The notes below the pieces were generated by a model that was not told the DNA's origin, made no database searches, and saw nothing but the letters and a program-made list of their open reading frames with translations. Positions 1 through 64,000 of a DNA stretch of 64,000 bases are shown one piece after another (within the stretch, counting starts at the first letter, position 1; the number at the start of each line of letters is the position of its first letter). This stretch comes from Hyphobacterium indicum (GTDB lineage: Bacteria; Pseudomonadota; Alphaproteobacteria; Caulobacterales; Maricaulaceae). Location of the stretch: assembly GCF_003129605.1 (NCBI RefSeq), contig NZ_QBDX01000004.1:992001-1056000 (forward strand). The letters run 5' to 3'. Both the position numbers and the translations under genes were made by a program.

Positions 1-527
1 AGGCAGGCCTCCGGCGGCAATTCCGCGGCAGACGGCAGCGGTGCGCCTTTTTTCAGCCGCGCCTGCCGCCAGGCGCTGGCGCCAATGCGCGGCTTGATGA
101 CGATATCGTCAGTACCCAGAGCCGTGAAAGCGCCATGAAGTGCCGCCTCGTCCGCCGCATCCGCCCAGAGCGTCGGGATGGTGGCTATGCCCTGACCGGC
201 CAGGTCCTTCAGATAGGATTTATCGGAATTCCAGCGCACCGTCTCGACCGGATTGAGCAGCGCAACCTGTTTGCTGATGCGGTCCATCGTTTCCAGAAAC
301 AGGGCCGGTTTCTGCATGTAATCCCAACACGTGCCAATGATGACAGCTTCATAGGCAGAAGGGTCAAAGGCCGGATCATCCCATACGGCCTCCTCCAGCG
401 AGATCAGGCGATGCTTGCAGGCCGGCTGCAACGCTGAAAATTCCAGCGTGTGCTCCCACGCATCCTCGCGGGCATCGTCATGTCCTTCGAGCATGCAGGT
501 GGCGGTCAGAAAAGCAGCGCGTCTCAT
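1..527 (-). CDS. ATP-grasp family protein, 3' end outside the window
   Basis: The leftward reading frame starts at an ATG at 525-527 and runs off the left edge, giving 175 N-terminal codons. The protein opens MRRAAFLTATCML and later contains a VIIGTCWDYM segment, a WNSDKSYLKDLAGQGIATIPT segment and VIKPRIGASA. That series is the usual layout of RimK / glutathione-synthetase-like ATP-grasp ligases: a pre-ATP-grasp domain, then the 'D-K..L..L...GI.TIPT' linker, then a phosphate-binding lysine strand. The catalytic metal-binding half lies beyond the edge, so the substrate cannot be named. It is divergent from the kinase gene at 640. The ATP-grasp call is from family knowledge and is moderately secure. 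Confidence 0.7.
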   Translation of the reverse strand, partial: MRRAAFLTATCMLEGHDDAREDAWEHTLEFSALQPACKHRLISLEEAVWDDPAFDPSAYEAVIIGTCWDYMQKPALFLETMDRISKQVALLNPVETVRWNSDKSYLKDLAGQGIATIPTLWADAADEAALHGAFTALGTDDIVIKPRIGASAWRQARLKKGAPLPSAAELPPEAC

Positions 528-537
528 GCTTCAGCGG

Positions 538-591
538 TTAGCGCGCACAGGGACAGCCTGCAAGCTTGCCGCGCCGTTGACCGCGCGCTAA
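538..591. promoter_or_regulatory. Inverted repeat TTAGCGCGC / GCGCGCTAA in a divergent promoter region
   Basis: The 112-bp gap between the two divergent genes at 527 and 640 carries two perfect 9-bp inverted arms at 538-546 and 583-591, separated by 36 bases. The spacing would suit either a long stem or a pair of protein-binding half-sites. No regulator is suggested by the sequence. Confidence 0.25.
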
Positions 592-639
592 GGCCCGTCC
601 TGACAAAAACCTTACAGCGTTAATGCGCAGGAGCCGGAT

Positions 640-1644
640 ATGAGCCAGACTGTTTACGATGTTATCGGTGTTGGAAATGCCATTGTGGATGTCATCGCCT
701 CCTGCAACGATGCCTTCCTGACAGATCAGGATATCGAGAAGGGGGCCATGACCCTGATCGATGAAGACCGGGCCAGGGAGCTCTATGCGGCCATGGCGCC
801 GGGCAAGGAAGTGTCCGGCGGATCTGCGGCAAACACGCTGGCCGGGATCGCCTCTTTCGGAGCCCGCGGAGCCTATATCGGAAAGGTCGCGGATGACGAG
901 CTGGGCGAGATTTTCCGCCATGATCTCAATGCCGCCGGTGTCGATTACACGACCGCCCCGCTGAAAGGCGGCCCGCTGACGGCACGCTGCCTGATCAATG
1001 TGACGCCGGACGCCCAGCGCTCCATGTCGACCTTTCTGGGGGCCTCCGTCTTCTTTTCTGAAAACGATATTGACGCAGACAAGATCGCTTCGGCCCGCAT
1101 CACCTATCTGGAAGGCTATCTTTTCGACCGCGATGAGGCCAAGGAAGCCTTTGTAAAGGCAGCAGAAATCGCCAAGGCGGCGAACCGGCTGACCTCGCTG
1201 ACCCTGTCTGACAGTTTCTGCGTGGATCGCCACCGGGCCGCTTTCCGCCAGCTCGTCCGTAACCATGTGGATATATTGTTCGCCAACGAGGCCGAGCTGG
1301 TTTCGCTCTATGAAGCCGGCAGTTTCGATGAGGCGTTGAAGGCGGTGACAGCTGAAACCCGCATTGCCGCCATCACGCGGTCCGAAAAGGGCGCTGTGCT
1401 GATAGACAAGGGTGTGGCCGTTTCCATTCCCGCTGAGCCCGTGAGCGCGGTCGTCGATACGACCGGTGCCGGTGATCTTTTCGCCGCCGGCATGTTGACC
1501 GGACTGGCGTCGGGACTCGATCTCCAGACCTCGGGCCGCCTTGGCGCGATCGCCGCCGCCGAGATCATCTCCCATATCGGCGCGCGCCCGAATGTCAGCC
1601 TCAGGGTGCTGGCCCAAAAGAACGGAATTGAGCTTGGCGGCTGA
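640..1644 (+). CDS. PfkB-family kinase, adenosine-kinase type
   Basis: This 334-residue protein belongs to the ribokinase/PfkB fold, cytosolic enzymes that phosphorylate a sugar or nucleoside hydroxyl with ATP. The N-terminal VIGVGNAIVDVI strand, the substrate-lid motif SGGSAANT near residue 59 and the C-terminal signature DTTGAGDLFAAG (residues 273-284, catalytic base D279) are all present. Alphaproteobacterial proteins of this length with the GNAIVDV start are usually annotated adenosine kinase, but substrate choice within PfkB is not certain from motifs. An AGGAG motif lies just before the ATG at 640, which supports this start. It stands alone between a divergent ATP-grasp gene and the GGDEF-EAL gene downstream. 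Confidence 0.85.
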   Translation: MSQTVYDVIGVGNAIVDVIASCNDAFLTDQDIEKGAMTLIDEDRARELYAAMAPGKEVSGGSAANTLAGIASFGARGAYIGKVADDELGEIFRHDLNAAGVDYTTAPLKGGPLTARCLINVTPDAQRSMSTFLGASVFFSENDIDADKIASARITYLEGYLFDRDEAKEAFVKAAEIAKAANRLTSLTLSDSFCVDRHRAAFRQLVRNHVDILFANEAELVSLYEAGSFDEALKAVTAETRIAAITRSEKGAVLIDKGVAVSIPAEPVSAVVDTTGAGDLFAAGMLTGLASGLDLQTSGRLGAIAAAEIISHIGARPNVSLRVLAQKNGIELGG

Positions 1645-1874
1645 TTTCAAGTGTTTCACAGGTATTAACCGCAGTCTTCAAATGCAGGCCGGGTCTGTTA
1701 ACGAAACCTGATTGTCCCTTTAACCGTGTTTCAAACCCTTTCTGCCATCTTGCACCCGAACGAGAAAAACAATCTCCGGGTGGTAGGACATGTTTCCAGG
1801 TGGTTTGAAAGACACATTCGCGTCTGAAAGCTCCATGTCTGTGCCGGTCCGGACCAGCTGACCAAGGGCGCTCC

Positions 1875-3974
1875 ATGGCACCGCTTCACAGCCTGATTTC
1901 ACGCTTTATGCGTTCGCTTGTCATGAAGTTCACCGTCATGACGGCTCTGCTCATGATGGCGACGGCCACTTTCCTTATGGTGATAGAAAACCGGAATGTG
2001 CGCCAGGACAATCAGGCCGTGCTGGTCGAGCGCGCCAGCATGAAGGCGCAGATGCTCGCGCTGAATGTGTCGGATGATATCCTCGCCGATGACCACGCCC
2101 GCCTCCAGGGGCGCGTTTCCAGCCTGGTCGAGCGGGCGGACGTCACCGAGGCCTTTATAGCCGATGCGCGACGCAGAACGCTTGTGCACAGCGACCCGTC
2201 CTCCTCCATTCATGCCGGGCTGGCGACAGATCCGCTGGTCGTCATGGCGCTGGGTTCCGGCGAAACCCGGTCGGAAATCCGTGGCAATGCCGTGCATGTC
2301 GCCGCGCCGGTTTACAGCACCGCCAATAGACTGGTCGGGGTGGTCTACACCCAGTCATCCATGGATGAATTGCATGCCGCCTCCCGGGCCGCCCTGCAAC
2401 GCCACGCGCTGACAGCCACCGTCGCGCTGCTGATCTTTCTGCCGATCGCCGGCGGTCTCGTCTTCTGGGCCCTGCGGCCGATTGCACGTCTGACCGACGC
2501 GGCCCGGACCGCATCATCCAAATCCCTGGATGTCCGCATTAATGTCAAAACCGGCGATGAGCTCGAAGTATTGGCCAATGCCTTCAACCGCATGCTGTCG
2601 CGGATCGATTCCAATCTGAAACGCATTCACCGCCTGGCTTATGTCGACATGGTCACGGAGCTGCCGAACCGCGAACGCTTCCGCAAGGAAGTCGAGCGCG
2701 TCACGCGCAAGGCCGTCGAGGAAGAAACCAGCGGGGCTGTGCTCTTTCTTGACCTGGACCGTTTCAAGCGGGTCAATGATTCTCTGGGCATTGGCGAAGG
2801 CGACCGCTTGCTGGAAATGGTGGCGCGCCGCTTGCGTGAAGCCGCGCGAGGCTATGATCTTTCGCGCGGGGGCGAAGGCGAGCCGTCCATGGTGGCGCGG
2901 CTGGGCGGTGATGAATTCACCCTGCTTGTGCCTCATGTCGAGAGCTCGGCCGATGTCGCACGCTATGCCCAGCAGATCATCTCGGCCATCCGCCGCCCGT
3001 TTGATGTTTCCGGTCACCAGGTTTTCCTGGGCGTCAGCATCGGCATTGCCGTCTTCCCGCAGGACGGGGCCGAGCCGGAAAGCCTGCTGCGCCATGCCGA
3101 CCTCGCCATGGCACATGCCAAAGAGGCGGGTGGCAATGCGGCCAACTTCTTCGAGCCACGGATGAACCAGACTGCCTTCGAGCGCCTCGTGCTGGAAAAC
3201 GAGCTTCGTGACGCCGTGAAGGACAATCAGCTGGTTGTGTATTACCAGCCGAAAGTCCGCATGAGCGACGGCATTATCGAGGGATCCGAGGCGCTGGTCC
3301 GCTGGAATCACCCAACCTCCGGCCTGCTCAGCCCGGGTCATTTTATCGAAGCCGCCGAGGAATCCGGCCTGATTGGCGAGATTGGCGACTGGGTGATGCG
3401 CAATGCCTGCAGCCAGGCAGCCGAATGGGCCAGCCACGGCTTGAGCCTGCCCGTCGCGGTCAATGTTTCGGCCATGCAGTTCGAGCGACCCGGCTTTGCC
3501 GACACGGTCATGGAAATCCTCGAACAGACCGGCCTGCCGCCAGAATTGCTTGAAATCGAGCTGACCGAATCCATCGCCATGCGCGATCCCCAGCGCGTCA
3601 TTGATCAGGTTCAGCCCCTGCGCGACCGCGGCGTCAAATTCGCAATTGATGATTTCGGCACCGGACACTCTTCCCTGTCCTATCTGACGCGCATGCCGTT
3701 TGACGTCTTCAAGATTGACCAGAGCTTTGTCCGCTCCATGTCGCAGGATCCGCACTCGCGCGCCGTGGTCGAGACCATTCTCGCCCTCGCCAAAGCTCTG
3801 AAGCTGAAAACGGTGGCCGAAGGCGTCGAAACGACCGAACAGCTCACCGCACTCCGCGAGGAGGGGGCAACGCTGGCCCAGGGTTATCTTTTCTCCAAAC
3901 CCGTTCCGGCGGCCGATTTCGAGGTCTATGCCCGCAACAGCCTGGCCGACGATGTAAGGGCTGCGCGCGCCTGA
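1875..3974 (+). CDS. Membrane HAMP-GGDEF-EAL cyclic-di-GMP turnover protein
   Basis: This 699-residue inner-membrane protein would make and/or degrade cyclic di-GMP. Order of parts: membrane segment (about residues 15-40), periplasmic sensor loop, second membrane segment (about 178-200), HAMP-like linker beginning at RPIARLTDA, GGDEF domain and EAL domain. The GGDEF active-site motif is intact at residues 344-348. The EAL domain keeps EAL (472-474), DDFGTG (592-597) and EGVET (649-653), the usual metal and catalytic residues, so both activities look possible. No RxxD inhibitory site is visible before GGDEF, suggesting the cyclase is not product-inhibited at the I-site. The gene is monocistronic, and the 230-bp gap before it holds no other gene. 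Confidence 0.93.
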   Translation: MAPLHSLISRFMRSLVMKFTVMTALLMMATATFLMVIENRNVRQDNQAVLVERASMKAQMLALNVSDDILADDHARLQGRVSSLVERADVTEAFIADARRRTLVHSDPSSSIHAGLATDPLVVMALGSGETRSEIRGNAVHVAAPVYSTANRLVGVVYTQSSMDELHAASRAALQRHALTATVALLIFLPIAGGLVFWALRPIARLTDAARTASSKSLDVRINVKTGDELEVLANAFNRMLSRIDSNLKRIHRLAYVDMVTELPNRERFRKEVERVTRKAVEEETSGAVLFLDLDRFKRVNDSLGIGEGDRLLEMVARRLREAARGYDLSRGGEGEPSMVARLGGDEFTLLVPHVESSADVARYAQQIISAIRRPFDVSGHQVFLGVSIGIAVFPQDGAEPESLLRHADLAMAHAKEAGGNAANFFEPRMNQTAFERLVLENELRDAVKDNQLVVYYQPKVRMSDGIIEGSEALVRWNHPTSGLLSPGHFIEAAEESGLIGEIGDWVMRNACSQAAEWASHGLSLPVAVNVSAMQFERPGFADTVMEILEQTGLPPELLEIELTESIAMRDPQRVIDQVQPLRDRGVKFAIDDFGTGHSSLSYLTRMPFDVFKIDQSFVRSMSQDPHSRAVVETILALAKALKLKTVAEGVETTEQLTALREEGATLAQGYLFSKPVPAADFEVYARNSLADDVRAARA

Positions 3975-4038
3975 TTAGCGGGCCTTGACGGCGGGCGGCC
4001 GGACCCCGACCTTGCCTCCGATACATCCGGAGGCTTCC

Positions 4039-4599
4039 ATGACACAAACCGACAAGGCGCCGGGCTGGCGCGGCACCACGATTCTGGGTGTCCGCAAGGG
4101 CGGCAAATTCGTGCTCGCCGGAGACGGGCAGGTCTCGGTTGGCCCGACGATCATGAAGGGCAATGCCCGCAAGGTGCGCCGGCTGGCCGGCGGCAAGGTC
4201 GTGGCCGGATTTGCGGGGGCCACAGCAGACGCCTTTGCCCTGTTCGAGCGGCTCGAATCCAAACTTGAAAAACATTCCGGCCATCTTGCCCGTGCCTGTG
4301 TCGAACTGGCCAAGGACTGGCGTACGGACCGCTATCTGCGCCGTCTGGACGCCATGCTCATCGTCGGCGACAAGGACGTCACATATCTGATCACGGGGGC
4401 GGGCGACGTGCTCGAGCCGGAAGATGGCGTGGTCGCGGTCGGTTCAGGCGGAAATTTCGCCCTGTCCGCTGCACGCGCCCTCATGGAATATGAAGAAGAT
4501 GCCGAAACACTTGCCCGCAAGGCCATGGCGATTGCCGCCCGCATCTGCGTCTACACCAATGACCAATTGACCATCGAGGTGATGGAGGCTGACGACTAG
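4039..4599 (+). CDS. hslV: ATP-dependent protease proteolytic subunit HslV
   Basis: HslV (186 aa) forms the double-hexamer threonine peptidase that degrades proteins unfolded by HslU. The segment [12 protein letters not shown] places the catalytic Thr after a short leader (about 12 residues), as is usual in alphaproteobacteria. The AGDGQVS and GNARKVRRL motifs are also typical. I chose the ATG at 4039, not an in-frame ATG 54 bases upstream, because a CGGAGG ribosome-binding site precedes it and the protein then has the family length. hslU follows at 5117, but a leftward VOC gene is inserted between them, so the pair is not a simple two-gene operon here. The stop codon directly abuts the stop of the opposing gene. 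Confidence 0.96.
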
Positions 4600-5031
4600 T
4601 CAGCGCGCGAAAATCTGTGTCTCGTCACGGAACGTCTTGAATTCCAGCGCATTGCCGCTGGGATCAATGACAAAGAAGGTGCCCTGTTCGCCCGCCAGCC
4701 CCTTGAACCGCACATAGGGCTCGATCACGAAATCAGCCCCGCCCGCTTTCAGCCTGGCGGCCAGCTTTTCCCAGGCATCCCAGTCCATCAACAGGCCAAA
4801 ATGGCGCACAGGCACTTTTTTGCCATCGACATCATTGGCAATGGCACCGCCACATTCTTCCGGCGCGTAATGCGCCACGATCTGATGGCCGAACAGGTCG
4901 AAATCGATCCAGTGACCGGGGTCCTCCCGGCCTTCCGGGCAGCCCAGCAGGCCGCCATAAAAGCCGCGGGCCGACTCCAGATCATGAACCGGAAACGCCA
5001 GATGAAAGCGGGGTCGTATTGTGTTTGACAT
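4600..5031 (-). CDS. VOC-superfamily (glyoxalase/bleomycin-resistance-like) protein
   Basis: This 143-residue protein opens MSNTIRPRFHLAFPVHDLESARGFY, the first beta-alpha-beta unit of a VOC domain, and continues through GHWIDFDLFGHQIVAH, VRHFGLLM and the closing FFVIDPSGNALEFKTF. The paired His and Glu typical of metal ligands are visible (H in FHLAF, H in FGHQ, H in VRHFG, E in ALEFK). VOC proteins include glyoxalases, dioxygenases and resistance proteins, and the substrate is unknown. The ATG at 5031 is preceded by GAGGA on the minus strand, and the longer upstream frame lacks such a site. It lies convergent to hslV and divergent from hslU, splitting that pair. Confidence 0.85.
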   Translation of the reverse strand: MSNTIRPRFHLAFPVHDLESARGFYGGLLGCPEGREDPGHWIDFDLFGHQIVAHYAPEECGGAIANDVDGKKVPVRHFGLLMDWDAWEKLAARLKAGGADFVIEPYVRFKGLAGEQGTFFVIDPSGNALEFKTFRDETQIFAR

Positions 5032-5116
5032 GAAAATCCTCAGCTCCGGCATTTGTGGAAGCAGGCAGGGCAGACTACATGGCATGTAGAATTAAACCGG
5101 AAAGACCGCCCTGCCC

Positions 5117-6421
5117 ATGACTGATTTTTCGCCCCGCGAGATTGTTTCCGAACTCGACCGCTTCATCATCGGTCAGAAAGACGCCAAGCGTGCCGTCGCC
5201 ATAGCGCTGCGCAATCGCTGGCGCCGCAGCCAGTTGGAACCGGGTCTGCGCGAGGAAGTCACACCGAAGAATATTCTGATGATCGGGCCGACCGGCGTCG
5301 GCAAGACCGAGATTTCGCGCCGCCTGGCCAAACTGGCCCGCGCACCCTTCCTGAAAGTCGAGGCGACCAAATTCACCGAAGTCGGTTATGTCGGCCGTGA
5401 CGTGGACCAGATTGCGCGCGATCTGGTCGAAATCGCCATCGGCATGGTGCGCGATGAAAAGCGTGAGGCGGTTCGCTCCCGCGCCCACAAGATGGCGGAA
5501 GACCGCGTGCTGAAAGCGCTGGTGGGCAATACTGCCAGCGATGCGACAAAGGACAGCTTCCGCAAGAAGCTTCGGGATGGCGAGCTTGACGACAAGGAGA
5601 TCGAGATCGATCTCGCTGATAACAGCTCGCCCTTCCAGCAACTGGATATCCCGGGCCTGCCGGGCGGGGCGGGTGTTCTCAACCTGTCAGACATGTTCGG
5701 AAAGGGGATGGGCGGAAAGTCCAAACGCATCCGCACCACCGTCAAGAAGGCCTATGAGCCCCTGATCGCCGAAGAAGCCGACAAGCTGATCGATGAAAGC
5801 GCCATCGCGGCGGAAGCCATTCGTATGGCCGAAAATGACGGCATCGTCTTCCTGGATGAAGTCGACAAGATCACTGCCCGGTCAGATGCGCGCGGGGCTG
5901 ATGTCAGCCGCGAGGGTGTGCAGCGTGACCTGCTGCCGCTGATCGAGGGCACAACGGTTTCCACCAAGCACGGGCCCGTCAAGACCGACCATATCCTCTT
6001 TATTGCCTCCGGTGCTTTTCATGTCGCCAAACCGTCGGACATGTTGCCGGAATTGCAGGGCCGCTTGCCCATCCGCGTTGAATTGCGGGCGCTGACGAAA
6101 GAGGATTTCAAACGCATCCTGACTGAGCCGGAAGCCAGCCTGATCAAGCAGTATACTGCCTTGATGGGCACCGAAGAGGTGACGCTGGACATCACCGATG
6201 ACGCCATTGACGAGATTGCAGGTCTGGCCGCGTCGGTGAATGAAAGCGTCGAGAATATCGGCGCAAGACGGCTTCAGACCGTCATGGAGAAATTGGTCGA
6301 GGACATCTCCTTCACCGCGTCTGACCGCGCCGGTGAAACCGTCCGGATTGACGGTGAATTTGTCCGCAAGACGGTCGGCGAACTTGCTGGCAATGCGGAT
6401 CTGTCGAAATTCATTCTCTAG
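5117..6421 (+). CDS. hslU: ATP-dependent protease ATPase subunit HslU
   Basis: HslU (434 aa) is the AAA+ unfoldase that feeds substrates to HslV. The Walker A motif GPTGVGKT is at residues 57-64 and the Walker B FLDEVD lies near residue 247. The central I-domain runs roughly from residue 110 to 240, and the sensor-2 motif ENIGARRL is near the C-terminus. The protein ends LSKFIL, matching the conserved C-terminal tail that inserts into HslV to activate it. Length is normal. The stop TAG (6419-6421) overlaps the stop of the convergent smr gene on the palindrome CTAG. Confidence 0.97.
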
Positions 6422-6960
6422 CTGTTGCGGATCATCACATAGAAAGCGCCATCGCCGCCATGACGCCGATGGGCTGTGGCGTATCCCGACACCAGATGCC
6501 GCAATTCCGGTTCCGCCAGCCATTCCGGAAACCGTCTCCGGATCACACCGGGCGGCGCATCGCCGGGCCCGCGCTCCCGGGCACCGGCCTTTCCCTTTCC
6601 GGTAATGACCAGAACCGCACGAAACCCCCGCGACCGGGCAGCGTGCAGAAAATGGCCCAGCGCTGTGCGTGCCGCCTCCTGTGTCATCCCGTGAAGGTCA
6701 ATCCTCGCGTCAATCTCGACGCGGCCCCGCCGCAAGCGGCGCTCGGCAGAGCGGTCAGCGGGCGGCGGCTTGGCTTTGGCCGCCCCCGGTTGGGGGGCCG
6801 GTTTCCGGTCAGGTTGGCCGGTCCGGGTGATTATCGGCCCGGCCGTTTCGGCCATCCATTCGGCTTCAAGGTCTTCACGCGACGGATGGAGCGGCGTCAC
6901 GGTTTTTATCACCTGCCGCCAGATCTGGCGTTCGTCCGGTTTCAGACGGCGCCCGCTCAT
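6418..6960 (-). CDS. Smr-domain protein
   Basis: This 180-residue protein has a basic, Pro/Ala-rich N-terminal half and a C-terminal Smr domain. The domain begins at DLHGMT (residues 88-93) and carries the conserved VITGKGK loop. Smr domains are small nuclease or nucleic-acid-binding modules related to MutS2. Stand-alone bacterial versions are poorly characterised, and some cleave RNA at stalled ribosomes. The start at 6960 overlaps the mltA stop in an ATGA arrangement, so the two are translationally coupled. A longer upstream frame exists but would lie inside mltA. The same neighbour pair (mltA-smr) is common in alphaproteobacterial origin regions. Confidence 0.9.
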
Positions 6961-8180
6961 ACCGGCTGGAGCAACTGTTCGGCCACGGCATGTGGCAGAA
7001 GCACAATCCATTCCGCTTGCGCCCGGGTTGATCCGGCGCGCCGTTCCGCGGTTTCACCCCAGCCATAGAAGAAATCCCCGCGCATCGGCCCGCGAATGGC
7101 CCCGCCCGTATCCTGCGTCACCATAAGGCCTTGCCAGCCGGGCGCTTCCGGCAAGTCGGCGCTGATGATGACCGGCACGCCATAGGGCAGGAAGGCCGGA
7201 TCTACCGCAATGGAAGCCATCGGTGTCAGGGGCAGCCCCGCGGCGCCGCGCGGTCCGAGCCCGGGATCGGGCAGGGGTTCCAGCCCGAAGAAGACATACC
7301 GCGGATTGACCGCAAAAAGACCGGCGGTCGCCTCCGGTCCGTTTTCATTGAGCCAGGATTCGATCCCCGCCTTCGACGCCTGGTGCAAGTCCAGCTCGCC
7401 GCGCGACACCAGCTCACGACCAATCGACGCATAAGGCAGGCCGTTATGGGCGGAAAAAGCGGCACGAAGCGTTTCGCCGTCCTCGAAAACCAGCCGGCCG
7501 GAGCCCTGTATCTGCAGGAAAAAGACATCGATCGGCCGGCCCCAGGCGAGCGGCTCACCGGCATTTCCGGTCTCGATCTCTGCCCGGTCCAGATAGGGAA
7601 TGAAGCGGTTGCCCTCAACGCGGCCCATCAGCCTTTGACCGGCCAGTTCCTCGGAAAAATCACCCAGATCCGCCGTAAGGAGATCCTCCGGCCGCGATCG
7701 TATGGGCTGGGTAAACACCCCCTGACGGGTCCGGCGCACCTCGACTTCCGGCTCGTAATAGCCCGTGAGCAGACCCGAAGCCGTGTCCCCCGCAGTGATG
7801 CGGACCGGGACAAAGCGGGATTCAAAAAACGCGCGCGCAGACATCGTCTCTCGGCCGCGGCACACCGCCTGCCAGTCAGCAGCAGTGCCGCCAATCTCCG
7901 AGCGAGGCGACAGCGCCTGACCGGGCGGCATCCGGCCGATTGACTCGCAGGAGCGGGAAAAAGCGCCATGGGCGGGGGCAAGGTCAAGATCGGGCCAGGA
8001 CCGGATATCCGGCCAGTCGAGCAATTGATATTGGAGTTCCGACTCCACCACAGGTCCGGGGTCTGGCTCTGGCAGAGGCTCCGGAGGCGGTCCATCCTGG
8101 CGCGTACACGACAGAAGCAGAAGTGAGAATGCGAGTGTGCTAAGCGGTCCTGACGCCCGCCAGCTTCCAGTTCGGGTCAC
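6957..8180 (-). CDS. mltA: Membrane-bound lytic murein transglycosylase A (MltA)
   Basis: MltA cleaves the MurNAc-GlcNAc bond of peptidoglycan, producing 1,6-anhydro ends, from the outer-membrane inner leaflet. The N-terminus has a hydrophobic core ending in LLLSC, a lipoprotein signal. The MltA domain follows (GLLTGYYEPEVEV, then IQGSGRLVFEDG), and a 3D domain with QDTGGAIRG and RGDFFYGWG holds the conserved catalytic-type aspartates. The start is uncertain. I prefer the GTG at 8180 with AAGGA 11 bases upstream; an ATG at 8192 has almost no spacing to a ribosome-binding site. Either way the start overlaps the end of the Tim44-like gene, so this is a coupled leftward operon. Confidence 0.92.
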   Translation of the reverse strand: MTRTGSWRASGPLSTLAFSLLLLSCTRQDGPPPEPLPEPDPGPVVESELQYQLLDWPDIRSWPDLDLAPAHGAFSRSCESIGRMPPGQALSPRSEIGGTAADWQAVCRGRETMSARAFFESRFVPVRITAGDTASGLLTGYYEPEVEVRRTRQGVFTQPIRSRPEDLLTADLGDFSEELAGQRLMGRVEGNRFIPYLDRAEIETGNAGEPLAWGRPIDVFFLQIQGSGRLVFEDGETLRAAFSAHNGLPYASIGRELVSRGELDLHQASKAGIESWLNENGPEATAGLFAVNPRYVFFGLEPLPDPGLGPRGAAGLPLTPMASIAVDPAFLPYGVPVIISADLPEAPGWQGLMVTQDTGGAIRGPMRGDFFYGWGETAERRAGSTRAQAEWIVLLPHAVAEQLLQPV

Positions 8181-8742
8181 GGCTGCCAGCATCCTTTTCA
8201 AAGGTCCAGATTTCCTCAACCGTATTCAGCCGGGTGAGATCGCCCGAGACACGTTGCCCGTCCTTGTCTTTCGTTTCCGTTGAGATGTCGGCCTTGAACC
8301 GCACTTTCACAGAGAAAAGCTGCCCGTCTTGCTGGCTTTCGAGGATCTCCGATTCCGCAATACGGTCAATTTCGGTTACGGTCGTCTGATCCCGGCTTTC
8401 ACGATCGGAAATGGCTTTCTCATACCGGCTATAGACTTTTGGGGTCAGAAGCGGCCGCAGCGCGTCGCGGTCGCCCTTGGCAAAGCCTTCAACCACAAGC
8501 GCATAGGCTTTCCTGGCCCCGTCCAGAAACAGCGCCGGATCCATGTCGACAACCCATTTGGACCCGGTTTCGCCATCCGCCATGGCGGGTGAGATTTCTG
8601 CCGATTTCGGTTTTTCGTCCTGTGCGGGCGTCACCGGGCGCAGATCCGGTGTATGCCCGGTCTTGCGGCCCAGAACCATGAACAGGCGATAGCCGAAAAA
8701 GGCGGCCGCGCCTGCGGCTATAAGGAGAGTAATCAGTTCCAT
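8140..8742 (-). CDS. Tim44-like domain protein (TimA-type)
   Basis: This 200-residue protein starts with one membrane segment (about residues 3-24, LITLLIAAGAAAFFGYRLF). A charged linker and a C-terminal Tim44/MBA1-like domain follow, including ALFLDGARKAYALVVEGFAKGD and DLTRLNTVEEIWTFEKD. Bacterial Tim44-like proteins are held to be relatives of the mitochondrial import-motor anchor and of TimA described in Caulobacter; their role in alphaproteobacteria is unclear. It sits in the conserved secB / Tim44 / mltA / smr neighbourhood, with secB divergent at 8914. Its 3' end overlaps the mltA start by about 40 bases. Confidence 0.9.
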   Translation of the reverse strand: MELITLLIAAGAAAFFGYRLFMVLGRKTGHTPDLRPVTPAQDEKPKSAEISPAMADGETGSKWVVDMDPALFLDGARKAYALVVEGFAKGDRDALRPLLTPKVYSRYEKAISDRESRDQTTVTEIDRIAESEILESQQDGQLFSVKVRFKADISTETKDKDGQRVSGDLTRLNTVEEIWTFEKDAGSRDPNWKLAGVRTA

Positions 8743-8913
8743 TCAGGAATATGGCTCCATCAATTTGGTCTTGGTGCCTAACATAGGCCGGAGCGGTCCG
8801 GGAGTCAGCCCGCAGCCACTGTCTTGCTCCCATGGCGCGCACATGTTACCCGCGCGCCTTCCCTCAATAGCCCGGACAGGCCGGGCCTTCGCTTACGGGC
8901 TGGAGAAACGATC

Positions 8914-9432
8914 ATGGCTGATACGCCGGAAACTGGCGCAACCCCGCCACAGAATGACCAACAAAACATGCCGCAAATGCGGATCCTGGCGCAATATATC
9001 AAGGATTTGTCATTCGAGAATCCCGGCGCACCGGCCACGCTGCGGGCCAATCAGGCGCAACCGAATATTGACCTGAATATCGACGTTCAGGCCAAGGCGC
9101 TGGAAGGCAACGCCTATGAAGTCGCGATCATCATGTCGGCCCGGGCCACGCGTGGCGAGGAAACCACCTTCATCTGCGAGCTGACCTATTGCGGCCTGTT
9201 TGATCTCCTGAACTTCGATGACGTGTCGCGTCAGCCGATGTTGCTGGTGGAGTGCCCGCGGCTGATCTTCCCTTATGCCCGCCGCGTGTTTGCGGATGCG
9301 ACCCGCGATGGCGGTTTCCCGCCCTTGATGCTGGAGCCAATCGATTTTGCCGGGCTTTACCGCCAGCAACTGGCCAAACAACAGGCCGCCACCGGCAATA
9401 CGCCAGCAAATGGCGACGCGCCGGTCCAGTAA
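8914..9432 (+). CDS. secB: Protein-export chaperone SecB
   Basis: SecB (172 aa) keeps preproteins unfolded and delivers them to SecA in the cytosol. The core begins RILAQYIKDLSFENPGAP and contains NIDLNIDVQAKAL, the TYCGLFDL strand and LLVECPRLIFPYAR, all typical of SecB. I start at the ATG at 8914 (MADTPETG), preceded by GGAGA, not at an in-frame ATG 90 bases upstream that adds an atypical leader. The promoter presumably lies in the 170-bp gap shared with the divergent Tim44-like gene. A perfect stem-loop 19 bases after the stop may end the message. Confidence 0.96.
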   Translation: MADTPETGATPPQNDQQNMPQMRILAQYIKDLSFENPGAPATLRANQAQPNIDLNIDVQAKALEGNAYEVAIIMSARATRGEETTFICELTYCGLFDLLNFDDVSRQPMLLVECPRLIFPYARRVFADATRDGGFPPLMLEPIDFAGLYRQQLAKQQAATGNTPANGDAPVQ

Positions 9433-9441
9433 TTGAACGGA

Positions 9442-10134
9442 TCAGAGCAGCCCGGTCTTTTTCCAGACCGGGCGCTCGCCCAGCGTCTCGACAAATGTCA
9501 GATGGGCGGCAGCTTCGGCTTCCGTCAGCCGCGAGGCAAGCGGTTGCGAGCGTGCCGGACGCGCCGGAAAAACAACGGTGCCGCCCGTTTCACCCGCGTC
9601 CCCGGACAGATCCAGCGCACGTTCACGGCCACCATTCAGCTCGAGATAGACATCTGCCAGCAACAGGGCGTCAATGATGGCGCCGTGCTTGTCGCGGGTT
9701 TCCAGAGACACTCCGAAACGCTTGCAGAGCGCGTCCAGTGAGGCATGCGCACCGGGAAACATCTTGCGCGCCATGACAACGGTATCGATCCAGCGCTCAT
9801 TGGCGATGACAGGTTTGCCGGCGCGCTCCAGCTCCATATTGATGAAACCACGGTCGAAAGGCGCATTATGCGCCACCACATTGGCGTCGCCGACAAATTC
9901 CAGAAAGGCATCGGCGACATCTGCAAAGAGAGGTTTGTCGGCCAGAAACTCCGCCGTCAGTCCGGTGATTTCCGTGGCTTTCGCCGGAACACTGCGTTGC
10001 GGATTGACATAGGAATGCCAGGTCCGGCCCGTGGGGATGAAATCCTCGACTTCAACACAACCCATCTCTGTAATCCGGTCCCCTGTACGCGGGTCCAGAC
10101 CAGTGGTTTCGGTATCAAAGACGATTTCACGCAT
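9442..10134 (-). CDS. dnaQ: DNA polymerase III epsilon subunit (3'-5' proofreading exonuclease)
   Basis: DnaQ (230 aa) proofreads for the replicative polymerase. The DEDDh exonuclease residues are visible: D7 and E9 in FDTETTGLD, D94 in NAPFDRGF, H150 and D155 in KHGAIIDALL. Residues beyond about 175 form the tail that in other species binds the polymerase alpha subunit. Its start lies 3 bases after the coaE stop, so coaE-dnaQ are read leftward as one unit. This dnaQ-coaE-aroE-maf order next to the origin is common in alphaproteobacteria. Confidence 0.95.
   Translation of the reverse strand: MREIVFDTETTGLDPRTGDRITEMGCVEVEDFIPTGRTWHSYVNPQRSVPAKATEITGLTAEFLADKPLFADVADAFLEFVGDANVVAHNAPFDRGFINMELERAGKPVIANERWIDTVVMARKMFPGAHASLDALCKRFGVSLETRDKHGAIIDALLLADVYLELNGGRERALDLSGDAGETGGTVVFPARPARSQPLASRLTEAEAAAHLTFVETLGERPVWKKTGLL
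9451..9472 (+). terminator. Hairpin after secB, inside the 3' end of dnaQ
   Basis: CCCGGTCT (9451-9458) and AGACCGGG (9465-9472) form a perfect 8-bp stem with a TTTTCC loop, 19 bases past the secB stop. There is no following T-run, so any termination would need Rho or be weak. The same bases encode the C-terminal codons of the opposing dnaQ gene. Confidence 0.4.
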
Positions 10135-10137
10135 ACA

Positions 10138-10752
10138 TTAATGTATGGACTGATTTGACGCGGCCTTCAAACCGGCGATCAGCTCTTCCACAGATTTCCT
10201 TGCTGCTTCAAAGCCCAGAGAGGTGTCGATCAGGAAATCGGCGCGTTTGCGTTTTTCCGCATCCGGAACCTGCCGCGACAGGATTTGTTGGAATTTGGCC
10301 TCTGTCATTCCCTCCCGTGCCATAACCCGCTCGCGCTGGACCGCTTCCGGGGCGGTGACCACCAGTATGCCGTCCACACTTGTTTCTGCGCCGGTTTCGA
10401 ACAGCAGCGGAATATCAAGGACCACGATGGGCGCCCCCGCTTGCCGGGCGGCTTCCAGAAAATCCCGACGCTTTGCCGCCACCAGCGGATGAACAATGGC
10501 ATTCAGGCGGTCGAAGCCGGAAACATCCTCCGCCAATGCCGCCGAGAGCTTCGCGCGGGAAACTTCGCCATCTTCGATACTTCCGGGAAAGGCGGCCTCG
10601 ATGAGCGGGACGGCTTCCCCGCCTCTGGCATAGAGGGCGTGCACGGCCGCATCGGAATCAAACACCGGGATCCCGGAATCGCGGAACATGTTGGCCGTTG
10701 TCGATTTTCCCATGCCAATGGATCCGGTCAGTCCGAGCTTGTAGACACTCAT
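10138..10752 (-). CDS. coaE: Dephospho-CoA kinase
   Basis: CoaE (204 aa) catalyses the last step of coenzyme A synthesis, phosphorylating dephospho-CoA at the 3'-hydroxyl of ribose. The P-loop GSIGMGKS is at residues 10-17, with FDSDAAVH just after and the CoA-binding segment [11 protein letters not shown] in mid-protein, as in the family. The start overlaps the aroE stop in an ATGA arrangement. Length is normal. Confidence 0.96.
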
Positions 10753-11579
10753 GGCGCCAGCGCCTTCCTGAGCAATGCGTCAGCCTCGACGGTTTCGGGC
10801 ACCGCAACACCAAAAAGGGCTTCGAAGGAGGGCCGGGCTTGCCCGATCAGCATGGAAAGGCCGTCAATCAGGGTCAAACCGGCCGCTTTTGCGCCCTCCA
10901 TGAAAGGACGGCGGGCCGGAGTGTACAGGGTATCAAAAGCAATCGCTCCGGGTTTGCAGATCGTCCAGTCAATGGACGGGCCGGTTTGGCCGTCCAGGCC
11001 AAGACTCGTGGCATTGACGATGATATCGGCTGAATGCAGCGCATCTTCGATATTGTCCGGCTCCAGGCTTTCGCCATTGAAGGTTTTGGCAAGCTCATCG
11101 GCTCTGGAGCGTGTGCGATTGGCGACAAAAATCTGCGCCGCCTCGCCTTGCCGGGCAGCGGCGCAGACCGCGCGCGCCACACCCCCTGCGCCCAGGATCA
11201 ATACCGAGCGTTGGCTGAAAGCCTGCCCGGCACCGGCAAGGGCAGAGTGGATGCCGTCAATATCTGTATTCCGGGCCTCGATCCCCTCCGCCCCGAAAAG
11301 CAGAAGATTGGCTGCGCCGGTTTTGATCACGGCTTCAGACCGCTGGTCAGCGCATTCAGCCGCTATCGTCTTGAAGGGCAGGGTCACATTCAGCCCGGCA
11401 ATACCGGATTTACCGAGGGCGCGAAGATCCTTTGCTGACAGGTCCGGATTGGCCGCGAACGGCACATAGGCCCCATTGATTCCGGCCGCCTCGATCCAGC
11501 TATTCATCAGGATCGGCGACAGGGAGTGTGTCACCGGTGCGCCGATCACCCCGGCGATCCGTGTGTGCCCGGTGATCAT
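10749..11579 (-). CDS. aroE: Shikimate dehydrogenase
   Basis: AroE (276 aa) reduces 3-dehydroshikimate to shikimate with NADPH in aromatic amino acid synthesis. The substrate-binding SLSP motif (residues 19-22), the catalytic lysine in NVTLPFK (K70), its partner Asp in NTDIDG (D106) and the nucleotide-binding GAGGVARA loop are intact. It overlaps maf upstream and coaE downstream by four bases each, so translation along this run is probably coupled. Confidence 0.96.
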
Positions 11580-12163
11580 GCCGGAATGACGCCTTCATTG
11601 CGCAGCAGCGCCAGTACCGGCAGGAGCGGCAGACCGAGTATGGCGTAATAGTCGCCTTCGATTTTCTCGAAAAGTTGTGCGCCAAGGCCTTCAAACGCAT
11701 AGGCTCCGACACTGGCCGTCAATTCATCCCCGGCTGTTTCCATATAGTGGTCTAGGAAAGCGTCGGAAAAATCCCTGACGCTCAGATGGCTGTCCTCGGT
11801 ATGAGTCCAGATGGTTTCACCCTTGCGGATCGCCACCAGCCCCGAATGGAGGATATGGGTTTTGCCGCGCAGCGTCTGCAACCGCGCCCTTGCTTCATCC
11901 TTCGACCGAGCCTTGTCATACATCTGCCCGTCGAGGCCGAGGATCTGGTCTGCGCCCAGAACCAGAGTCTCCTCTCCGGCTTGCACCACTTTTGCCTTGG
12001 CTTCCGCCAGTTTGACCGCCAGTCCGGACGGGTTTTTGCCGGTCCATTCCGCCTTGATGGCATTCTCATCGATACCCGATGTCTGGACCTCGAACGCCAC
12101 GCCTGCGTCTTCCAGGATCTGGCGGCGAATCGCGCTGCCGGAGGCCAGAATCAGACGGGTCAT
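11576..12163 (-). CDS. maf: Maf-family nucleotide pyrophosphatase
   Basis: This 195-residue Maf/Ham1-fold enzyme would hydrolyse a non-canonical nucleoside triphosphate to the monophosphate. LILASGSAIRRQIL forms the nucleotide loop and GADQIL (D72) the catalytic strand. A Gln after the catalytic Asp ('DQ') resembles the YceF subfamily (m7GTP preference) more than YhdE ('DT'); that sub-call is inference. It overlaps the PPSR gene upstream and aroE downstream by four bases each. Confidence 0.92.
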   Translation of the reverse strand: MTRLILASGSAIRRQILEDAGVAFEVQTSGIDENAIKAEWTGKNPSGLAVKLAEAKAKVVQAGEETLVLGADQILGLDGQMYDKARSKDEARARLQTLRGKTHILHSGLVAIRKGETIWTHTEDSHLSVRDFSDAFLDHYMETAGDELTASVGAYAFEGLGAQLFEKIEGDYYAILGLPLLPVLALLRNEGVIPA

Positions 12164-12996
12164 GACGCTTTCGCCTTGCGGTCATTGATGAGATTGAGGA
12201 TTTTTGCGGCGGTCTCCTCGACCGAGCGGCGCGTCACATCAATGGTGGGCCAGCCATGGCGGGCGTACAGTCGCTTGGCGGTAATGATTTCATCCTTTAC
12301 CGATGTATCATCCACATATTCGGTATCCCGGCCTTCATTCAGCGATAACAGCCGGTTACGGCGGATCTGGACAATCCTTTCCGGAGAGGCGGTCAGACCG
12401 ACGATCAGCGGGTTTTTGAGATTTTCAATGCCGGCCGGTTCCATCGCGCCCCGCACCAGCGGAATATTGGCCGCCTTGACGCCCCGATGCGCAAGATAGA
12501 TGCAGGTTGGCGTTTTCGACGTCCGGCTGACACCCAGGAGCACGACATCGGCACCTTCAAGATTTCCGCCCTGTCCATCATCATGCATGATCGCATAATT
12601 GAGCGCTTCAATCCGCTCATAATACTGGGCATCCAGATCGTGCTGGGCCCCGGCACGGCTGGAGGGCGGCATCGCCAGATATCCCGACAGCGTGGCGATG
12701 ATCGGATCCAGGATCGCAATCGCAGGCACACCGATCTTCTGGCAATGATCTTCCAGCCGCCGGCGCATGTCGGCAGAAACAATGGTGTACATGACAACAC
12801 CGGGGGCCCGTTCGATCTCCTCCAGGGCCCGGTCCAACTGACGCGGCGAGCGGACGAGCGCGTAAAGATGCTCGATCAGTTCCACATCTTCAAACTGCGC
12901 CACCGAGGCGCGCATCACTTCTCCCAGCGTTTCGCCGGTTGAATCCGATACCAGATGAACATGAAAACTGCGGGGAGCAGATTTGGACTTGGGCAT
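12160..12996 (-). CDS. ppsR: Pyruvate, phosphate dikinase regulatory protein (PPSR/PDRP, DUF299)
   Basis: This 278-residue protein belongs to the bifunctional kinase/pyrophosphorylase family that controls pyruvate phosphate dikinase or PEP synthase by ADP-dependent threonine phosphorylation and Pi-dependent reversal. FHVHLVSDSTGET near the start and the phosphate-binding loop GVSRTSKT (residues 155-162) are the family hallmarks. It is the first leftward gene next to the origin, the same place as in Caulobacter-type chromosomes. No target dikinase gene is in the window. Confidence 0.93.
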   Translation of the reverse strand: MPKSKSAPRSFHVHLVSDSTGETLGEVMRASVAQFEDVELIEHLYALVRSPRQLDRALEEIERAPGVVMYTIVSADMRRRLEDHCQKIGVPAIAILDPIIATLSGYLAMPPSSRAGAQHDLDAQYYERIEALNYAIMHDDGQGGNLEGADVVLLGVSRTSKTPTCIYLAHRGVKAANIPLVRGAMEPAGIENLKNPLIVGLTASPERIVQIRRNRLLSLNEGRDTEYVDDTSVKDEIITAKRLYARHGWPTIDVTRRSVEETAAKILNLINDRKAKAS

Positions 12997-13020
12997 GCGC
13001 GCTATCGGTCCGGACGGGGG

Positions 13021-13035
13021 TTAATGAAGTGTTAA
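13021..13035. promoter_or_regulatory. CtrA binding site TTAA-N7-TTAA
   Basis: TTAATGAAGTGTTAA matches the full CtrA consensus with seven bases between the two TTAA halves. CtrA represses the Caulobacter origin by binding such sites. It lies 24 bases before the PPSR start, so it could also control that gene. Confidence 0.7.
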
Positions 13036-13187
13036 CAAGTCAGGGACTCGTTAACACCCTCACGGGCGAATTTGTCTCATCCCCGATCATCGGGGAAAGC
13101 CGCCCGTCTTGTCCATTCCGAATTCACAGCGGACCTGATGTGTGGACAAATGGCCGGCAGATACCGAAATTGACATCCACAGGCTTT

Positions 13188-13196
13188 TTATCCACA
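13188..13196 (+). promoter_or_regulatory. DnaA box TTATCCACA
   Basis: An exact match to the strong DnaA box consensus, bordering the AT-rich segment. Weaker boxes at 13141-13149 (minus strand, one mismatch) and 13173-13181 (two mismatches) lie within 50 bases. Confidence 0.75.
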
Positions 13197-13449
13197 CGTA
13201 ATCCCGCTACAATATAAATTAACATATTGAATAAAAGAAAGAATTAAGGTTTTCCTGTTTTGTAAACAGAAGACCATTCTGATTTTAATAAACAGTCAGG
13301 AATTGCGTGAATTCCGGGGAAAAGTCACTTCCCCACACAACCCACACACCAACGACTCTCACAATCAATAAAACAAGATTCTGTAAGAAAGGGGGAGAAG
13401 TGATTAACGCGGATTGCCTTCCGGCATATTGCCCCCTAACCCTCCGGTC

Positions 13450-14472
13450 ATGACCAAAAGCATTCTGAAAGTTCTGAACGGAGAAGCGCTCGATCAGCCG
13501 CCGGTATGGCTGATGAGACAGGCCGGGCGCTACTTGCCGGAATACCGGGAAGTCCGGTCCGGTGCGAAGAGTTTCATCGACTTCTGCCTGACGCCGGATA
13601 AGGCAACAGAAGTCACCTTGCAGCCCATCCGCCGCTTTAACTTTGATGCGGCAATCTTGTTTGCCGATATTCTTTTGATCCCAATGACTTTGGGCCGCAA
13701 GGTCTGGTTCGAGACCGGTGAAGGCCCGAAGCTTGATCCATTGTCAGCAGACGACATTGCCGGCCTAGAGATCGGTGATGTCGAGGCCATACTCGGACCG
13801 GTCGGTCAGACCGTCGCCAATCTCTCGGTCGCACTTCCGGCAGAGACGGCATTGATCGGATTTGCCGGCTCGCCCTGGACGGTCGCGACCTACATGATCG
13901 AAGGCGGCGGATCAAAAGACCGCTGGAATGCACGGCGGATGTATTGGCAATATCCTCAGGCCATGGCGCGTCTGCTTGACCTGATCGCCGACGCCACAAT
14001 CCGCTATCTGGTGATGCAGGCCAGAGCCGGGGCCGAAGTGCTGAAACTCTTCGATAGCTGGGCGGAAGGGCTGCCGCCGCCCATGTTCGAGGACATGGTC
14101 ATCCGTCCGACACGCCGCATTGTTGATGGCCTCCGGGCAGCCGGGATTACCTGTCCGGTTATCGGCTTTCCGAAAGGGGCCGGGCCGAACTATATCGGCT
14201 ATGCAGAGCGTAGTGGTGTGACCGCCCTGGCGCTTGATCACGGTCTCAATACGCAATGGGCCTTGGATAATCTGCCGGAGCGCATGCCGCTGCAGGGACA
14301 ACTGGACCCTGCCGCGCTTCGCGCCGGGGGGGAAGCGCTTGACGCTGAAATTGATCGGATCATTTCCGCTTTCCGGGGCCGGCCGCATATATTCAATCTG
14401 GGCCATGGCATAACACCGGATGTTCCGGTTGCGCATGTCGAGCAACTGGTGCGGAAAATCAGAGGCGAATAG
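13450..14472 (+). CDS. hemE: Uroporphyrinogen decarboxylase
   Basis: HemE (340 aa) removes four carboxyl groups from uroporphyrinogen III to give coproporphyrinogen III in haem synthesis. The family signature VWLMRQAGRYLPEYR is at residues 19-33, and the second signature lies around GFAGSPWTVATYM. I start at the ATG at 13450 (MTKSILKVLNG), which fits family length, not an in-frame start 36 bases earlier inside the origin region. It heads the hemE-hemH-hemJ rightward run, with hemH starting 2 bases after its stop. In Caulobacter the origin overlaps hemE promoters, and the same arrangement is likely here. Confidence 0.97.
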   Translation: MTKSILKVLNGEALDQPPVWLMRQAGRYLPEYREVRSGAKSFIDFCLTPDKATEVTLQPIRRFNFDAAILFADILLIPMTLGRKVWFETGEGPKLDPLSADDIAGLEIGDVEAILGPVGQTVANLSVALPAETALIGFAGSPWTVATYMIEGGGSKDRWNARRMYWQYPQAMARLLDLIADATIRYLVMQARAGAEVLKLFDSWAEGLPPPMFEDMVIRPTRRIVDGLRAAGITCPVIGFPKGAGPNYIGYAERSGVTALALDHGLNTQWALDNLPERMPLQGQLDPAALRAGGEALDAEIDRIISAFRGRPHIFNLGHGITPDVPVAHVEQLVRKIRGE

Positions 14473-14474
14473 GC

Positions 14475-15512
14475 ATGGCGCGCAAGATTGCGATCGTATT
14501 GTTCAATCTCGGTGGACCGGACGGTCCGGATGATGTGAAGCCCTTTTTGCGCAATCTTTTCCGTGATCCTGCCATTATCGGCGCACCCGGGCCGGTCCGC
14601 GAAGCGCTGGCCTGGTTTATTTCCACAATGCGGGCACCATCGGCCCGGAAGAATTACGAGCTGATGGGCGGAGGATCTCCCCTCCTGCCGGAATCGCAAA
14701 AACAGGCCAAGGCCCTGATTGGCCGGCTGAAGGCCGAAAATACGGGCGACGAGTTCAAGACCTTTATCGCCATGCGTTACTGGCATCCCTTTGTGGAAGA
14801 AGCCGTCAGTGCGGTGAAAGATTGGGGTGCCGATGAAATCGTGCTTCTGCCGCTCTATCCGCAGTATTCAACCTCGACGACGGGTTCGTCCTTGACCGGA
14901 TGGCAGCAAGCCGGTGGTGGCGAAGCCCGGATTGTCTGTTGTTATCCCGGCCACCCGGATTTTATCAAGGCCCATGCTGATCTGATCCGCGACAAGTGGA
15001 CCGCGGCCGGAGCGCCGGACAATATACGTCTGCTGTTTTCTGCACATGGCCTGCCGGAGCGGACCGTCAAACAGGGCGATCCCTATCAATGGCAGATCGA
15101 GCAGACCGCGGCGTCTGTTGCGCAAGCGCTGCCGGAATTGCCCGACTGGCAAATCTGCTATCAGTCCCGGGTTGGTCCGCTGAAATGGATCGGCCCGTCC
15201 ACTGAAGACGCAATCAGTCAGGCCGCCCGCGACGGAAAAGCCATCCTGCTCACCCCGATTGCCTTTGTTTCGGAACATATCGAGACGCTGGTCGAGCTGG
15301 ATGATGAATATGGTGAACTGGCTGCTGAAGAAGGAATCGGAACCTATTTGCGGGTGCCTGCACTGGGCATTCATGAAGGCTATATCGAGACCCTGGCGCA
15401 GTTGACACTGGAGGCACTGAACGGTCCCGCAGGTCTGAAACCGCCTTGCGGCAAACGGCTTTGCCCGGCAGGTTTTTCCAAATGCCCCAATCATGTGAGC
15501 GGACATGTCTGA
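14475..15512 (+). CDS. hemH: Ferrochelatase
   Basis: HemH (345 aa) inserts Fe(II) into protoporphyrin IX. The N-terminal VLFNLGGPD and the active-site histidine motif FSAHGLPE (H191) are present, as is the FVSEHIETLVELD metal-side segment. The C-terminus carries three closely spaced cysteines (C325, C330, C337). Some bacterial ferrochelatases, including a Caulobacter one, are reported to hold a [2Fe-2S] cluster using C-terminal cysteines, so a cluster is plausible here (inference). The gene overlaps hemJ by 8 bases, indicating translational coupling. Confidence 0.96.
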   Translation: MARKIAIVLFNLGGPDGPDDVKPFLRNLFRDPAIIGAPGPVREALAWFISTMRAPSARKNYELMGGGSPLLPESQKQAKALIGRLKAENTGDEFKTFIAMRYWHPFVEEAVSAVKDWGADEIVLLPLYPQYSTSTTGSSLTGWQQAGGGEARIVCCYPGHPDFIKAHADLIRDKWTAAGAPDNIRLLFSAHGLPERTVKQGDPYQWQIEQTAASVAQALPELPDWQICYQSRVGPLKWIGPSTEDAISQAARDGKAILLTPIAFVSEHIETLVELDDEYGELAAEEGIGTYLRVPALGIHEGYIETLAQLTLEALNGPAGLKPPCGKRLCPAGFSKCPNHVSGHV

Positions 15513-15969
15513 AGTCGTGATCGCCGCCTATGACTGGCTGCGCGGTTTGCACATCCTGGCGGTCATTGCCTGGATGGCGGGCCTGCTCTACCTGCCGCGC
15601 CTGTTCGTCTATCATTGTACGGCAATACCGGGGGGGGAGCTCGACGAGGTCCTCAGACTTCAGGAACACCGCCTCCTGAAATTCATAATGAATCCGGCCA
15701 TGATTGCGGCCTGGATTTTTGGCCTGTTACTGATCTGGTCGAATGCCGAGCGCTCTGGTGGCTGGTCTGTCTTTTTGCAATGGGATTGGGCCGTGAAATT
15801 CGCAGCCATCTCCCTGATGACAGGTCTGCATCACATCTTTGCAATCCGGAAAAAGCACTTTGAAGCCGGCACCAATAACTGGCCCCAGCGGAAATACCGC
15901 ATTTACAATGAATTGCCTGCGATTCTGGCCATTATCACTGTTCTGATTGCGACGGTCGCTCTGCGCTAG
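15505..15969 (+). CDS. hemJ: Protoporphyrinogen IX oxidase, HemJ type
   Basis: HemJ (154 aa) is the membrane protoporphyrinogen oxidase found in bacteria lacking HemG and HemY-type oxidases. Four hydrophobic helices are visible, and the first carries LRGLHILAVIAWMAGLLYLPRL with the conserved histidine thought to bind haem. A conserved lysine lies in WAVKFAAI. Overlap with hemH and the hemE-hemH-hemJ order support the assignment: HemE product is carried on to protoporphyrin IX and haem, with coproporphyrinogen oxidase encoded elsewhere. Confidence 0.93.
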   Translation: MSEVVIAAYDWLRGLHILAVIAWMAGLLYLPRLFVYHCTAIPGGELDEVLRLQEHRLLKFIMNPAMIAAWIFGLLLIWSNAERSGGWSVFLQWDWAVKFAAISLMTGLHHIFAIRKKHFEAGTNNWPQRKYRIYNELPAILAIITVLIATVALR

Positions 15970-16176
15970 TTCCGGCTTGACGCCGAACCCCGCCTGTGTC
16001 AGTCGTCAGGAAAGTTTCGCGACCGCGAAATTCCTTTCCCGGTGTGCGCCAGACCAGCGGCGAACCCGGAGACCCTGACACACCCGTTTTTGACTGTTCC
16101 GCTGCGTGGCGGAATCCGTCCGATAAACAGGCCAGATTGAAACATACCTCCCCCTTTTCGACACAAGTGAGTCCCG
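15970..16176 (+). promoter_or_regulatory. rho leader region with inverted repeats
   Basis: The 207-bp gap holds no gene. It contains TTTCGCG-AC-CGCGAAA at 16015-16030 (7-bp arms), TTCCGC / GCGGAA at 16097-16114 with a 6-base loop, and a long-range GGTGTG (16041-16046) to CACACC (16079-16084) pairing followed by CGTTTTT. These could be a hemJ terminator plus a structured rho leader. Rho leaders are autoregulated in other bacteria, but no specific element is recognised here. Confidence 0.35.
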
Positions 16177-17559
16177 ATGTCTGATTATAATGACGATATG
16201 GAATCTGATGACGACGATCTCGATAACGAGAACGATTCCGATCTGGATGAGTCCGAGGCAGAACCGAAAACCTTGCCGGACATGCTGGCCGGCATGACCC
16301 GCATGACCCTTCAGGAATTGAAGGAGAAAAAGCCCACGGAATTGCTGGAAATCGCCGAGGCCCTCGACATCGAGAATGCGGCAACCATGCGCAAACAGGG
16401 CATCATGTTTGCGGTCCTGAAAGAAGTGGCTGAGCGCGGTGTCGAGATTTCCGGTGGCGGGACTCTTGAAATTCTCCAGGACGGTTTCGGTTTTCTGCGA
16501 TCGCCGGAAGCCAATTATCTGGCCGGGCCGGACGACATCTATGTCTCGCCGAACCAGATCAAGAAATTCGGCCTGCGCACCGGAGACACCGTTGAAGGCG
16601 AGATCCGCGCGCCGCGGCGTGGCGAACGCTATTTCGCGCTGCTCAAGATCAGCCTCATCAATTTTTCTGATCCGGAAGCTGCGCGTCACAAGATCCATTT
16701 TGACAATTTGACGCCGCTTTATCCTGAAGAGCGCTTCAATCTGGAACTGCCGGACCCCACCAAGAAGGACCGGACCGGCCGCGTGATCGATATTGTGGCC
16801 CCGATCGGCAAGGGCCAGCGGGCCCTGATTGTGGCGCCGCCGCGGACGGGCAAGACGATGATTCTACAGAACATCGCCAATGCCATCGAGACCAATCACC
16901 CGGACTGTTATCTCATCGTGCTTTTGATCGACGAGCGGCCCGAGGAAGTGACCGACATGCAGCGCACCGTGAAAGGCGAGGTCGTCTCCTCGACTTTTGA
17001 TGAACCGGCGACGCGCCACGTGCAGGTGGCCGACATGGTGATCGAAAAGGCCAAGCGCCTGGTCGAACATGGCCGCGATGTGGTCATCCTGCTCGATTCC
17101 ATCACCCGTCTCGGCCGCGCCTACAACACGGTGGTTCCCTCATCCGGCAAGGTTCTGACCGGCGGTGTCGACGCCAATGCCCTGCAGCGACCGAAACGTT
17201 TCTTCGGTGCCGCCCGGAATATCGAGCATGGCGGCTCGCTCTCCATCATCGCCACGGCCCTGATCGATACCGGCTCGCGCATGGACGAGGTGATTTTCGA
17301 GGAATTCAAGGGGACGGGCAATTCGGAAATCGTTCTCGACCGCAAGGTTGCTGACAAGCGCGTTTTCCCGGCCATCGACATTCTCAAATCCGGCACCCGC
17401 AAGGAAGAGCTGCTCGTTGACAAGGTCGATCTTCAGAAAACCTATGTTCTGCGCCGCATCCTCAACCCGATGGGCGCCCAGGATGCGATCGATTTCCTTC
17501 TGTCCAAGCTGAAGGAAACAAAGACCAATTCGGAGTTCTTCGACTCCATGAATACATAG
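16177..17559 (+). CDS. rho: Transcription termination factor Rho
   Basis: Rho (460 aa) is the hexameric RNA helicase that ends transcription. After a strongly acidic N-terminal extension (about residues 2-32, mostly D/E/S/N) come the Rho N-domain helix bundle, the cold-shock-like RNA-binding domain ([18 protein letters not shown]) and the ATPase core. Walker A is APPRTGKT (residues 220-227), with [13 protein letters not shown] as the catalytic Glu/Walker B region and [11 protein letters not shown] after it. All key motifs are intact. The acidic tail is longer than in enterobacterial Rho and is typical of some alphaproteobacteria (family knowledge). Confidence 0.97.
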
Positions 17560-17566
17560 GCTGATC

Positions 17567-18193
17567 ATGCCGGCACCAGATATCACGCTCTATTACGCAC
17601 CTCTGACGCGGGCCATCCGGCCGCGTTGGGTGATGGAGGAAATGGGCCTTCCCTACCGGCTGGAGCGCCCGGACTTCAAGCACGGAAATGTCGGCGGCGA
17701 TGCGTTCAGGGAGATCAACCCGCTGCAGAAAATCCCGGCCATGCGGGATGGCAGCACGCTGATGCTGGAATCGCTGGCGATGATGCAGTATCTCGCTGGG
17801 AAATACGGTCCGACGGATCTGGTTGTGACGCCGGATGAGCCGGATTATGCCCGCTATCTGGAATGGCTGCATTTCGGGGAGGCCAGCATGGTCATGGCGA
17901 ACAGCCTGATGCTGGCCCACACAATGCTGTTACCCGAAGACAAGCGCAATCCGGATCTGGCGCGCTGGGCCAGATATGAGTTCGACAAGCAGGCCAGCGT
18001 CATAGCAAGCCGCGGCCTTGAGGGCCGCGAATGGATTGCGGGCGGCCGTCTGACATTGGCCGACATGTCGATTGTCTACATGTTGCTTCTGGTGAAACTT
18101 GTGAAGCAGTTCGATGACGTGCCGGACGAACTCAAAGCCTATTTCAAACGCGTAACGGCGCTGGATAGCTGGAAACGCGCCACCGCCGATTAA
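17567..18193 (+). CDS. Glutathione S-transferase family protein
   Basis: This 208-residue protein has an N-terminal thioredoxin-like domain (ITLYYAPLTRAIRPRWVMEEMGLPYRLE). The usual cis-Pro and Glu-Ser pair appear in KIPAMRDGSTLMLESLAMMQYLA, and an all-helical C-terminal domain ends with LTLADMSIVYMLLL. These are standard GST features for conjugating or isomerising electrophiles with glutathione; the substrate is unknown. It starts 7 bases after rho, so it is probably co-transcribed. Its stop overlaps the convergent GDPD gene on TTAA. Confidence 0.88.
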   Translation: MPAPDITLYYAPLTRAIRPRWVMEEMGLPYRLERPDFKHGNVGGDAFREINPLQKIPAMRDGSTLMLESLAMMQYLAGKYGPTDLVVTPDEPDYARYLEWLHFGEASMVMANSLMLAHTMLLPEDKRNPDLARWARYEFDKQASVIASRGLEGREWIAGGRLTLADMSIVYMLLLVKLVKQFDDVPDELKAYFKRVTALDSWKRATAD

Positions 18194-19026
18194 TCGGCGC
18201 GGCAATAGGAATCCCATCGTCCGAATGCACGCACGGCCGCTTCCGGATCGTCGGATGCCAGCAATTCAACATGTTGCGCGTCGATGAAGGCGTAATCGAT
18301 CGAGCCGTCGGCTTCTGCAGGGAAATCATGGATGGCGGTTTCGATTCCCTGCCCGGTCAGGAAGGCTTCGGTGCGTGCGTCGGGAACACCCCGCCCGGCC
18401 CAGGCCAGCAGGGATGAAAACTGCAGCTCGCTGTTGAGTACAATGTCGCGGTCCGTGAATGGCAGGGAAATGCCGATATCGGTTGAAACGGCCTGGATCG
18501 CGCCCGCCTCATCAACATCATAAATGATGATCAGGCTCTGGCCTGCCATTCCCTCTGCAAGTGCGAGTTCGGCAATACGGGCGGGAGAGAGGCCTTTCAG
18601 GTCGAGCTCGAGATAGAGTCCGGTCTCGCGGGCAATTTCGAAAGCCTCTGCCAGCGTCGGGATGCGATCGGCCGTCCTGTGGCCTTCTGAATCGACCAGG
18701 TAATGCGCCTGCAAATCTTCCAGCGTCTGCTCCGCGACCGCCCCGCTTGCGGTCGTCGTCCGGTCCAGTGTCGCGTCATGCATCAGGATAATTTCACCAT
18801 CCGCGGTTTCACGAAGGTCGATTTCGGCAAAAGCCGCGCCCAGCTCTGCGGCCCGGCGCAAACCGGACAGGGAATTCTCCGCAATTCCCGGTGCGAATCC
18901 TCCCGCCCGATGGACGGCCACCAGAGTCACATCGGCCTCGCGCGCGCAATCAAGCAGGCCGCTGACGGGCAAGAGGCCCGGCGTGATTTGCAAGCTCAGA
19001 AAAATCAGTGAAACGCCGGGAAACAT
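18190..19026 (-). CDS. Glycerophosphodiester phosphodiesterase family protein
   Basis: This 278-residue GDPD-fold protein would hydrolyse glycerophosphodiesters to glycerol 3-phosphate and an alcohol. The active-site residues are visible in order: HR (39-40), E50, E68, D70 and H83 (AEIDLRETADG, then MHDATLDRTT). The first 25 residues are hydrophobic ([21 protein letters not shown]), suggesting a membrane anchor or signal and a periplasmic location. It is read leftward between the rho-GST and mnmE runs. The stop overlaps the GST stop on a TTAA palindrome. It starts 12 bases after the dienelactone hydrolase stop, so they may form an operon. Confidence 0.88.
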   Translation of the reverse strand: MFPGVSLIFLSLQITPGLLPVSGLLDCAREADVTLVAVHRAGGFAPGIAENSLSGLRRAAELGAAFAEIDLRETADGEIILMHDATLDRTTTASGAVAEQTLEDLQAHYLVDSEGHRTADRIPTLAEAFEIARETGLYLELDLKGLSPARIAELALAEGMAGQSLIIIYDVDEAGAIQAVSTDIGISLPFTDRDIVLNSELQFSSLLAWAGRGVPDARTEAFLTGQGIETAIHDFPAEADGSIDYAFIDAQHVELLASDDPEAAVRAFGRWDSYCRAD

Positions 19027-19038
19027 GGTGCGCCCGTC

Positions 19039-19737
19039 CTATCCGAGATGCGCCTGCAGGAAGGCGCGGGTGCGTGTATTGGCCAGATCGGCCGCCTTTG
19101 CATCAAAATGTGCGCCGCCCTGCCGGGCAAAGGCGTGATCATTGTCCGGATAGTCATGAAGTGTGACATGCGGATTATCGTCCAGCCCGTCATGCATCGC
19201 TTTTTGGGCTTTGGAATCCACAAATTCATCCTTGCCCGCGACATGCAGCATCAGATGCCCGGAAATATTTCCGGCCTCCTCCAGATACTCCGGAATTTTG
19301 ACGCCATAATAGCCAACGCAGGCATCTGCGTCCGTGCGGCAGGCCGTGAGATAGGCCAGCAAACCGCCAAGGCAGTATCCAATCGCGCCCACCTTGCCAT
19401 TGGCGGCCGGATCGCGGCGGGCCAGATCAAGGGTTTCCGCAATGTCTTTGACCCCGGCATCTGGATCAAATTTACCGAACAATTCAAAGGCTTTATCCCA
19501 TTCTTCCTTGGTCTGGTCGGTAATGTCTATGCCCGGCTCGATTCGCCAGAAAAGATCCGGGCAGATGGCGACATATCCCTGATCCGCTAGATCATCGCAG
19601 ATATCGCGCATCACCTGATTGATGCCGAAGATTTCCTGAATGACGATAATCGCGGGGCCTTTGCCGCCCTTCGGGGCGGCGCGATAGGCTTGGAATTCGC
19701 CATCAGGGCTGTGGATCGTGATCATTTCGGATGCCAT
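19039..19737 (-). CDS. Dienelactone hydrolase family protein
   Basis: This 232-residue alpha/beta-hydrolase carries the Cys-Asp-His triad of dienelactone hydrolases: C122 in GYCLGG, D170 in AGKDEF and H201 in DNDHAF, with E35 in IQEIFG helping the cysteine. Family members open enol-lactones in chlorocatechol breakdown, but isolated genomic copies often have other esterase roles. No aromatic-degradation genes surround it, so the true substrate is unknown. A GGGAGAG ribosome-binding site precedes the ATG at 19737. Confidence 0.9.
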   Translation of the reverse strand: MASEMITIHSPDGEFQAYRAAPKGGKGPAIIVIQEIFGINQVMRDICDDLADQGYVAICPDLFWRIEPGIDITDQTKEEWDKAFELFGKFDPDAGVKDIAETLDLARRDPAANGKVGAIGYCLGGLLAYLTACRTDADACVGYYGVKIPEYLEEAGNISGHLMLHVAGKDEFVDSKAQKAMHDGLDDNPHVTLHDYPDNDHAFARQGGAHFDAKAADLANTRTRAFLQAHLG

Positions 19738-19820
19738 GAGGTCTCTCCCTCGATTTGCTTTTTGCAGCGTGCCGGTTGAGAGGATATAAGCTTGAGCGCC
19801 GACAACAAGGGAAGCCGTCC

Positions 19821-20057
19821 ATGAAGGTCAAGATTGATATCGATTGTACACCGGCCGAGGCTCGTGCCTTTTTCGGCCTTCCCGACGTTACGCCGCTGAA
19901 TGAGGCGATGGTCAAGGAAATGTCCAGACGCATGAAGGACAATATGTCCTCGCTCGAACCGGATGTGTTGATGAAGAACTGGATGAGCTTCGGCGGCCAG
20001 ATGCAGGATCAGTTCATGACATTGATGCGCCAGGCCGGACAGACACCCAAAGAATAG
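19821..20057 (+). CDS. Small conserved protein, DUF6489-like
   Basis: This 78-residue protein opens MKVKIDIDCTPAEARAFFGLPDV, which matches the short alphaproteobacterial family DUF6489 as I recall it. The rest is helical with many Met residues (LNEAMVKEMSRRMKDNM). It has no signal peptide or membrane segment. I start at the ATG at 19821, since the longer frame adds a basic leader with no conservation visible. It ends 5 bases before mnmE, so it probably heads the mnmE transcript. The function is unknown. Confidence 0.8.
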   Translation: MKVKIDIDCTPAEARAFFGLPDVTPLNEAMVKEMSRRMKDNMSSLEPDVLMKNWMSFGGQMQDQFMTLMRQAGQTPKE

Positions 20058-20062
20058 CGCTC

Positions 20063-21388
20063 ATGTCACCCGATACCATATTTGCCCTGGCCACGCCGCC
20101 GGGACGCTCGGGCGTGGCCGTGATCCGCCTTTCCGGTCCGCTGACAGTGGAAATTCTCGATTCGACGCTCGGCGGACAGCGTCCGGAACCGCGAAAAGCG
20201 GCCCTGCGCTTGATCCGTGATGCCGGCGGACAGGCCATTGATCAGGGCTTGATCCTGTTCTTCCCCGGCCCGGCCAGCTTTACCGGTGAGGATTGTGCCG
20301 AATTCCAGATTCATGGCGGCCCGGCGATCATCGAGGCTTTGCTGGATCGCCTGCTTGAGCTGGGAGGCCGGCCGGCCGAAGCGGGAGAATTCACCCGCCG
20401 CGCCTTCGAGCATGGCAAGCTGGACCTCACCGAAGCGGAAGGGCTGGCTGATCTGGTCGACGCCGAGACATCGGCCCAGCGCGAACAGGCGCTGGCGCAG
20501 ATGACCGGTGCGCTCAAATCACTTTACGAGGACTGGCGCGCCCGACTGGTGTCGATCATGGCCGCCATCGAGGGCGAGATCGACTTTCCCGACGAGGAAG
20601 GTGTGCCGGATCATCTGGCACAGACGGCCCGAACGGCGATCCAGTCCCTTCAGGATCAGATGGCGCGTCATCTGGACGACAATCATCGCGGCGAGAAAAT
20701 CCGCGACGGTTTCAACATCGCCATTATCGGCCCGCCCAATGCCGGCAAGTCGAGCCTGTTGAACGCAATGGCCGGGCGGGAGGCGGCCATTGTGACCGAT
20801 ATTCCCGGCACCACGCGGGACATTGTCGAGGTCCGCACAATTCTGGGGGGTTTTGCGGTGACTCTTGCTGACACGGCGGGACTGAGGTCGGCTCAGGACA
20901 TTGTTGAGCAAGAAGGGATAAAGCGTGCGCTGACTCGTGCTGACTCTGCGGATTTGGTGGTGGGTGTGCTGGATGGAAGTGTTGTCTGGAATCAGGAGAT
21001 GACTCGAGTCTTGGAGAAATCCCATCTTTTGGTGGTGAACAAGTCGGATCTGGACTGCAGACTGACTCTCCCTGACTCTGGTGTGGCGGTGATTCACGCT
21101 GCGATCACGGAGGGCGAGGGGATTCCGGACATTGAGCGCTGGCTTGAGTCAGAAGTGACGCAACGTCTCGGGCGGCGGGAGATGCCGGCCCTTTCCCGCG
21201 CCCGCCACCGCCGGAATGTGGAGCAGGCGTTTGCGGCGTTGACGCGGGCGGCGGACTCGCTGGATCAGCCTGAACTTGCGGGTGAGGATTTGCGCCTGGC
21301 CACGTGGTCCCTGGAGAGCCTGACCGGGCGGGTGGATATCGAGGATGTGCTGGGCGAGGTCTTTTCCCGCTTCTGTGTCGGAAAATAG
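20063..21388 (+). CDS. mnmE: tRNA modification GTPase MnmE
   Basis: MnmE (441 aa) works with MnmG to make cmnm5U at wobble uridines of some tRNAs. The N-terminal tetrahydrofolate-binding domain contains GPASFTGED. The G domain has P-loop GPPNAGKS (223-230), DTAGL (from D270) and NKSD (from N326). The protein ends with the catalytic C-terminal CVGK (C438). All functional motifs are intact. One odd feature is a DNA tract at about 20858-21150, covering the G3-G4 part of the G domain. It is visibly richer in G and T, poorer in C, and packed with GANTC sites compared with the rest of the gene. Confidence 0.96.
   Translation: MSPDTIFALATPPGRSGVAVIRLSGPLTVEILDSTLGGQRPEPRKAALRLIRDAGGQAIDQGLILFFPGPASFTGEDCAEFQIHGGPAIIEALLDRLLELGGRPAEAGEFTRRAFEHGKLDLTEAEGLADLVDAETSAQREQALAQMTGALKSLYEDWRARLVSIMAAIEGEIDFPDEEGVPDHLAQTARTAIQSLQDQMARHLDDNHRGEKIRDGFNIAIIGPPNAGKSSLLNAMAGREAAIVTDIPGTTRDIVEVRTILGGFAVTLADTAGLRSAQDIVEQEGIKRALTRADSADLVVGVLDGSVVWNQEMTRVLEKSHLLVVNKSDLDCRLTLPDSGVAVIHAAITEGEGIPDIERWLESEVTQRLGRREMPALSRARHRRNVEQAFAALTRAADSLDQPELAGEDLRLATWSLESLTGRVDIEDVLGEVFSRFCVGK
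20860..21258. other. Cluster of 12 GANTC (CcrM-type) sites within mnmE
   Basis: GANTC sites begin at 20860, 20932, 20942, 20989, 21001, 21006, 21064, 21074, 21091, 21121, 21146 and 21254, and one more at 21425 lies between parS and mnmG. That is 12 in 399 bp, while the preceding 800 bp of mnmE contain one (20159). CcrM methylates GANTC in related alphaproteobacteria. Whether the cluster has a role is inference. Confidence 0.6.
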
Positions 21389-21392
21389 CTTT

Positions 21393-21410
21393 GTGTTCCA
21401 CGTGGAACAC
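21393..21410. promoter_or_regulatory. parS centromere site 1
   Basis: GTGTTCCACGTGGAACAC is a perfect 18-bp palindrome matching the bacterial parS consensus (core GTTNCACGTGNAAC). It lies 4 bases after the mnmE stop and 67 bases before mnmG. ParB, encoded 3.4 kb downstream, should load here as a CTP clamp. Confidence 0.93.
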
Positions 21411-21476
21411 GGCCCCCTCCCCTCGACTCCGGCGTGCGGAGACATTACATAGCGCGCCCCTGATGGAGTTGATGCG

Positions 21477-23339
21477 ATGACCTCGAAATGGGACGTCATC
21501 ATTATTGGTGGTGGCCATGCCGGCTGCGAAGCGGCAGCGGCGAGCGCACGCTTGGGCGCGCGCACGCTCCTGCTCACCCACAATCCCGGGACAATCGGCG
21601 AAATGTCCTGCAATCCGGCGATTGGCGGTCTCGGCAAGGGGCATCTGGTCCGCGAAATCGACGCCATGGACGGCATTATGGGCCGGATCGCAGATGCCTC
21701 CGGCATCCAGTTCCGCCTGTTGAACCGCTCCAAGGGTCCGGCTGTACGCGGCCCCCGCACCCAGTCTGACCGGCGGCTCTATCGGGAAGCCATGCAGGCC
21801 GAGCTCGCGGCAACACCCGGCCTGACCATTGAGGCGGCCGCCATCGAGGATCTGATGGTTGAGGACAGCGGCCGGGTGACGGGCGTGATCGCTGCGGATG
21901 GCCGGCGCTGGCCCTGTCAGGCCGTGGTTCTGACCACTGGCACCTTCCTCAAAGGCGTTATCCATCGCGGACTGGAACGCACACCGGCGGGCCGCTTCGG
22001 GGAAAAGCCGGCCATCGGCCTGTCCGACCGGCTCTACGGGCTGGGTTTCCGGATGGGCCGTTTGAAAACGGGAACACCTGCCCGGCTCAAGGGGTCGACC
22101 ATCAACTGGTCAGCACTGGAACGCCAGCCGGCGGACGAAACCCCTTTGCCCTTCTCCTTTCTGACGGACCGGATTTCGGTCCCACAGATCGAATGCGGTA
22201 TTACCCACACGACACCGGAAACCCACCGCATTATTGCCGAAAACCTGGATCAGTCCGCCGTCTATAGCGGTGGCATTTCAGGCCGGGGCCCCCGTTATTG
22301 CCCGTCCATAGAAGACAAGATCCATCGCTTCGCCGACAAGGACAGTCACCAGATTTTCCTCGAACCGGAGGGGCTGGACACAGATCTGGTCTATCCCAAT
22401 GGCATATCGACCTCTTTGCCCGATGACGTGCAATTGCAATTCCTGCGTACCATTCCCGGTTTGGAGACTGTCGAGGTCGCGCGCTATGGCTATGCCATTG
22501 AATATGACTATGTCGATCCGCGCGAATTGACGGCGGACCTCCAGGTCCGCGCGGCCCCCGGCCTGTATCTCGCCGGCCAGATCAATGGCACGACCGGATA
22601 TGAGGAAGCGGCCGCCCAGGGTTTGATGGCCGGCCTCAATGCAGCGCGCGCCGCACATCAGGAAGATCCCGTCATTCTGAGTCGGTCTGACGCCTATATC
22701 GGCGTGTTGATCGATGACCTCGTGACTCGAGGTGTCAGTGAGCCTTATCGCATGTTCACCAGCCGGGCTGAATACCGATTGTCCCTGCGCGCAGACAATG
22801 CGGATCAGCGCTTGACTCCTCTTGCCATCAGCCTCGGAGGTGTGTCCCCCGAGCGCACGCAGCGCTATGCGCGCAAGGCATCCCGTCTGGACGCCGGACG
22901 GGACGTGATCAGCCGACTCTCACTGACACCGAAAGAAGCCGGATCCGTGGGCATTGCCGTCAATCAGGACGGACGCCGGCGGACGGCCAGGGAATTGCTC
23001 AGCTATCCGGAGGTCGGCTGGCCGCAGATCGTGACCGCCTTTCCGGAGCTGTCTGAAGTTGACCCGGGGATCGGAGAGCAATTGGCCATCGAGGCCATCT
23101 ACGCGAATTACCTGCAGCGGCAGGATGCCGACATACTGGCCTTCCGGCGCGACGAAGCCATCACCCTGCCGGCCGGCATCGATTTCGATCTGATCGGCGG
23201 TCTGTCTTCGGAAGCCCGGGAAAAGCTGAAAGCTGCCCGCCCGGCCACACTTGGCCAGGCAAGCCGCATTGAAGGTGTCACGCCGGGCGCGGTCACCGCG
23301 ATCCTGGCCCATATCAAATCTGCCCGGCGGGCCGGCTAG
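21477..23339 (+). CDS. mnmG: tRNA uridine-5-carboxymethylaminomethyl enzyme MnmG (GidA)
   Basis: MnmG (620 aa) is the FAD-dependent partner of MnmE in wobble-uridine modification. The N-terminal dinucleotide-binding motif [10 protein letters not shown] is at residues 12-21. The family signatures GPKGxAVRGPR-type ([14 protein letters not shown]) and [17 protein letters not shown] are present, as is the C-terminal helical MnmE-binding region. Length is standard. The 88-bp gap before it contains parS site 1, so its promoter region and a centromere site coincide. It is followed by rsmG after one base. Confidence 0.97.
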
Positions 23340-23340
23340 C

Positions 23341-23991
23341 ATGGGGTTCGGGCCAGAAGAGTTCCGGAAAGCCACCGGTGTTTCACGTGAAACACTCGCG
23401 GCCTTCACCATCTGGCATGACATGCTGGCCGAGGCCAACACGGCCACCAATCTGGTCGGGCGCTCGACCATGGACGATTTCTGGAAACGTCATGCCCTCG
23501 ACGGTTTCCAGCTCATCGATCACGCCCCGCAGGACGGGCTGTGCTGGCTCGACCTTGGGGCGGGCGCAGGCATCCCCGGCCTGGCACTGGCGCTGGCGAT
23601 GAAAGACCGCGGCCTGACGGCATCCAAACTGGTCATGGTCGAATCGGTCGGCAAGAAGGCGCGATTCGTTCAGGCCACGATCGATGCCACGGGCGCGCCG
23701 GCCCGCATGGAAAACTGCCGTGTTGAAGCCTTGGATCAGACGGAAAAATTCGATGTCATTACGGCCCGCGCCGTCGCTGCACTCGATAAATTGCTCTGGT
23801 ATGCCTATCCACTGTTGAAAACCGGCGGAATCTGCCTCTTTCCCAAGGGGCAGCGCTACCGTCAGGAATTGACGGATGCCAATAAATACTGGACCTTCGA
23901 CGCAGATGTTCGGCCAAGTCAAACCAGTGAGGAAGGAGTCATACTCCATATTTCCTCCCTCCGGCCGAAGAAGGGAAACCGGCATGCCTGA
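23341..23991 (+). CDS. rsmG: 16S rRNA (guanine527-N7) methyltransferase RsmG
   Basis: RsmG/GidB (216 aa) methylates G527 of 16S rRNA. The SAM-binding loop DLGAGAGIPGLALAL and the ESVGKKARFVQ segment identify it, followed by VITARAVAALDKLL. The ATG at 23341 directly follows the mnmG stop; an in-frame start 90 bases upstream lies within mnmG and is rejected. The gene contains parS site 2 in its coding sequence, specifying GVSRETL. It overlaps parA by 8 bases, so mnmG-rsmG-parA-parB is a tightly packed run. Confidence 0.95.
   Translation: MGFGPEEFRKATGVSRETLAAFTIWHDMLAEANTATNLVGRSTMDDFWKRHALDGFQLIDHAPQDGLCWLDLGAGAGIPGLALALAMKDRGLTASKLVMVESVGKKARFVQATIDATGAPARMENCRVEALDQTEKFDVITARAVAALDKLLWYAYPLLKTGGICLFPKGQRYRQELTDANKYWTFDADVRPSQTSEEGVILHISSLRPKKGNRHA
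23378..23395. promoter_or_regulatory. parS centromere site 2, inside rsmG
   Basis: GTGTTTCACGTGAAACAC is a perfect 18-bp palindrome with the classical TTTCACGTGAAA parS core. It is 38 bases into rsmG and about 2 kb right of site 1. The coding sequence is constrained to read VSRET here, as in other rsmG genes that host parS. Confidence 0.93.
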
Positions 23992-24826
23992 GCTTCACCG
24001 CGTCAAAGCGCCCAAAGTGATCGCCATCGCTAATCAGAAAGGCGGGGTCGGCAAGACCACCACAACGATCAATCTGGGAACGGCGCTGGCCGCGATCGGC
24101 AAGCAGGTCGTGATTCTGGATATAGACCCGCAGGGCAATGCCTCCACAGGTCTCGGCGTACCGCCAGCTGACCGCAAGATCACGACCTATGATGTGCTGG
24201 TGGGAGAGCAGCCACTGGAGCGGGCCCTGGTCGATACGCTCGTCCCCGGCCTGTCGCTGGCCCCCTCCGACCCGGATCTGTCCGGGGCCGAACTGGAGCT
24301 CGCTTCGGCACCGCGCCGGTCGTACCGCATGCGGCATGCCATCGACCGGCTCCGCAAACGCCTGAGCGATGCAAGTCAGCATTGCGATTATGTCCTGATT
24401 GACTGCCCGCCCTCGCTCAATCTGTTGACGGTCAATGCATTGACATCTGCTGACTCTGTGCTGGTGCCGTTACAGTGCGAATTCTTTGCGCTCGAGGGTC
24501 TCAGCCAGTTGATGCGCACCATTGATCTCGTCCGCACCAACCTCAATCCACGGCTCGCCGTCCAGGGCGTCGTTCTGACCATGTTCGACAGCCGCAACAA
24601 TCTCTCCGGTCAGGTCGAGGCCGATGTGCGCGAACATTTCGGGGATCAGGTCTACAAGACCCGCATTCCGCGCAATGTCCGGGTCTCGGAGGCGCCCTCC
24701 TTCGGCAAGCCGGCCCTGCTCTATGATCTCAACTGCTCCGGCAGTCAGGCCTATATCGCGCTTGCAAAAGAAATCGTCCAGCAAGAAAAACGTCAAAGTA
24801 TTGAAAACGAAAGAGTTCCGGCATGA
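23984..24826 (+). CDS. parA: Chromosome partitioning ATPase ParA
   Basis: ParA (280 aa) is the nucleoid-bound ATPase that moves ParB-parS complexes. The deviant Walker A KGGVGKT is at residues 19-25, with VVILDIDPQGNAS (Walker A') after it and YVLIDCPPSLNLLT (Walker B) further on. It lacks the long N-terminal HTH of plasmid P1-type ParA, as expected for the chromosomal Soj type. I start at the ATG at 23984, with AGAAGGGAA upstream and an 8-base overlap with rsmG. It overlaps parB by 4 bases. Confidence 0.97.
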   Translation: MPELHRVKAPKVIAIANQKGGVGKTTTTINLGTALAAIGKQVVILDIDPQGNASTGLGVPPADRKITTYDVLVGEQPLERALVDTLVPGLSLAPSDPDLSGAELELASAPRRSYRMRHAIDRLRKRLSDASQHCDYVLIDCPPSLNLLTVNALTSADSVLVPLQCEFFALEGLSQLMRTIDLVRTNLNPRLAVQGVVLTMFDSRNNLSGQVEADVREHFGDQVYKTRIPRNVRVSEAPSFGKPALLYDLNCSGSQAYIALAKEIVQQEKRQSIENERVPA

Positions 24827-25695
24827 CTGCTGAACGCACACGCGGTCTCGGCCGCGGCCTTTCCGCGCTTCTGAATGATGGCGATTTGGCCGATGCCCCC
24901 GCGGCCGGCTCGAAATCGGCTCAAATGCTTCCCATTGAGGAGATCAGCGCCAACCCGGATCAGCCGCGCCGCACATTTTCCGAAGACGATCTCAAATCGC
25001 TGGCCGCCTCCATAGCGGAAAAAGGCCTGTTGCAGCCGGTCCTTGTCCGTCCTGCCCCCACAGGCGTCGGCTATCAGATTGTGGCGGGCGAACGCCGCTG
25101 GCGCGCGGCACAACTGGCGCGTCTGCACGAAATTCCCGTGCTTGTCCGTGATCTTACTGATCGCGAAACGCTGGAAATCGCCATTGTCGAGAATGTCCAG
25201 CGGGCCGACCTCAACCCCGTGGAGGAGGCGCGGGCCTACAAGCAGCTCGTCGACCGCTTCGAGCACACACAGGATGAAATTGCCCGCGCCGTCGGCAAGA
25301 GCCGCAGCCACATCGCCAATATGATGCGCCTTCTGGCTCTTCCCGCCAGCGTGCTGGAGCACCTGGCCTCAGGCCGCCTGACCATGGGCCACGCGCGGGC
25401 GATCGCCACTGCGCCGAACCCCGAAGTCCTCGCCGACAATATCGTAAGCCAGGGCCTCAGCGTGCGCCAGGCCGAAAATCTCATGAAAGCGCCGCAGGAC
25501 AAAAAGGCACCGGAAACCAAAGCCGTGTCATCTGCAAAGGACGCGGATACACGCGCACTGGAACAGGATCTGTCCCATCGGCTTGGCCTCACAGTCGAAA
25601 TTGATCATGGCAAGGGTGAAGCGGGTCGCGTCACCATCAGCTATTCGCGGCTGGAACAGCTCGATGATATCTGCCGCCGCCTGAATGCGGGCTGA
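24823..25695 (+). CDS. parB: Chromosome partitioning protein ParB (CTPase clamp)
   Basis: ParB (290 aa) binds parS and spreads as a CTP-dependent sliding clamp. The N-terminal ParA-activating stretch is RGLGRGLSALL. The CTP-binding region includes GERRWRAAQLA and ENVQRADLNPVEEA, followed by the helix-turn-helix DEIARAVGKSRSHIANMMRLL, then a linker and a C-terminal dimerisation domain. All parts are intact. The stop TGA directly abuts the TCA of the opposing membrane-protein gene, forming TGATCA. Confidence 0.97.
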   Translation: MTAERTRGLGRGLSALLNDGDLADAPAAGSKSAQMLPIEEISANPDQPRRTFSEDDLKSLAASIAEKGLLQPVLVRPAPTGVGYQIVAGERRWRAAQLARLHEIPVLVRDLTDRETLEIAIVENVQRADLNPVEEARAYKQLVDRFEHTQDEIARAVGKSRSHIANMMRLLALPASVLEHLASGRLTMGHARAIATAPNPEVLADNIVSQGLSVRQAENLMKAPQDKKAPETKAVSSAKDADTRALEQDLSHRLGLTVEIDHGKGEAGRVTISYSRLEQLDDICRRLNAG

Positions 25696-26067
25696 TCAGT
25701 TCAGCCCGGTCAGATCATCATCGGCATCGTCGCCATTATCGCGGTCCTGACGGCGGCGTCCGCCGAAATCGTCCGGATCAGCATCCTCGCGCCGGCGGCG
25801 ATCGGCAGCCCCGAGCCCGGTCAGTCCCAGCCCCAGCGATCCGGCATCCCGGTCATCCAGCCCCGGATCCAGCCGGATCTTGCGCCCCGGCCTGGCCATC
25901 CAAGCATAGAGCAGCACGCATCCAATCGCTGATACTCCGATAAAGATAAGAGCAGCGACCCATCCATTACGCCCCTGCGGGTGCATGAACAGGGTGAACA
26001 CATAGGTCAGGAAGACAAACAGGCCAATCGAAACGATGGCGGCAAAGACGCGGCGGACAAATCTCAT
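25696..26067 (-). CDS. Small two-helix membrane protein with charged tail
   Basis: This 123-residue protein has two membrane segments (about residues 8-30 and 39-62). A cytoplasmic-type tail follows, rich in Asp, Arg and Gly (ADRRRREDADPDDFGGRRRQDRDNGDDADDD). I do not recognise a family. The ATG at 26067 follows a strong GGGAGG site, and a longer frame upstream has none. It ends exactly against parB, facing it. Conserved small membrane proteins after parB occur in related genomes, but no function is inferred. Confidence 0.7.
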   Translation of the reverse strand: MRFVRRVFAAIVSIGLFVFLTYVFTLFMHPQGRNGWVAALIFIGVSAIGCVLLYAWMARPGRKIRLDPGLDDRDAGSLGLGLTGLGAADRRRREDADPDDFGGRRRQDRDNGDDADDDLTGLN

Positions 26068-26124
26068 ATCGGCCTCCCTGATCACAGCCAGACTGTCCGG
26101 ACCATACGGCCAAAACAAGGCGAA

Positions 26125-27081
26125 TCAGGCGGCGTGCCCGTCGCGCTGATAGGTTAGCGCCATGAAAACATCCTCCAGGTCCGGCTCTTCTGTCCGTAAA
26201 TCGGCGATCCGCGCACCAGAAGCATTATATTTTTCAATGATTTCCGCGACCGATTGCTCCCCGAACCTATAATTCACCGCCAGCGTCCCGCCGGGACGAA
26301 GCGCGGCATCAAATCCGGCCAGTGTTTGAGGGACGGCGTCCAGCTTCTCCACCGGATCAATGACCAGCGTCTTGGTATCCATGCGTTTCAGAAGCGAATC
26401 CTTGGGCTCGCAGGCAATCACTTCGCCCTGGTCGACAATGGCGATTTCGTCGCAAAGCTCCTGGGCCTCCTCGAGATAATGCGTCGTCAGAACGATCGTC
26501 GTCCCGGCGGCATGCAGTTCCCGCACATAGGCCCAAAGCTGGCGGCGCAATTCGATATCTACGCCCGCCGTCGGTTCATCCAGCACCAGGATGGGCGGAT
26601 TGTGCACCAATGCCTTGGCGACCAGCAGGCGGCGCTTCATGCCGCCCGAGAGCTGGCGCACATAGGCATCGCGCTTGTCCGACAGACCGACCGCGGCCAG
26701 AATTTCCTCGGATCGCCGCTCGGCCTTGGGAACCCCGTAAAAACCGGCCATCAGCTCCAGGGTCTCATAGGGCGTGAAAAACACATCCATATTGATTTCC
26801 TGGGGCACAACGCCAATGGCGGCACGCGAATCGCGCGGCTCCCGGTCGATGTCACGGCCCCAGATCACCGCCTTGCCCGATGTCTTGTTCACCAGCCCGG
26901 CGAAGATATTGATGAAGGTGGATTTTCCCGCCCCGTTGGGTCCCAGGAGTCCGAAAATCGAACCGCGCTTGATACGCAGCGTCACGCCTTTCAGCGCTTC
27001 CTTGCCGGGCGCGGTTTTGCTGCCGCCATAAGTCTTGCGCAGATCGACGGCTTCAAGGGCGTATTCGGGCAATTCACTCAT
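26125..27081 (-). CDS. ABC transporter ATP-binding protein (ABC-2 / DrrA type)
   Basis: This 318-residue ATPase has Walker A GPNGAGKS, the signature LSGGMKRR, Walker B LVLDEPTAGVD and the H-loop TTHYLEEA. A C-terminal extension of about 90 residues is of the kind found in CcmA/DrrA/NatA-like exporters and ends DLEDVFMALT. It would power export by an ABC-2 permease, but none is adjacent; the next genes are a small membrane protein and, divergently, a zinc-finger protein. I prefer the second ATG (27081), which has AGGA at 7 bases' spacing; the first (27087) is too close to that site. Confidence 0.9.
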   Translation of the reverse strand: MSELPEYALEAVDLRKTYGGSKTAPGKEALKGVTLRIKRGSIFGLLGPNGAGKSTFINIFAGLVNKTSGKAVIWGRDIDREPRDSRAAIGVVPQEINMDVFFTPYETLELMAGFYGVPKAERRSEEILAAVGLSDKRDAYVRQLSGGMKRRLLVAKALVHNPPILVLDEPTAGVDIELRRQLWAYVRELHAAGTTIVLTTHYLEEAQELCDEIAIVDQGEVIACEPKDSLLKRMDTKTLVIDPVEKLDAVPQTLAGFDAALRPGGTLAVNYRFGEQSVAEIIEKYNASGARIADLRTEEPDLEDVFMALTYQRDGHAA

Positions 27082-27159
27082 CAACATGTCCTGATTGACG
27101 GCTCGGGTTGAGGGCCATAACTATGCGCACCCTCTGCCCATGTCCATCGGAGCCCTGCC

Positions 27160-27348
27160 ATGACCGCGCCGCAACCGCCCGAAGTGATTGTGACCGACCA
27201 GCACCGCGTCTCCTGTGATGGCGGCGGGGGCGCACTGGGGCATCCCAAAGTCTGGTATGAGATCGATCGCGATACCGGCTTTGTCGAGTGTGGCTATTGC
27301 GACCGCCGTTTCGTCCAGAAGGGCGGTCCGGCGGACTCCGGAAACTAG
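27160..27348 (+). CDS. Zinc-finger (zf-CHCC) protein, complex I NDUFS6-like
   Basis: This 62-residue protein contains CDGGGGALGHPKVWYEI and VECGYCDRRFV, the C-x8-H ... C-x2-C zinc site of the zf-CHCC family. Its members include the mitochondrial complex I accessory subunit NDUFS6/NUMM and short alphaproteobacterial homologues. The zinc ligands are complete. It is followed after 9 bases by the SLC13-type transporter, so the two may be co-transcribed. A role in complex I assembly is known only for relatives. Confidence 0.88.
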   Translation: MTAPQPPEVIVTDQHRVSCDGGGGALGHPKVWYEIDRDTGFVECGYCDRRFVQKGGPADSGN

Positions 27349-27357
27349 CCCCGCCAT

Positions 27358-28839
27358 ATGGCCCGTAATCCCGCCCAGAATATCGGCCTGATTACGGGTC
27401 TGGTCCTGGCTCTTGGCCTTCAGCTATTGCCTCTGCCCGACGGTTTGAGCCGTGAAGCCTGGCTGCTCGCCTCGCTTGCGCTGATGATGGCGGCATGGTG
27501 GGCCACCGAAGCCATTCCGATTGCCGCCACAGCGCTGGTCCCGCTGGCGCTTTTTCCGCTTCTGGACATCAATTCGGTCGCCGCAACATCCAGCCCCTAT
27601 GCCAGCCCCATCGTCATGCTTCTGCTCGGCGGATTCATCATCGCCATGGCCGTCGAGCGCTGGAATCTGCACACACGCATTGCCCTGAATGTCGTGAAGA
27701 TTTTTGGCGGCCGCCCGGATTTTCTGGTGGCTGGCTTCATGACTGCTGCGGCGCTTCTCTCCATGTGGATTTCCAACACGGCGACCACCATCATGATGAT
27801 CCCGATCGCCCTGCGCGTGGCGCAGGAAGTGATGAAAGAGGGTCATGCGAGCAAGGACTTTCCGGTCGCGCTGGCACTGGGCGTGGCCTATGCCGCTTCC
27901 GTCGGTGGCGTGGGGGTCTTTGTCGGCACACCGACCAATCTGATCGCCATCGGCTTTCTGGAACGCGAATTCGGCCGCACGATTGACCCCGTCACCTGGT
28001 CGATGATGGGCCTGCCGGCCGTCATCCTGTTTATACCCGTGATGTGGTTCATCCTCACGCGCTGGGCCTTCAAGCTGACCAGCCGCGTCGATTCCGGGGC
28101 GGCCCGCCGGATTGTCGGCGAGGAATTGAAGGCATTGGGTAAAATCACCACACCGGAAACCCGTGTCGCCATCCTTTTCGGTGTGGTTGCGTCCCTGTGG
28201 ATGGGACAGGCCTATCTCTGGAATCCCTTGCTGGGCTGGATTGGCGAGGTGTTGGGCCTGACCATAGAGCTCGGCGTTTCCAATACCCAGATCGCCATAC
28301 TCGGCGCGCTCCTCGCCTTCCTCATCCCTGCGGGCGGGCAGGGCGAAGGCAAGGGCAAGATGCTGATGGTCTGGGAGGACACCGCCCGCCTGCCCTGGAA
28401 TGTCATCGTGCTGTTCGGTGGCGGGCTGTCACTCGCCGCGGCGCTCACCGCCACAGGCCTGGCCGACTGGCTCGGCGTGCAGATGAGCTTCCTGCAGGCC
28501 TTTCCGGCCCCGCTCCTCATCTTCACCCTTGTCTTCGTGGTGATTTTCCTGACCGAGCTGACCTCCAATGTCGCCACCACCTCGGCCTTCCTGCCGGTCC
28601 TCGCCGCCATGGCGGCGGGCGCGGGATTTCCGGCCGAGCGTCTCATCGTACCGGTGGCCATCGCCGCCAGCTTCGCCTTCATGCTGCCGGTGGCCACTGC
28701 GCCGAACGCCATCGTCTATGCGTCGGGCGCAACCACCCAGGGCCAGATGATGCGGGCCGGCTTCCGTCTGAACCTCGCCGGCGCGGTAGTGATTGCCGCA
28801 CTGGGCGCGCTACTGGGACCGATTGTATTCCCCGGTTAG
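27358..28839 (+). CDS. SLC13/DASS-family sodium-coupled carboxylate transporter
   Basis: This 493-residue inner-membrane protein has about 11 hydrophobic segments and two copies of the Ser-Asn-Thr type hairpin motif: SNTATT in the first half and SNVATT in the second. Those are the sodium and substrate-binding hallmarks of the divalent-anion symporter family (citrate, succinate, malate and similar acids, sometimes sulfate). WWATEAIPIAATALVPL near the start is the usual family opening. Substrate cannot be fixed from motifs, but the di/tricarboxylate type is most likely. Confidence 0.9.
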   Translation: MARNPAQNIGLITGLVLALGLQLLPLPDGLSREAWLLASLALMMAAWWATEAIPIAATALVPLALFPLLDINSVAATSSPYASPIVMLLLGGFIIAMAVERWNLHTRIALNVVKIFGGRPDFLVAGFMTAAALLSMWISNTATTIMMIPIALRVAQEVMKEGHASKDFPVALALGVAYAASVGGVGVFVGTPTNLIAIGFLEREFGRTIDPVTWSMMGLPAVILFIPVMWFILTRWAFKLTSRVDSGAARRIVGEELKALGKITTPETRVAILFGVVASLWMGQAYLWNPLLGWIGEVLGLTIELGVSNTQIAILGALLAFLIPAGGQGEGKGKMLMVWEDTARLPWNVIVLFGGGLSLAAALTATGLADWLGVQMSFLQAFPAPLLIFTLVFVVIFLTELTSNVATTSAFLPVLAAMAAGAGFPAERLIVPVAIAASFAFMLPVATAPNAIVYASGATTQGQMMRAGFRLNLAGAVVIAALGALLGPIVFPG

Positions 28840-28908
28840 CCGCACCCGGCAATTGCCTCACCCTGCAACCCCGCCTAGCTTGGCGATTACGCAAGCAAGG
28901 GCTGGAAA

Positions 28909-31686
28909 ATGGCGATCGAACGCAAAGTCGATGACACGTCTCACGTCTATCTGATTGACGGGTCAGGCTATATTTTCCGCGCCTACCATGCCCTGCCGCC
29001 GCTGACCCGCTCGGACGGAACGCCGGTCGGCGCGGTGCAGGGCTTCTGCAACATGTTGTGGAAGCTGCTGGAAGATCTGAAGGGCGAGGAACAACCCAGC
29101 CACCTGGCCGTGATCTTCGATTATTCCGGCAAGTCCTTCCGCAACGATATCTATCCGCAATACAAGGCGCATCGTCCGCCTCCGCCGGAAGACCTGGTGC
29201 CGCAATTCTCCATCATCCGCGATGCCACCCGCGCCTTCGGCACGCCCTGTATCGAGATGGAGGGCTATGAGGCCGATGATCTGATCGCCACCTATACCCG
29301 GCAGGCCGAGGCCAAGGGCGCAAAGGTCACCATCGTTTCTTCGGACAAGGACCTGATGCAGCTGGTGGGCGAGCGCGTCACAATGTTCGATACGATGAAA
29401 AACAAGCGAATCGATCCGGACGGAGTGATCGAGAAATTTGGAGTTGGACCCGACAAGGTGATCGAGGTTCAGTCTCTGATGGGAGATTCGTCGGATAATG
29501 TGCCGGGCATCCCGGGAATCGGTCCGAAAACCGCCAGCCAGTTGATCGAAGAATATGGCGATCTGGAAACCCTGCTGTCCCGCGCCGGGGAGATCAAGCA
29601 GACCAAGCGCCGCGAAAACCTCATCGAATTTGCCGATATGGCGCGCATTTCCCGGCAGCTCGTCACGCTGAAAACCGATGTCGCAGTGGAAAATGCGCTG
29701 GACGAATTCGGCACAGCCGAACCCGACGCCGAAACACTGGTCGGCTTCCTGAAAGAGATGGAATTTCGCACCATCACCCGCCGCGTCGAGGAAGCGCTGG
29801 GTGGACCGCCCGCCGATTCAACCGGCGATGCTACCGCTCCCATCGACCGCTCGGCCTATGATTGCGTCACCACGATGGCGGCGCTTGAAAACTGGATTTC
29901 CGACGGTTTCCGGGCTGGCGTGATCGCCGTGGATACCGAAACCGACCGTTTATCGGCTGTGGCCTCCAACCTCGTCGGCATCTCTCTGGCCACTGCGCCG
30001 GGCAAGGCCTGCTATATCCCGCTCGATCATGGCACCACCGGGGATTTACTGGGCGGCGGTGACCGGCCCGATCAGATCGACTTGAAAGCGGCGATAGCTG
30101 CGCTGAAACCGCTGCTGGAAAGCCCGGCGGTCCTGAAGATCGGACAGAATATCAAATATGATCTCGGCGTTCTGTCGCGCTATGGCGTGCGCGTTGCGCC
30201 TTATGACGACACCATGCTCCTCTCCTACGTCATCGACAGCGGCCTGCACGGGCATGGCATGGATGAATTGTCCGAGCTGCATCTCGGCCACACGCCGATG
30301 ACCTTCAAGGAGGTCTGCGGCTCCGGCCAGAAACAGATCAGCTTTGGCGAAGTCGATCTGCAAAAAGCCACCGAATACGCCGCCGAGGACGCCGATGTCA
30401 CGCTGCGGCTCTGGGAAATTCTCAAGCCGGCCATTCCGGGAAAAGGCAAGCTGACCCTTTATGAAACGCTGGAACGCCCCATGCCGCAAATCCTGACGGA
30501 TATGGAGCTGGCCGGCGTGAAGGTCGACAAGGCGCAGCTCTCGCGCCTGTCCTCCGATTTTGCCCAGAAAATGGCCGAGCATGAAGACACCGCGCATGAG
30601 CTGGTGGGCACCAAATTCAATCTCGGCAGCCCCAAACAGCTGGGTGAAATCCTGTTTGACCAGATGGGATTGCCGGGGGGGCGGAAAACCAAGACCGGCG
30701 CCTGGTCAACCGATGTCTCCGTGCTGGAGCAGCTCGCGGCCGAAGGCCATGAATTACCGCAGGCCATTCTCAGCTGGCGCACCTATGCGAAGCTGAAATC
30801 AACCTATTCCGACGCGCTGGGCGCGGCGATCAATCCGGACACCGGACGGGTTCATACCTCCTTCTCGCTGGCCTCGACGACGACCGGCCGGCTGGCCTCC
30901 TCCGAACCCAATCTGATGAATATCCCGATCCGGACCGAGGAGGGCCGCAAGATCCGCGAGGCCTTTGTTGCCGAACCGGGCAATGTTCTCGTCGCCGCCG
31001 ACTATTCCCAGATCGAATTGCGCCTGCTCGCCCATATTGCCGATGTGACGGCCCTGAAAGAGGCGTTCCGCCGCGGCGAGGACATCCACGCCATGACGGC
31101 GTCGGAAATGTTCGGCGTGCCGGTCGAGGGCATGGACCCGATGGTCCGCCGGCAGGCCAAGGCCATCAATTTCGGGATAATCTACGGGATTTCCGCCTTC
31201 GGCCTCGCCAACAATCTCGGCATTGGCCGGGATGAGGCGAAAAATTTCATCGAGAAATATTTCGAGAAATTCCCGGGCGTCAAAACCTATATGGATGACA
31301 AGCGCGAGGAGGTAAAAGCCAGAGGCTATGTCGAGACCATTTTCGGCCGCCGCGCGCACCTGCCCTCGATCAGGGACAAGAACCCCAATATGCGCCAGTT
31401 CGCCGAGCGTCAGGCCATCAATGCGCCCATACAGGGGTCGGCCGCAGACGTCATCCGCCGCGCCATGATCCGCTTGCCCGGTGCCATTGAAAAAGCCGGC
31501 CTGGAGGCCCGCATGCTCCTGCAGGTGCATGACGAGCTGGTCTTTGAAGTGCCGGAAAACCAGGCCGATGATCTCATCGCTCTGGCGAAGGATGTGATGT
31601 CAAAAGCCGCCTTGCCCGCACTGGATATTTCCGTCCCGCTGGATGTGGATGCCAAGGCCGGCCGTCACTGGGGCGAGGCGCACTAG
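28909..31686 (+). CDS. polA: DNA polymerase I
   Basis: PolA (925 aa) fills gaps and removes RNA primers. The 5'-3' exonuclease domain (about residues 10-300) starts VYLIDGSGYIFRAYHALPP and has EGYEADDLIATY. The 3'-5' exonuclease domain keeps its catalytic DTE (D342, E344 in AVDTETDRL). The polymerase domain has DYSQIELR (D698) and VHDE (D875, E876). All three activities look intact, as in E. coli Pol I. It is monocistronic and followed by a strong hairpin facing the convergent thioesterase gene. Confidence 0.97.
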   Translation: MAIERKVDDTSHVYLIDGSGYIFRAYHALPPLTRSDGTPVGAVQGFCNMLWKLLEDLKGEEQPSHLAVIFDYSGKSFRNDIYPQYKAHRPPPPEDLVPQFSIIRDATRAFGTPCIEMEGYEADDLIATYTRQAEAKGAKVTIVSSDKDLMQLVGERVTMFDTMKNKRIDPDGVIEKFGVGPDKVIEVQSLMGDSSDNVPGIPGIGPKTASQLIEEYGDLETLLSRAGEIKQTKRRENLIEFADMARISRQLVTLKTDVAVENALDEFGTAEPDAETLVGFLKEMEFRTITRRVEEALGGPPADSTGDATAPIDRSAYDCVTTMAALENWISDGFRAGVIAVDTETDRLSAVASNLVGISLATAPGKACYIPLDHGTTGDLLGGGDRPDQIDLKAAIAALKPLLESPAVLKIGQNIKYDLGVLSRYGVRVAPYDDTMLLSYVIDSGLHGHGMDELSELHLGHTPMTFKEVCGSGQKQISFGEVDLQKATEYAAEDADVTLRLWEILKPAIPGKGKLTLYETLERPMPQILTDMELAGVKVDKAQLSRLSSDFAQKMAEHEDTAHELVGTKFNLGSPKQLGEILFDQMGLPGGRKTKTGAWSTDVSVLEQLAAEGHELPQAILSWRTYAKLKSTYSDALGAAINPDTGRVHTSFSLASTTTGRLASSEPNLMNIPIRTEEGRKIREAFVAEPGNVLVAADYSQIELRLLAHIADVTALKEAFRRGEDIHAMTASEMFGVPVEGMDPMVRRQAKAINFGIIYGISAFGLANNLGIGRDEAKNFIEKYFEKFPGVKTYMDDKREEVKARGYVETIFGRRAHLPSIRDKNPNMRQFAERQAINAPIQGSAADVIRRAMIRLPGAIEKAGLEARMLLQVHDELVFEVPENQADDLIALAKDVMSKAALPALDISVPLDVDAKAGRHWGEAH

Positions 31687-31733
31687 CCGTCCCCGAGCAG
31701 CGTCTTGGTGCCGCTTGCCCGGACCCTCTCCGG

Positions 31734-31758
31734 CATCCTCCGGCCCGACCGGAGGATG
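31734..31758. terminator. Perfect 10-bp hairpin between convergent genes
   Basis: CATCCTCCGG (31734-31743) pairs fully with CCGGAGGATG (31749-31758) across a CCCGA loop, between the stops of polA and the thioesterase. There is no T-run on either side, so it would act as a structure-dependent or Rho-assisted bidirectional terminator, or as an mRNA end stabiliser. Confidence 0.55.
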
Positions 31759-31778
31759 ACGCCGTAAATTGACCGGTA

Positions 31779-32237
31779 TTATCCGCCGGTTTTGATGATC
31801 GCCATCGTGCACCGGGACAGGCAGACCAGCTTGCCCTTTTCATTGGTGATGCGGATGGTCCAGACTTGGGAGGTCCGGCCCATTGTTTCCATTTTCGCTT
31901 CACCATAGACCCAGCCTTCCCGGACCGGGCGGACATGATTGGCGTTGATTTCCATGCCGACCGCGGCATGGGTATCCGGATTCTGGGTGGAAAAGGCCCC
32001 GACCGAGGCCAGCGTTTCCGCCAGCGCGACCGAAGCACCGCCATGCAGAAGGCCGAAGGGCTGATGCGTGCGTTCGTCGACCGGCATCTTCCCCCTTACC
32101 CAGTCATCGCCATATTCGGTGAGTTCGATGCCGATCGCCCCCATCATGGTCCGGTCATGGGTGGCATTCATTTCATCAAGGGGCAGCTTTCCGCCAAACC
32201 AGATCGGTTTCATGCCTGACTCCTGTTGTTCAGACAT
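31779..32237 (-). CDS. PaaI-family hotdog thioesterase
   Basis: This 152-residue protein has the PaaI/4HBT hotdog signature HGGASVALAETLAS. The catalytic acid is in the central helix, and the segment GLLHGG precedes it. Such enzymes hydrolyse acyl- or aryl-CoA thioesters; 1,4-dihydroxy-2-naphthoyl-CoA and phenylacetyl-CoA thioesterases belong here. The context (polA on one side, an outer-membrane protein on the other) gives no clue to the acyl group. Confidence 0.9.
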   Translation of the reverse strand: MSEQQESGMKPIWFGGKLPLDEMNATHDRTMMGAIGIELTEYGDDWVRGKMPVDERTHQPFGLLHGGASVALAETLASVGAFSTQNPDTHAAVGMEINANHVRPVREGWVYGEAKMETMGRTSQVWTIRITNEKGKLVCLSRCTMAIIKTGG

Positions 32238-32260
32238 GAACTAGGCAGAAAGGGGCTGAT

Positions 32261-33016
32261 TTACCAGCGGGCGACGAAGGAAACCGCCGCAAAATCCTCG
32301 GAGCTTTCCCACTTGTCCGTACCGTATTGATAGGCCCAGTCGCGCCGCACATAAGCCAGCGCCAGGTCAGACCGGCGTGATAGCCGGTAGGCCACACCGG
32401 CCTGCACATCCCCGATCACGCTATAGGGAGTGAGATCGACCGCCCGTAACGGCCGGCTCATTTCCGCGGTATCATAGAAAAGTGCCTGGCGCTCGGCTGC
32501 GGCGAAAAGGAACCAGCGGGACCCTTCGCCACGCCCATCCCCCACCTGGAAACGGGCACCGACGCGCGCTTCCGTGCCTTCCGGTGTCAGGGCAACCCCG
32601 GCATAGGGCGTCACAACGGCATCCCGCTCACCGGCCTCGACCGGCGCGGACAATCTCACCGTCGTGGTCAGCCTTGTGGACTCTTCGCCGGCACGCCCGG
32701 CGCGTTGATAGGCTTCTTCCGCGCGCGTCCCACCCTCCAGAACCAGCTCGCCCGGCCCCGGCGGGTCGGCCAGTACAAAGCGGGTCCGCGCATTGGAAAA
32801 ATCGCCTTCATAGGCCTGACGCACACCGAAAATAGCGGTCGCGGTACGGGCGGTTGCATTGGAAACCTGCGGAACCGGTTGCGAGTCAAAGGAGGCCAGA
32901 ATGGCGGCTTGAGGATCCCAGCCGCGTTCAGCGGACTCGACCGGTCCGGCCATGCCGGCCATCAGTCCGCCGATCGCCACGCCACCGGCGCAGGCAAGCT
33001 CGATCATCCGCCGCAT
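32261..33016 (-). CDS. Exported protein, probable outer-membrane beta-barrel
   Basis: This 251-residue protein begins with an export signal (MRRMIELACAGGVAIGGLMAGMAGPVESAERG). The rest is rich in alternating strands such as TRLTTTVRLSAPV, TEARVGARFQVG, RSDLALAYVRRDW and the final FAAVSFVARW. A C-terminal aromatic residue on an amphipathic strand is the usual outer-membrane barrel insertion signal. Function is unknown; some resemblance to lipid A deacylase (LpxR)-like barrels is only an impression. The ATG at 33016 follows GGGGGAGA. Confidence 0.6.
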   Translation of the reverse strand: MRRMIELACAGGVAIGGLMAGMAGPVESAERGWDPQAAILASFDSQPVPQVSNATARTATAIFGVRQAYEGDFSNARTRFVLADPPGPGELVLEGGTRAEEAYQRAGRAGEESTRLTTTVRLSAPVEAGERDAVVTPYAGVALTPEGTEARVGARFQVGDGRGEGSRWFLFAAAERQALFYDTAEMSRPLRAVDLTPYSVIGDVQAGVAYRLSRRSDLALAYVRRDWAYQYGTDKWESSEDFAAVSFVARW

Positions 33017-33028
33017 AACGGTCTCCCC

Positions 33029-33049
33029 CTGTAACCTGAGGTTAACAGG
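33029..33049. promoter_or_regulatory. Imperfect palindrome CCTGTAACC-TGA-GGTTAACAGG
   Basis: The arms at 33029-33037 and 33040-33049 match except for one extra base, just upstream of the leftward beta-barrel gene and in its untranslated leader. It could be an operator or a leader hairpin. No regulator is implied. Confidence 0.3.
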
Positions 33050-33168
33050 AATTCGGTTCAAGGTCACCCTGGATCGTAAAAATTTCAATCTTCACCTGAA
33101 AGGCGAAACTGTTAGTCTGATTACGCTTTTCCGGTTCTGGTGCCGGATAGACAGCCAGAGGAGGCGGG

Positions 33169-33585
33169 ATGGCCCATATTGATCCGACGCGGGCAAGCTT
33201 CGGGATTTTCAAATCACTGCCACGCGATCAGCCCATAGACATGCTCAATCTGATTCGCCTGCGCGACAGGGCAAATTATCCCGACGGCCGCGAAGTCAGC
33301 GGCGCTGAAGCCTATGCAGAATACGGAAAACGCAGCGGCCCGGTGTTTCAGCGTGTTGGCGGCGAAATCATCTGGCGCGGCGCACCGGAAGCCATGCTGA
33401 TTGGTCCCCCGGATGGCTTATGGGATATCGCCTTCATTGCCCGCTATCCGGGGGCTGGCGCGTTCCTGGAAATGGTCACCGACTCCGTCTATCAGACCGA
33501 CGCCGTCCCGCACCGTCAGGCCGCTGTGCTCGATTCCCGCCTCATCCGGCATGCGGTAAAAAAGGGCGGCCGCCAGTTCGGCTGA
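33169..33585 (+). CDS. DUF1330-family protein
   Basis: This 138-residue protein matches the ferredoxin-like DUF1330 pattern: PIDMLNLIRLRDRANYPDG near the start, then AYAEYGKRSGPVFQRVGGEIIWRG and IARYPGAGAFLEMVTD. The family forms small dimeric alpha/beta barrels of unknown reaction. GGAGG just upstream supports the ATG at 33169. It is divergent from the beta-barrel gene and convergent with a small secreted-protein gene 13 bases after its stop. Confidence 0.85.
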   Translation: MAHIDPTRASFGIFKSLPRDQPIDMLNLIRLRDRANYPDGREVSGAEAYAEYGKRSGPVFQRVGGEIIWRGAPEAMLIGPPDGLWDIAFIARYPGAGAFLEMVTDSVYQTDAVPHRQAAVLDSRLIRHAVKKGGRQFG

Positions 33586-33598
33586 CCGCCCCGAAAAC

Positions 33599-33907
33599 CT
33601 ATTCGCGCGCGACAAGCGTGAAGGTGACGTCATCGCCATTCGCATTCTGGCCGGTCCAGCTATCACCGACAGCCAGATCCGCCATCAGGGGCTGGCAATT
33701 GGCCGCGCCGGATTCGCGTTCCACGCAGAACCGGTCTCCGTCGACATGCCAGTTTCCGGCAATACCGACATCGGTCGTATAGCTTCCATCGGCGTCGAAA
33801 AAGACGGTATATTCCCCTTCGGGACCCGAAACCCGAAGTGCGTTCTCAACCAGCGCATCTGTGGCCATGCCTTGCAGAAGCAGGGTGGCGGCAATCTGTA
33901 CGATCAT
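33599..33907 (-). CDS. Small exported protein of unknown function
   Basis: This 102-residue protein has a short hydrophobic N-terminus (MIVQIAATLLLQGMATDA) consistent with an export signal. The mature part has alternating strands (EGEYTVFFDADGSYTT, DVTFTLVARE) and a pair of cysteines (in RFCVERE and ANCQPL) that could form a periplasmic disulfide. I do not recognise a family; small beta-rich proteins of this layout are common in alphaproteobacterial periplasms. The ATG at 33907 is chosen over a longer frame because it directly precedes the hydrophobic segment. Confidence 0.65.
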   Translation of the reverse strand: MIVQIAATLLLQGMATDALVENALRVSGPEGEYTVFFDADGSYTTDVGIAGNWHVDGDRFCVERESGAANCQPLMADLAVGDSWTGQNANGDDVTFTLVARE

Positions 33908-33980
33908 GAAACTCTCCCCTTTGGCAAAGCCGGTGGATCCGGCCTCGCTCCAAAAGGGAATAGCAGCGAATTTTCCCGGA

Positions 33981-34478
33981 TCAATCCGTGATTTGTTTCG
34001 GGCCCGCCGCAAACGGATTGCGCCGCCCCTGTTGCAGGCAGGTTTCCAGCCCCGGCAGCGCGCGGGAGGAATTGGTCAGGGCAAACTGGAAATCGGCTTG
34101 TTGCGCCGTGACATAGAGAATATTGCCGTAGATCAGCGCATTTTCCAGCTGGCTGTTGGGGACGTAATCATAGTCAATCGCCAGCGTCTGGCCGCCCGCC
34201 ACATGGGCGGTCACCGTCTGGCTGAACCGGTTGTCGACCCGCAAGCTGAGCGAATAGCGCTGGCCCTCATCCAGCGCCCAGTCCGAATTCTGCAAGGCGA
34301 TCCGGAAAGTCGAAGCGGACCGCACAAAGGCCAGATCAATGCCACTATTATAGGGTATGGAGACGGAACAGACATAGGCGCCCTCATTATTGACAGCGCC
34401 CCTCAGCTCCCAGCCATTAATATCGAAAGGCCCGTAATTCTGGACTGCCGCCAGAACAAGAATACCTGCCAGATTCAT
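33981..34478 (-). CDS. Exported protein of unknown function
   Basis: This 165-residue protein opens MNLAGILVLAAVQN, a short hydrophobic signal-like stretch. The rest is predicted mostly beta-strand (STFRIALQNSDWALDEGQRYSLSLRVDN, TLAIDYDYV) with two cysteines, one early (AYVCSVS) and one late (LETCLQQ). No family is recognised. It lies downstream of the DUF1295 gene on the same strand and upstream of another small exported protein, and these may be transcribed together. Confidence 0.65.
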   Translation of the reverse strand: MNLAGILVLAAVQNYGPFDINGWELRGAVNNEGAYVCSVSIPYNSGIDLAFVRSASTFRIALQNSDWALDEGQRYSLSLRVDNRFSQTVTAHVAGGQTLAIDYDYVPNSQLENALIYGNILYVTAQQADFQFALTNSSRALPGLETCLQQGRRNPFAAGPKQITD

Positions 34479-34538
34479 GTTGTCGCCCCCACTCCCCTTG
34501 ATCCGATCAACCCAGTCTAGAACAGACTGAAAGTGCTT

Positions 34539-35336
34539 TTAAAGGGACTTTTTTGGAAACCAGGGAAAAAAGCCGCTCGTCCGCGCAACATAGTCCGCAT
34601 AGCCGGGCCGGCTATCCGCCATGCCGCGCTCCAGCAGGGGGGCGCCACTCCATTTGAGCAATGTCCAGCTCAGAAACAGGGGTCCCGGCAGGGCCAGCCA
34701 GCCCCAGGGCGCTTCGGCTGCAATCAGGAAAAATCCCCACCAGACGCAGAAATCGCCGAAATAATTGGGGTGGCGTGTATATCGCCACAAACCCCTGTCC
34801 ATGACCTTGCCGGAATTCTCCGGGTCCTTGCGGAAGGATTCCAGCTGCCAGTCCCCCACGGTTTCAAACACGATACCAATCACGGCCAAAGCGATGCCCG
34901 CCATCGCCAGATAGCCGATATCACTGCCATACTGGCCGAGCTGCACGGGCAGGCTGACCAGCCACATCAGGATGGATTGCGGCAGGAACACAAAAAGCAG
35001 GCTGGCCCTGGCAAAACCGAACCCTTTCGGCTCCAGTCGGGCAAACAGGTTTGTGTAGCGCTTGTCCTTGCCGTCACGCCGCCAGCGTCCGAACAGGTGC
35101 AGGCCCAGCCTCAACCCCCAGACCGAACACAATCCGACGAGGATGAGTTGCCGCTCCGTATCGGCGGGCACCAGCCAATAGGTTGTGATGGCGAGGATCA
35201 CCATGCCGAACGCCCAGAAGGCATCGACAAAACTGGCATCTTTCAGGCGCAGGGCCACAAGCCAGAGACAGAAGAACAGGCCGATCGAGATCGCCAGATT
35301 GATACCGGCCAGTACCGGCATGGAAACAGGGTCCAT
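34539..35336 (-). CDS. DUF1295 / steroid 5-alpha-reductase-like membrane protein
   Basis: This 265-residue protein has about seven membrane segments. Its C-terminal signature MDRGLWRYTRHPNYFGDFCVWWGFFL is the NADPH-binding region shared by DUF1295, isoprenylcysteine methyltransferases and steroid 5-alpha-reductases. KYRYWNLF-type DKRYTNLFARLEP also fits the family. Bacterial members are mostly uncharacterised; reduction of a C=C bond in a lipid is inferred from relatives. It is divergent from the monooxygenase operon, whose promoter region it shares. Confidence 0.88.
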   Translation of the reverse strand: MDPVSMPVLAGINLAISIGLFFCLWLVALRLKDASFVDAFWAFGMVILAITTYWLVPADTERQLILVGLCSVWGLRLGLHLFGRWRRDGKDKRYTNLFARLEPKGFGFARASLLFVFLPQSILMWLVSLPVQLGQYGSDIGYLAMAGIALAVIGIVFETVGDWQLESFRKDPENSGKVMDRGLWRYTRHPNYFGDFCVWWGFFLIAAEAPWGWLALPGPLFLSWTLLKWSGAPLLERGMADSRPGYADYVARTSGFFPWFPKKSL

Positions 35337-35416
35337 TCGGGCCTCCCCTTTTTTGACAATCTAGCGCGCTTTCACGGCATGTCATGTCCGGCCTTTCCGG
35401 CGGCGGAACGCAGCGT

Positions 35417-35457
35417 TTGACCTGACAAAAAGCGCTGGCATAGTGAACAGCGTTCAC
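35417..35457 (+). promoter_or_regulatory. Promoter with palindromic operator upstream of the monooxygenase operon
   Basis: A perfect palindrome GTGAAC-AGC-GTTCAC lies at 35443-35457, 17 bases before the chosen start. TTGACC at 35417-35422 and CATAGT about 16 bases later could be -35 and -10 elements, placing the palindrome over or just after the -10. That is a classic repressor position, and the shape fits a TetR-type operator. Confidence 0.5.
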
Positions 35458-35474
35458 TCTCAGGGAGCATGTGG

Positions 35475-36965
35475 ATGAGCGAGGCAGATGTTGACCTTCT
35501 GATCATCGGCGCCGGTGTGTCCGGCATCGGCATGGCGCACCATCTCCTGGAGCGTTGTCCCGGAAAGACGTGCCGTATTCTGGAAGCCCGCGATCAAATC
35601 GGCGGCACATGGGATCTGTTCCGCTATCCCGGCATCCGCTCCGACAGCGACATGTACACATTCGGCTATGCGTTCCGGCCGTGGGTGGACGGCAAGGTTT
35701 TCGCCGATGGTCCTGCGATCCGCAATTATGTCGCGGAAACCGCACGTGAAGACGGAATGATGGACCATATTCTGTTTGGCCGGAAAGCGACATCCGCCCG
35801 CTGGGATTCCGCTGAGGCGCGCTGGACAGTGAAAGTCACCGGCCCGGACGGGGTTGAGCACCATAGCGCCCGCTTCCTTTTCCTGGCGTCGGGCTATTAC
35901 CGGTATGATGAGGGCTATCTGCCGCATTTTGAGGGCGTCGGGGATTTCGGGGGCGATTTCATCCACCCGCAAAAATGGGATGAGGCCTATGATTATGCCG
36001 GCAAACGGATCGTGATCATCGGATCGGGTGCCACTGCCGTCACGCTTTTGCCGTCCATGGCCGAAACGGCGGAACATGTGACCATGCTTCAGCGCTCGCC
36101 GACCTATATTGCGGCGCGCCCGACGGTGGACCGGATGGCCAATTTCCTCCGCAAAATCCTGCCCGCCAGGCTCGCTTATTCGATCACACGCTACAAGAAC
36201 ATCCTCCAGACCATGTTGATCTTCCAGATGGCGCAACGCTTTCCGGAAATGGTGAAGAAGGCTGTCCTCAAGCAGGCGCAAAAAGCGCTTGGCCCGGATT
36301 ATCCGGTCGAAAAGCATCTCGCTCCGGCCTACAAGCCCTGGGATCAGCGCTTCTGTGCTGCGCCCGACGGTGACTTCTTCGACGCCATCCGCTCCGGCAA
36401 GGCAGATATCGTCACCGATCAGATCGAGCGCATCACGAAAACCGGTATCCAGCTGCAATCCGGCGAACATCTCGAGGCGGACCTCATCATTCCCGCCACC
36501 GGACTGAATCTCCAGCTGATGGGCGGCATCGTTCTCAATGTGGATGGCAAGTCGGTCAATCCGCCCGACCATGTCGTCTATCGTGGCATGATGGTCAGCG
36601 ATGTGCCCAATCTGGCCATGGGGTTTGGTTACACAAATGCTTCATGGACGCTGAAGATCGACCTGACCTGCGAACGCGTCTGCCGGATGATCAATCACAT
36701 GGACCGGATAAAGGCAGACTATGCCGTCCCCGTGCCGCCGCCGGACATGCCCCGCGAACCGCTCAAACTGCTCGATTCCGGCTATTTCCAGCGCGCGCGG
36801 GACACGCTGCCGAAACAGGGGCCGGAAACGCCCTGGCGTGTGCATATGAATTATATCTCTGACATGCTGGCCATCCGCTATGGCAAGCTGGAAGACGGGG
36901 CCCTGCAATTCCGGACGGCCGGTCCCGCCCGGCAGGCCGAACCCGTTCTCGAGGCTGCGGAATGA
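35475..36965 (+). CDS. FAD-dependent monooxygenase, Baeyer-Villiger type
   Basis: This 496-residue flavoprotein has two Rossmann motifs (GAGVSGIGMAHHL for FAD and IIGSGATAV for NADPH). Between them is the Baeyer-Villiger fingerprint F-x-G-x3-H-x3-W in FGGDFIHPQKWD. It would insert oxygen next to a carbonyl, converting ketones to esters or lactones, or act on a related S/N substrate. I start at the second ATG (35475), 7 bases after GGGAG; the first at 35469 is too close. It overlaps an SDR gene by 4 bases, suggesting alcohol-to-ketone-to-ester processing. Confidence 0.9.
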   Translation: MSEADVDLLIIGAGVSGIGMAHHLLERCPGKTCRILEARDQIGGTWDLFRYPGIRSDSDMYTFGYAFRPWVDGKVFADGPAIRNYVAETAREDGMMDHILFGRKATSARWDSAEARWTVKVTGPDGVEHHSARFLFLASGYYRYDEGYLPHFEGVGDFGGDFIHPQKWDEAYDYAGKRIVIIGSGATAVTLLPSMAETAEHVTMLQRSPTYIAARPTVDRMANFLRKILPARLAYSITRYKNILQTMLIFQMAQRFPEMVKKAVLKQAQKALGPDYPVEKHLAPAYKPWDQRFCAAPDGDFFDAIRSGKADIVTDQIERITKTGIQLQSGEHLEADLIIPATGLNLQLMGGIVLNVDGKSVNPPDHVVYRGMMVSDVPNLAMGFGYTNASWTLKIDLTCERVCRMINHMDRIKADYAVPVPPPDMPREPLKLLDSGYFQRARDTLPKQGPETPWRVHMNYISDMLAIRYGKLEDGALQFRTAGPARQAEPVLEAAE

Positions 36966-37798
36966 GCCGAATGGACCTCGCCGGCAAAACGGCCATTGTC
37001 ACCGGTGCTGCCAGCGGCATCGGGGCCGCCCTCGCGCGCGCGCTTGCTGATCGCGGATGCAATCTGGCGCTGGCCGATATCAACGCGGGGGGTCTCGAAG
37101 AGGTCGCTGCCGGCCTCCGCTCGAACGACCGCCGGATCACCACCACCGTGCTGGATGTCGGTGACGAGGCCGCGATCAATGCATTTGCCGAAGAGGTTCG
37201 CCAGACACATGGCGAGGCCCACCTCCTGTTCAACAATGCCGGTGTCGCGCTGGGCGGGCATTTTGACCAGGTCTCGCCGGAACAATTCGACTGGCTGATG
37301 AATATCAACCTGCATGGCGTCATCCGTATGACGCGGGCTTTCCTGCCCCTGATCCGCGAGCAGGACGAGGGGCATATCACCAACATTTCCAGCATTTTCG
37401 GAGTCATCGCCCCGGCGGGCCAGACCGCCTATGCGGCCGCCAAATTCGGCGTCCGCGGCTTTACCATGGCGCTCCGGCATGAACTGGAAGACACCTCGGT
37501 CGGCGTGACCACCATCCATCCCGGAGGTGTGGCCACCAATATCGCCAGGAATGCGCCCAGAGGGGAAGGCGTAACCGATGAGGAATATGAAGCGGCGTTG
37601 AAAATCGCCGATCAATCGCTCGTCATGCCGCCGGCACAGGCCGCTGAAATCATCCTCCGCGGCGTCGAGCGCCGCAAGCCACGGGTCTTTGTCGGCCGGG
37701 ACGCCCACGCGCTGATGTGGATGGAGCGCGTCTTCCCGACGCGATACTGGTCGATGATCAAGCGGCGGCTGGCCCGGAACAGGGCCGGGGCCGGCTAG
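36962..37798 (+). CDS. Short-chain dehydrogenase/reductase
   Basis: This 278-residue SDR has the cofactor motif TGAASGIG (residues 14-21), NNAG, an active-site Ser in ISSIFG and YAAAK. A D in LALADIN after the second strand points to NAD(H)-type binding (inference). Translational coupling to the Baeyer-Villiger-type monooxygenase (ATGA overlap at 36962-36965) suggests the two act on one hydrophobic alcohol or ketone substrate. Its stop overlaps the stop of the convergent gamma-lyase gene on CTAG. Confidence 0.92.
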   Translation: MSRMDLAGKTAIVTGAASGIGAALARALADRGCNLALADINAGGLEEVAAGLRSNDRRITTTVLDVGDEAAINAFAEEVRQTHGEAHLLFNNAGVALGGHFDQVSPEQFDWLMNINLHGVIRMTRAFLPLIREQDEGHITNISSIFGVIAPAGQTAYAAAKFGVRGFTMALRHELEDTSVGVTTIHPGGVATNIARNAPRGEGVTDEEYEAALKIADQSLVMPPAQAAEIILRGVERRKPRVFVGRDAHALMWMERVFPTRYWSMIKRRLARNRAGAG

Positions 37799-38964
37799 GC
37801 CGCCCTTGCCGCCGCCAGCGCCTGTTCCAGATCGGCGATCAGATCACCGGCATCCTCGATCCCGCAGGACAGGCGCACCAGACCGTCATCAATACCCAGC
37901 GCTGCACGCTTGTCGGCATCGACCGAGGCATGGGTCATGATGGCCGGATGTTCGACCAGCGATTCCACACCGCCCAGACTCTCCGCCAGTGAAAAGAGTT
38001 TGAGTGTTTCAAGGAAGCGCCGGGAGGCCGGGAGCCCGCCCGCCAGAGTCAGTGTAATCATGCCGCCAAAGCCGCGCATCTGCCGGGCCGCGATCATGTG
38101 CTGCGGATGGGTTTCGAGGCCGGGATAGATCACCCGGTCAATGCCCGGTTGACGGGTCAGCCAGTCGGCAATCTTCGCCGCATTCTGGCAATGCCGCTCC
38201 ATGCGCACATGCAGCGTCTTGGTCGAGCGCAGGAGCAGGAAGCAATCCATCGGCGCCGGCACGGCGCCGACGGCATTCTGGATATAATAGAGCCGCTCGG
38301 CCAGTCCGCTGTCGACCGTGATCAGGGCGCCGCCCACCAGATCGGAGTGGCCCCCGAGATATTTGGTGCAGGAATGCGAGACGATATCCGCCCCCAGCGC
38401 CAGCGGGTTTTGCAGATAGGGAGAGGCAAACGTATTGTCTGCAACACACAGCGCGCCGCCCTCATGGGCAATCTGCGCCACCGCTTCGATATCAATGACC
38501 TTCAATGTCGGATTGGTCGGCGTTTCCAGCCAGACCAGCTTCGTTTTTTCCGTCATCGCGGCGCGCGTGGCGTCGAGATCGGTCATGTCGACGCGCGAAA
38601 AGGCGATACCGAGCTGCGAGAAGACATTGTTGAACATGCGGAATGTGCCGCCATAGACATCATCGCACAGAAGCACATGGTCGCCGGATTTCAGAAGATG
38701 GATACAGGCCGCAAGCGAGGCCACACCTGAGGAAAAGGCGATGCCGTGCTTGCCGCCCTCTAGACTGGCGAGATTGGCTTCCAGCGCGGTCCGCGTCGGA
38801 TTGGCCGACCGGGAATAATCGTAATTCCCGATGAATTCGCCCGGGCTGGTCTGCACATAGGTGGAGGTCTGGTAGATCGGCGTCATGATCGCACCGGTCG
38901 ACGGATCCGGCGCCTGCCCCGCATGGATGCACCGGGTTGCGAATTGCTGATTGTCTCCGCTCAT
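37795..38964 (-). CDS. Cystathionine gamma-lyase / gamma-synthase family PLP enzyme
   Basis: This 389-residue Cys/Met-metabolism PLP enzyme has the PLP lysine at K201 in SHSCTKYLGGHSDLVGG and the YSRSANPTR phosphate-binding segment. Directly downstream of cystathionine beta-synthase on the same strand, it most likely acts as cystathionine gamma-lyase in reverse transsulfuration (homocysteine to cysteine). Gamma-synthase activity cannot be excluded from sequence. The ATG at 38964 has AAAGGA upstream and fits the family start. A TTG at 38985 overlapping the preceding stop would be an alternative. Confidence 0.92.
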   Translation of the reverse strand: MSGDNQQFATRCIHAGQAPDPSTGAIMTPIYQTSTYVQTSPGEFIGNYDYSRSANPTRTALEANLASLEGGKHGIAFSSGVASLAACIHLLKSGDHVLLCDDVYGGTFRMFNNVFSQLGIAFSRVDMTDLDATRAAMTEKTKLVWLETPTNPTLKVIDIEAVAQIAHEGGALCVADNTFASPYLQNPLALGADIVSHSCTKYLGGHSDLVGGALITVDSGLAERLYYIQNAVGAVPAPMDCFLLLRSTKTLHVRMERHCQNAAKIADWLTRQPGIDRVIYPGLETHPQHMIAARQMRGFGGMITLTLAGGLPASRRFLETLKLFSLAESLGGVESLVEHPAIMTHASVDADKRAALGIDDGLVRLSCGIEDAGDLIADLEQALAAARAA

Positions 38965-38981
38965 CTTTTCCGTCCTTTTGC

Positions 38982-40283
38982 TCAAGCGCCAGATCTGGCG
39001 GTGTATTCTTTTTCAGTGACAACGCCGGCCACGCCGTCGCGTGTCATGACCAGTGCCGCTTCGCCCTTGGCCAGAATGTGCGGCATCTCCTCGATCCGCG
39101 CCTCGGTATAGAGAATGCCGCCAATCGTCAGGCGCTGGCCATCGCGCGTGGCAATGGCCGTGAAATCATCGCCATCCTGCAGCGGCAGATAGTCGAGCTC
39201 GCCTTCATCCATCATGCGCTGGATTTCTTCTTTCGAGGCATCGGCATGCGCCGTCAGGGACGAACGGCGGGCGATCAGGTCCTCGACCGGTCCCAGCAGT
39301 CTGTGCTCGGTGAAGAAGCCTTTTTCTTCCATCCATTTGTCGGAAAGATATTTGGAAATATACCGCGTGCCGCTGTCGCAGAGCGTGACCACAATCGTCT
39401 TGTCCGGTCCCAACTCCTTTGCCACCTTGATGGCCGCCGCAACGATGGACCCGGAGGATCCGCCGCAAAACAGACCCTCCTCGCGCACCAGGGCGCGGCC
39501 GGTATGGAAGCTTTCCCAGTCATCAATCTGGACCATGTCATCGACAACCGAGAAATCCATGGCACGGCATTCAATGTCTTCGCCAATGCCCTCGACCGAA
39601 TAGACATAGGCAGCCGGCAAACGCCCGGTCTTGAAGAGATTATAGTGAACCGAACCCAGCGGATCGACGCCGATGATTTTCACATCCGGCGCGTGCTCCT
39701 TCATATAACGGCCGACGCCGGACACCGTCCCCCCCGTGCCCGTGCCGCCCATGAAGACGTCGAACTTGCCGCCATCGGTCTGCTCGAAGATTTCGCGGCC
39801 GGTATTGTGATAATGCCCGTCAATATTCCAGGGTGCGTGATACTGGTCGACATAGAAGGCACCGGGCGTTTCCGAGGCGATCCGCTTGGCTGTATTCACA
39901 TAATGGTCAGGGCTGTCTCCGGGTACATCCGTCGGCGTGATCACCACCTCCGCGCCATAGGCCCGCATCATGTCGATCTTTTCCTGGCTCATCTTGTCCG
40001 GCAGGGTGAAGACACATTTATAACCCTTCACGGCCGCCGCCATCGCCAGGGACTGGCCGGTATTGCCGGACGTGTTCTCGACAATCGTGCCGCCCGGCTT
40101 GAGCAGCCCGGCCTTCTCTGCCTGTTCGATGATGTACGGCCCCATCCGGTCCTTGATGGAGCCGGTCGGGTTGAGAAATTCGCACTTCGCCAGGATCGTG
40201 GCCGCGCCCTCGGGCACAACCTTGTTCAGTTTGACCAGCGGCGTATTGCCGATGGCGGCGAGAATGTTCGGATAGACGGTCAT
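38982..40283 (-). CDS. cbs: Cystathionine beta-synthase
   Basis: This 433-residue enzyme joins serine and homocysteine to cystathionine. The PLP lysine is K44 in NPTGSIKDR, followed by SGNTGQSLA (substrate loop) and GTGTGGTVSG (PLP phosphate). After the catalytic core (to about residue 335) comes a roughly 95-residue C-terminal part ending VMTRDGVAGVVTEKEY. It looks like a shortened CBS-domain pair, so S-adenosylmethionine-type regulation is uncertain. The ATG at 40283 with GGAG is preferred over a longer frame. It is followed after 17 bases by the gamma-lyase, forming a reverse transsulfuration operon. Confidence 0.92.
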   Translation of the reverse strand: MTVYPNILAAIGNTPLVKLNKVVPEGAATILAKCEFLNPTGSIKDRMGPYIIEQAEKAGLLKPGGTIVENTSGNTGQSLAMAAAVKGYKCVFTLPDKMSQEKIDMMRAYGAEVVITPTDVPGDSPDHYVNTAKRIASETPGAFYVDQYHAPWNIDGHYHNTGREIFEQTDGGKFDVFMGGTGTGGTVSGVGRYMKEHAPDVKIIGVDPLGSVHYNLFKTGRLPAAYVYSVEGIGEDIECRAMDFSVVDDMVQIDDWESFHTGRALVREEGLFCGGSSGSIVAAAIKVAKELGPDKTIVVTLCDSGTRYISKYLSDKWMEEKGFFTEHRLLGPVEDLIARRSSLTAHADASKEEIQRMMDEGELDYLPLQDGDDFTAIATRDGQRLTIGGILYTEARIEEMPHILAKGEAALVMTRDGVAGVVTEKEYTARSGA

Positions 40284-40435
40284 GGGAACTCCGCAATGAT
40301 CGGCGGTCGGGATGATCCCCGTCCTATTTTGATGCCTGGCGAAAGTCCATCGCTGCATCATGAATATCGTCCGACGGGATTGCAGAGCGCCCGCCAGCGA
40401 TTAAGGTCGCTATCGCTGTTGCGGCGGAGAGTGAC

Positions 40436-40726
40436 ATGGCTGAAAGTGGCGAGGACCACGATATTCCGGAAAACCGGTTCAAGGCCTATTGGCGGGAAAA
40501 CCTGACCCTGATGGCCGTTCTGCTGGCGATCTGGGCATTGGTGTCCTTCGGCGCCGGCATCCTGTTTCGCGATGTGCTTGACCAATTCTCCATCGGCGGA
40601 GCGCCGCTGGGGTTCTGGTTTGCCCAGCAGGGCGCCATCTATGTCTTCGTCATTCTAATCTTCGTCTATTCCGCACTGATGCACCGCATCGAGCGGAAAT
40701 ACGACATCGATGACGATCAGGGCTGA
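40436..40726 (+). CDS. DUF4212 small subunit of a sodium/acid symporter
   Basis: This 96-residue protein has two membrane helices and the DUF4212 pattern: RFKAYWRENLTLMAVLLAIWALVSFG, then GAPLGFWFAQQGAIYVFVILIFVYSALM. DUF4212 proteins are found directly before a large sodium:solute symporter and are taken to be its small subunit. That partner follows after 5 bases, and acetyl-CoA synthetase comes next, so acetate or another short acid is the likely substrate (inference from context). Confidence 0.9.
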   Translation: MAESGEDHDIPENRFKAYWRENLTLMAVLLAIWALVSFGAGILFRDVLDQFSIGGAPLGFWFAQQGAIYVFVILIFVYSALMHRIERKYDIDDDQG

Positions 40727-40731
40727 GGGAG

Positions 40732-42663
40732 ATGGAGATTTTTGGCCTCGAACCGACGCTGTTCTGGACCAGCCTGTTTGTGATCACGACGTTCGGACTC
40801 TATATCAGCATTGCCATCTGGGCCCGGGCAGCCTCCACCGACGACTTCTATGTCGCGGGCCATGATGTGCCCCCGGTTTTCAACGGAATGGCGACGGCTG
40901 CCGACTGGATGAGCGCGGCCTCCTTCCTGTCCATGGCCGGCATCATTGCCTTTTCCGGTTATGACGGCTCGGTCTATCTGATGGGATGGACCGGGGGATA
41001 TGTATTGCTGGCGCTGTTGCTCGCGCCCTATTTGCGTAAATTCGGGAAATTCACGGTCCCGGATTTTGTCGGTGACCGCTATTACTCACAGGCCGCCCGT
41101 ATCGTGGCGGTGATCTGCGCTCTTTTCATCTCCTTCACCTATATCGCCGGGCAGATGCGCGGCGTCGGGATCGCTTTTTCCAACTTCCTTCACGTTCCGA
41201 TCGAGGCCGGCGTTATCATCGGTGCGGTGATCGTTCTTTTCTATGCGGCGCTGGGGGGCATGAAGGGCATCACCTATACCCAGGTCGCTCAGTATTGCGT
41301 GCTGATCTTTGCCTTCATGGTTCCGGCCATTTTCCTGTCTTTGCAGATCACCGGAACGCCTATCCCGCAGCTGGGCTTTATCGGCAACGCACAGGACGGC
41401 ACACCGCTTTTGCTCAATCTCGACAGGACACTGACCGATCTTGGATTCACCGCATACACGCAAGGCGTAAAGGATCGGATCGACGTCTTCGCCATTACGC
41501 TGGCGCTGATGGTCGGCACCGCGGGCCTGCCGCATGTCATCATCCGCTTTTTCACCGTGCCCAAGGCGTCGGATGCGCGGAAATCGGCCGGCTGGGCATT
41601 GGTTTTCATTGCCATTCTCTACACGACCGCTCCAGCTGTTGCTGTCTTCGCCCGCGCCAACTTTATCGACACCGTCAATGAGAGCGTCTGGTCAGACGAG
41701 GCGGCTGCCGGCACCGTCGATCGTGGCTCTCTGGGTGAAGGGGATACGCCCGAGTGGTTCTACAATTGGCGCGATGTCGGACTTCTGGATGCCGAGGACC
41801 GGAATGGAGACGGGCGCATCCAGTACCGTGCGGACCCCGATACCAATGAAGTCACACGGCTCGACCGGGATATTTTTGTACTGGCCAATCCGGAAATTGG
41901 GGGCCTGCCTTCCTGGGTGATCGGCCTGGTCGTCGCCGGGGGCCTTGCGGCCGCTCTGTCTACTGCGGCCGGGCTTTTGATGGTGATTTCATCGGCCGTC
42001 TCGCACGATCTTTGCCGCAAGGTGCTGTTCAAGGGCATGAGCGACACTCAGGAATTGCTGACTGCTCGGATCGCCGCCATCGCGGCTGTGCTGGTCGCCA
42101 TATATGCCGGTATCAACCCGCCGGGCTTTGTGGCGGCCGTCGTTGCTTTCGCCTTCGGTCTGGCCGCGGCCAGTTTCTTTCCGGCCATCCTTTTGGGCAT
42201 TTTCTGGACCCGCATGAACAAGCAGGGTGCGATCGCCGGCATGACAACCGGTCTGGTCGTGACCGCTGCCTACATCGTCCACTTCAAGATCGGATTTTCT
42301 TCGATCGTGCTGGGCGCCTGCGCGCTTCTGGCGGCCGTCTCATTGCTGGTTCTGCACTTCGGAACCCGTGAGAAGGGCCGCCTGCCGCTGATGCTCATCC
42401 TGTCAGTGATTGCCGGAATGGCCGGTATAAGCGGGCTCGCCGGGTATCTGCCGGACCTGGCTATGGGTACGGCTGGACAATGGTTCCTCGGCATCTCGCC
42501 TGAAGGATTCGGCACAGTCGGCATGCTGATCGCCTTTGCGGTTTCGGTCTCGGTGGCTCTGGTGACGCCGGCACCACCTCCGGAAATCCGCGACATGGTT
42601 GAGGATATCCGCATTCCGTCCACCAGGGCGCATGTCGGGCATGACGCGGCTGCAGCCGAGTAG
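40732..42663 (+). CDS. Sodium:solute symporter, large subunit of DUF4212 system
   Basis: This 643-residue SSS-family protein has about 13-14 membrane helices. Typical motifs include [32 protein letters not shown] and [24 protein letters not shown], close to acetate permease ActP. A hydrophilic insert of about 60 residues between helices (around residues 315-380, [11 protein letters not shown] to [11 protein letters not shown]) is an unusual loop found in the DUF4212-linked subfamily. It is followed by acs, strengthening an acetate-uptake role. The 5-base gap to the small subunit indicates one operon. Confidence 0.92.
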
Positions 42664-42749
42664 GACACAGGCGCAATCCCGGCTTGATGCGCCCGCCGTC
42701 TTGGCCTTCACTGCCCGCAAGCCTGTCAGAGGCATTGAGGGAGACGGCC

Positions 42750-44714
42750 ATGTCGGAAAAAAGCCCGGGCACCGCGCCGGAACTGGTTCCGGTTCCGGAT
42801 CATTATGAACCGCACAGCCAGACCAGTGCCAGACAATACAGGGAGCGTTACCGCCGCTCGATCGAGGAGCCGGACGCTTTCTGGACCGAGGAATTGCGCC
42901 GCCTCGACTGGATCAAGACACCCACCGAGATTTCCGAGGTCGACTGGGATCCGGACAATCTGTCGATCAAATGGTTCGCCGATGGTGTTCTGAACGTCTC
43001 GTATAATTGCATCGACCGCCACCTGGAAAAACGCGGCAATGATGTCGCCATCATCTGGGAAGGCGATAACCCCGCCTACCACAATTCGGTGACCTACCGG
43101 CAATTGCACAATCATGTCTGCCGCATGGCCAACGAGCTGAAGAAAATCGGGGTCCAGCGCGGCGATCGCGTCACGCTCTACATGCCGATGATCCCGGAAG
43201 CGCTTTACGCCATGCTGGCCTGCACCCGAATCGGCGCCGTGCATTCCGTTGTGTTTGGCGGGTTTTCGCCGGATGCGCTGGCCGGACGGATCAAGGATTG
43301 CCGGTCCGAATTCGTGATCACCGCCGACGAAGGCGTACGCGGCTCAAAACCCGTTCCCCTGAAAAAGAATGTCGACCGAGCGCTGGAGATTGCGGGCGGC
43401 GTGAAGGCCGTGCTCTGCGTGCGCCATACCGGGGCCGCTGTCGGCTGGGTAGAGGGCCGGGATCACTGGCACCATGAGCTCGCATTGACGGTGGACGCCG
43501 AATGCGCGCCGGAACCGATGGAAGCCGAGGACCCGCTATTCATCCTCTACACCTCCGGTTCGACCGGCAAACCGAAAGGCGTGATGCACACGACCGGTGG
43601 TTATCTTTTATGGGCAACGCTGACTTTTGACACCGTGTTCGAGGTCAAGCGCGGCGAGGTCTTCTGGTGTACCGCCGATATCGGCTGGGTGACGGGCCAC
43701 ACCTACCTTACCTATGGACCGCTGGTGAATGGCGTCACAACCCTGATGTTTGAAGGCATTCCCACCTGGCCAGCGGCCGACCGCTTCTGGGAGGTCTGTG
43801 ACAAGCACAGGGTCAATGTGCTCTATACCGCACCGACCGCCCTGCGGGCCCTGATGCGCGAGGGCGATGCGCTGGTAGAGGGGCATGATCTCTCCAGCCT
43901 GCGGCTGCTCGGTTCCGTGGGTGAACCGATCAATCCGGAAGCCTGGGCCTGGTATCACCGCGTTGTCGGCAAGGGGCGGTGTCCGATTGTTGACACCTGG
44001 TGGCAGACCGAGACCGGCGGCGTGATGATTTCCGCCCTTCCGGGCGCTCATGACCTCAAACCCGGCGCAGCCTCCATGCCGGTTTACGGCATCGAACCTG
44101 CCCTCGTGGATGCTGACGGCAAGTTTGTTGACGGCGATGGCGAGATTTCCGGCAATCTGGTGATCAAGCGTTCCTGGCCGGGGCAGATGCGTACGGTCTA
44201 TGGCGATCATCAGCGCTTCGCCGAAACCTATTTCACGGCCTATCGGGGGCTTTATTTCACCGGTGATGGCGCCCGCCGCGATGCAGATGGCTGCTGGTGG
44301 ATCACCGGCCGTGTCGACGATGTGCTCAATGTCTCCGGCCACCGGCTGGGGACGGCAGAGATTGAGAGCGCCCTGGTCGCCCATCCCGATGTCGCGGAAG
44401 CGGCCGTGGTCGGTTATCCCCACGATATCAAGGGGCAGGGCGTTTATTGCTATATCACGTTGAATGCCGGCCTCGAGCCGACCAGCGAAACCGCCGCCCA
44501 GCTCAAGGCCCAGGTGCGTCAGGAAATCGGTCCGGTGGCAACGCCGGACCTGATCCAGTTCACGCCATCATTGCCCAAGACTCGCTCCGGCAAGATCATG
44601 CGGCGGATTCTGCGCAAGATTGCCGAAAACGATTTTGGCGCGCTGGGGGACACATCGACCCTGGCCGAGCCGGGCGTTGTGGAGGATCTGATTGCCAACC
44701 GCGCCAACAGATAG
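42750..44714 (+). CDS. acs: Acetyl-CoA synthetase
   Basis: Acs (654 aa) activates acetate to acetyl-CoA through acetyl-AMP. The AMP-binding motif [12 protein letters not shown], the WWQTETGG motif and the C-terminal [13 protein letters not shown] are intact; the catalytic lysine in SGK is the residue regulated by acetylation in other bacteria. The ATG at 42750 follows GAGGGAGA and gives family length; an upstream in-frame ATG adds 22 unrelated residues. The gene starts 86 bases after the symporter gene, so uptake and activation of acetate are probably co-expressed. Confidence 0.96.
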
Positions 44715-44784
44715 GGGATGGCGCTACAAAGCCGCTTGCGAATGATTTGCATGTCCCTAATGTGAGCCCATCAAAGGGAGAGAG

Positions 44785-45477
44785 ATGCGGAAGTTTCGCA
44801 CAATGGCCGGAATAGCGCTGCTTTGTGCAGCCGGCGCGGTCCTGGCTGCCTGCGGTGACAGCGGGTCTCAGCCGGCTGAAACGGACAGCACAGGCCACGC
44901 AGCGATGGAAACATTGCCGGTCCAGTTCCGAGTCGCCTTCATGTCCGGCCATGTGGAAGCCGGTCTGGCGCTCTATCGCGCCGGCGCGCCGGACCAGGCC
45001 GCCCGCCACCTCCTTCACCCGGTGTCCGAAACCCATGCGGCCGAGCGTGAAGGCATAGACGCGCTGGGTTTCGATCCCGCAATTTTCCATCAGGTCTCTG
45101 CGGCGCTGGAGGAGGGCCGACCGGCAGCTGAAATCGAACCCATGCTGGCGGCGGCCGAAGCCAATCTGGCGCTGCTGCAGGAAAATGCCGGCGGCGACGC
45201 GCGCACCATCATCGCCTATCTGATGGATGTCACGGCCGAGGAATACAATATCGGCGTCACCGGGGGTGAAATCACCGATCCGGGGGAATACCAGGACGCG
45301 TACGGATTCTCGGTGGTCGCGGCCCGGCTGGCGCGTCGCACCGGAGATGATGATCTGATCGCCGCGGCTGCAGCGCTCGCCGCACTCTGGCCGGAGGGTG
45401 GTCCTGTTGCCGCCTCGTCCCCCGCGCCGGTGGCAGATGTCATGGCCGGGATCAACGCGGTCCGCGCCGCGCTGTAA
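44785..45477 (+). CDS. Lipoprotein of unknown function
   Basis: This 230-residue protein has a signal ending LAAC with the lipidated Cys at residue 23, and serine/glutamine just after it. The mature part is helical and alanine-rich, with an early HVEAGLALYRAG segment and a late DPGEYQDAYGF. I do not recognise a named family. The histidine and acidic residues (HLLHPVSETHAAE) hint at metal or haem binding, as in some imelysin-like proteins, but that is speculative. GGGAGAG precedes the start. Confidence 0.75.
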   Translation: MRKFRTMAGIALLCAAGAVLAACGDSGSQPAETDSTGHAAMETLPVQFRVAFMSGHVEAGLALYRAGAPDQAARHLLHPVSETHAAEREGIDALGFDPAIFHQVSAALEEGRPAAEIEPMLAAAEANLALLQENAGGDARTIIAYLMDVTAEEYNIGVTGGEITDPGEYQDAYGFSVVAARLARRTGDDDLIAAAAALAALWPEGGPVAASSPAPVADVMAGINAVRAAL

Positions 45478-45537
45478 TCGGCCGGCAGGTGCCCGGGCGG
45501 GGTTCACATCGCGCGGCCTGGCCCTAGTCTCCGGCCA

Positions 45538-46473
45538 ATGCGCACCCGGCCCGAAACAGATATGCAATCGCTGATCGACGAGATCGCCGAACGTGCGCGC
45601 GAGGTGATCGGGCGCGGCAAGGTCGCGGATTACATTCCGGCCCTGGCACAAATTCCATCCCGCAAATTCGGCATGGCAATCTGTGGCGTGGAGGGCGGCG
45701 AATATGTCACCGGGGATGCAGACGAGACCTTCTCGATACAGAGCATCTCCAAGGTCTTCACGCTGATCCTCGCCCTGCAGACCATCGGCTCAACCGCCTT
45801 GTGGAAGCGCGTCGGCCGCGAACCGTCGGGAAATGCCTTCAACTCGCTTGTCCAGCTGGAATCCGAACAGGGCCTGCCCCGCAATCCCTTTATCAATGCC
45901 GGCGCCATCGTCGTCACCGATGCCATTACGGCGCACTCGGTCAGCCCGATCCTGCAATTGCTGGGGCTGGTGCGCCGGTTTTCCGGCACGGAGCAGATCT
46001 ATATCGATGAAGTAGTGGCGCGCTCGGAAGCCGAACATGGCCATCGCAACGCGGCGATTGCCCACCTTCTGAAAAGCCAGGGCAATCTGAAGGCCCGCGT
46101 GGAAGATGTTCTGGCCGCCTATTACCGCCAGTGCGCGATCGCCATGACCTGCCGGGACCTGGCCCGCGCTTTCCTGCCGCTCGCAAATGGCGGCAAGCAA
46201 TATGAGACCGGCGAGAAACTGCTGACGCCCTTGCGCGCCAAGCGCATCAACTCCCTGCTTCTGACCTGCGGCCTTTATGATGGCGTCGGCAATTTTGCCT
46301 TCCGCGTCGGCCTTCCCGCCAAGAGCGGCGTCGGTGGCGGCATTGTCGCCATCATCCCCGGCAAATACGCCATATGCGTCTGGTCGCCCGAACTCGACGA
46401 GCTCGGCAATTCGCTGGCCGGAACGCGCGCCCTCGAACTGTTTGCCCGCAAGACCCGTCTATCGGTTTTCTAA
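45538..46473 (+). CDS. glsA: Glutaminase
   Basis: GlsA (311 aa) hydrolyses glutamine to glutamate and ammonia. The serine-dependent SxxK active site is in FSIQSISKVF (S69, K72). The NPFINAGAI, SEAEHGHRNAAIAHLLKS and KSGVGGGI segments are family hallmarks. The beta-lactamase-like fold is complete and of normal length. A weak ribosome-binding region precedes the ATG at 45538, and an in-frame ATG at 45562 is an alternative. It converges on the proline symporter with 22 bases between stops. Confidence 0.95.
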   Translation: MRTRPETDMQSLIDEIAERAREVIGRGKVADYIPALAQIPSRKFGMAICGVEGGEYVTGDADETFSIQSISKVFTLILALQTIGSTALWKRVGREPSGNAFNSLVQLESEQGLPRNPFINAGAIVVTDAITAHSVSPILQLLGLVRRFSGTEQIYIDEVVARSEAEHGHRNAAIAHLLKSQGNLKARVEDVLAAYYRQCAIAMTCRDLARAFLPLANGGKQYETGEKLLTPLRAKRINSLLLTCGLYDGVGNFAFRVGLPAKSGVGGGIVAIIPGKYAICVWSPELDELGNSLAGTRALELFARKTRLSVF

Positions 46474-46495
46474 AAACCCGATTCCCCGCTGCCGG

Positions 46496-48022
46496 TCAGG
46501 CCGTGTTATTCATTTCGGTTTCCACATCATCATGCATGTCTTCTACCGATTGTTTCGGACGCGGAGACAGCAGGCTGAAAACCACGATGGCGATGAAGCA
46601 GAAAATGAAACCCGGCACGATGGAGTAGAGCACGCTGCCAAGCGGCACGCGCCCGGCCTCGCCGGCCAGCACCGGCACATAGGTCCAGATCAGCACGGTC
46701 GCAGCGCCCGTAATCATGCCGGCCAGCGCGCCCCAGCGGGTCATCCGCTTCCAGAACAGCGAAAGGATGACGATGGGTCCGAACGCCGCTCCGAAACCGG
46801 CCCAGGCATTTGACACCAGCGTCAATACATTGCTGTCCGGATTCCAGGCCAGTGCAATCGCGACCAGTGCGACGGCGACCACAGCCATCCGTCCCACCAT
46901 GACCAGCTCTTTCTGGCTCGCCGTCTTGCGCAGGAATATCTTGTAGAAATCCTCTGTCAGGGAGCTCGAGGACACCAGAAGCTGCGAGGATATCGTCGAC
47001 ATGATGGCCGCCAGAATCGCTGCCAGCAGGAAGCCGCCGATAAACGGATTGAACAGGATCTGGGACAATACGATGAAGATCGTCTCTCCATCAAACGCGC
47101 CATCGACCAGATAATTCTCGGGAATTCCGTTCTGCGTCACCCAGGCCAGCCCGACCAGGCCGGTGGCCAGCGCGCCCACAATCGTGACCAGCATCCAGCT
47201 CATGCCGATATTACGGGCCGCCGGAATATCATTCACAGACCGGATCGCCATGAAGCGGACGATAATGTGGGGCTGGCCGAAATAGCCGAGCCCCCAGCTC
47301 ATGGCCGAGATGATACCCACAATCCCCACCCCGCCGAACAGGTCGAGCAGCGACGGATCAATCTCGTTCAGCGTCGAGCTGACACCGTCAAATCCGCCGA
47401 GTCCGGTCAGCGCCACGACCGGCACCATGATCAGTGCGATGAACATGATGATTCCCTGCACGAAGTCGGTCATGGAGACCGCCATGAAGCCGCCCAGAAG
47501 CGTGTACAGCACCACCACACCGGCGGTGGCGAACAGGCCGAGTGAATAGGGCAGGCCGAAGGCGGAATCGAACAATTTGCCGCCGGCCACAACGCCGGAC
47601 GAGGTATAAAGCGTGAAGAACAGGACAATCACGATGGAGGAAATCACGCGTAACAGGCGGGTATTGTCCTCGAACCGTTTCTCGAAATAGTCGGGTATGG
47701 TAATCGCATCGTGCGCGGTCTCGGTATAGACGCGCAGGCGCGGGGCCACGATCAGGTAATTCGCAAGCGCCCCCAGCAGCAGGCCGATGGCAATCCACGC
47801 CGCCGACAGGCCGGAGACAAACATCGCGCCCGGCAGGCCCAGAAGCATCCAGCCAGACATGTCCGAAGCGCCGGCGGAGAGTGACGTCACCGCCGGTCCG
47901 AGCTTGCGTCCGCCCAGAAGATAACCGGAGGAATCGCTGGTCGACTCCTTGAAACCGTAAAGGCCGATGCCGATCATTATGATAAAATAGGCCGCAAGCG
48001 ATACGCCGGTACCGAAATCCAT
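46496..48022 (-). CDS. putP: Sodium/proline symporter
   Basis: PutP (508 aa) is a 13-helix SSS transporter. The motifs GGRKLGPAVTSLSAGASDMSGWMLLGLPG and GYFGQPHIIVRFMA are characteristic of PutP and include the region around the sodium- and proline-binding helices. Together with glsA it suggests use of amino acids as carbon or nitrogen sources. I choose the ATG at 48022 (MDFGTGVSLAAYF), which starts right before the first helix; the longer frame adds 25 polar residues. Confidence 0.94.
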   Translation of the reverse strand: MDFGTGVSLAAYFIIMIGIGLYGFKESTSDSSGYLLGGRKLGPAVTSLSAGASDMSGWMLLGLPGAMFVSGLSAAWIAIGLLLGALANYLIVAPRLRVYTETAHDAITIPDYFEKRFEDNTRLLRVISSIVIVLFFTLYTSSGVVAGGKLFDSAFGLPYSLGLFATAGVVVLYTLLGGFMAVSMTDFVQGIIMFIALIMVPVVALTGLGGFDGVSSTLNEIDPSLLDLFGGVGIVGIISAMSWGLGYFGQPHIIVRFMAIRSVNDIPAARNIGMSWMLVTIVGALATGLVGLAWVTQNGIPENYLVDGAFDGETIFIVLSQILFNPFIGGFLLAAILAAIMSTISSQLLVSSSSLTEDFYKIFLRKTASQKELVMVGRMAVVAVALVAIALAWNPDSNVLTLVSNAWAGFGAAFGPIVILSLFWKRMTRWGALAGMITGAATVLIWTYVPVLAGEAGRVPLGSVLYSIVPGFIFCFIAIVVFSLLSPRPKQSVEDMHDDVETEMNNTA

Positions 48023-48292
48023 TTTGTCCGTCCCGTCTTGTCTTCTTGTCTGCGTGCAGGCGCGGATTGCCGCACAGGAGTTCAGCAACAAAAGCAACCA
48101 GGGCGGTCAGGCTGAACGGCAGACATAAGGAAAAGTGAGCCTTGTGGAACATTTGCGGCAGGCAAGGTCAAGGCAGAGGCTGGGATTGGCCGGGAATTCG
48201 AATGGCGTCCAGCGCCACAATTCGTCCGCTAACCCGGCAACGTTACTGGAAGCACTTGCCGGAGCGTTCAACACTCAAAAGGAGGTGTACAC

Positions 48293-49138
48293 ATGTCAGA
48301 ACGGCCACCCCAACATCAGGACGGGCAACCAGGCATTGAACACAGACTTGAGCCGGCCCCCGATTTTGAGCCGCGTTTTCCCGGATCAGGGCGCCTGAAA
48401 GACAAGGTTGCCATCATTACCGGCGGCGATAGCGGCATCGGCCGCGCCTGCGCCATTCTGTTTGCGCGCGAGGGCGCCCGGCTTTGCCTCGTTTATCGTG
48501 ACGAGGAGCAAGACGCCCGCACGACACGCGAGCTGGTAGAAAGGGAAGGCGGTGAAGCCCTGTTGATTTCAGGCGATGTCTCGAAACCGGACTTTTGCCT
48601 GAAAGCGGTGGAGGAAACGGTCAATCGCTTCGGGCGGCTCGACATATTGATCAACAACGCTGCCGAACAGCATCCTTCAGACCATTTCGAGACGATTTCC
48701 GCCGGACAGCTGCACGCCACCTTCGCGACCAACATGTTCGGCTACTTCTTTATGGCGCAGGAAGCGATGAAGCAGATGTCACCGGGCGCGGCCATCGTGA
48801 ACACCACCTCTGTGACAGCGTATCGCGGAAGTCACCATCTGATTGATTACGCCTCGACCAAGGGCGCGATAACCGCGTTCACGCGATCACTGGCACAATA
48901 TGGCGCGAAAAAGGGAATCCGGGTGAATGGTGTGGCACCCGGGCCGATATGGACGCCTCTGATTGCGGCCACTTTCCCGGCTGACAGGGTCGCGGACTTT
49001 GGCAGCGATCAGCCCATGGGCCGCGCCGGCCAGCCGAATGAAGTGGCCTCATCCCATCTCTTCCTCGCTTGCGAGGATTCCTCCTATATGACCGGGCAGG
49101 TACTCCATCCCAATGGCGGAGAAATTGTGGGCGGTTAG
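48293..49138 (+). CDS. SDR family oxidoreductase, YghA-like
   Basis: This 281-residue SDR has an N-terminal proline-rich extension of about 35 residues, then VAIITGGDSGIGRAC, NNAAEQHP, and the catalytic YASTKGA with TTSVTAY. It matches the YghA/YhdF-type subfamily often linked to general stress or spore-coat genes. A strong AGGAGGT site precedes the ATG at 48293. The 270-bp gap before it shows no other gene and should hold the divergent promoters of this gene and putP. Its stop overlaps the stop of the convergent mgtC gene on TTAG. Confidence 0.92.
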   Translation: MSERPPQHQDGQPGIEHRLEPAPDFEPRFPGSGRLKDKVAIITGGDSGIGRACAILFAREGARLCLVYRDEEQDARTTRELVEREGGEALLISGDVSKPDFCLKAVEETVNRFGRLDILINNAAEQHPSDHFETISAGQLHATFATNMFGYFFMAQEAMKQMSPGAAIVNTTSVTAYRGSHHLIDYASTKGAITAFTRSLAQYGAKKGIRVNGVAPGPIWTPLIAATFPADRVADFGSDQPMGRAGQPNEVASSHLFLACEDSSYMTGQVLHPNGGEIVGG

Positions 49139-49644
49139 TCATCCCGCCGGCGCTTCCAGTGCCGGGCAAGGGCGGCGATGGCCATCTTCAGCCCCTCCAT
49201 CACCACCAGCACCAGCAAGGCCATGCCTGTGACTGCGTAGGCCAGCCAGTATAATCCCATTCCTGTGGCCAGACCGGCGGCCCCGGCCAGCCAGAGACTG
49301 GCCCCCGTTGTTAGCCCGCGAACATCACCCCGGTTCACAATGATTGTCCCGGCAGCAAGAAAGGCGACCCCGGCGGTCAGCGCCTCGACCACACGGACAG
49401 GATCAATACCCAGCGAATCATTGCCGGGATCGACGCTGGCAACAATCTCGAAAGTCAGGAGGGTGAACAGGGCAGAGGCCAGCGCCACGAGCATATGGGT
49501 CCGCAGCCCCGCCGGCCGGTGGTGCAGCTCCCGGTCCAGACCGATCAGACCCCCGCACAGAAGGGCGGCCAGCAGCCGCGACAGGGCGGCGGTGGCGCCA
49601 ACATCCGTTTGATCCAGACCGAGTGAATTGAGCATGTCCTGCAA
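49135..49644 (-). CDS. MgtC/SapB family membrane protein
   Basis: This 169-residue protein has five hydrophobic segments and the MgtC/SapB core GGLIGLDRELHHRPAGLRTHMLVALASALF. MgtC proteins modulate magnesium homeostasis and F-type ATPase in pathogens; in free-living species the role is unclear. The TTG at 49644 has GGAG at good spacing; an ATG at 49635 has a ribosome-binding site that is too close. An EcfG-type promoter reads into it from about 35 bases upstream, so it is likely a general stress gene. Confidence 0.88.
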   Translation of the reverse strand: MQDMLNSLGLDQTDVGATAALSRLLAALLCGGLIGLDRELHHRPAGLRTHMLVALASALFTLLTFEIVASVDPGNDSLGIDPVRVVEALTAGVAFLAAGTIIVNRGDVRGLTTGASLWLAGAAGLATGMGLYWLAYAVTGMALLVLVVMEGLKMAIAALARHWKRRRDD

Positions 49645-49683
49645 GGAAACGTCTCCGTCAACCGCGCAGATGGATGGGTAAAA

Positions 49684-49710
49684 GGAACGTCTGCCATTGT
49701 CGACCGTTCC
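49684..49710. promoter_or_regulatory. Bidirectional EcfG-type stress promoter
   Basis: On the plus strand GGAAC (49684-49688), 16 bases, then CGTT (49705-49708). On the minus strand GGAAC (49710-49706), 16 bases, then CGTT (49689-49686). Both match the alphaproteobacterial general-stress sigma consensus GGAAC-N16/17-CGTT exactly. The leftward one drives mgtC; the rightward one points into about 240 bp of gene-free DNA and then the IS6-family remnant. Confidence 0.65.
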
Positions 49711-49948
49711 TCAAGCGAAGAGAAGACATCGCAATGCGGAACTGACTTTCGGCGCGTTCAGCAATTCACTGCCGGGCTTGAATTTTGGATGCGTTTGAAG
49801 CCTCTGGAATCCTTTTTAATCCCTGGGCCGGCTCATGCGCTACTGATTGACCGGTGGCTCCAGCGCGCGGTTATGGGCGGCTGAGGTCTGGGCTGTATGC
49901 CGGAAATTTCCCCAAAAATGGACTCTGGCCCCAAGAATTGCCGCTCAT

Positions 49949-50134
49949 TCACCTGTTTGCCCCATTGGCGACGAGTAGCGTAGCGTCTTCATTTTCGTTT
50001 GCGGACATAACGATACCGCGCTCGTGCAACAGAACTTCCACCTTCCGTAGCGACAGAGGGAACCGGACATACATCATCCCCACCAAGCGGATCACTTCAG
50101 GTGATGTTTTGAAGTCGCGAAATGGGTTCTTCAT
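49949..50134 (-). pseudogene. Truncated IS6-family transposase
   Basis: Sixty-one codons remain. The first 42 resemble the N-terminal helix-turn-helix part of IS6/IS240-type transposases (PEVIRL, then YVRFPLSLRKVE, then LLHERGI). The rest is out of frame or unrelated and reaches a stop. Without the DDE catalytic core it cannot be active. Confidence 0.7.
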
Positions 50135-50186
50135 CCAGGCATTTTTGCGGCCAATCCGCTAACGACAAGTTTCCTCTGACAAAGCC
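49949..50186 (-). mobile_element. IS6-family insertion sequence remnant
   Basis: The right end is marked by GGCTTTGTCAGAGGAAACTT read on the minus strand from 50186, resembling IS6-type terminal repeats. Inside, a leftward transposase start encodes MKNPFRDFKTSPEVIRLVGM and VRFPLSLRKVEVLLHERG, the IS6 transposase N-terminus. The similarity ends after about 42 codons, and the catalytic DDE domain and left terminal repeat are missing. The right end lies 17 bases past the stop of the FAH-family gene. The whole 49645-50203 gap contains no intact gene. Confidence 0.7.
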
Positions 50187-50203
50187 CCGAAACGGGTACA
50201 GCG

Positions 50204-51418
50204 TCAGTCAATCACCTCGATTGCAATGTCTCCTAGGTCGTTCGATGCATGGCGCACGATGTCGCCGGGTTGCAGATAATGCCGGCCGGCAAGCTCGTTG
50301 GCTATGAAGGTCTGGCGGGCCGTATCCAGCGCCGAACGCCTCGAGAGTGGGCCACCCTGTAGAACATACGCCATACCGGCTTCGATGATGTCGGCACGCG
50401 TCGGCGGGGTGAAGATCGTGCCTTCGCTCGTGCCCGACATCAGCGTTGCATCCTGAGGAATCGCGACGTCGGGCATTAACCTCGTGTAGCGCCCCGCATA
50501 GAGGAAGCGCGGCATGGACATGTCATCCAGAGCCTTGCCCGCCAGTGCCCGGAAATCGAGTGTCATTTCGCGGCCGCGGGCATCTTGACGCGGCTCGCCG
50601 TTCACTGAGGTGGTCATGCGGATGTTCGCCACGAATGTTCTCCAGTCGCGCGGGACGACGATGAACGGCCCGGTCGGGAAGAAATCGGGGCCGCTCTTGG
50701 CATCGCTGAAGCCGCGCCCGGAATCGAGATTGTCGGGATCGGCAAGATTGATGAGCGCGTTGCGGTTGGTGAAGTCGCCGCATAGGAAAAACGCCTTCAT
50801 CGCCGCGTCGAAATCCGCGAGGCTACGCACCGGACGGTCGAAGCGGAGGCAGATCTCGACCTCGTAATCGAGCAGCATCCCCGGCTGGGCGCGCACCGTC
50901 GTCCGTGCCGGTGTGGCGGTGCCGAACTTGGGGAATTGGAACACCGTCCCGCTATTCGCCTCAAGCGCATGCTCGGGAAAATTGGTGCCCGTTCCGATAT
51001 GCTGAGCCCCTCGGGGCGCGGCGGGCAGTAGATCGCCGATCTGCAATGTTATGCGGGGCAGGCTAAGCAGACCTTCGGAACTAAGACGATCACGATCAAT
51101 CCCGGCCAGCGCCACGAGCGGATCCTCCTCGTCGCGCGCGCCCAACTCTGCAAGGTCGATACCTGTCACCCGCTCGCCTTCGCGGGCGAGCACCAGCAGT
51201 GTGCGGATTCGGTCGTCGCTGGCGCGAAATTGCGCAAGCGTCACCGCCTCTTCGAGCGGCACGACACGCTGGACGAGCGGCGTCTCTTCGAAGCTTGCCG
51301 GATTGAAACGTAGATCCGGCGCGCTCGCCCAAGCCGCGAAGACACTTGCGACCCCCACGGCCAGCATTGCCGCCGCCACTTGCCACCCTCGTCTTGCCAG
51401 GCCGCGTATTGACGCCAT
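50204..51418 (-). CDS. Membrane-anchored fumarylacetoacetate hydrolase (FAH)-family protein
   Basis: This 404-residue protein has an N-terminal membrane segment or signal (GWQVAAAMLAVGVASVFAAWAS), then a FAH-type domain. LLDYEVEICLRF supplies metal-binding acids, and FFLCGDFTNRNALI stands where GDDVSARD occurs in usual members. FAH enzymes cleave C-C bonds or hydrate 2-keto acids, normally in the cytosol, so an exported or anchored version is unusual. The CGDFTNRN variant also differs from the standard motif. I start at the ATG at 51418 with GGAG upstream. It is divergent from a TetR regulator that probably controls it. Confidence 0.78.
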   Translation of the reverse strand: MASIRGLARRGWQVAAAMLAVGVASVFAAWASAPDLRFNPASFEETPLVQRVVPLEEAVTLAQFRASDDRIRTLLVLAREGERVTGIDLAELGARDEEDPLVALAGIDRDRLSSEGLLSLPRITLQIGDLLPAAPRGAQHIGTGTNFPEHALEANSGTVFQFPKFGTATPARTTVRAQPGMLLDYEVEICLRFDRPVRSLADFDAAMKAFFLCGDFTNRNALINLADPDNLDSGRGFSDAKSGPDFFPTGPFIVVPRDWRTFVANIRMTTSVNGEPRQDARGREMTLDFRALAGKALDDMSMPRFLYAGRYTRLMPDVAIPQDATLMSGTSEGTIFTPPTRADIIEAGMAYVLQGGPLSRRSALDTARQTFIANELAGRHYLQPGDIVRHASNDLGDIAIEVID

Positions 51419-51486
51419 GGGACTGCTCCATTTTCTATTATTCATAAAATATTGACACGCATTATAAATATATTCAAGCTCGTTCC

Positions 51487-52140
51487 ATGTCACGACGCGA
51501 AGAAGCTAAGGAGTTCAATCGGGCCCGTATCCGCGCCGCGGCGGAAGACATCATTCGCCGCGATGGCATCGCGCAGCTGAGCATGCGCCGTCTTGCCGAG
51601 CAGGCCGATGTGAGCTTGCGCACACCCTACAACCTGTTTGGCTCGAAGGCCGACGTCCTGATCGCGCTGCTTGATGAAGCCGAGTGCCAGCTTTCCCCGC
51701 TGGCCGACATGTATCCCGCGAGTTCCGCGATCGCGCGGTTGCTCGGGACCCTGGCCGGGATCGAAACATTCTTCGCTCATGACGAGGAATATTTCCGAGG
51801 CATCTACGCCGCGATCATGACCTCAGACCATCATGGCGCGCGCGAGGCAGGGGTCGGGCGAACCATCACCACCGCGCAGCAAATGGTCGCCCGCGCCGCC
51901 GCCCAGGGCGAGCTGCGCGCCGATACGGACACTGCCGCGCTCGGTCGCTATTGCGGGATTGCGCTGCTCGCGGTGCTCGGCATGTGGGGTTCGGGTTTTC
52001 TCAGCATCAGTCAGTGCATTGCGCAAACCCGGCGGACTTGGCTTGCCGCACTGCTACACCACGCGAGCGAACAGACCCGTGCCGGGCTGCTGGACGCCTA
52101 TTACGAAACCTGCGGAAAGGGCGATGCCAATGACCGATAA
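51487..52140 (+). CDS. TetR-family transcriptional regulator
   Basis: This 217-residue protein has an N-terminal TetR helix-turn-helix (IRAAAEDIIRRDGIAQLSMRRLAEQADVSLRTPYNLFGSKADVL) and an all-helical ligand-binding region. It is divergent from the FAH-family gene with a 68-bp AT-rich gap (51419-51486), which stands out from the GC-rich surroundings and should hold overlapping promoters and the operator. The pair looks like a self-contained accessory module between the IS6 remnant and tRNA-Thr. Confidence 0.9.
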   Translation: MSRREEAKEFNRARIRAAAEDIIRRDGIAQLSMRRLAEQADVSLRTPYNLFGSKADVLIALLDEAECQLSPLADMYPASSAIARLLGTLAGIETFFAHDEEYFRGIYAAIMTSDHHGAREAGVGRTITTAQQMVARAAAQGELRADTDTAALGRYCGIALLAVLGMWGSGFLSISQCIAQTRRTWLAALLHHASEQTRAGLLDAYYETCGKGDANDR

Positions 52141-52555
52141 GCTGGTGGTCTCAGCGTGCCGGTAATTCGGGGATTTAGGCGGCAAGTTGCCGCCATTCGG
52201 CGAGCGCGGCGGTGCGGTTCTCCCTTGCGGGGCATCAGCCTGTAATCGGCGCAACATTGACGGTTTATCCCGATGATGGCGAGTTCCTGCTGACAGCGCC
52301 GCAGGATGCTCGTGACGAAGCAGAAATCGGCGTTCTGATAGTCCGCGGGACGTGCGACTTCGTCTGGTCAGAAGCTGATGAGACAGGCAGCGCCGAGCGC
52401 TGATTCACGAGCGCTACTTCTGAATTCCCCGGAAATCGTTTGTCTATGCGGCTGGACGGCCGATTTGCCCTTCATGCGCCCTACTAGACCGCACATGCAC
52501 AATCTTCGGACGGCTTGGATCGTGCTGATATTTGGTATGAAAATCAATGCCTTGG
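52141..52555. other. Gene-free accessory stretch with a perfect inverted repeat
   Basis: These 415 bp hold no convincing gene. GGCGGCAA-G-TTGCCGCC at 52178-52194 is a perfect palindrome 38 bases after the TetR stop and could be its terminator or the end of a mobile element. Short open frames on both strands lack recognisable motifs. The position between the TetR gene and tRNA-Thr suggests decayed mobile DNA, but no transposase is identified. Confidence 0.4.
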
Positions 52556-52631
<76 letters not shown>

Positions 52632-52692
52632 CCTCGAAATGAGGCGGCGGAACCTAACCGCGAAAGGGTGAATCCGCAATATCCCAAATGCG

Positions 52693-53352
52693 CTACTTCC
52701 GGGCCTCCAGCAAGTCCCGGATTTTCGCGGCGGCCGGGGCCGCCAGGCGGTCAAATGAGGGAGATAGAGCTTCCAGCTCCGGACTCGCCGCGGCCGCGTC
52801 ATTATTGGCCACCATGTCAGCAATGGCTTTCCCGGGTTCCGTGTGGGCCTGATGCATGGGGCGAACGGTCCGCAGATATTGCGTCACCACCGATTCCACG
52901 CTGCGGCCGCGCTCGCGCACATCGCGCAACAGGCGGCGGGCAAGCCGGATATCGGCCGGTGCGTCAACAAAGATTGAAAAATCATAGAGCTCGCGCAGTT
53001 TCGGGTCGGCGAGCACATGTATGCCCTCGACGATGATCACATCCGCCGGCTTGATCTCGCGGGTCTGGCCCAGCCGCCTGTGGGTCAGGAAATCATAGAG
53101 CGGCGCATGCACCGGCTTTCCGGCTTTCAGCTTGCGCAAATGCTCGGCCATCAGGTCATGGTCATGCGCCGTCACATCATCGAAATTGAACCGCAGCGGA
53201 TCAAAGCCCGGCTCGTCCGCGTGATCGCCATAATATTCATCCTCGCCGATCAGGCGGACATCATAGGGGGCCAGATGCCGGCGGAGGGCTTCGGCAAAAG
53301 TCGACTTGCCGGAAGCCGACCCGCCGGTGACCGCGACGATCAGGGGAATCAT
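52693..53352 (-). CDS. udk: Uridine kinase family protein
   Basis: This 219-residue protein has the P-loop GGSASGKST (residues 10-18), then EDEYYGDHADEP and FNFDDVTAHD. VIIVEGIHVLADPKLRELYDFSIFVDAP gives the Walker B-like and lid regions of uridine kinase / phosphoribulokinase-like enzymes. It would phosphorylate uridine or cytidine in pyrimidine salvage. The start overlaps the hemY stop (ATGA at 53349-53352), so it is the last gene of the hemC-hemD-mitofilin-hemY run. The reason for that coupling is not evident. Confidence 0.88.
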   Translation of the reverse strand: MIPLIVAVTGGSASGKSTFAEALRRHLAPYDVRLIGEDEYYGDHADEPGFDPLRFNFDDVTAHDHDLMAEHLRKLKAGKPVHAPLYDFLTHRRLGQTREIKPADVIIVEGIHVLADPKLRELYDFSIFVDAPADIRLARRLLRDVRERGRSVESVVTQYLRTVRPMHQAHTEPGKAIADMVANNDAAAASPELEALSPSFDRLAAPAAAKIRDLLEARK

Positions 53353-54788
53353 GCCCCTTCCTCATCAATGCCCGGATCATCGGGCGGACGGGGGGCGGCA
53401 TAGAATTCGGGCACAGCACTGGCCTTCCTGGCCGGTTTCGGCGCTTCCAGCAGTGCATTTTCCGGCACCGCTCCGGCGGCAATCTCGAAGCGCTCATAGC
53501 GCGGATGGGTCATGCGGCCTTCATCGCCATAGGCATACACCATCCGCTTCCAGTCTTCCGGGGAGTAGGAAAAGGCGCGGCCTTCTCCGTCAATATCCGA
53601 CCAGTCCGCTTCTCCGGGTGCGTGCGAGGCGCGGGTCATCCAGCGCCGGGCCGCCGCATCGTCATCTTCCTGCCGGGCCAGCCGCGACGCCAGCGCGCAC
53701 AGCCGCGCGGACGGCGTTCCCATGTTCAAAAGCGGATCCAGAACGGCGCGCGCCGCCTCGGCCTGAGAGGCATCCAGCGCTGCTTCGGCCAGCAGCAGCT
53801 TTGATTCGCGGTGCTCGGGACGTGTCGCGGCCAGCAGGCGCAGCCGTTCGGCCCGCTTCGCCCTTGTGTCGGATTTGCGCAGATCACCCAGCGCTCTCGC
53901 CAGGGCCGGGTGAGGATCGGTTGACCAGGCCGCCTTGATCAGTTCTTCCGCGCGCTTGTGCCGGCGAGCCGGGGCGAGCAGGCGAGCTGCGAGGACAACA
54001 GCAGGGGCAAAGCCCGGGGCGGCCGATACGGCCTTCTCGGCCAGTGATCGCGCTGTCTCCGGCTCACTGGCTTCATATTCGAGGGCCCGGGCGGTCAGCA
54101 GAACGGCACGTCGGCGGCGGGCACGGTCCACCGGAATACGGCGGCGTTTCTCACCTTCATTCAGCGCGTCCAGCGCGGCCGCCCAGTCGCCTTGCGCGAC
54201 TTGCGCGTCAAACAGGGCGTCGAACGCCCAGCTGGCTGATCTTGATTGGTCAAATGCGGCCTTGGCATAGGCTGCGGCCTCGGAATGCGCGCCGCGCTCA
54301 TGGGCGATCTGGGCCAGTCCACGCTGGGCCACCAGTTTCGATTTCGGGTCCTCCAGCATGGCCTCATAATGCGCCTCGGCTCCGGGAAGATTGCCGGCCG
54401 CTTCGGCGGCACGGGCTGCCAGCAGGCGCGACAGGGCGGGGCGGTCCAGCAAGGCATCTGCGCGCGCCGCCTGACGGACGGCGATCTCGCCTTCACCGGC
54501 GGCAGCGGCGATCAACGCGTTTTCCAGCGCATCGAAGCCTTTTTCCTTGCGGCGGCGGACATTGAACTGACGGAATTTGTCGGGCGCAGTCCAGAGGCCA
54601 AGGATCAGCCGCCAGACGACAAGAATGGCGAAGGTCGCAATCAGGAACAGGCCGATGGCGAGGGCAAACGGCATCTGCCCTTCAATCCCGAGGAACTGAA
54701 AGCTGACCGAGCCGGGGTTGAGCGTCAGGAAAACACTCAGCGCTGAGGCCATGATGACGACAATGACAACAAGGATGAGACGGATCAT
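53349..54788 (-). CDS. hemY: HemY-type TPR membrane protein (haem operon)
   Basis: This 479-residue protein has two N-terminal membrane helices (about residues 1-22 and 40-63) with the HemY_N pattern SVSFQFLGIEGQMPFALAIGLFL. A long series of TPR-like helical repeats follows (GNLPGAEAHYEAML, HSEAAAYAKAAFDQS) and ends in a proline-rich tail. This is the HemY of hemCDXY operons, not the protoporphyrinogen oxidase of the same name. Its role may be to organise tetrapyrrole enzymes at the membrane. It overlaps both neighbours by 4 bases. Confidence 0.9.
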   Translation of the reverse strand: MIRLILVVIVVIMASALSVFLTLNPGSVSFQFLGIEGQMPFALAIGLFLIATFAILVVWRLILGLWTAPDKFRQFNVRRRKEKGFDALENALIAAAAGEGEIAVRQAARADALLDRPALSRLLAARAAEAAGNLPGAEAHYEAMLEDPKSKLVAQRGLAQIAHERGAHSEAAAYAKAAFDQSRSASWAFDALFDAQVAQGDWAAALDALNEGEKRRRIPVDRARRRRAVLLTARALEYEASEPETARSLAEKAVSAAPGFAPAVVLAARLLAPARRHKRAEELIKAAWSTDPHPALARALGDLRKSDTRAKRAERLRLLAATRPEHRESKLLLAEAALDASQAEAARAVLDPLLNMGTPSARLCALASRLARQEDDDAAARRWMTRASHAPGEADWSDIDGEGRAFSYSPEDWKRMVYAYGDEGRMTHPRYERFEIAAGAVPENALLEAPKPARKASAVPEFYAAPRPPDDPGIDEEGA

Positions 54789-56044
54789 GTCGGGTCGGCC
54801 TCCGCCTCGGCCGCCAATGCGGCCCGCAATTCATCCAGCGCGGCATCGATCGCCAGGCGTGCGCGCGCCTGCACCAGCCAGCCCTGTGCCGCCTCGAGCG
54901 CCGGGCCTTCCAGCTGCTCGGTCAGCAGCACAGCGCCTGCCAGGTCCGCGCGGTCAAGGCGTTCACTTGCCAGCGCAACGCGCGCCAGAGGGCCGGTCTC
55001 GCCGCCCGAAGACGGGCGCACTTCAATCAGGCCGAAAAAGACCCGGTTGGTCCCGATGGCATCTTCCATCTCCTGCCGGGGATATGTGTTCGCAAGAGTC
55101 TCGCGATCCGGCACGCCGGACCGGGCATGAACAGCCAGCGCGTCCAGCGCAGCCGGGCCGGGCCAGAGCCGCGCCAGCGCTGCGCGTTCCGCCTCGAAGG
55201 ACTGCCCGCTCCGCGCCGCCTCGATCACGGCCACCAGCGCCAGCGACCGTGCTGCGAGCTGCCGGTCGGATGTTTCGCCATCCGCGCGGCGTTCCGCACG
55301 CTCTGCCAGCCGGTTTTCAAGCGCTTCGATGCGCCCGGTCAATCCGGTCAGATCCGCAGCTGGTATGGCTTCCAGAGCCGAAATCCGGGACTCCAGCGGC
55401 GCGATATCAGCCTGAACCGGTATTTCGATGGCTTCCAGCGCGGCCAGACGGGTCTCGATGGGTGAGAGGTCAATCACATCAGCGGAAGAAGACGCCGTCT
55501 CGAGCGCCGACAGCCGCGCATCCAGCTCCGTCAGGACGGCCGGGTCAACGCCGCCGCTCAAGGCGCCAAGCTGGTCCAGTGCCTGATGGGCCAGCGCCGC
55601 ATTCTGTTCCACCGCCGTTTCCAGCGCGGCCAGACGATTGGTCAGGGCCGGATCGGCGGCACCGGCAGAAGCCGCGGCTTCAAGCGCATCCAGCCGGGCC
55701 TCGATGGCGGTCAGGTCGATGGCATCGGGTTCCGGCGCGGATTCCAGGGCTGAAAGACGGGCTTCCAGCCCGGACGCATCAAACACGGCTGGCCCGGGCG
55801 CGGATTCCAGTTCGGAAAGACGCGCCTCCAGCCCGTTGATGCCGGCCGGTTCGGCGCTCGTGCGGTCCAGCGTCCAGGCAATCCAGCCGCCCAGCCCGCC
55901 GCCCGCCAGCGCGGCGATCAGGAAGGTCAGGAAATAACCGCCAATACCGCCGGGCTTTCGCTTGGCGGCGGTTTGCGGCGCATCATCGGCCGGTTCAAAC
56001 TCGGCATCGACGGGTTCGGGTTCAGTCGGATCACTCATATCCAT
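54785..56044 (-). CDS. Mitofilin (Mic60)-like membrane protein
   Basis: This 419-residue protein has an acidic N-terminus, one membrane helix (about residues 33-58), a coiled coil with repeated L-E-A-R-L-S-A-L-E units every 20-30 residues, and a C-terminal mitofilin-like domain. Alphaproteobacterial Mic60 homologues, shown or proposed to shape inner membranes like mitochondrial cristae, are characteristically encoded in the hemC-hemD operon before hemY, exactly as here. The repeated coiled coil is also visible as short DNA repeats. A second ATG at 56038 is an alternative start. Confidence 0.85.
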   Translation of the reverse strand: MDMSDPTEPEPVDAEFEPADDAPQTAAKRKPGGIGGYFLTFLIAALAGGGLGGWIAWTLDRTSAEPAGINGLEARLSELESAPGPAVFDASGLEARLSALESAPEPDAIDLTAIEARLDALEAAASAGAADPALTNRLAALETAVEQNAALAHQALDQLGALSGGVDPAVLTELDARLSALETASSSADVIDLSPIETRLAALEAIEIPVQADIAPLESRISALEAIPAADLTGLTGRIEALENRLAERAERRADGETSDRQLAARSLALVAVIEAARSGQSFEAERAALARLWPGPAALDALAVHARSGVPDRETLANTYPRQEMEDAIGTNRVFFGLIEVRPSSGGETGPLARVALASERLDRADLAGAVLLTEQLEGPALEAAQGWLVQARARLAIDAALDELRAALAAEAEADPT

Positions 56045-56094
56045 CCAGCCGGTGGCTGATTCGCCTTAATGAAATCATGCTGACGCCTGTCATT

Positions 56095-56805
56095 CTATCC
56101 GTCAAAACCGATCCGTCCCAGCATATCCGCTTCATCGGGCGTTTCCGCCACTTTCACCGCGGCCCAGTCCGACCGCACCAGACCGCTGGCCGCCGCCTCG
56201 CTGATCGTGACCGCGATCACCGTGTTGAGATAGTCGGTCAGATCCGCGTCTTCCACCAAAGCCGTGAATGCGATCGCGGCCCGTGGCGAATGAAACAGGG
56301 CCACCGCCAGTTCCCGCTGGCGAATCACCTGCGCCGCTTTGGGGGGCAGCACGGTTTCGGCAACCGCTTCATAGATGACCGCTTCATCAACCTCGAAGCC
56401 CCGCGCCTGCAAGGCGCCGGCAATATCGCCCGCCGCATGCGCGCCACGCAGATGCAGCAGGCGATGGCGCCCCGGCACCAGCCGGGCTTCACACAGGGCA
56501 ATCAGATCATTCGCATCCCCGCCGGCCGACCTGACTTTGGAAAACCCGGCCTCCAGAGCGGCCCTTGCGGTCGCGTCCCCGACGCAGAATGCGGGCAGAT
56601 CGGTCTCGCTGCGGCCGGAGAGCCAGGCGCGCACGCCATTCGGGCTCGTAAACAGCAGCGCGCTGATCCGGCTGAGACCGGCTTCGATCTCGTCGGCAAA
56701 TTCAATCCGCAACAGGGGCGCAATCACCGGGTCTGCGCCGCGCCGCCTGACCTGTTCGGCGGTTCTCGTTGCACCGGGTTCGGAGCGGGTGATCAGGACT
56801 TTCAT
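56095..56805 (-). CDS. hemD: Uroporphyrinogen-III synthase
   Basis: HemD (236 aa) closes and inverts ring D of hydroxymethylbilane to make uroporphyrinogen III. The sequence is poorly conserved in general, but the opening MKVLITRSEPGATRTAEQVRRRG, the LLFTSPNGVRAWL segment and the C-terminal FHSPRAAIAF are typical. Its overlap with hemC (ATGA at 56802-56805) makes the call firm. It feeds hemE, which is encoded far away beside the origin. Confidence 0.93.
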   Translation of the reverse strand: MKVLITRSEPGATRTAEQVRRRGADPVIAPLLRIEFADEIEAGLSRISALLFTSPNGVRAWLSGRSETDLPAFCVGDATARAALEAGFSKVRSAGGDANDLIALCEARLVPGRHRLLHLRGAHAAGDIAGALQARGFEVDEAVIYEAVAETVLPPKAAQVIRQRELAVALFHSPRAAIAFTALVEDADLTDYLNTVIAVTISEAAASGLVRSDWAAVKVAETPDEADMLGRIGFDG

Positions 56806-57743
56806 GATGACGCAATCACATGTGCCAGCCTGTCGCCGCCCGCGCGCCGGATGGCCTCGCCGAGCTCACGGCCGAGATCGCCGGCATCGGCCATCGGGCC
56901 TTCGCGCTGATCCTGCCAGCGTTCGCTGCCATCCGGCAGCAAGGCCTCGCCCCGGATAACCAGCCGGTCACCTTCAAGCACGGCATGGGCGGCCAGCGGC
57001 GTGCGGCAGGAGCCATCCAGTGCTTTCAGGAAAGCCCGCTCGGCCTGCAGGGCCAGCGCGCTGGGCAGATGATTGAGTGGCGCAACAGCGCGCGCCGCAT
57101 CGGCATCATCGGCGCGGATGACCAGCCCGATGGCGGCCTGTCCCGCTGCGGGAAGCATGGTGTCCAGGCCACAGGGCGCAAACCCGCCCTCTGCCCGGCC
57201 CAGGCGTATCAGCCCGGCACGGGCCAGAAATGTGGCATCAACCTCACCGGAGCGGACCTTGCCGAGCCGCGTATCCACATTCCCGCGCAAGGTGACGACG
57301 TCCAGGTCCGGACGCACGGCCAGCGCCTGAGCCTGCCGCCGCAAGCTGGCCGTGCCCAGCCGGGCGCCCTGCGGCAAATCGGAAAGCTGCGCACTGCCGT
57401 CAGCGGTCAACAGCACATCGCGTGGATCCTCACGCTCCAGAATGGCGGCCAGAACCAGCCCGTGCGGCAATTCGGTGGGGACATCCTTCATCGAATGTAC
57501 GGCAATCGCCGCCGTCCCCGACAGCAACGCCTCGTCGATTTCCTTGGTGAACAGGCCTTTTCCGCCGGCTTCGATCAGCCTGCGGTCCGTCAGCCGGTCA
57601 CCGGTGGAAACCAGGCCGTAGACGGGGAAATCATCCGGCGGGGAATCAAACACCGCCAGAAGGGCATCCCGGACCAGATGCGCCTGGGCCAGCGCCAGAG
57701 GGGATTTTCGCGTTGCGAGCGGCAGGGGGTGGCGCAAAGGCAC
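56802..57743 (-). CDS. hemC: Hydroxymethylbilane synthase
   Basis: HemC (313 aa) polymerises four porphobilinogens. The N-terminal TRKSPLALAQA, the VHSMKDVPTELP active-site region, and the cofactor-attachment cysteine C246 in LDGSCRTPLAA are present. It starts with GTG at 57743, preceded by AGGA with 10 bases' spacing. It heads the leftward hemC-hemD-mitofilin-hemY-udk run and is divergent from tsaD with 37 bases between starts, an arrangement seen in many alphaproteobacteria. Confidence 0.95.
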   Translation of the reverse strand: MPLRHPLPLATRKSPLALAQAHLVRDALLAVFDSPPDDFPVYGLVSTGDRLTDRRLIEAGGKGLFTKEIDEALLSGTAAIAVHSMKDVPTELPHGLVLAAILEREDPRDVLLTADGSAQLSDLPQGARLGTASLRRQAQALAVRPDLDVVTLRGNVDTRLGKVRSGEVDATFLARAGLIRLGRAEGGFAPCGLDTMLPAAGQAAIGLVIRADDADAARAVAPLNHLPSALALQAERAFLKALDGSCRTPLAAHAVLEGDRLVIRGEALLPDGSERWQDQREGPMADAGDLGRELGEAIRRAGGDRLAHVIASS

Positions 57744-57780
57744 GTTGCTTTTTCCTGTTCAGGCAGAGTATCGAACCTGC

Positions 57781-58911
57781 ATGGACTTAGACTCCTCTTC
57801 ACCGCTCGCGCAAGACAAGGCCCTCACTGTTCTGGGTCTGGAATCCAGTTGCGATGAAACCGCTGCCGCGATTGTCCGGCTCGAGACGGATGGCCGGGCC
57901 AGTGTACTGGCCGAAAAAGTACGCGGCCAGAATGAGGCCCATGCCCCTTATGGCGGCGTGGTTCCCGAGATTGCCGCCCGCGCCCATGCCGAGGTCATTG
58001 ATGGTCTGGTGAAGGACGTTCTGGACGAATCCGGCCTCACCCTCGCAGAGCTTGACGGGATCGCCGCCACGGCCGGTCCGGGACTGATTGGCGGTCTGAT
58101 GGCCGCCTTGATGACGGCAAAAGGCCTCGCGCTGGGGTCCGGCAAGCCGCTCCTCGCCGTCAATCACCTCGAAGGTCACGCCCTCTCCCCGCGCCTGTCC
58201 GCGCCGCTCGCCTTCCCCTATCTCCTGTTACTGGTGTCCGGCGGGCATACCCAATTGGTGACGGTCGAGGGGGTGGGGCGCTATCACCGCCTCGGCTCGA
58301 CCCTGGATGATGCGGCCGGCGAAGCCTTCGACAAGACCGCCAAGGTGATGGGGCTGGGATTTCCCGGCGGCCCGGCGCTGGAAAAAATGGCGGCGGCCGG
58401 CAATCCGGACCGGTTTGAATTGCCGACGCCCCTCGGACATCGTCCGGGATTCGACTTTTCCTTTGCCGGCCTGAAGACGGCGGCGCGTCAGATCTGGGAA
58501 AGGCTGGAGAATCCGACAGATGCTGACAAGGCGGACCTGGCGGCCGGCATGCAGCGCCAGATCGCGCGCGCCCTCGCCAATCGTGCCTCTAATGCCATGA
58601 AGTATTTCATGGAGACATATCCTGACATACACGAATATGCGTTCGTCGTCGCTGGCGGCGTGGCCGCGAACCGGACCGTCCGCACGGCGCTGGAGGCCGT
58701 GGCGGAAACGCAGGGTTTCCGGCTGATCGCCCCGCCCATGAAATGGTGTACGGACAATGCAGCCATGATCGCGCTGGCAGGAGCCGAACGGCTGCGCCTG
58801 GGTCAGACAGATGAATTGTCCGCACCCGCGCGCGCGCGCTGGCCATTGGACGCGCGATCAGCGAAGCTGGAGCCGGCGATTGGATCAGGCCGGAAAGGAC
58901 CCAAGGCATGA
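57781..58911 (+). CDS. tsaD: tRNA threonylcarbamoyladenosine transferase TsaD
   Basis: TsaD (376 aa) transfers the threonylcarbamoyl group to A37 of ANN-decoding tRNAs. [10 protein letters not shown] starts the fold. The metal-binding histidines are H129 and H133 in [10 protein letters not shown], and SGGHTQLV and VAGGVAANR complete the ASKHA signature. I start at the ATG at 57781, as the longer frame overlaps the hemC promoter. It overlaps gpsA by 4 bases. Confidence 0.96.
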
Positions 58912-59909
58912 GCGATTATCAATCCATCGGTGTGATCGGTGCCGGTGCCTGGGGGACGGCGCTGGCCCAGACCGCGGCGATCGCCGGACGGGACGTCACC
59001 CTCTGGGCGCATGAAGACGCAGTCGCTGACACCATCAACAATGATCACGTCAATTCCGCCTATTTGCCGGACGTCGCGCTCCACGCCCGCATACGGGCGA
59101 CCGCTGATCTGGCGGATCTGGGAAGCTGCGGAGCCATTCTGGCTGTCGCGCCCGCGCAGCATTTGCGGGGCGTTCTGAAACAGTTCGCGCCTTATGCCAC
59201 TGAAGCCTTGCCGATTCTGCTTTGTGCCAAGGGCATCGAACAATCCTCCCTGAAACTGATGACGGAAGTGCTCGCCGAGGAAATTCCATCGGCCATACCG
59301 GCCGTATTGTCAGGTCCCAGCTTCGCCATCGATGTGGCCAGGGGACTGCCCACAGCCGTCACGCTCGCCACCAGCTACAAATCGCTGGGTCATGCCCTCA
59401 TGGAAGCGATCGGGACGCCGCGCTTCCGCCCCTATTGGTCCGGCGATCTGATCGGCGCCGAGATCGGCGGAGCCGTCAAGAATGTGCTCGCCATCGCTTG
59501 CGGCATTGTTGAAGGCCGTGAACTGGGCAAATCGGCCCATGCGGCGCTGATCTCCCGCGGATTTGCTGAAATGACGCGGCTGGCCGTGGCCATGGGGGCC
59601 GAACGCGAAACCCTGTCCGGCCTGTGCGGGCTGGGGGATCTGGTCCTGACCTGCTCTTCCCCGCAATCACGCAACATGTCCTGCGGCATGGCGCTGGGGC
59701 GGGGCGAAACACTGGAAAGCGTCCTCTCGGTCAGGAAGGCGGTCACCGAGGGCGTCACCTCGGCCCCGGCGATTGTGGCTCTGGCAGAAAAACACGGTGT
59801 GGACATGCCGATCTGCGAGGCCATGAATGCGATACTGGCGGGCAAAGTCAGCGTCGATGACGCCGTGGAACAGCTCCTGTCCCGGCCCTTTACCGTCGAG
59901 GGGGACTAG
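58908..59909 (+). CDS. gpsA: Glycerol-3-phosphate dehydrogenase [NAD(P)+]
   Basis: GpsA (333 aa) makes sn-glycerol 3-phosphate for phospholipid synthesis. The N-terminal [13 protein letters not shown] dinucleotide motif is present. The catalytic-domain signature [19 protein letters not shown] holds the active-site lysine, and GLGDLVLTC follows. It is coupled to tsaD by ATGA overlap and followed immediately by a YciI-like gene, so four genes (tsaD, gpsA, YciI, Rieske) appear to be one operon. Confidence 0.96.
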
Positions 59910-60200
59910 ATGGCTTATGTCATACGCGCCATTGACCGGCCGGGCGCGCTCGATATCCGGACGGCCAACCGTCAGGCTCATATCGCGTTTCTGAAGGCGG
60001 CAGGTGACCGGCTCTTGCTGGCCGGCCCCCTGCTTTCCGAAGCTGGAGAGATGGCCGGCAGCCTGCTTGTGGTCGACATGGACAGCCCTGCTGACGTTGC
60101 CAGCTGGCTGGCGGACGACCCTTATTCCGCAGCCGGACTCTTTGAGGCGGTCGAGATTACGGCCTTCAAACCCGTCATCACCAGCTTCAAGTCAGACTGA
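59910..60200 (+). CDS. YciI-family protein
   Basis: This 96-residue protein shows the YciI ferredoxin-like fold: AYVIRAIDRPGALDIRTANRQAHIAFL with the conserved His-Ile/Phe, GPLLSEAGEMAGSLLVVDMDS and a YSAAGLFEAVEI ending. The family includes putative dehydratases or hydrolases using His-Asp pairs; the reaction here is unknown. It begins directly after the gpsA stop and overlaps the Rieske gene by one base. Confidence 0.9.
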   Translation: MAYVIRAIDRPGALDIRTANRQAHIAFLKAAGDRLLLAGPLLSEAGEMAGSLLVVDMDSPADVASWLADDPYSAAGLFEAVEITAFKPVITSFKSD

Positions 60201-60529
60201 TGGATTTGCCGCCGCCCGGAACACCGCTTGGACAGTTGAGCCACCTGCCTGATCCGGGCGGGCGTGAAGCGGACTGGGACGGTGCGCCATTATTTCTGGT
60301 GCGCAAGGGCCGGGATGTGCGCTGCTATGTGAATATCTGTCCGCATGCCGGCCGCGCTCTGTCCCTGCCCGACGGCCGGGTTTTTGTGCACAAGGGTGAC
60401 CACATCATCTGCCCGGTTCACGGCGCGACTTTCGCCCTTTTGTCCGGCGCCTGCACCGGTGGTCCGGCAGGGGATCCGCTCACGGCGATTCCGGTCCGGA
60501 TCGAGGCAGACGATATCTTTGCTGCCTGA
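60200..60529 (+). CDS. Rieske [2Fe-2S] domain protein
   Basis: This 109-residue protein is a stand-alone Rieske domain. The cluster ligands are C47 and H49 (CPHAG) and C71 and H74 (CPVHG). No membrane helix or signal is present, so it is a cytosolic ferredoxin-type Rieske electron carrier, not part of the bc1 complex. It overlaps the YciI gene by one base and ends 23 bases before the convergent creatininase-family gene. Its redox partner is not apparent. Confidence 0.9.
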   Translation: MDLPPPGTPLGQLSHLPDPGGREADWDGAPLFLVRKGRDVRCYVNICPHAGRALSLPDGRVFVHKGDHIICPVHGATFALLSGACTGGPAGDPLTAIPVRIEADDIFAA

Positions 60530-60552
60530 TCGAAGCGGCGCCGCTCTTTCTT

Positions 60553-61296
60553 TTAGTCGTTGGCCCGGAAGAAAGCGGTCGCTTCCGTGATCAGCGAATC
60601 CCGTGCGGCCAGGGTTATGGTTTTGCCCTTTTCCGGTGTCGCCTGCGACGGGTCAGATCCAATGCGGCCGTCCGGGAAGGTCTTCCGGTAATCATCTGCA
60701 TCCGCAAAATCACCGTCCGGCGCGATTTTCGGCGTCATCTCCACCTTTTTGACAGAGTCCGGATATCCGTAATAGGTCACTGCCACTTCCGAGGCGGTGG
60801 CATGCGAACCGTCTCCAACCGGGAAAATGTCACGGCAGACTTTCATCACGCCCGGCAAATCCCACCAGTTGCGGCTCTGAATCCGGTAGGGGCAGGCCTC
60901 ACCTGCCAGCGACCAGTTGGAATAGCTCTCGGCGATCGCCGCCTGGATGGTCGGTATATTGCCGCCATGCCCGTTGAGAAAATAAATCCGCTCGAAACCG
61001 TGCCGGACCAGGCTGTCAATCCAGTCCTGGAGCGCGGCAATCATGGTCGAGGGCCGCAGCGTAAGGGTTCCCGCAAAGCCCATATGGTGTTGCGCAATCC
61101 CGACATTGAAGGTCGGCGCGATCAGTAGGTCAGACGCCTGGCTGGCTTCATGCGCGATGATTTCCGGACACAGCGCATCGGTTCCCAGAAGCCCGTTGGG
61201 GCCATGTTGCTCGGTGGATCCGATCGGGATGATGATCCCCCGAGAATGCTCCAGATAGGCTTCGATTTCCTGCCAGGTGGATTGGTGCAACAACAT
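60553..61296 (-). CDS. Creatininase-family metal amidohydrolase
   Basis: This 247-residue protein contains the creatininase metal site: E29 and H31 in GSTEQHGP, D40 in LGTDALCPE, the NGHGGN loop and a later DGSHATASE. Relatives include creatininase, mycofactocin MftE and the riboflavin/F420-linked amidase ArfB. No mycofactocin or creatine genes are nearby, so the substrate is unknown. GAGGGATCGCC precedes the ATG at 61296. Confidence 0.9.
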   Translation of the reverse strand: MLLHQSTWQEIEAYLEHSRGIIIPIGSTEQHGPNGLLGTDALCPEIIAHEASQASDLLIAPTFNVGIAQHHMGFAGTLTLRPSTMIAALQDWIDSLVRHGFERIYFLNGHGGNIPTIQAAIAESYSNWSLAGEACPYRIQSRNWWDLPGVMKVCRDIFPVGDGSHATASEVAVTYYGYPDSVKKVEMTPKIAPDGDFADADDYRKTFPDGRIGSDPSQATPEKGKTITLAARDSLITEATAFFRAND

Positions 61297-61472
61297 GGCG
61301 ATCCCTCTTCATTCAGCTGGATGAAGGGCTACGCCTCGCATCGGCCATTGGCAAGCATTGCGCGTCAGTCGCCGGAACACACGCCCCGTGTTCACGAAAC
61401 TGTGCACGCCGACCGGCTTGTGATTACCGGAAATCCGGAGAGGATGAGGTCAGCAACTTACCGGGGGCATTC

Positions 61473-62267
61473 ATGAGAATTGCAGCGACATTGATATCAC
61501 TACTGGGCCTGGCGGCATGTTCGGCCGCCGAACCACCTTCCACAGTATCCGCGGCGCCGGTTGAGCTCGCCTCCCACATTGTCACGGCGGTCAATGATTC
61601 CGCTCGCCCCGAAGCCGATATGCAACGCGATGCCGGCCGCCACCCGGCCGAAATCCTGACATTTGCGGGGGTACAGCCCGGCTGGCGCGTGGCCGATCTG
61701 GGCGCAGGCAGCGGCTATTATTCGCGCATCCTGTCCGGTGCCGTGGGCATGGACGGAGAGGTGATTTCCGAGAATATGGACTGGATTGTCGAGCGTTTCC
61801 CGAGCGCCGACGAGGCCATCGCCGCCCTGGCCGAAGAGCGTGACAATGTCACCCGGCTGGTTTCCCCGGTGCCCTCGATTCTCGACGGCTATGACAATGA
61901 GCTGGATGCCGCTTTCATGATGCTGATCTATCATGACCAGGCGTGGGTGCAGGAAGGCTTCGAAGCCCCGACTCGTGAAGACCGGATCGCCATGAACCGC
62001 TCCATATTCAACGCCTTGCGTCCCGGCGGCGTCTATCTTGTTGTCGACCATCGGGCCGAAGACGGTACAGGTGACAGCGTGATTGGTGACTATCATCGCA
62101 TCGACGAGGCCTTCGTTCGTGAAGAGATCGAGGCTGTGGGCTTCGAGCTGGCCGGCGAATCCGGCATTCTCTCCAACCCGGACGATACGCGGACGATTTC
62201 GGTCTTCGATCCGTCCATTCGCGGCAATACCGACCGCTTTGTACTGCTCTACCGGAAACCGCTTTGA
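61473..62267 (+). CDS. Exported lipoprotein with a class I methyltransferase fold
   Basis: This 264-residue protein has a signal ending LLGLAAC with the lipidation cysteine at residue 16. The rest is a Rossmann methyltransferase with the SAM-binding loop DLGAGSGYYSR (D75-G81), HPAEILTFAGVQPGWRVA before it and a NALRPGGVYLVVDHRAEDG post-motif. Relatives annotated as predicted methyltransferases with lipoprotein signals are widespread in proteobacteria. A SAM enzyme in the periplasm is puzzling, as SAM is cytosolic. The preceding 176-bp gap has no gene. Confidence 0.88.
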   Translation: MRIAATLISLLGLAACSAAEPPSTVSAAPVELASHIVTAVNDSARPEADMQRDAGRHPAEILTFAGVQPGWRVADLGAGSGYYSRILSGAVGMDGEVISENMDWIVERFPSADEAIAALAEERDNVTRLVSPVPSILDGYDNELDAAFMMLIYHDQAWVQEGFEAPTREDRIAMNRSIFNALRPGGVYLVVDHRAEDGTGDSVIGDYHRIDEAFVREEIEAVGFELAGESGILSNPDDTRTISVFDPSIRGNTDRFVLLYRKPL

Positions 62268-62399
62268 TCGCACGCCGCAGAATGCTATAATTGATCGGCG
62301 AACTGGGTCAGACCGTCAGGTCAGACACGGTTAGGCAATGATCGGGCGGCCGTCGCTATGCAGATGCGCCGCCCGTTCGCATATCTGACGCCCGGTTTT

Positions 62400-63170
62400 T
62401 CAGACATTCTCGACGATAAAGACGCCATCGGCATTGACGCCCGGCCCCTTGATGACAATGGGTTCGAGGGCTTTCAGAAACCGATCATCCCCCTTGTTTG
62501 CCTTAACTGCCATGGATGGTCTTTCCTTCTGGAAGACGGCATAGGCACAAAGATCAGCCGCCTGGATCAGCAGGCTCCGCCGCGAATCCTGGTGCTGGGG
62601 CAGTTCGATGACATGTTTCAGCGGCTTGTTGTGTATCCGGGTTTTCCTCCGGAACCAGCCATAGGTTTCGGTGACCGGCCGTTCCCGGCGCAAGGCCCGG
62701 ACGAGCTTGTCGAGCTGGGCGCTCTGTGTGCGGTCGGCGACAACAAATCCCTGGACGCCGGCATCGCGCCCGCGCCCGCCGGAACGGGCCAGAAATCCGT
62801 CGAAATGTCCGAGCTGCGCCGACCATCCCGCCCGGAAGACATCGGTCTCCGGCGGCAAATTCTTCTTGCGGACGGCGGTCAGGATAACGCGCACGGATTT
62901 GAGGCTGGCAATGCCTTTCAGCGCGGCCTCGATCAGCGCCACCCGCCGCGCGGCATCCCCCGGCCCCTTGCGCATGATCATGGAGCCCCGCAATTCATCG
63001 CTGGCCTTGAGTCCGTACTGGGCCCCCAGCTCCCGGCGCAGATCGATCATTGCCTGTTCGATCTCGGTCCATTTTCCTGAAGGCGCAATCAGTCCGGCCA
63101 GCACGAAAGCCGGGCTCGATCCCGGTTCCCGGCCGGTATCCCCGGACTCATCAACATACATCAGATACAT
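62400..63170 (-). CDS. DUF3800 family protein
   Basis: This 256-residue protein opens MYLMYVDESGDTG and ends with the SLLIQAADLCAYAVFQKE segment, both hallmarks of DUF3800. The N-terminal DESGD and the later QxADLxA acidic motif suggest an RNase H-like nuclease fold, as proposed for the family, but activity is unproven. DUF3800 genes are often mobile or near phage-related loci. Here it stands alone between a methyltransferase lipoprotein and a TPR protein, with no partner gene visible. Confidence 0.85.
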   Translation of the reverse strand: MYLMYVDESGDTGREPGSSPAFVLAGLIAPSGKWTEIEQAMIDLRRELGAQYGLKASDELRGSMIMRKGPGDAARRVALIEAALKGIASLKSVRVILTAVRKKNLPPETDVFRAGWSAQLGHFDGFLARSGGRGRDAGVQGFVVADRTQSAQLDKLVRALRRERPVTETYGWFRRKTRIHNKPLKHVIELPQHQDSRRSLLIQAADLCAYAVFQKERPSMAVKANKGDDRFLKALEPIVIKGPGVNADGVFIVENV

Positions 63171-63265
63171 GCAGCGCTACCCCTCGGGCCTCGATATATG
63201 GTTAACACATGTCATCATGGTGACGGAAGCTGGCTCGCCTCTCGCGGGAAGGTTATGGTGACGGG

Positions 63266-64000
63266 ATGGCATTCTGGACCTCTCTCAAAAGCGGCACTGC
63301 TCCCGTCCGCGTCTTCCTTCAGCGGCGCTGGGCACCTGTGGCGGCAATAGCGGCTGTCGTCGCCACCACGCTGGGTGTGATTACCGATCTGGACAGCCTG
63401 GTCCGGCGCGGCGGGTCCTTGTCGCAGGCCGAGGCGGCGGTGCTGGCGCAGAATGTCGCTACGCATCTGGAAACCGAATCCCTGGCCCGGGGCGGCGAAT
63501 TCGGCGGAAATACCGATCTGGAGCGGGCCACCCGCCAGCTGGCCCGGTCGGGTGACCGGCAGGTCGAGCGCGCGCTGGCCGATCTGAACAATGGCGACAG
63601 CGATGCGGCATTCACCGCCCTTGAGCAAAATGCGCGGAGTTATGAGCGGCGGGGCCCGGCCATGGCCGCTGCGCGCTGGTTTGCGACCGGTGTTCTGGCC
63701 GAGGCGGTTGATCCGCAACGGGCCATCAACGCCTATGAACACGCCCTTGGACTGGTGCCGGATGATCCGCGCACGCTCGACCGTCTGGGCGGCGTGTATC
63801 TGGAATCCGGCGACGATATCCGTGCCGAAACCTTGATACAGCGCGCATTATCCCTCGCCGCCGCCGCAGAAGATGAAACGGAACAGGCCCGCATCCAGTC
63901 GAGTCTCGGCTCGCTGGCCTGGATGCGGGGTGATCTGGACACCGCCGATGATCACTATGCCCGGTCGCTGGAACTGGCGGACCTCAATGGCGCCCTGGTG
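63266..64000 (+). CDS. TPR-repeat membrane protein, 3' end outside the window
   Basis: This frame starts at ATG 63266 (MAFWTSLKSG), 4 bases after GGTGACGGG, and stays open for 245 codons to the right edge. A single hydrophobic segment (about residues 24-42, PVAAIAAVVATTLGVITDL) is followed by helical repeats of TPR type: AINAYEHALGLVPDDPRTLDRLGGVYLESGD and HYARSLELADLNG. It would present TPR repeats from the membrane. The rest of the protein is not visible, so any effector domain is unknown. Confidence 0.8.
   Translation, partial: MAFWTSLKSGTAPVRVFLQRRWAPVAAIAAVVATTLGVITDLDSLVRRGGSLSQAEAAVLAQNVATHLETESLARGGEFGGNTDLERATRQLARSGDRQVERALADLNNGDSDAAFTALEQNARSYERRGPAMAAARWFATGVLAEAVDPQRAINAYEHALGLVPDDPRTLDRLGGVYLESGDDIRAETLIQRALSLAAAAEDETEQARIQSSLGSLAWMRGDLDTADDHYARSLELADLNGALV

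Follow-up and report, generated by a model that had tools for sequence, protein, structure and literature searches.

The window, i.e., the whole 64-kb stretch of DNA that was analysed, contains 166 GANTC sites, and a dense group of them lies inside a gene that we take to be mnmE, in the part of its product that is presumably the G domain. Below, G000 is the genome of the window, and the array carriers are G000, G005, G006, G007, G004, and G001. The name gidA is likewise our assumption, as is the pattern with which parS was searched for. The features of the locus, with coordinates in the window, are:

12997..13449, no strand: spacer before hemE, with 3 GANTC; presumably the replication origin, by analogy with Caulobacter
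20063..21388, plus strand: mnmE, an open reading frame of 441 aa with matches in relatives, host of the mnmE array, frame intact
20859..21258, plus strand: mnmE array, located by motif positions, in excess over the codon null and conserved in relatives
21394..21409, no strand: parS1, TGTTCCACGTGGAACA, in the mnmE-gidA spacer, ~136 bp past the last GANTC of the mnmE array
21477..23339, plus strand: gidA (mnmG), an open reading frame of 620 aa
22679..22919, plus strand: gidA array, with TGACTC at 22723 and 22813, which all six carriers share, and GANTC at 22679 and 22915
23379..23394, no strand: parS2, TGTTTCACGTGAAACA, near the gidB start, ~460 bp past the gidA array
23936..23941, minus strand: TGACTC near the gidB end, in 5 of 6 carriers, absent from G001
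24451..24456, plus strand: TGACTC in parA, in 5 of 6 carriers, absent from G001

The twelve GANTC sites of the mnmE array start at 20860, 20932, 20942, 20989, 21001, 21006, 21064, 21074, 21091, 21121, 21146, and 21254, and a thirteenth, at 21425, lies beyond it. The recount bears out the twelve sites in 20860-21258, plus the one at 21425, from which the original prediction started, and its distance of ~135 bp between the tract and parS1 agrees with the ~136 bp measured, but the single site that it gave for the preceding 800 bp is in fact two (20159 and 20308). TGACTC stands at 20859, 20931, 20941, 21000, 21063, and 21073 in the sense orientation and at 21146 on the minus strand (read as GAGTCA), so that 7 of 12 GANTC have this form on either strand; two more are TGATTC (20989, read as GAATCA, and 21090), and the remaining sites (21006, 21121, and 21254) have another form. 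Two direct pairs of TGACTC, 20931/20941 and 21063/21073, are spaced at 10 bp, and two such pairs recur in mnmE of G000, G005, G006, G007, and G004 and in gidA of G001; pairs at a helical turn are conserved, yet there are only about two per array. In 864 kb of G000 there are three 10-bp GA[CG]TC pairs, two in the mnmE array and one elsewhere, and the spacing alone is not unique because 10-bp GANTC pairs of any form occur five times elsewhere in this sample. TGACTC pairs with a 10-bp spacing also occur in L121 and L147 of the sample, at the starts of genes whose translations we take to be desaturase-like and RND-pump-like, and these look like chance. A strong local GC skew (up to 0.45) was also seen at 20820-21060 of the window, and the codons of the tract are shifted to T-ending ones, as they are in G005, G006, G007, and G004; TGACTC itself explains neither.

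The sample of G000 in which the cluster was ranked comprised the window and 40 stretches of 20 kb each, 864 kb in all or 31% of the 2.79-Mb genome, with GANTC at 2.19/kb as against 3.56/kb expected from composition. Its densest 399-bp stretch was the mnmE array with 12 sites, the runner-up having 7, and the 399-bp maxima of seven control words of the same build ranged from 6 to 10, the latter reached by CTNAG. In the congener G007, sampled over 41 stretches (820 kb, 30% of 2.69 Mb), the orthologous array was again at the top, with 10 GANTC as compared to 6 for the next stretch. The cluster thus ranks first in the sampled part of both genomes, and similar clusters, which the original prediction had said would speak against it if common, were not common there. 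Across 60 regions of up to 20 kb, a GANTC cluster with −log10P of at least 4 was found in seven, at least four of them array carriers, and each of the seven control words reached this value in 0 of 60. The hexamer TGACTC occurs at 2.6 per 20 kb in G000 (one per 7.8 kb) and at 2.25 per 20 kb in G007, and it is not raised across the sample at large (122 seen vs. 113 expected under a Markov model). A third cluster of three TGACTC is present in the G007 sample (L235).

The sites are more frequent than the encoded protein demands. Under a null that draws synonymous codons at the usage of the gene itself, codons 260-365 of G000 mnmE have 11 GANTC against a mean of 3.9, with 0 of 2,000 draws reaching 11; the excess is present in 6 of 6 carriers (P of 0.002 or less), and a stricter shuffle within the tract gave P values from 0 to 0.018. 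The same synonymous null yielded no GANTC excess in L006 (G021) or L019 (G002). With multi-gene codon usage, GANTC was in excess over the whole of mnmE in G000, G006, G007, and G004, and G001 showed none (8 vs. 6.5, P = 0.26), but TGACTC in G001 mnmE is in excess (3 vs. 0.31, P = 0.004). Indeed, when the sites are divided by form, TGAYTC hexamers number 6-9 across the six carriers against 0.3-1.75 expected, with none of 5,000 draws as high, whereas GANTC of other forms number 1-2 and fall below their mean expectation of 2.2-3.8 in all six. TGACTC is the top 6-mer over the mnmE tracts of G000, G007, G004, and G001 (23 vs. ~1.2 expected), and its one-letter neighbours are within about one count of expectation or lower, save TGATTC (8 vs. 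3.2) and TGACAC (4 vs. 1.85, its conserved copy encoding DT of DTAG). The share of TGAYTC among GANTC is 10-24% in the background, depending on codon frame or spacer, as compared to 48 of 62 in the arrays. A scan that presupposed no GANTC, in which every 6-mer was scored in 39 half-overlapping windows over six genes, likewise placed TGACTC first in mnmE (score 40.6; best unrelated word 10.5) and again first in gidA codons 364-468 (9 vs. 0.37, score 15.7), and the word occupies both non-stop codon frames and both strands. The division by form is decisive: the excess is one of TGACTC plus some TGATTC, not of GANTC in general, and one specific word is repeated beyond the codon null, as a binding array would have it.

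These results also bear on a rival in which the sites arose incidentally, through evolution of the MnmE G domain as a protein or through codon drift. Amino acids do supply part of the excess, as the null given the carriers' own proteins is 3.6-4.4 GANTC against 0.4 and 1.1 in two outgroups. However, the synonymous null is rejected in every one of the six carriers, the word spans both frames and strands, and it recurs in gidA, so we regard this rival as extremely improbable. An overlapping open reading frame was considered separately and rejected, as no other frame is free of stops across the tract in all of the carriers.

Matches to mnmE were found in 99 of 99 relatives' genomes, some of them partial or to other GTPases, and 80 named loci entered the comparison. 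Five relatives have the array, with 8 to 11 GANTC per 399 bp, at MnmE amino acid identities of 95% (G005), 87% (G006), 78% (G007), 67% (G004), and 63% (G001). Among the genes listed, with minus-strand loci left aside, 27 from non-carriers (including G002 and G021) have 0 to 5 GANTC per whole gene, and in all 110 loci no non-carrier exceeds 4 GANTC in any 399-bp stretch within mnmE; G003, of the same genus, is 69% complete and did not yield a full mnmE. In a tree of 21 genomes built from five proteins, with MnmE minus the tract, G002 is sister to the six carriers and G001 joins the remaining carriers with a support of 0.94. The history of the array is best explained by a single gain with no loss, which fits this tree. 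The array is kept in all six sampled genomes of one clade while single sites turn over: six core sites are present in 5 of 5 gap-free species, and the union of 17 positions indicates turnover. In G004, 7 of 11 sites are retained, as compared to 24% for the remaining words of the tract (Fisher P = 0.007; 0.02 for G007, 0.03 for G006, and 0.11 for G005); because carriers share ancestry, effective sample sizes are below these raw counts. The original prediction had named loss of the sites in sister species as grounds for abandoning it, and here the answer is divided, for they are kept within the clade of six and gone in G002, the next sister. In MnmE, the three outgroups shown have VIL where the carriers shown have VTL, and ARAE(D/E) gives way to TRADS in these carriers except G001; these residue changes appear to have made room for sites. 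The original prediction is supported in so far as a real DNA-level element lies beside parS, near the likely origin, and is kept beyond protein needs by the codon null and the conservation; the observation as a whole holds, and more strongly than first claimed.

A second array of the same word is found in gidA, and the two arrays stop roughly 140-460 bp upstream of parS1 and parS2, one array per parS. Besides the seven mnmE copies given above, from 20859 to 21146, the 3.6-kb interval spanning both parS holds TGACTC in G000 at 22723, 22813, 23936 (minus strand), and 24451. This interval accounts for 11 of the 12 TGACTC of the fetched region in G000, 11 of 13 in G005, 10 of 13 in G006, 11 of 11 in G007, 10 of 11 in G004, and 8 of 10 in G001, and G002 has 0 of 0 in 20 kb. 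By gene, the five carriers tested have 7, 6, 7, 6, and 3 copies in mnmE and 2, 2, 2, 2, and 5 in gidA; gidB and parA have one each in four carriers and none in G001, rho and parB have none in five, hemE none in four, and polA 0, 1, 0, and 0 in four. The outgroups G002, G021, and G015 have no TGACTC in the genes tested, and G053 has one, in gidB. Single-genome P values for gidA TGACTC are 0.064, 0.054, 0.114, 0.020, and <0.002 in the five carriers, with much of the signal from G001, which has 3 copies in mnmE and 5 in gidA, together with two 10-bp GACTC pairs in gidA; weight has therefore moved between the two arrays. These comparisons show the tract to be part of a DNA-level TGACTC element, with some TGATTC, whose copies lie within mnmE and gidA, each array a few hundred bp ahead of its parS (parS1 and parS2, respectively). 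On the origin side, GC skew in G007 rises from about −0.045 to ~0 across the counterpart of the origin region, and L151 (G001) has two TGACTC within its presumed origin, separated by 34 bp and lying ~8.1 kb upstream of the mnmE start.

The orientation of the copies raises the alternative that UGACUC in the mnmE-gidA transcript is the target of an RNA-binding protein or small RNA. There are six sense copies to 1, 1, and 0 antisense copies in the tracts of G000, G007, and G004 (2 and 1 in G001), where the null is roughly even. Yet antisense copies have been kept at 21146 (3 species) and 23936 (5 species), RNAalifold on six sequences gave an unfavourable covariation term of +2.45 with two-sided change in 12 of 66 predicted pairs, and Rfam had no match in the tract at gathering score, so an RNA target seems improbable to us. 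The structured-RNA candidate was rejected on the net covariation. At the same score, the 5 sources searched with Rfam gave one tRNA, at 52559-52631 of the window. Less probable still is a GcrA-dependent or other internal promoter for gidA-gidB-parAB, which we consider very unlikely. In its favour, GANTC sites in the repABC promoter matter for replication and GcrA activates that promoter, according to the available part of PMC11514494. Against it, a consensus scan of 20700-21600 for promoters of the sigma-70 type found none on the plus strand and one on the minus strand, and a promoter requires one or two sites, not arrays in two genes.

The original prediction treated the tract as a cluster of CcrM sites as such, with a use in timing by methylation. 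In this reading, the cluster stays in the hemimethylated state once it has been copied and attracts GcrA or a different m6A reader, serving as a replication timer or sink. The genome encodes GcrA (E = 1.4e-53) and a RAMA-domain protein (E = 1.7e-19) that is probably CcrM, and because a probable CcrM is encoded, the A of each TGACTC is probably methylated. The array region of G007 is the GANTC-densest of its 41 stretches of 20 kb (3.40/kb; mean 2.05), and in Parvibaculum, too, GANTC arrays lie next to parS, with other flanking letters. Origin-near GANTC remain hemimethylated longest in Caulobacter, as stated in the portion of PMC3973325 covered here. Nevertheless, the excess is confined to TGACTC and TGATTC, so N and flanks matter, and a reader of methylated GANTC alone is disfavoured because it would be indifferent to both. 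The motif published for GcrA, YGAKTCK (PMC7987155, in part), fits 1 of 12 array sites in the window and 7 of 62 over six arrays, against a background of 18.7% of 1,725, and is thus not enriched. General retargeting of GcrA is unlikely because YGAKTCK fits 1 of 12 and TGACTC is not raised sample-wide, and we do not favour GcrA as the array reader; that paper nevertheless reports more than 400 GcrA peaks of unclear cause in coding regions, so that GcrA stays a candidate. GANTC outside the array has retentions of 0.44, 0.33, and 0.52 in three species against controls of 0.31-0.42, 0.09-0.35, and 0.32-0.61, i.e., near the better controls and not clearly more. We thus consider reading of GANTC methylation by GcrA or a similar protein unlikely; what stands of the timing proposal is a real element by parS near the origin, and what falls is GANTC as the selected word. 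A reader that needs TGACTC plus its m6A is possible.

The TGACTC arrays are, we think, somewhat more probably than otherwise a clade-specific binding array for a sequence-specific protein at the centromere/origin region, because exact copies of one word repeat in both non-stop frames, on both strands, and in two genes close to parS. The sense bias is a point against this reading, as a double-stranded reader has no need of it: by our count, 12 of the 16 distinct TGACTC in the 3.6-kb interval are in the sense orientation. A putative protein would bind the arrays beside parS, and pairs at 10 bp, one helical turn, would set neighbouring protomers on one face of the DNA; the bound array could help to compact or label parS DNA that has just been replicated, or limit how far ParB spreads. 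It may be speculated that binding is tuned by methylation state after replication, which is possible because every TGACTC contains GACTC and is also a CcrM target. An undescribed centromere-flanking system, in which a protein reads TGACTC arrays upstream of each chromosomal parS, CcrM methylation gates its binding, and origin segregation is coupled to the replication status of the parS region, with the arrays of this clade and of Parvibaculum having evolved separately with different flanks, is a bolder extension that we would call doubtful. Bacterial centromeres are usually described as consisting of parS and ParB, and a conserved array of a second word, in coding DNA beside each parS, points to another DNA-binding player. 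The array also defines the exact synonymous sites that are open to recoding, and it is a caution for GANTC counting, as selection on a longer word can lie behind a cluster of CcrM targets. If methylation gates the array, a SeqA-like reader in alphaproteobacteria becomes a directly testable question.

Parallel loci were found by searching for GANTC, and they are related within groups. Ten Parvibaculum-type loci (L055, L061, L066, L067, L068, L069, L072, L081, L088, and L105), picked by record title, have arrays in the mnmE-gidA spacer and gidB start adjoining parS, with GANTC at 20.8/kb within 60 bp of parS, 12.2/kb at 60-150 bp, and 0.85/kb beyond 2 kb, while seven control words rise at most ~2.4-fold; in every one of the ten, at least 4 GANTC accompany a parS. 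An eleventh, L110 (Parvibaculaceae), was left out of these figures and has 1 and 3 GANTC within 150 bp of its parS. The Parvibaculum-type arrays resemble those of this clade in having GANTC packed beside parS, but they lie mostly in the spacer and gidB start, and most of their sites are GATTC flanked by G or C, with TGATTC making up at least 12 of 80. A DnaA-box-like TGTGGATAA also occurs in this spacer in L066 and L072. In another lineage, L046 (Hyphomonadaceae) has seven GANTC within 150 bp of a spacer parS at about 5230-5515, and a second, degenerate parS. Among 399 parS in 135 loci, a count of at least 5 GANTC within 150 bp is reached by 2.3%, as compared to 0.4% of random positions, and most of these parS belong to Parvibaculum-type loci and L046. 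GANTC sites also lie in or next to the presumed origin (hemE spacer) of Caulobacterales: L170 (G063) has 12, three of the form TGTGACTC, L165 (G010) has 8, and L169 (G060) has 6. We treat the Parvibaculum-type, L046, and hemE-spacer loci as leads, not proof of a shared mechanism. An exact parS is present in 36 of 40 class regions, with GANTC within 150 bp up ~2-fold and TGNCA up to 1.7-fold, and sixteen Brevundimonas loci have no GANTC rise within 60 bp of parS. We do not claim a class-wide parS-GANTC rule, as the control TGNCA rises too, parS is often in spacers, which are richer in GANTC anyway, and Brevundimonas is flat.

A search of open-licence papers yielded nothing on TGACTC or chromosomal parS arrays; PMC8116508 and PMC3667746, covered in part, provide background only. 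Intergenic DNA is richer in GANTC than coding DNA, and several sites lie in the Caulobacter origin (PMC3973325, available text). On pAMI4, five GANTC lie ~500 bp from 3parS, for which the authors propose an unknown type of regulation (PMC9040568, in part). This GANTC-rich stretch near parS is like the mnmE array, but it belongs to a repABC megaplasmid and lies near an intergenic locus, and the text covered mentions no hexamer preference or conservation. The repABC loci are rich in GANTC, and methylation of their CcrM targets was shown to matter in Agrobacterium (PMC11514494 and PMC6090056, as far as covered). They share with our arrays an excess of CcrM targets at replication/partition loci, but the sites described in those portions are at promoter or origin and involve GcrA, whereas the arrays here are in coding DNA and of one hexamer. 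In E. coli, clusters of GATC at oriC are read by SeqA, of which we know no counterpart in this class. SeqA also figures in the abstract of PMC2865523. Dense methylase sites near the origin, which SeqA-type sequestration entails, are found here as well, and a methylation reader could use them, but the motif of these arrays differs in being asymmetric and longer than the methylase site.
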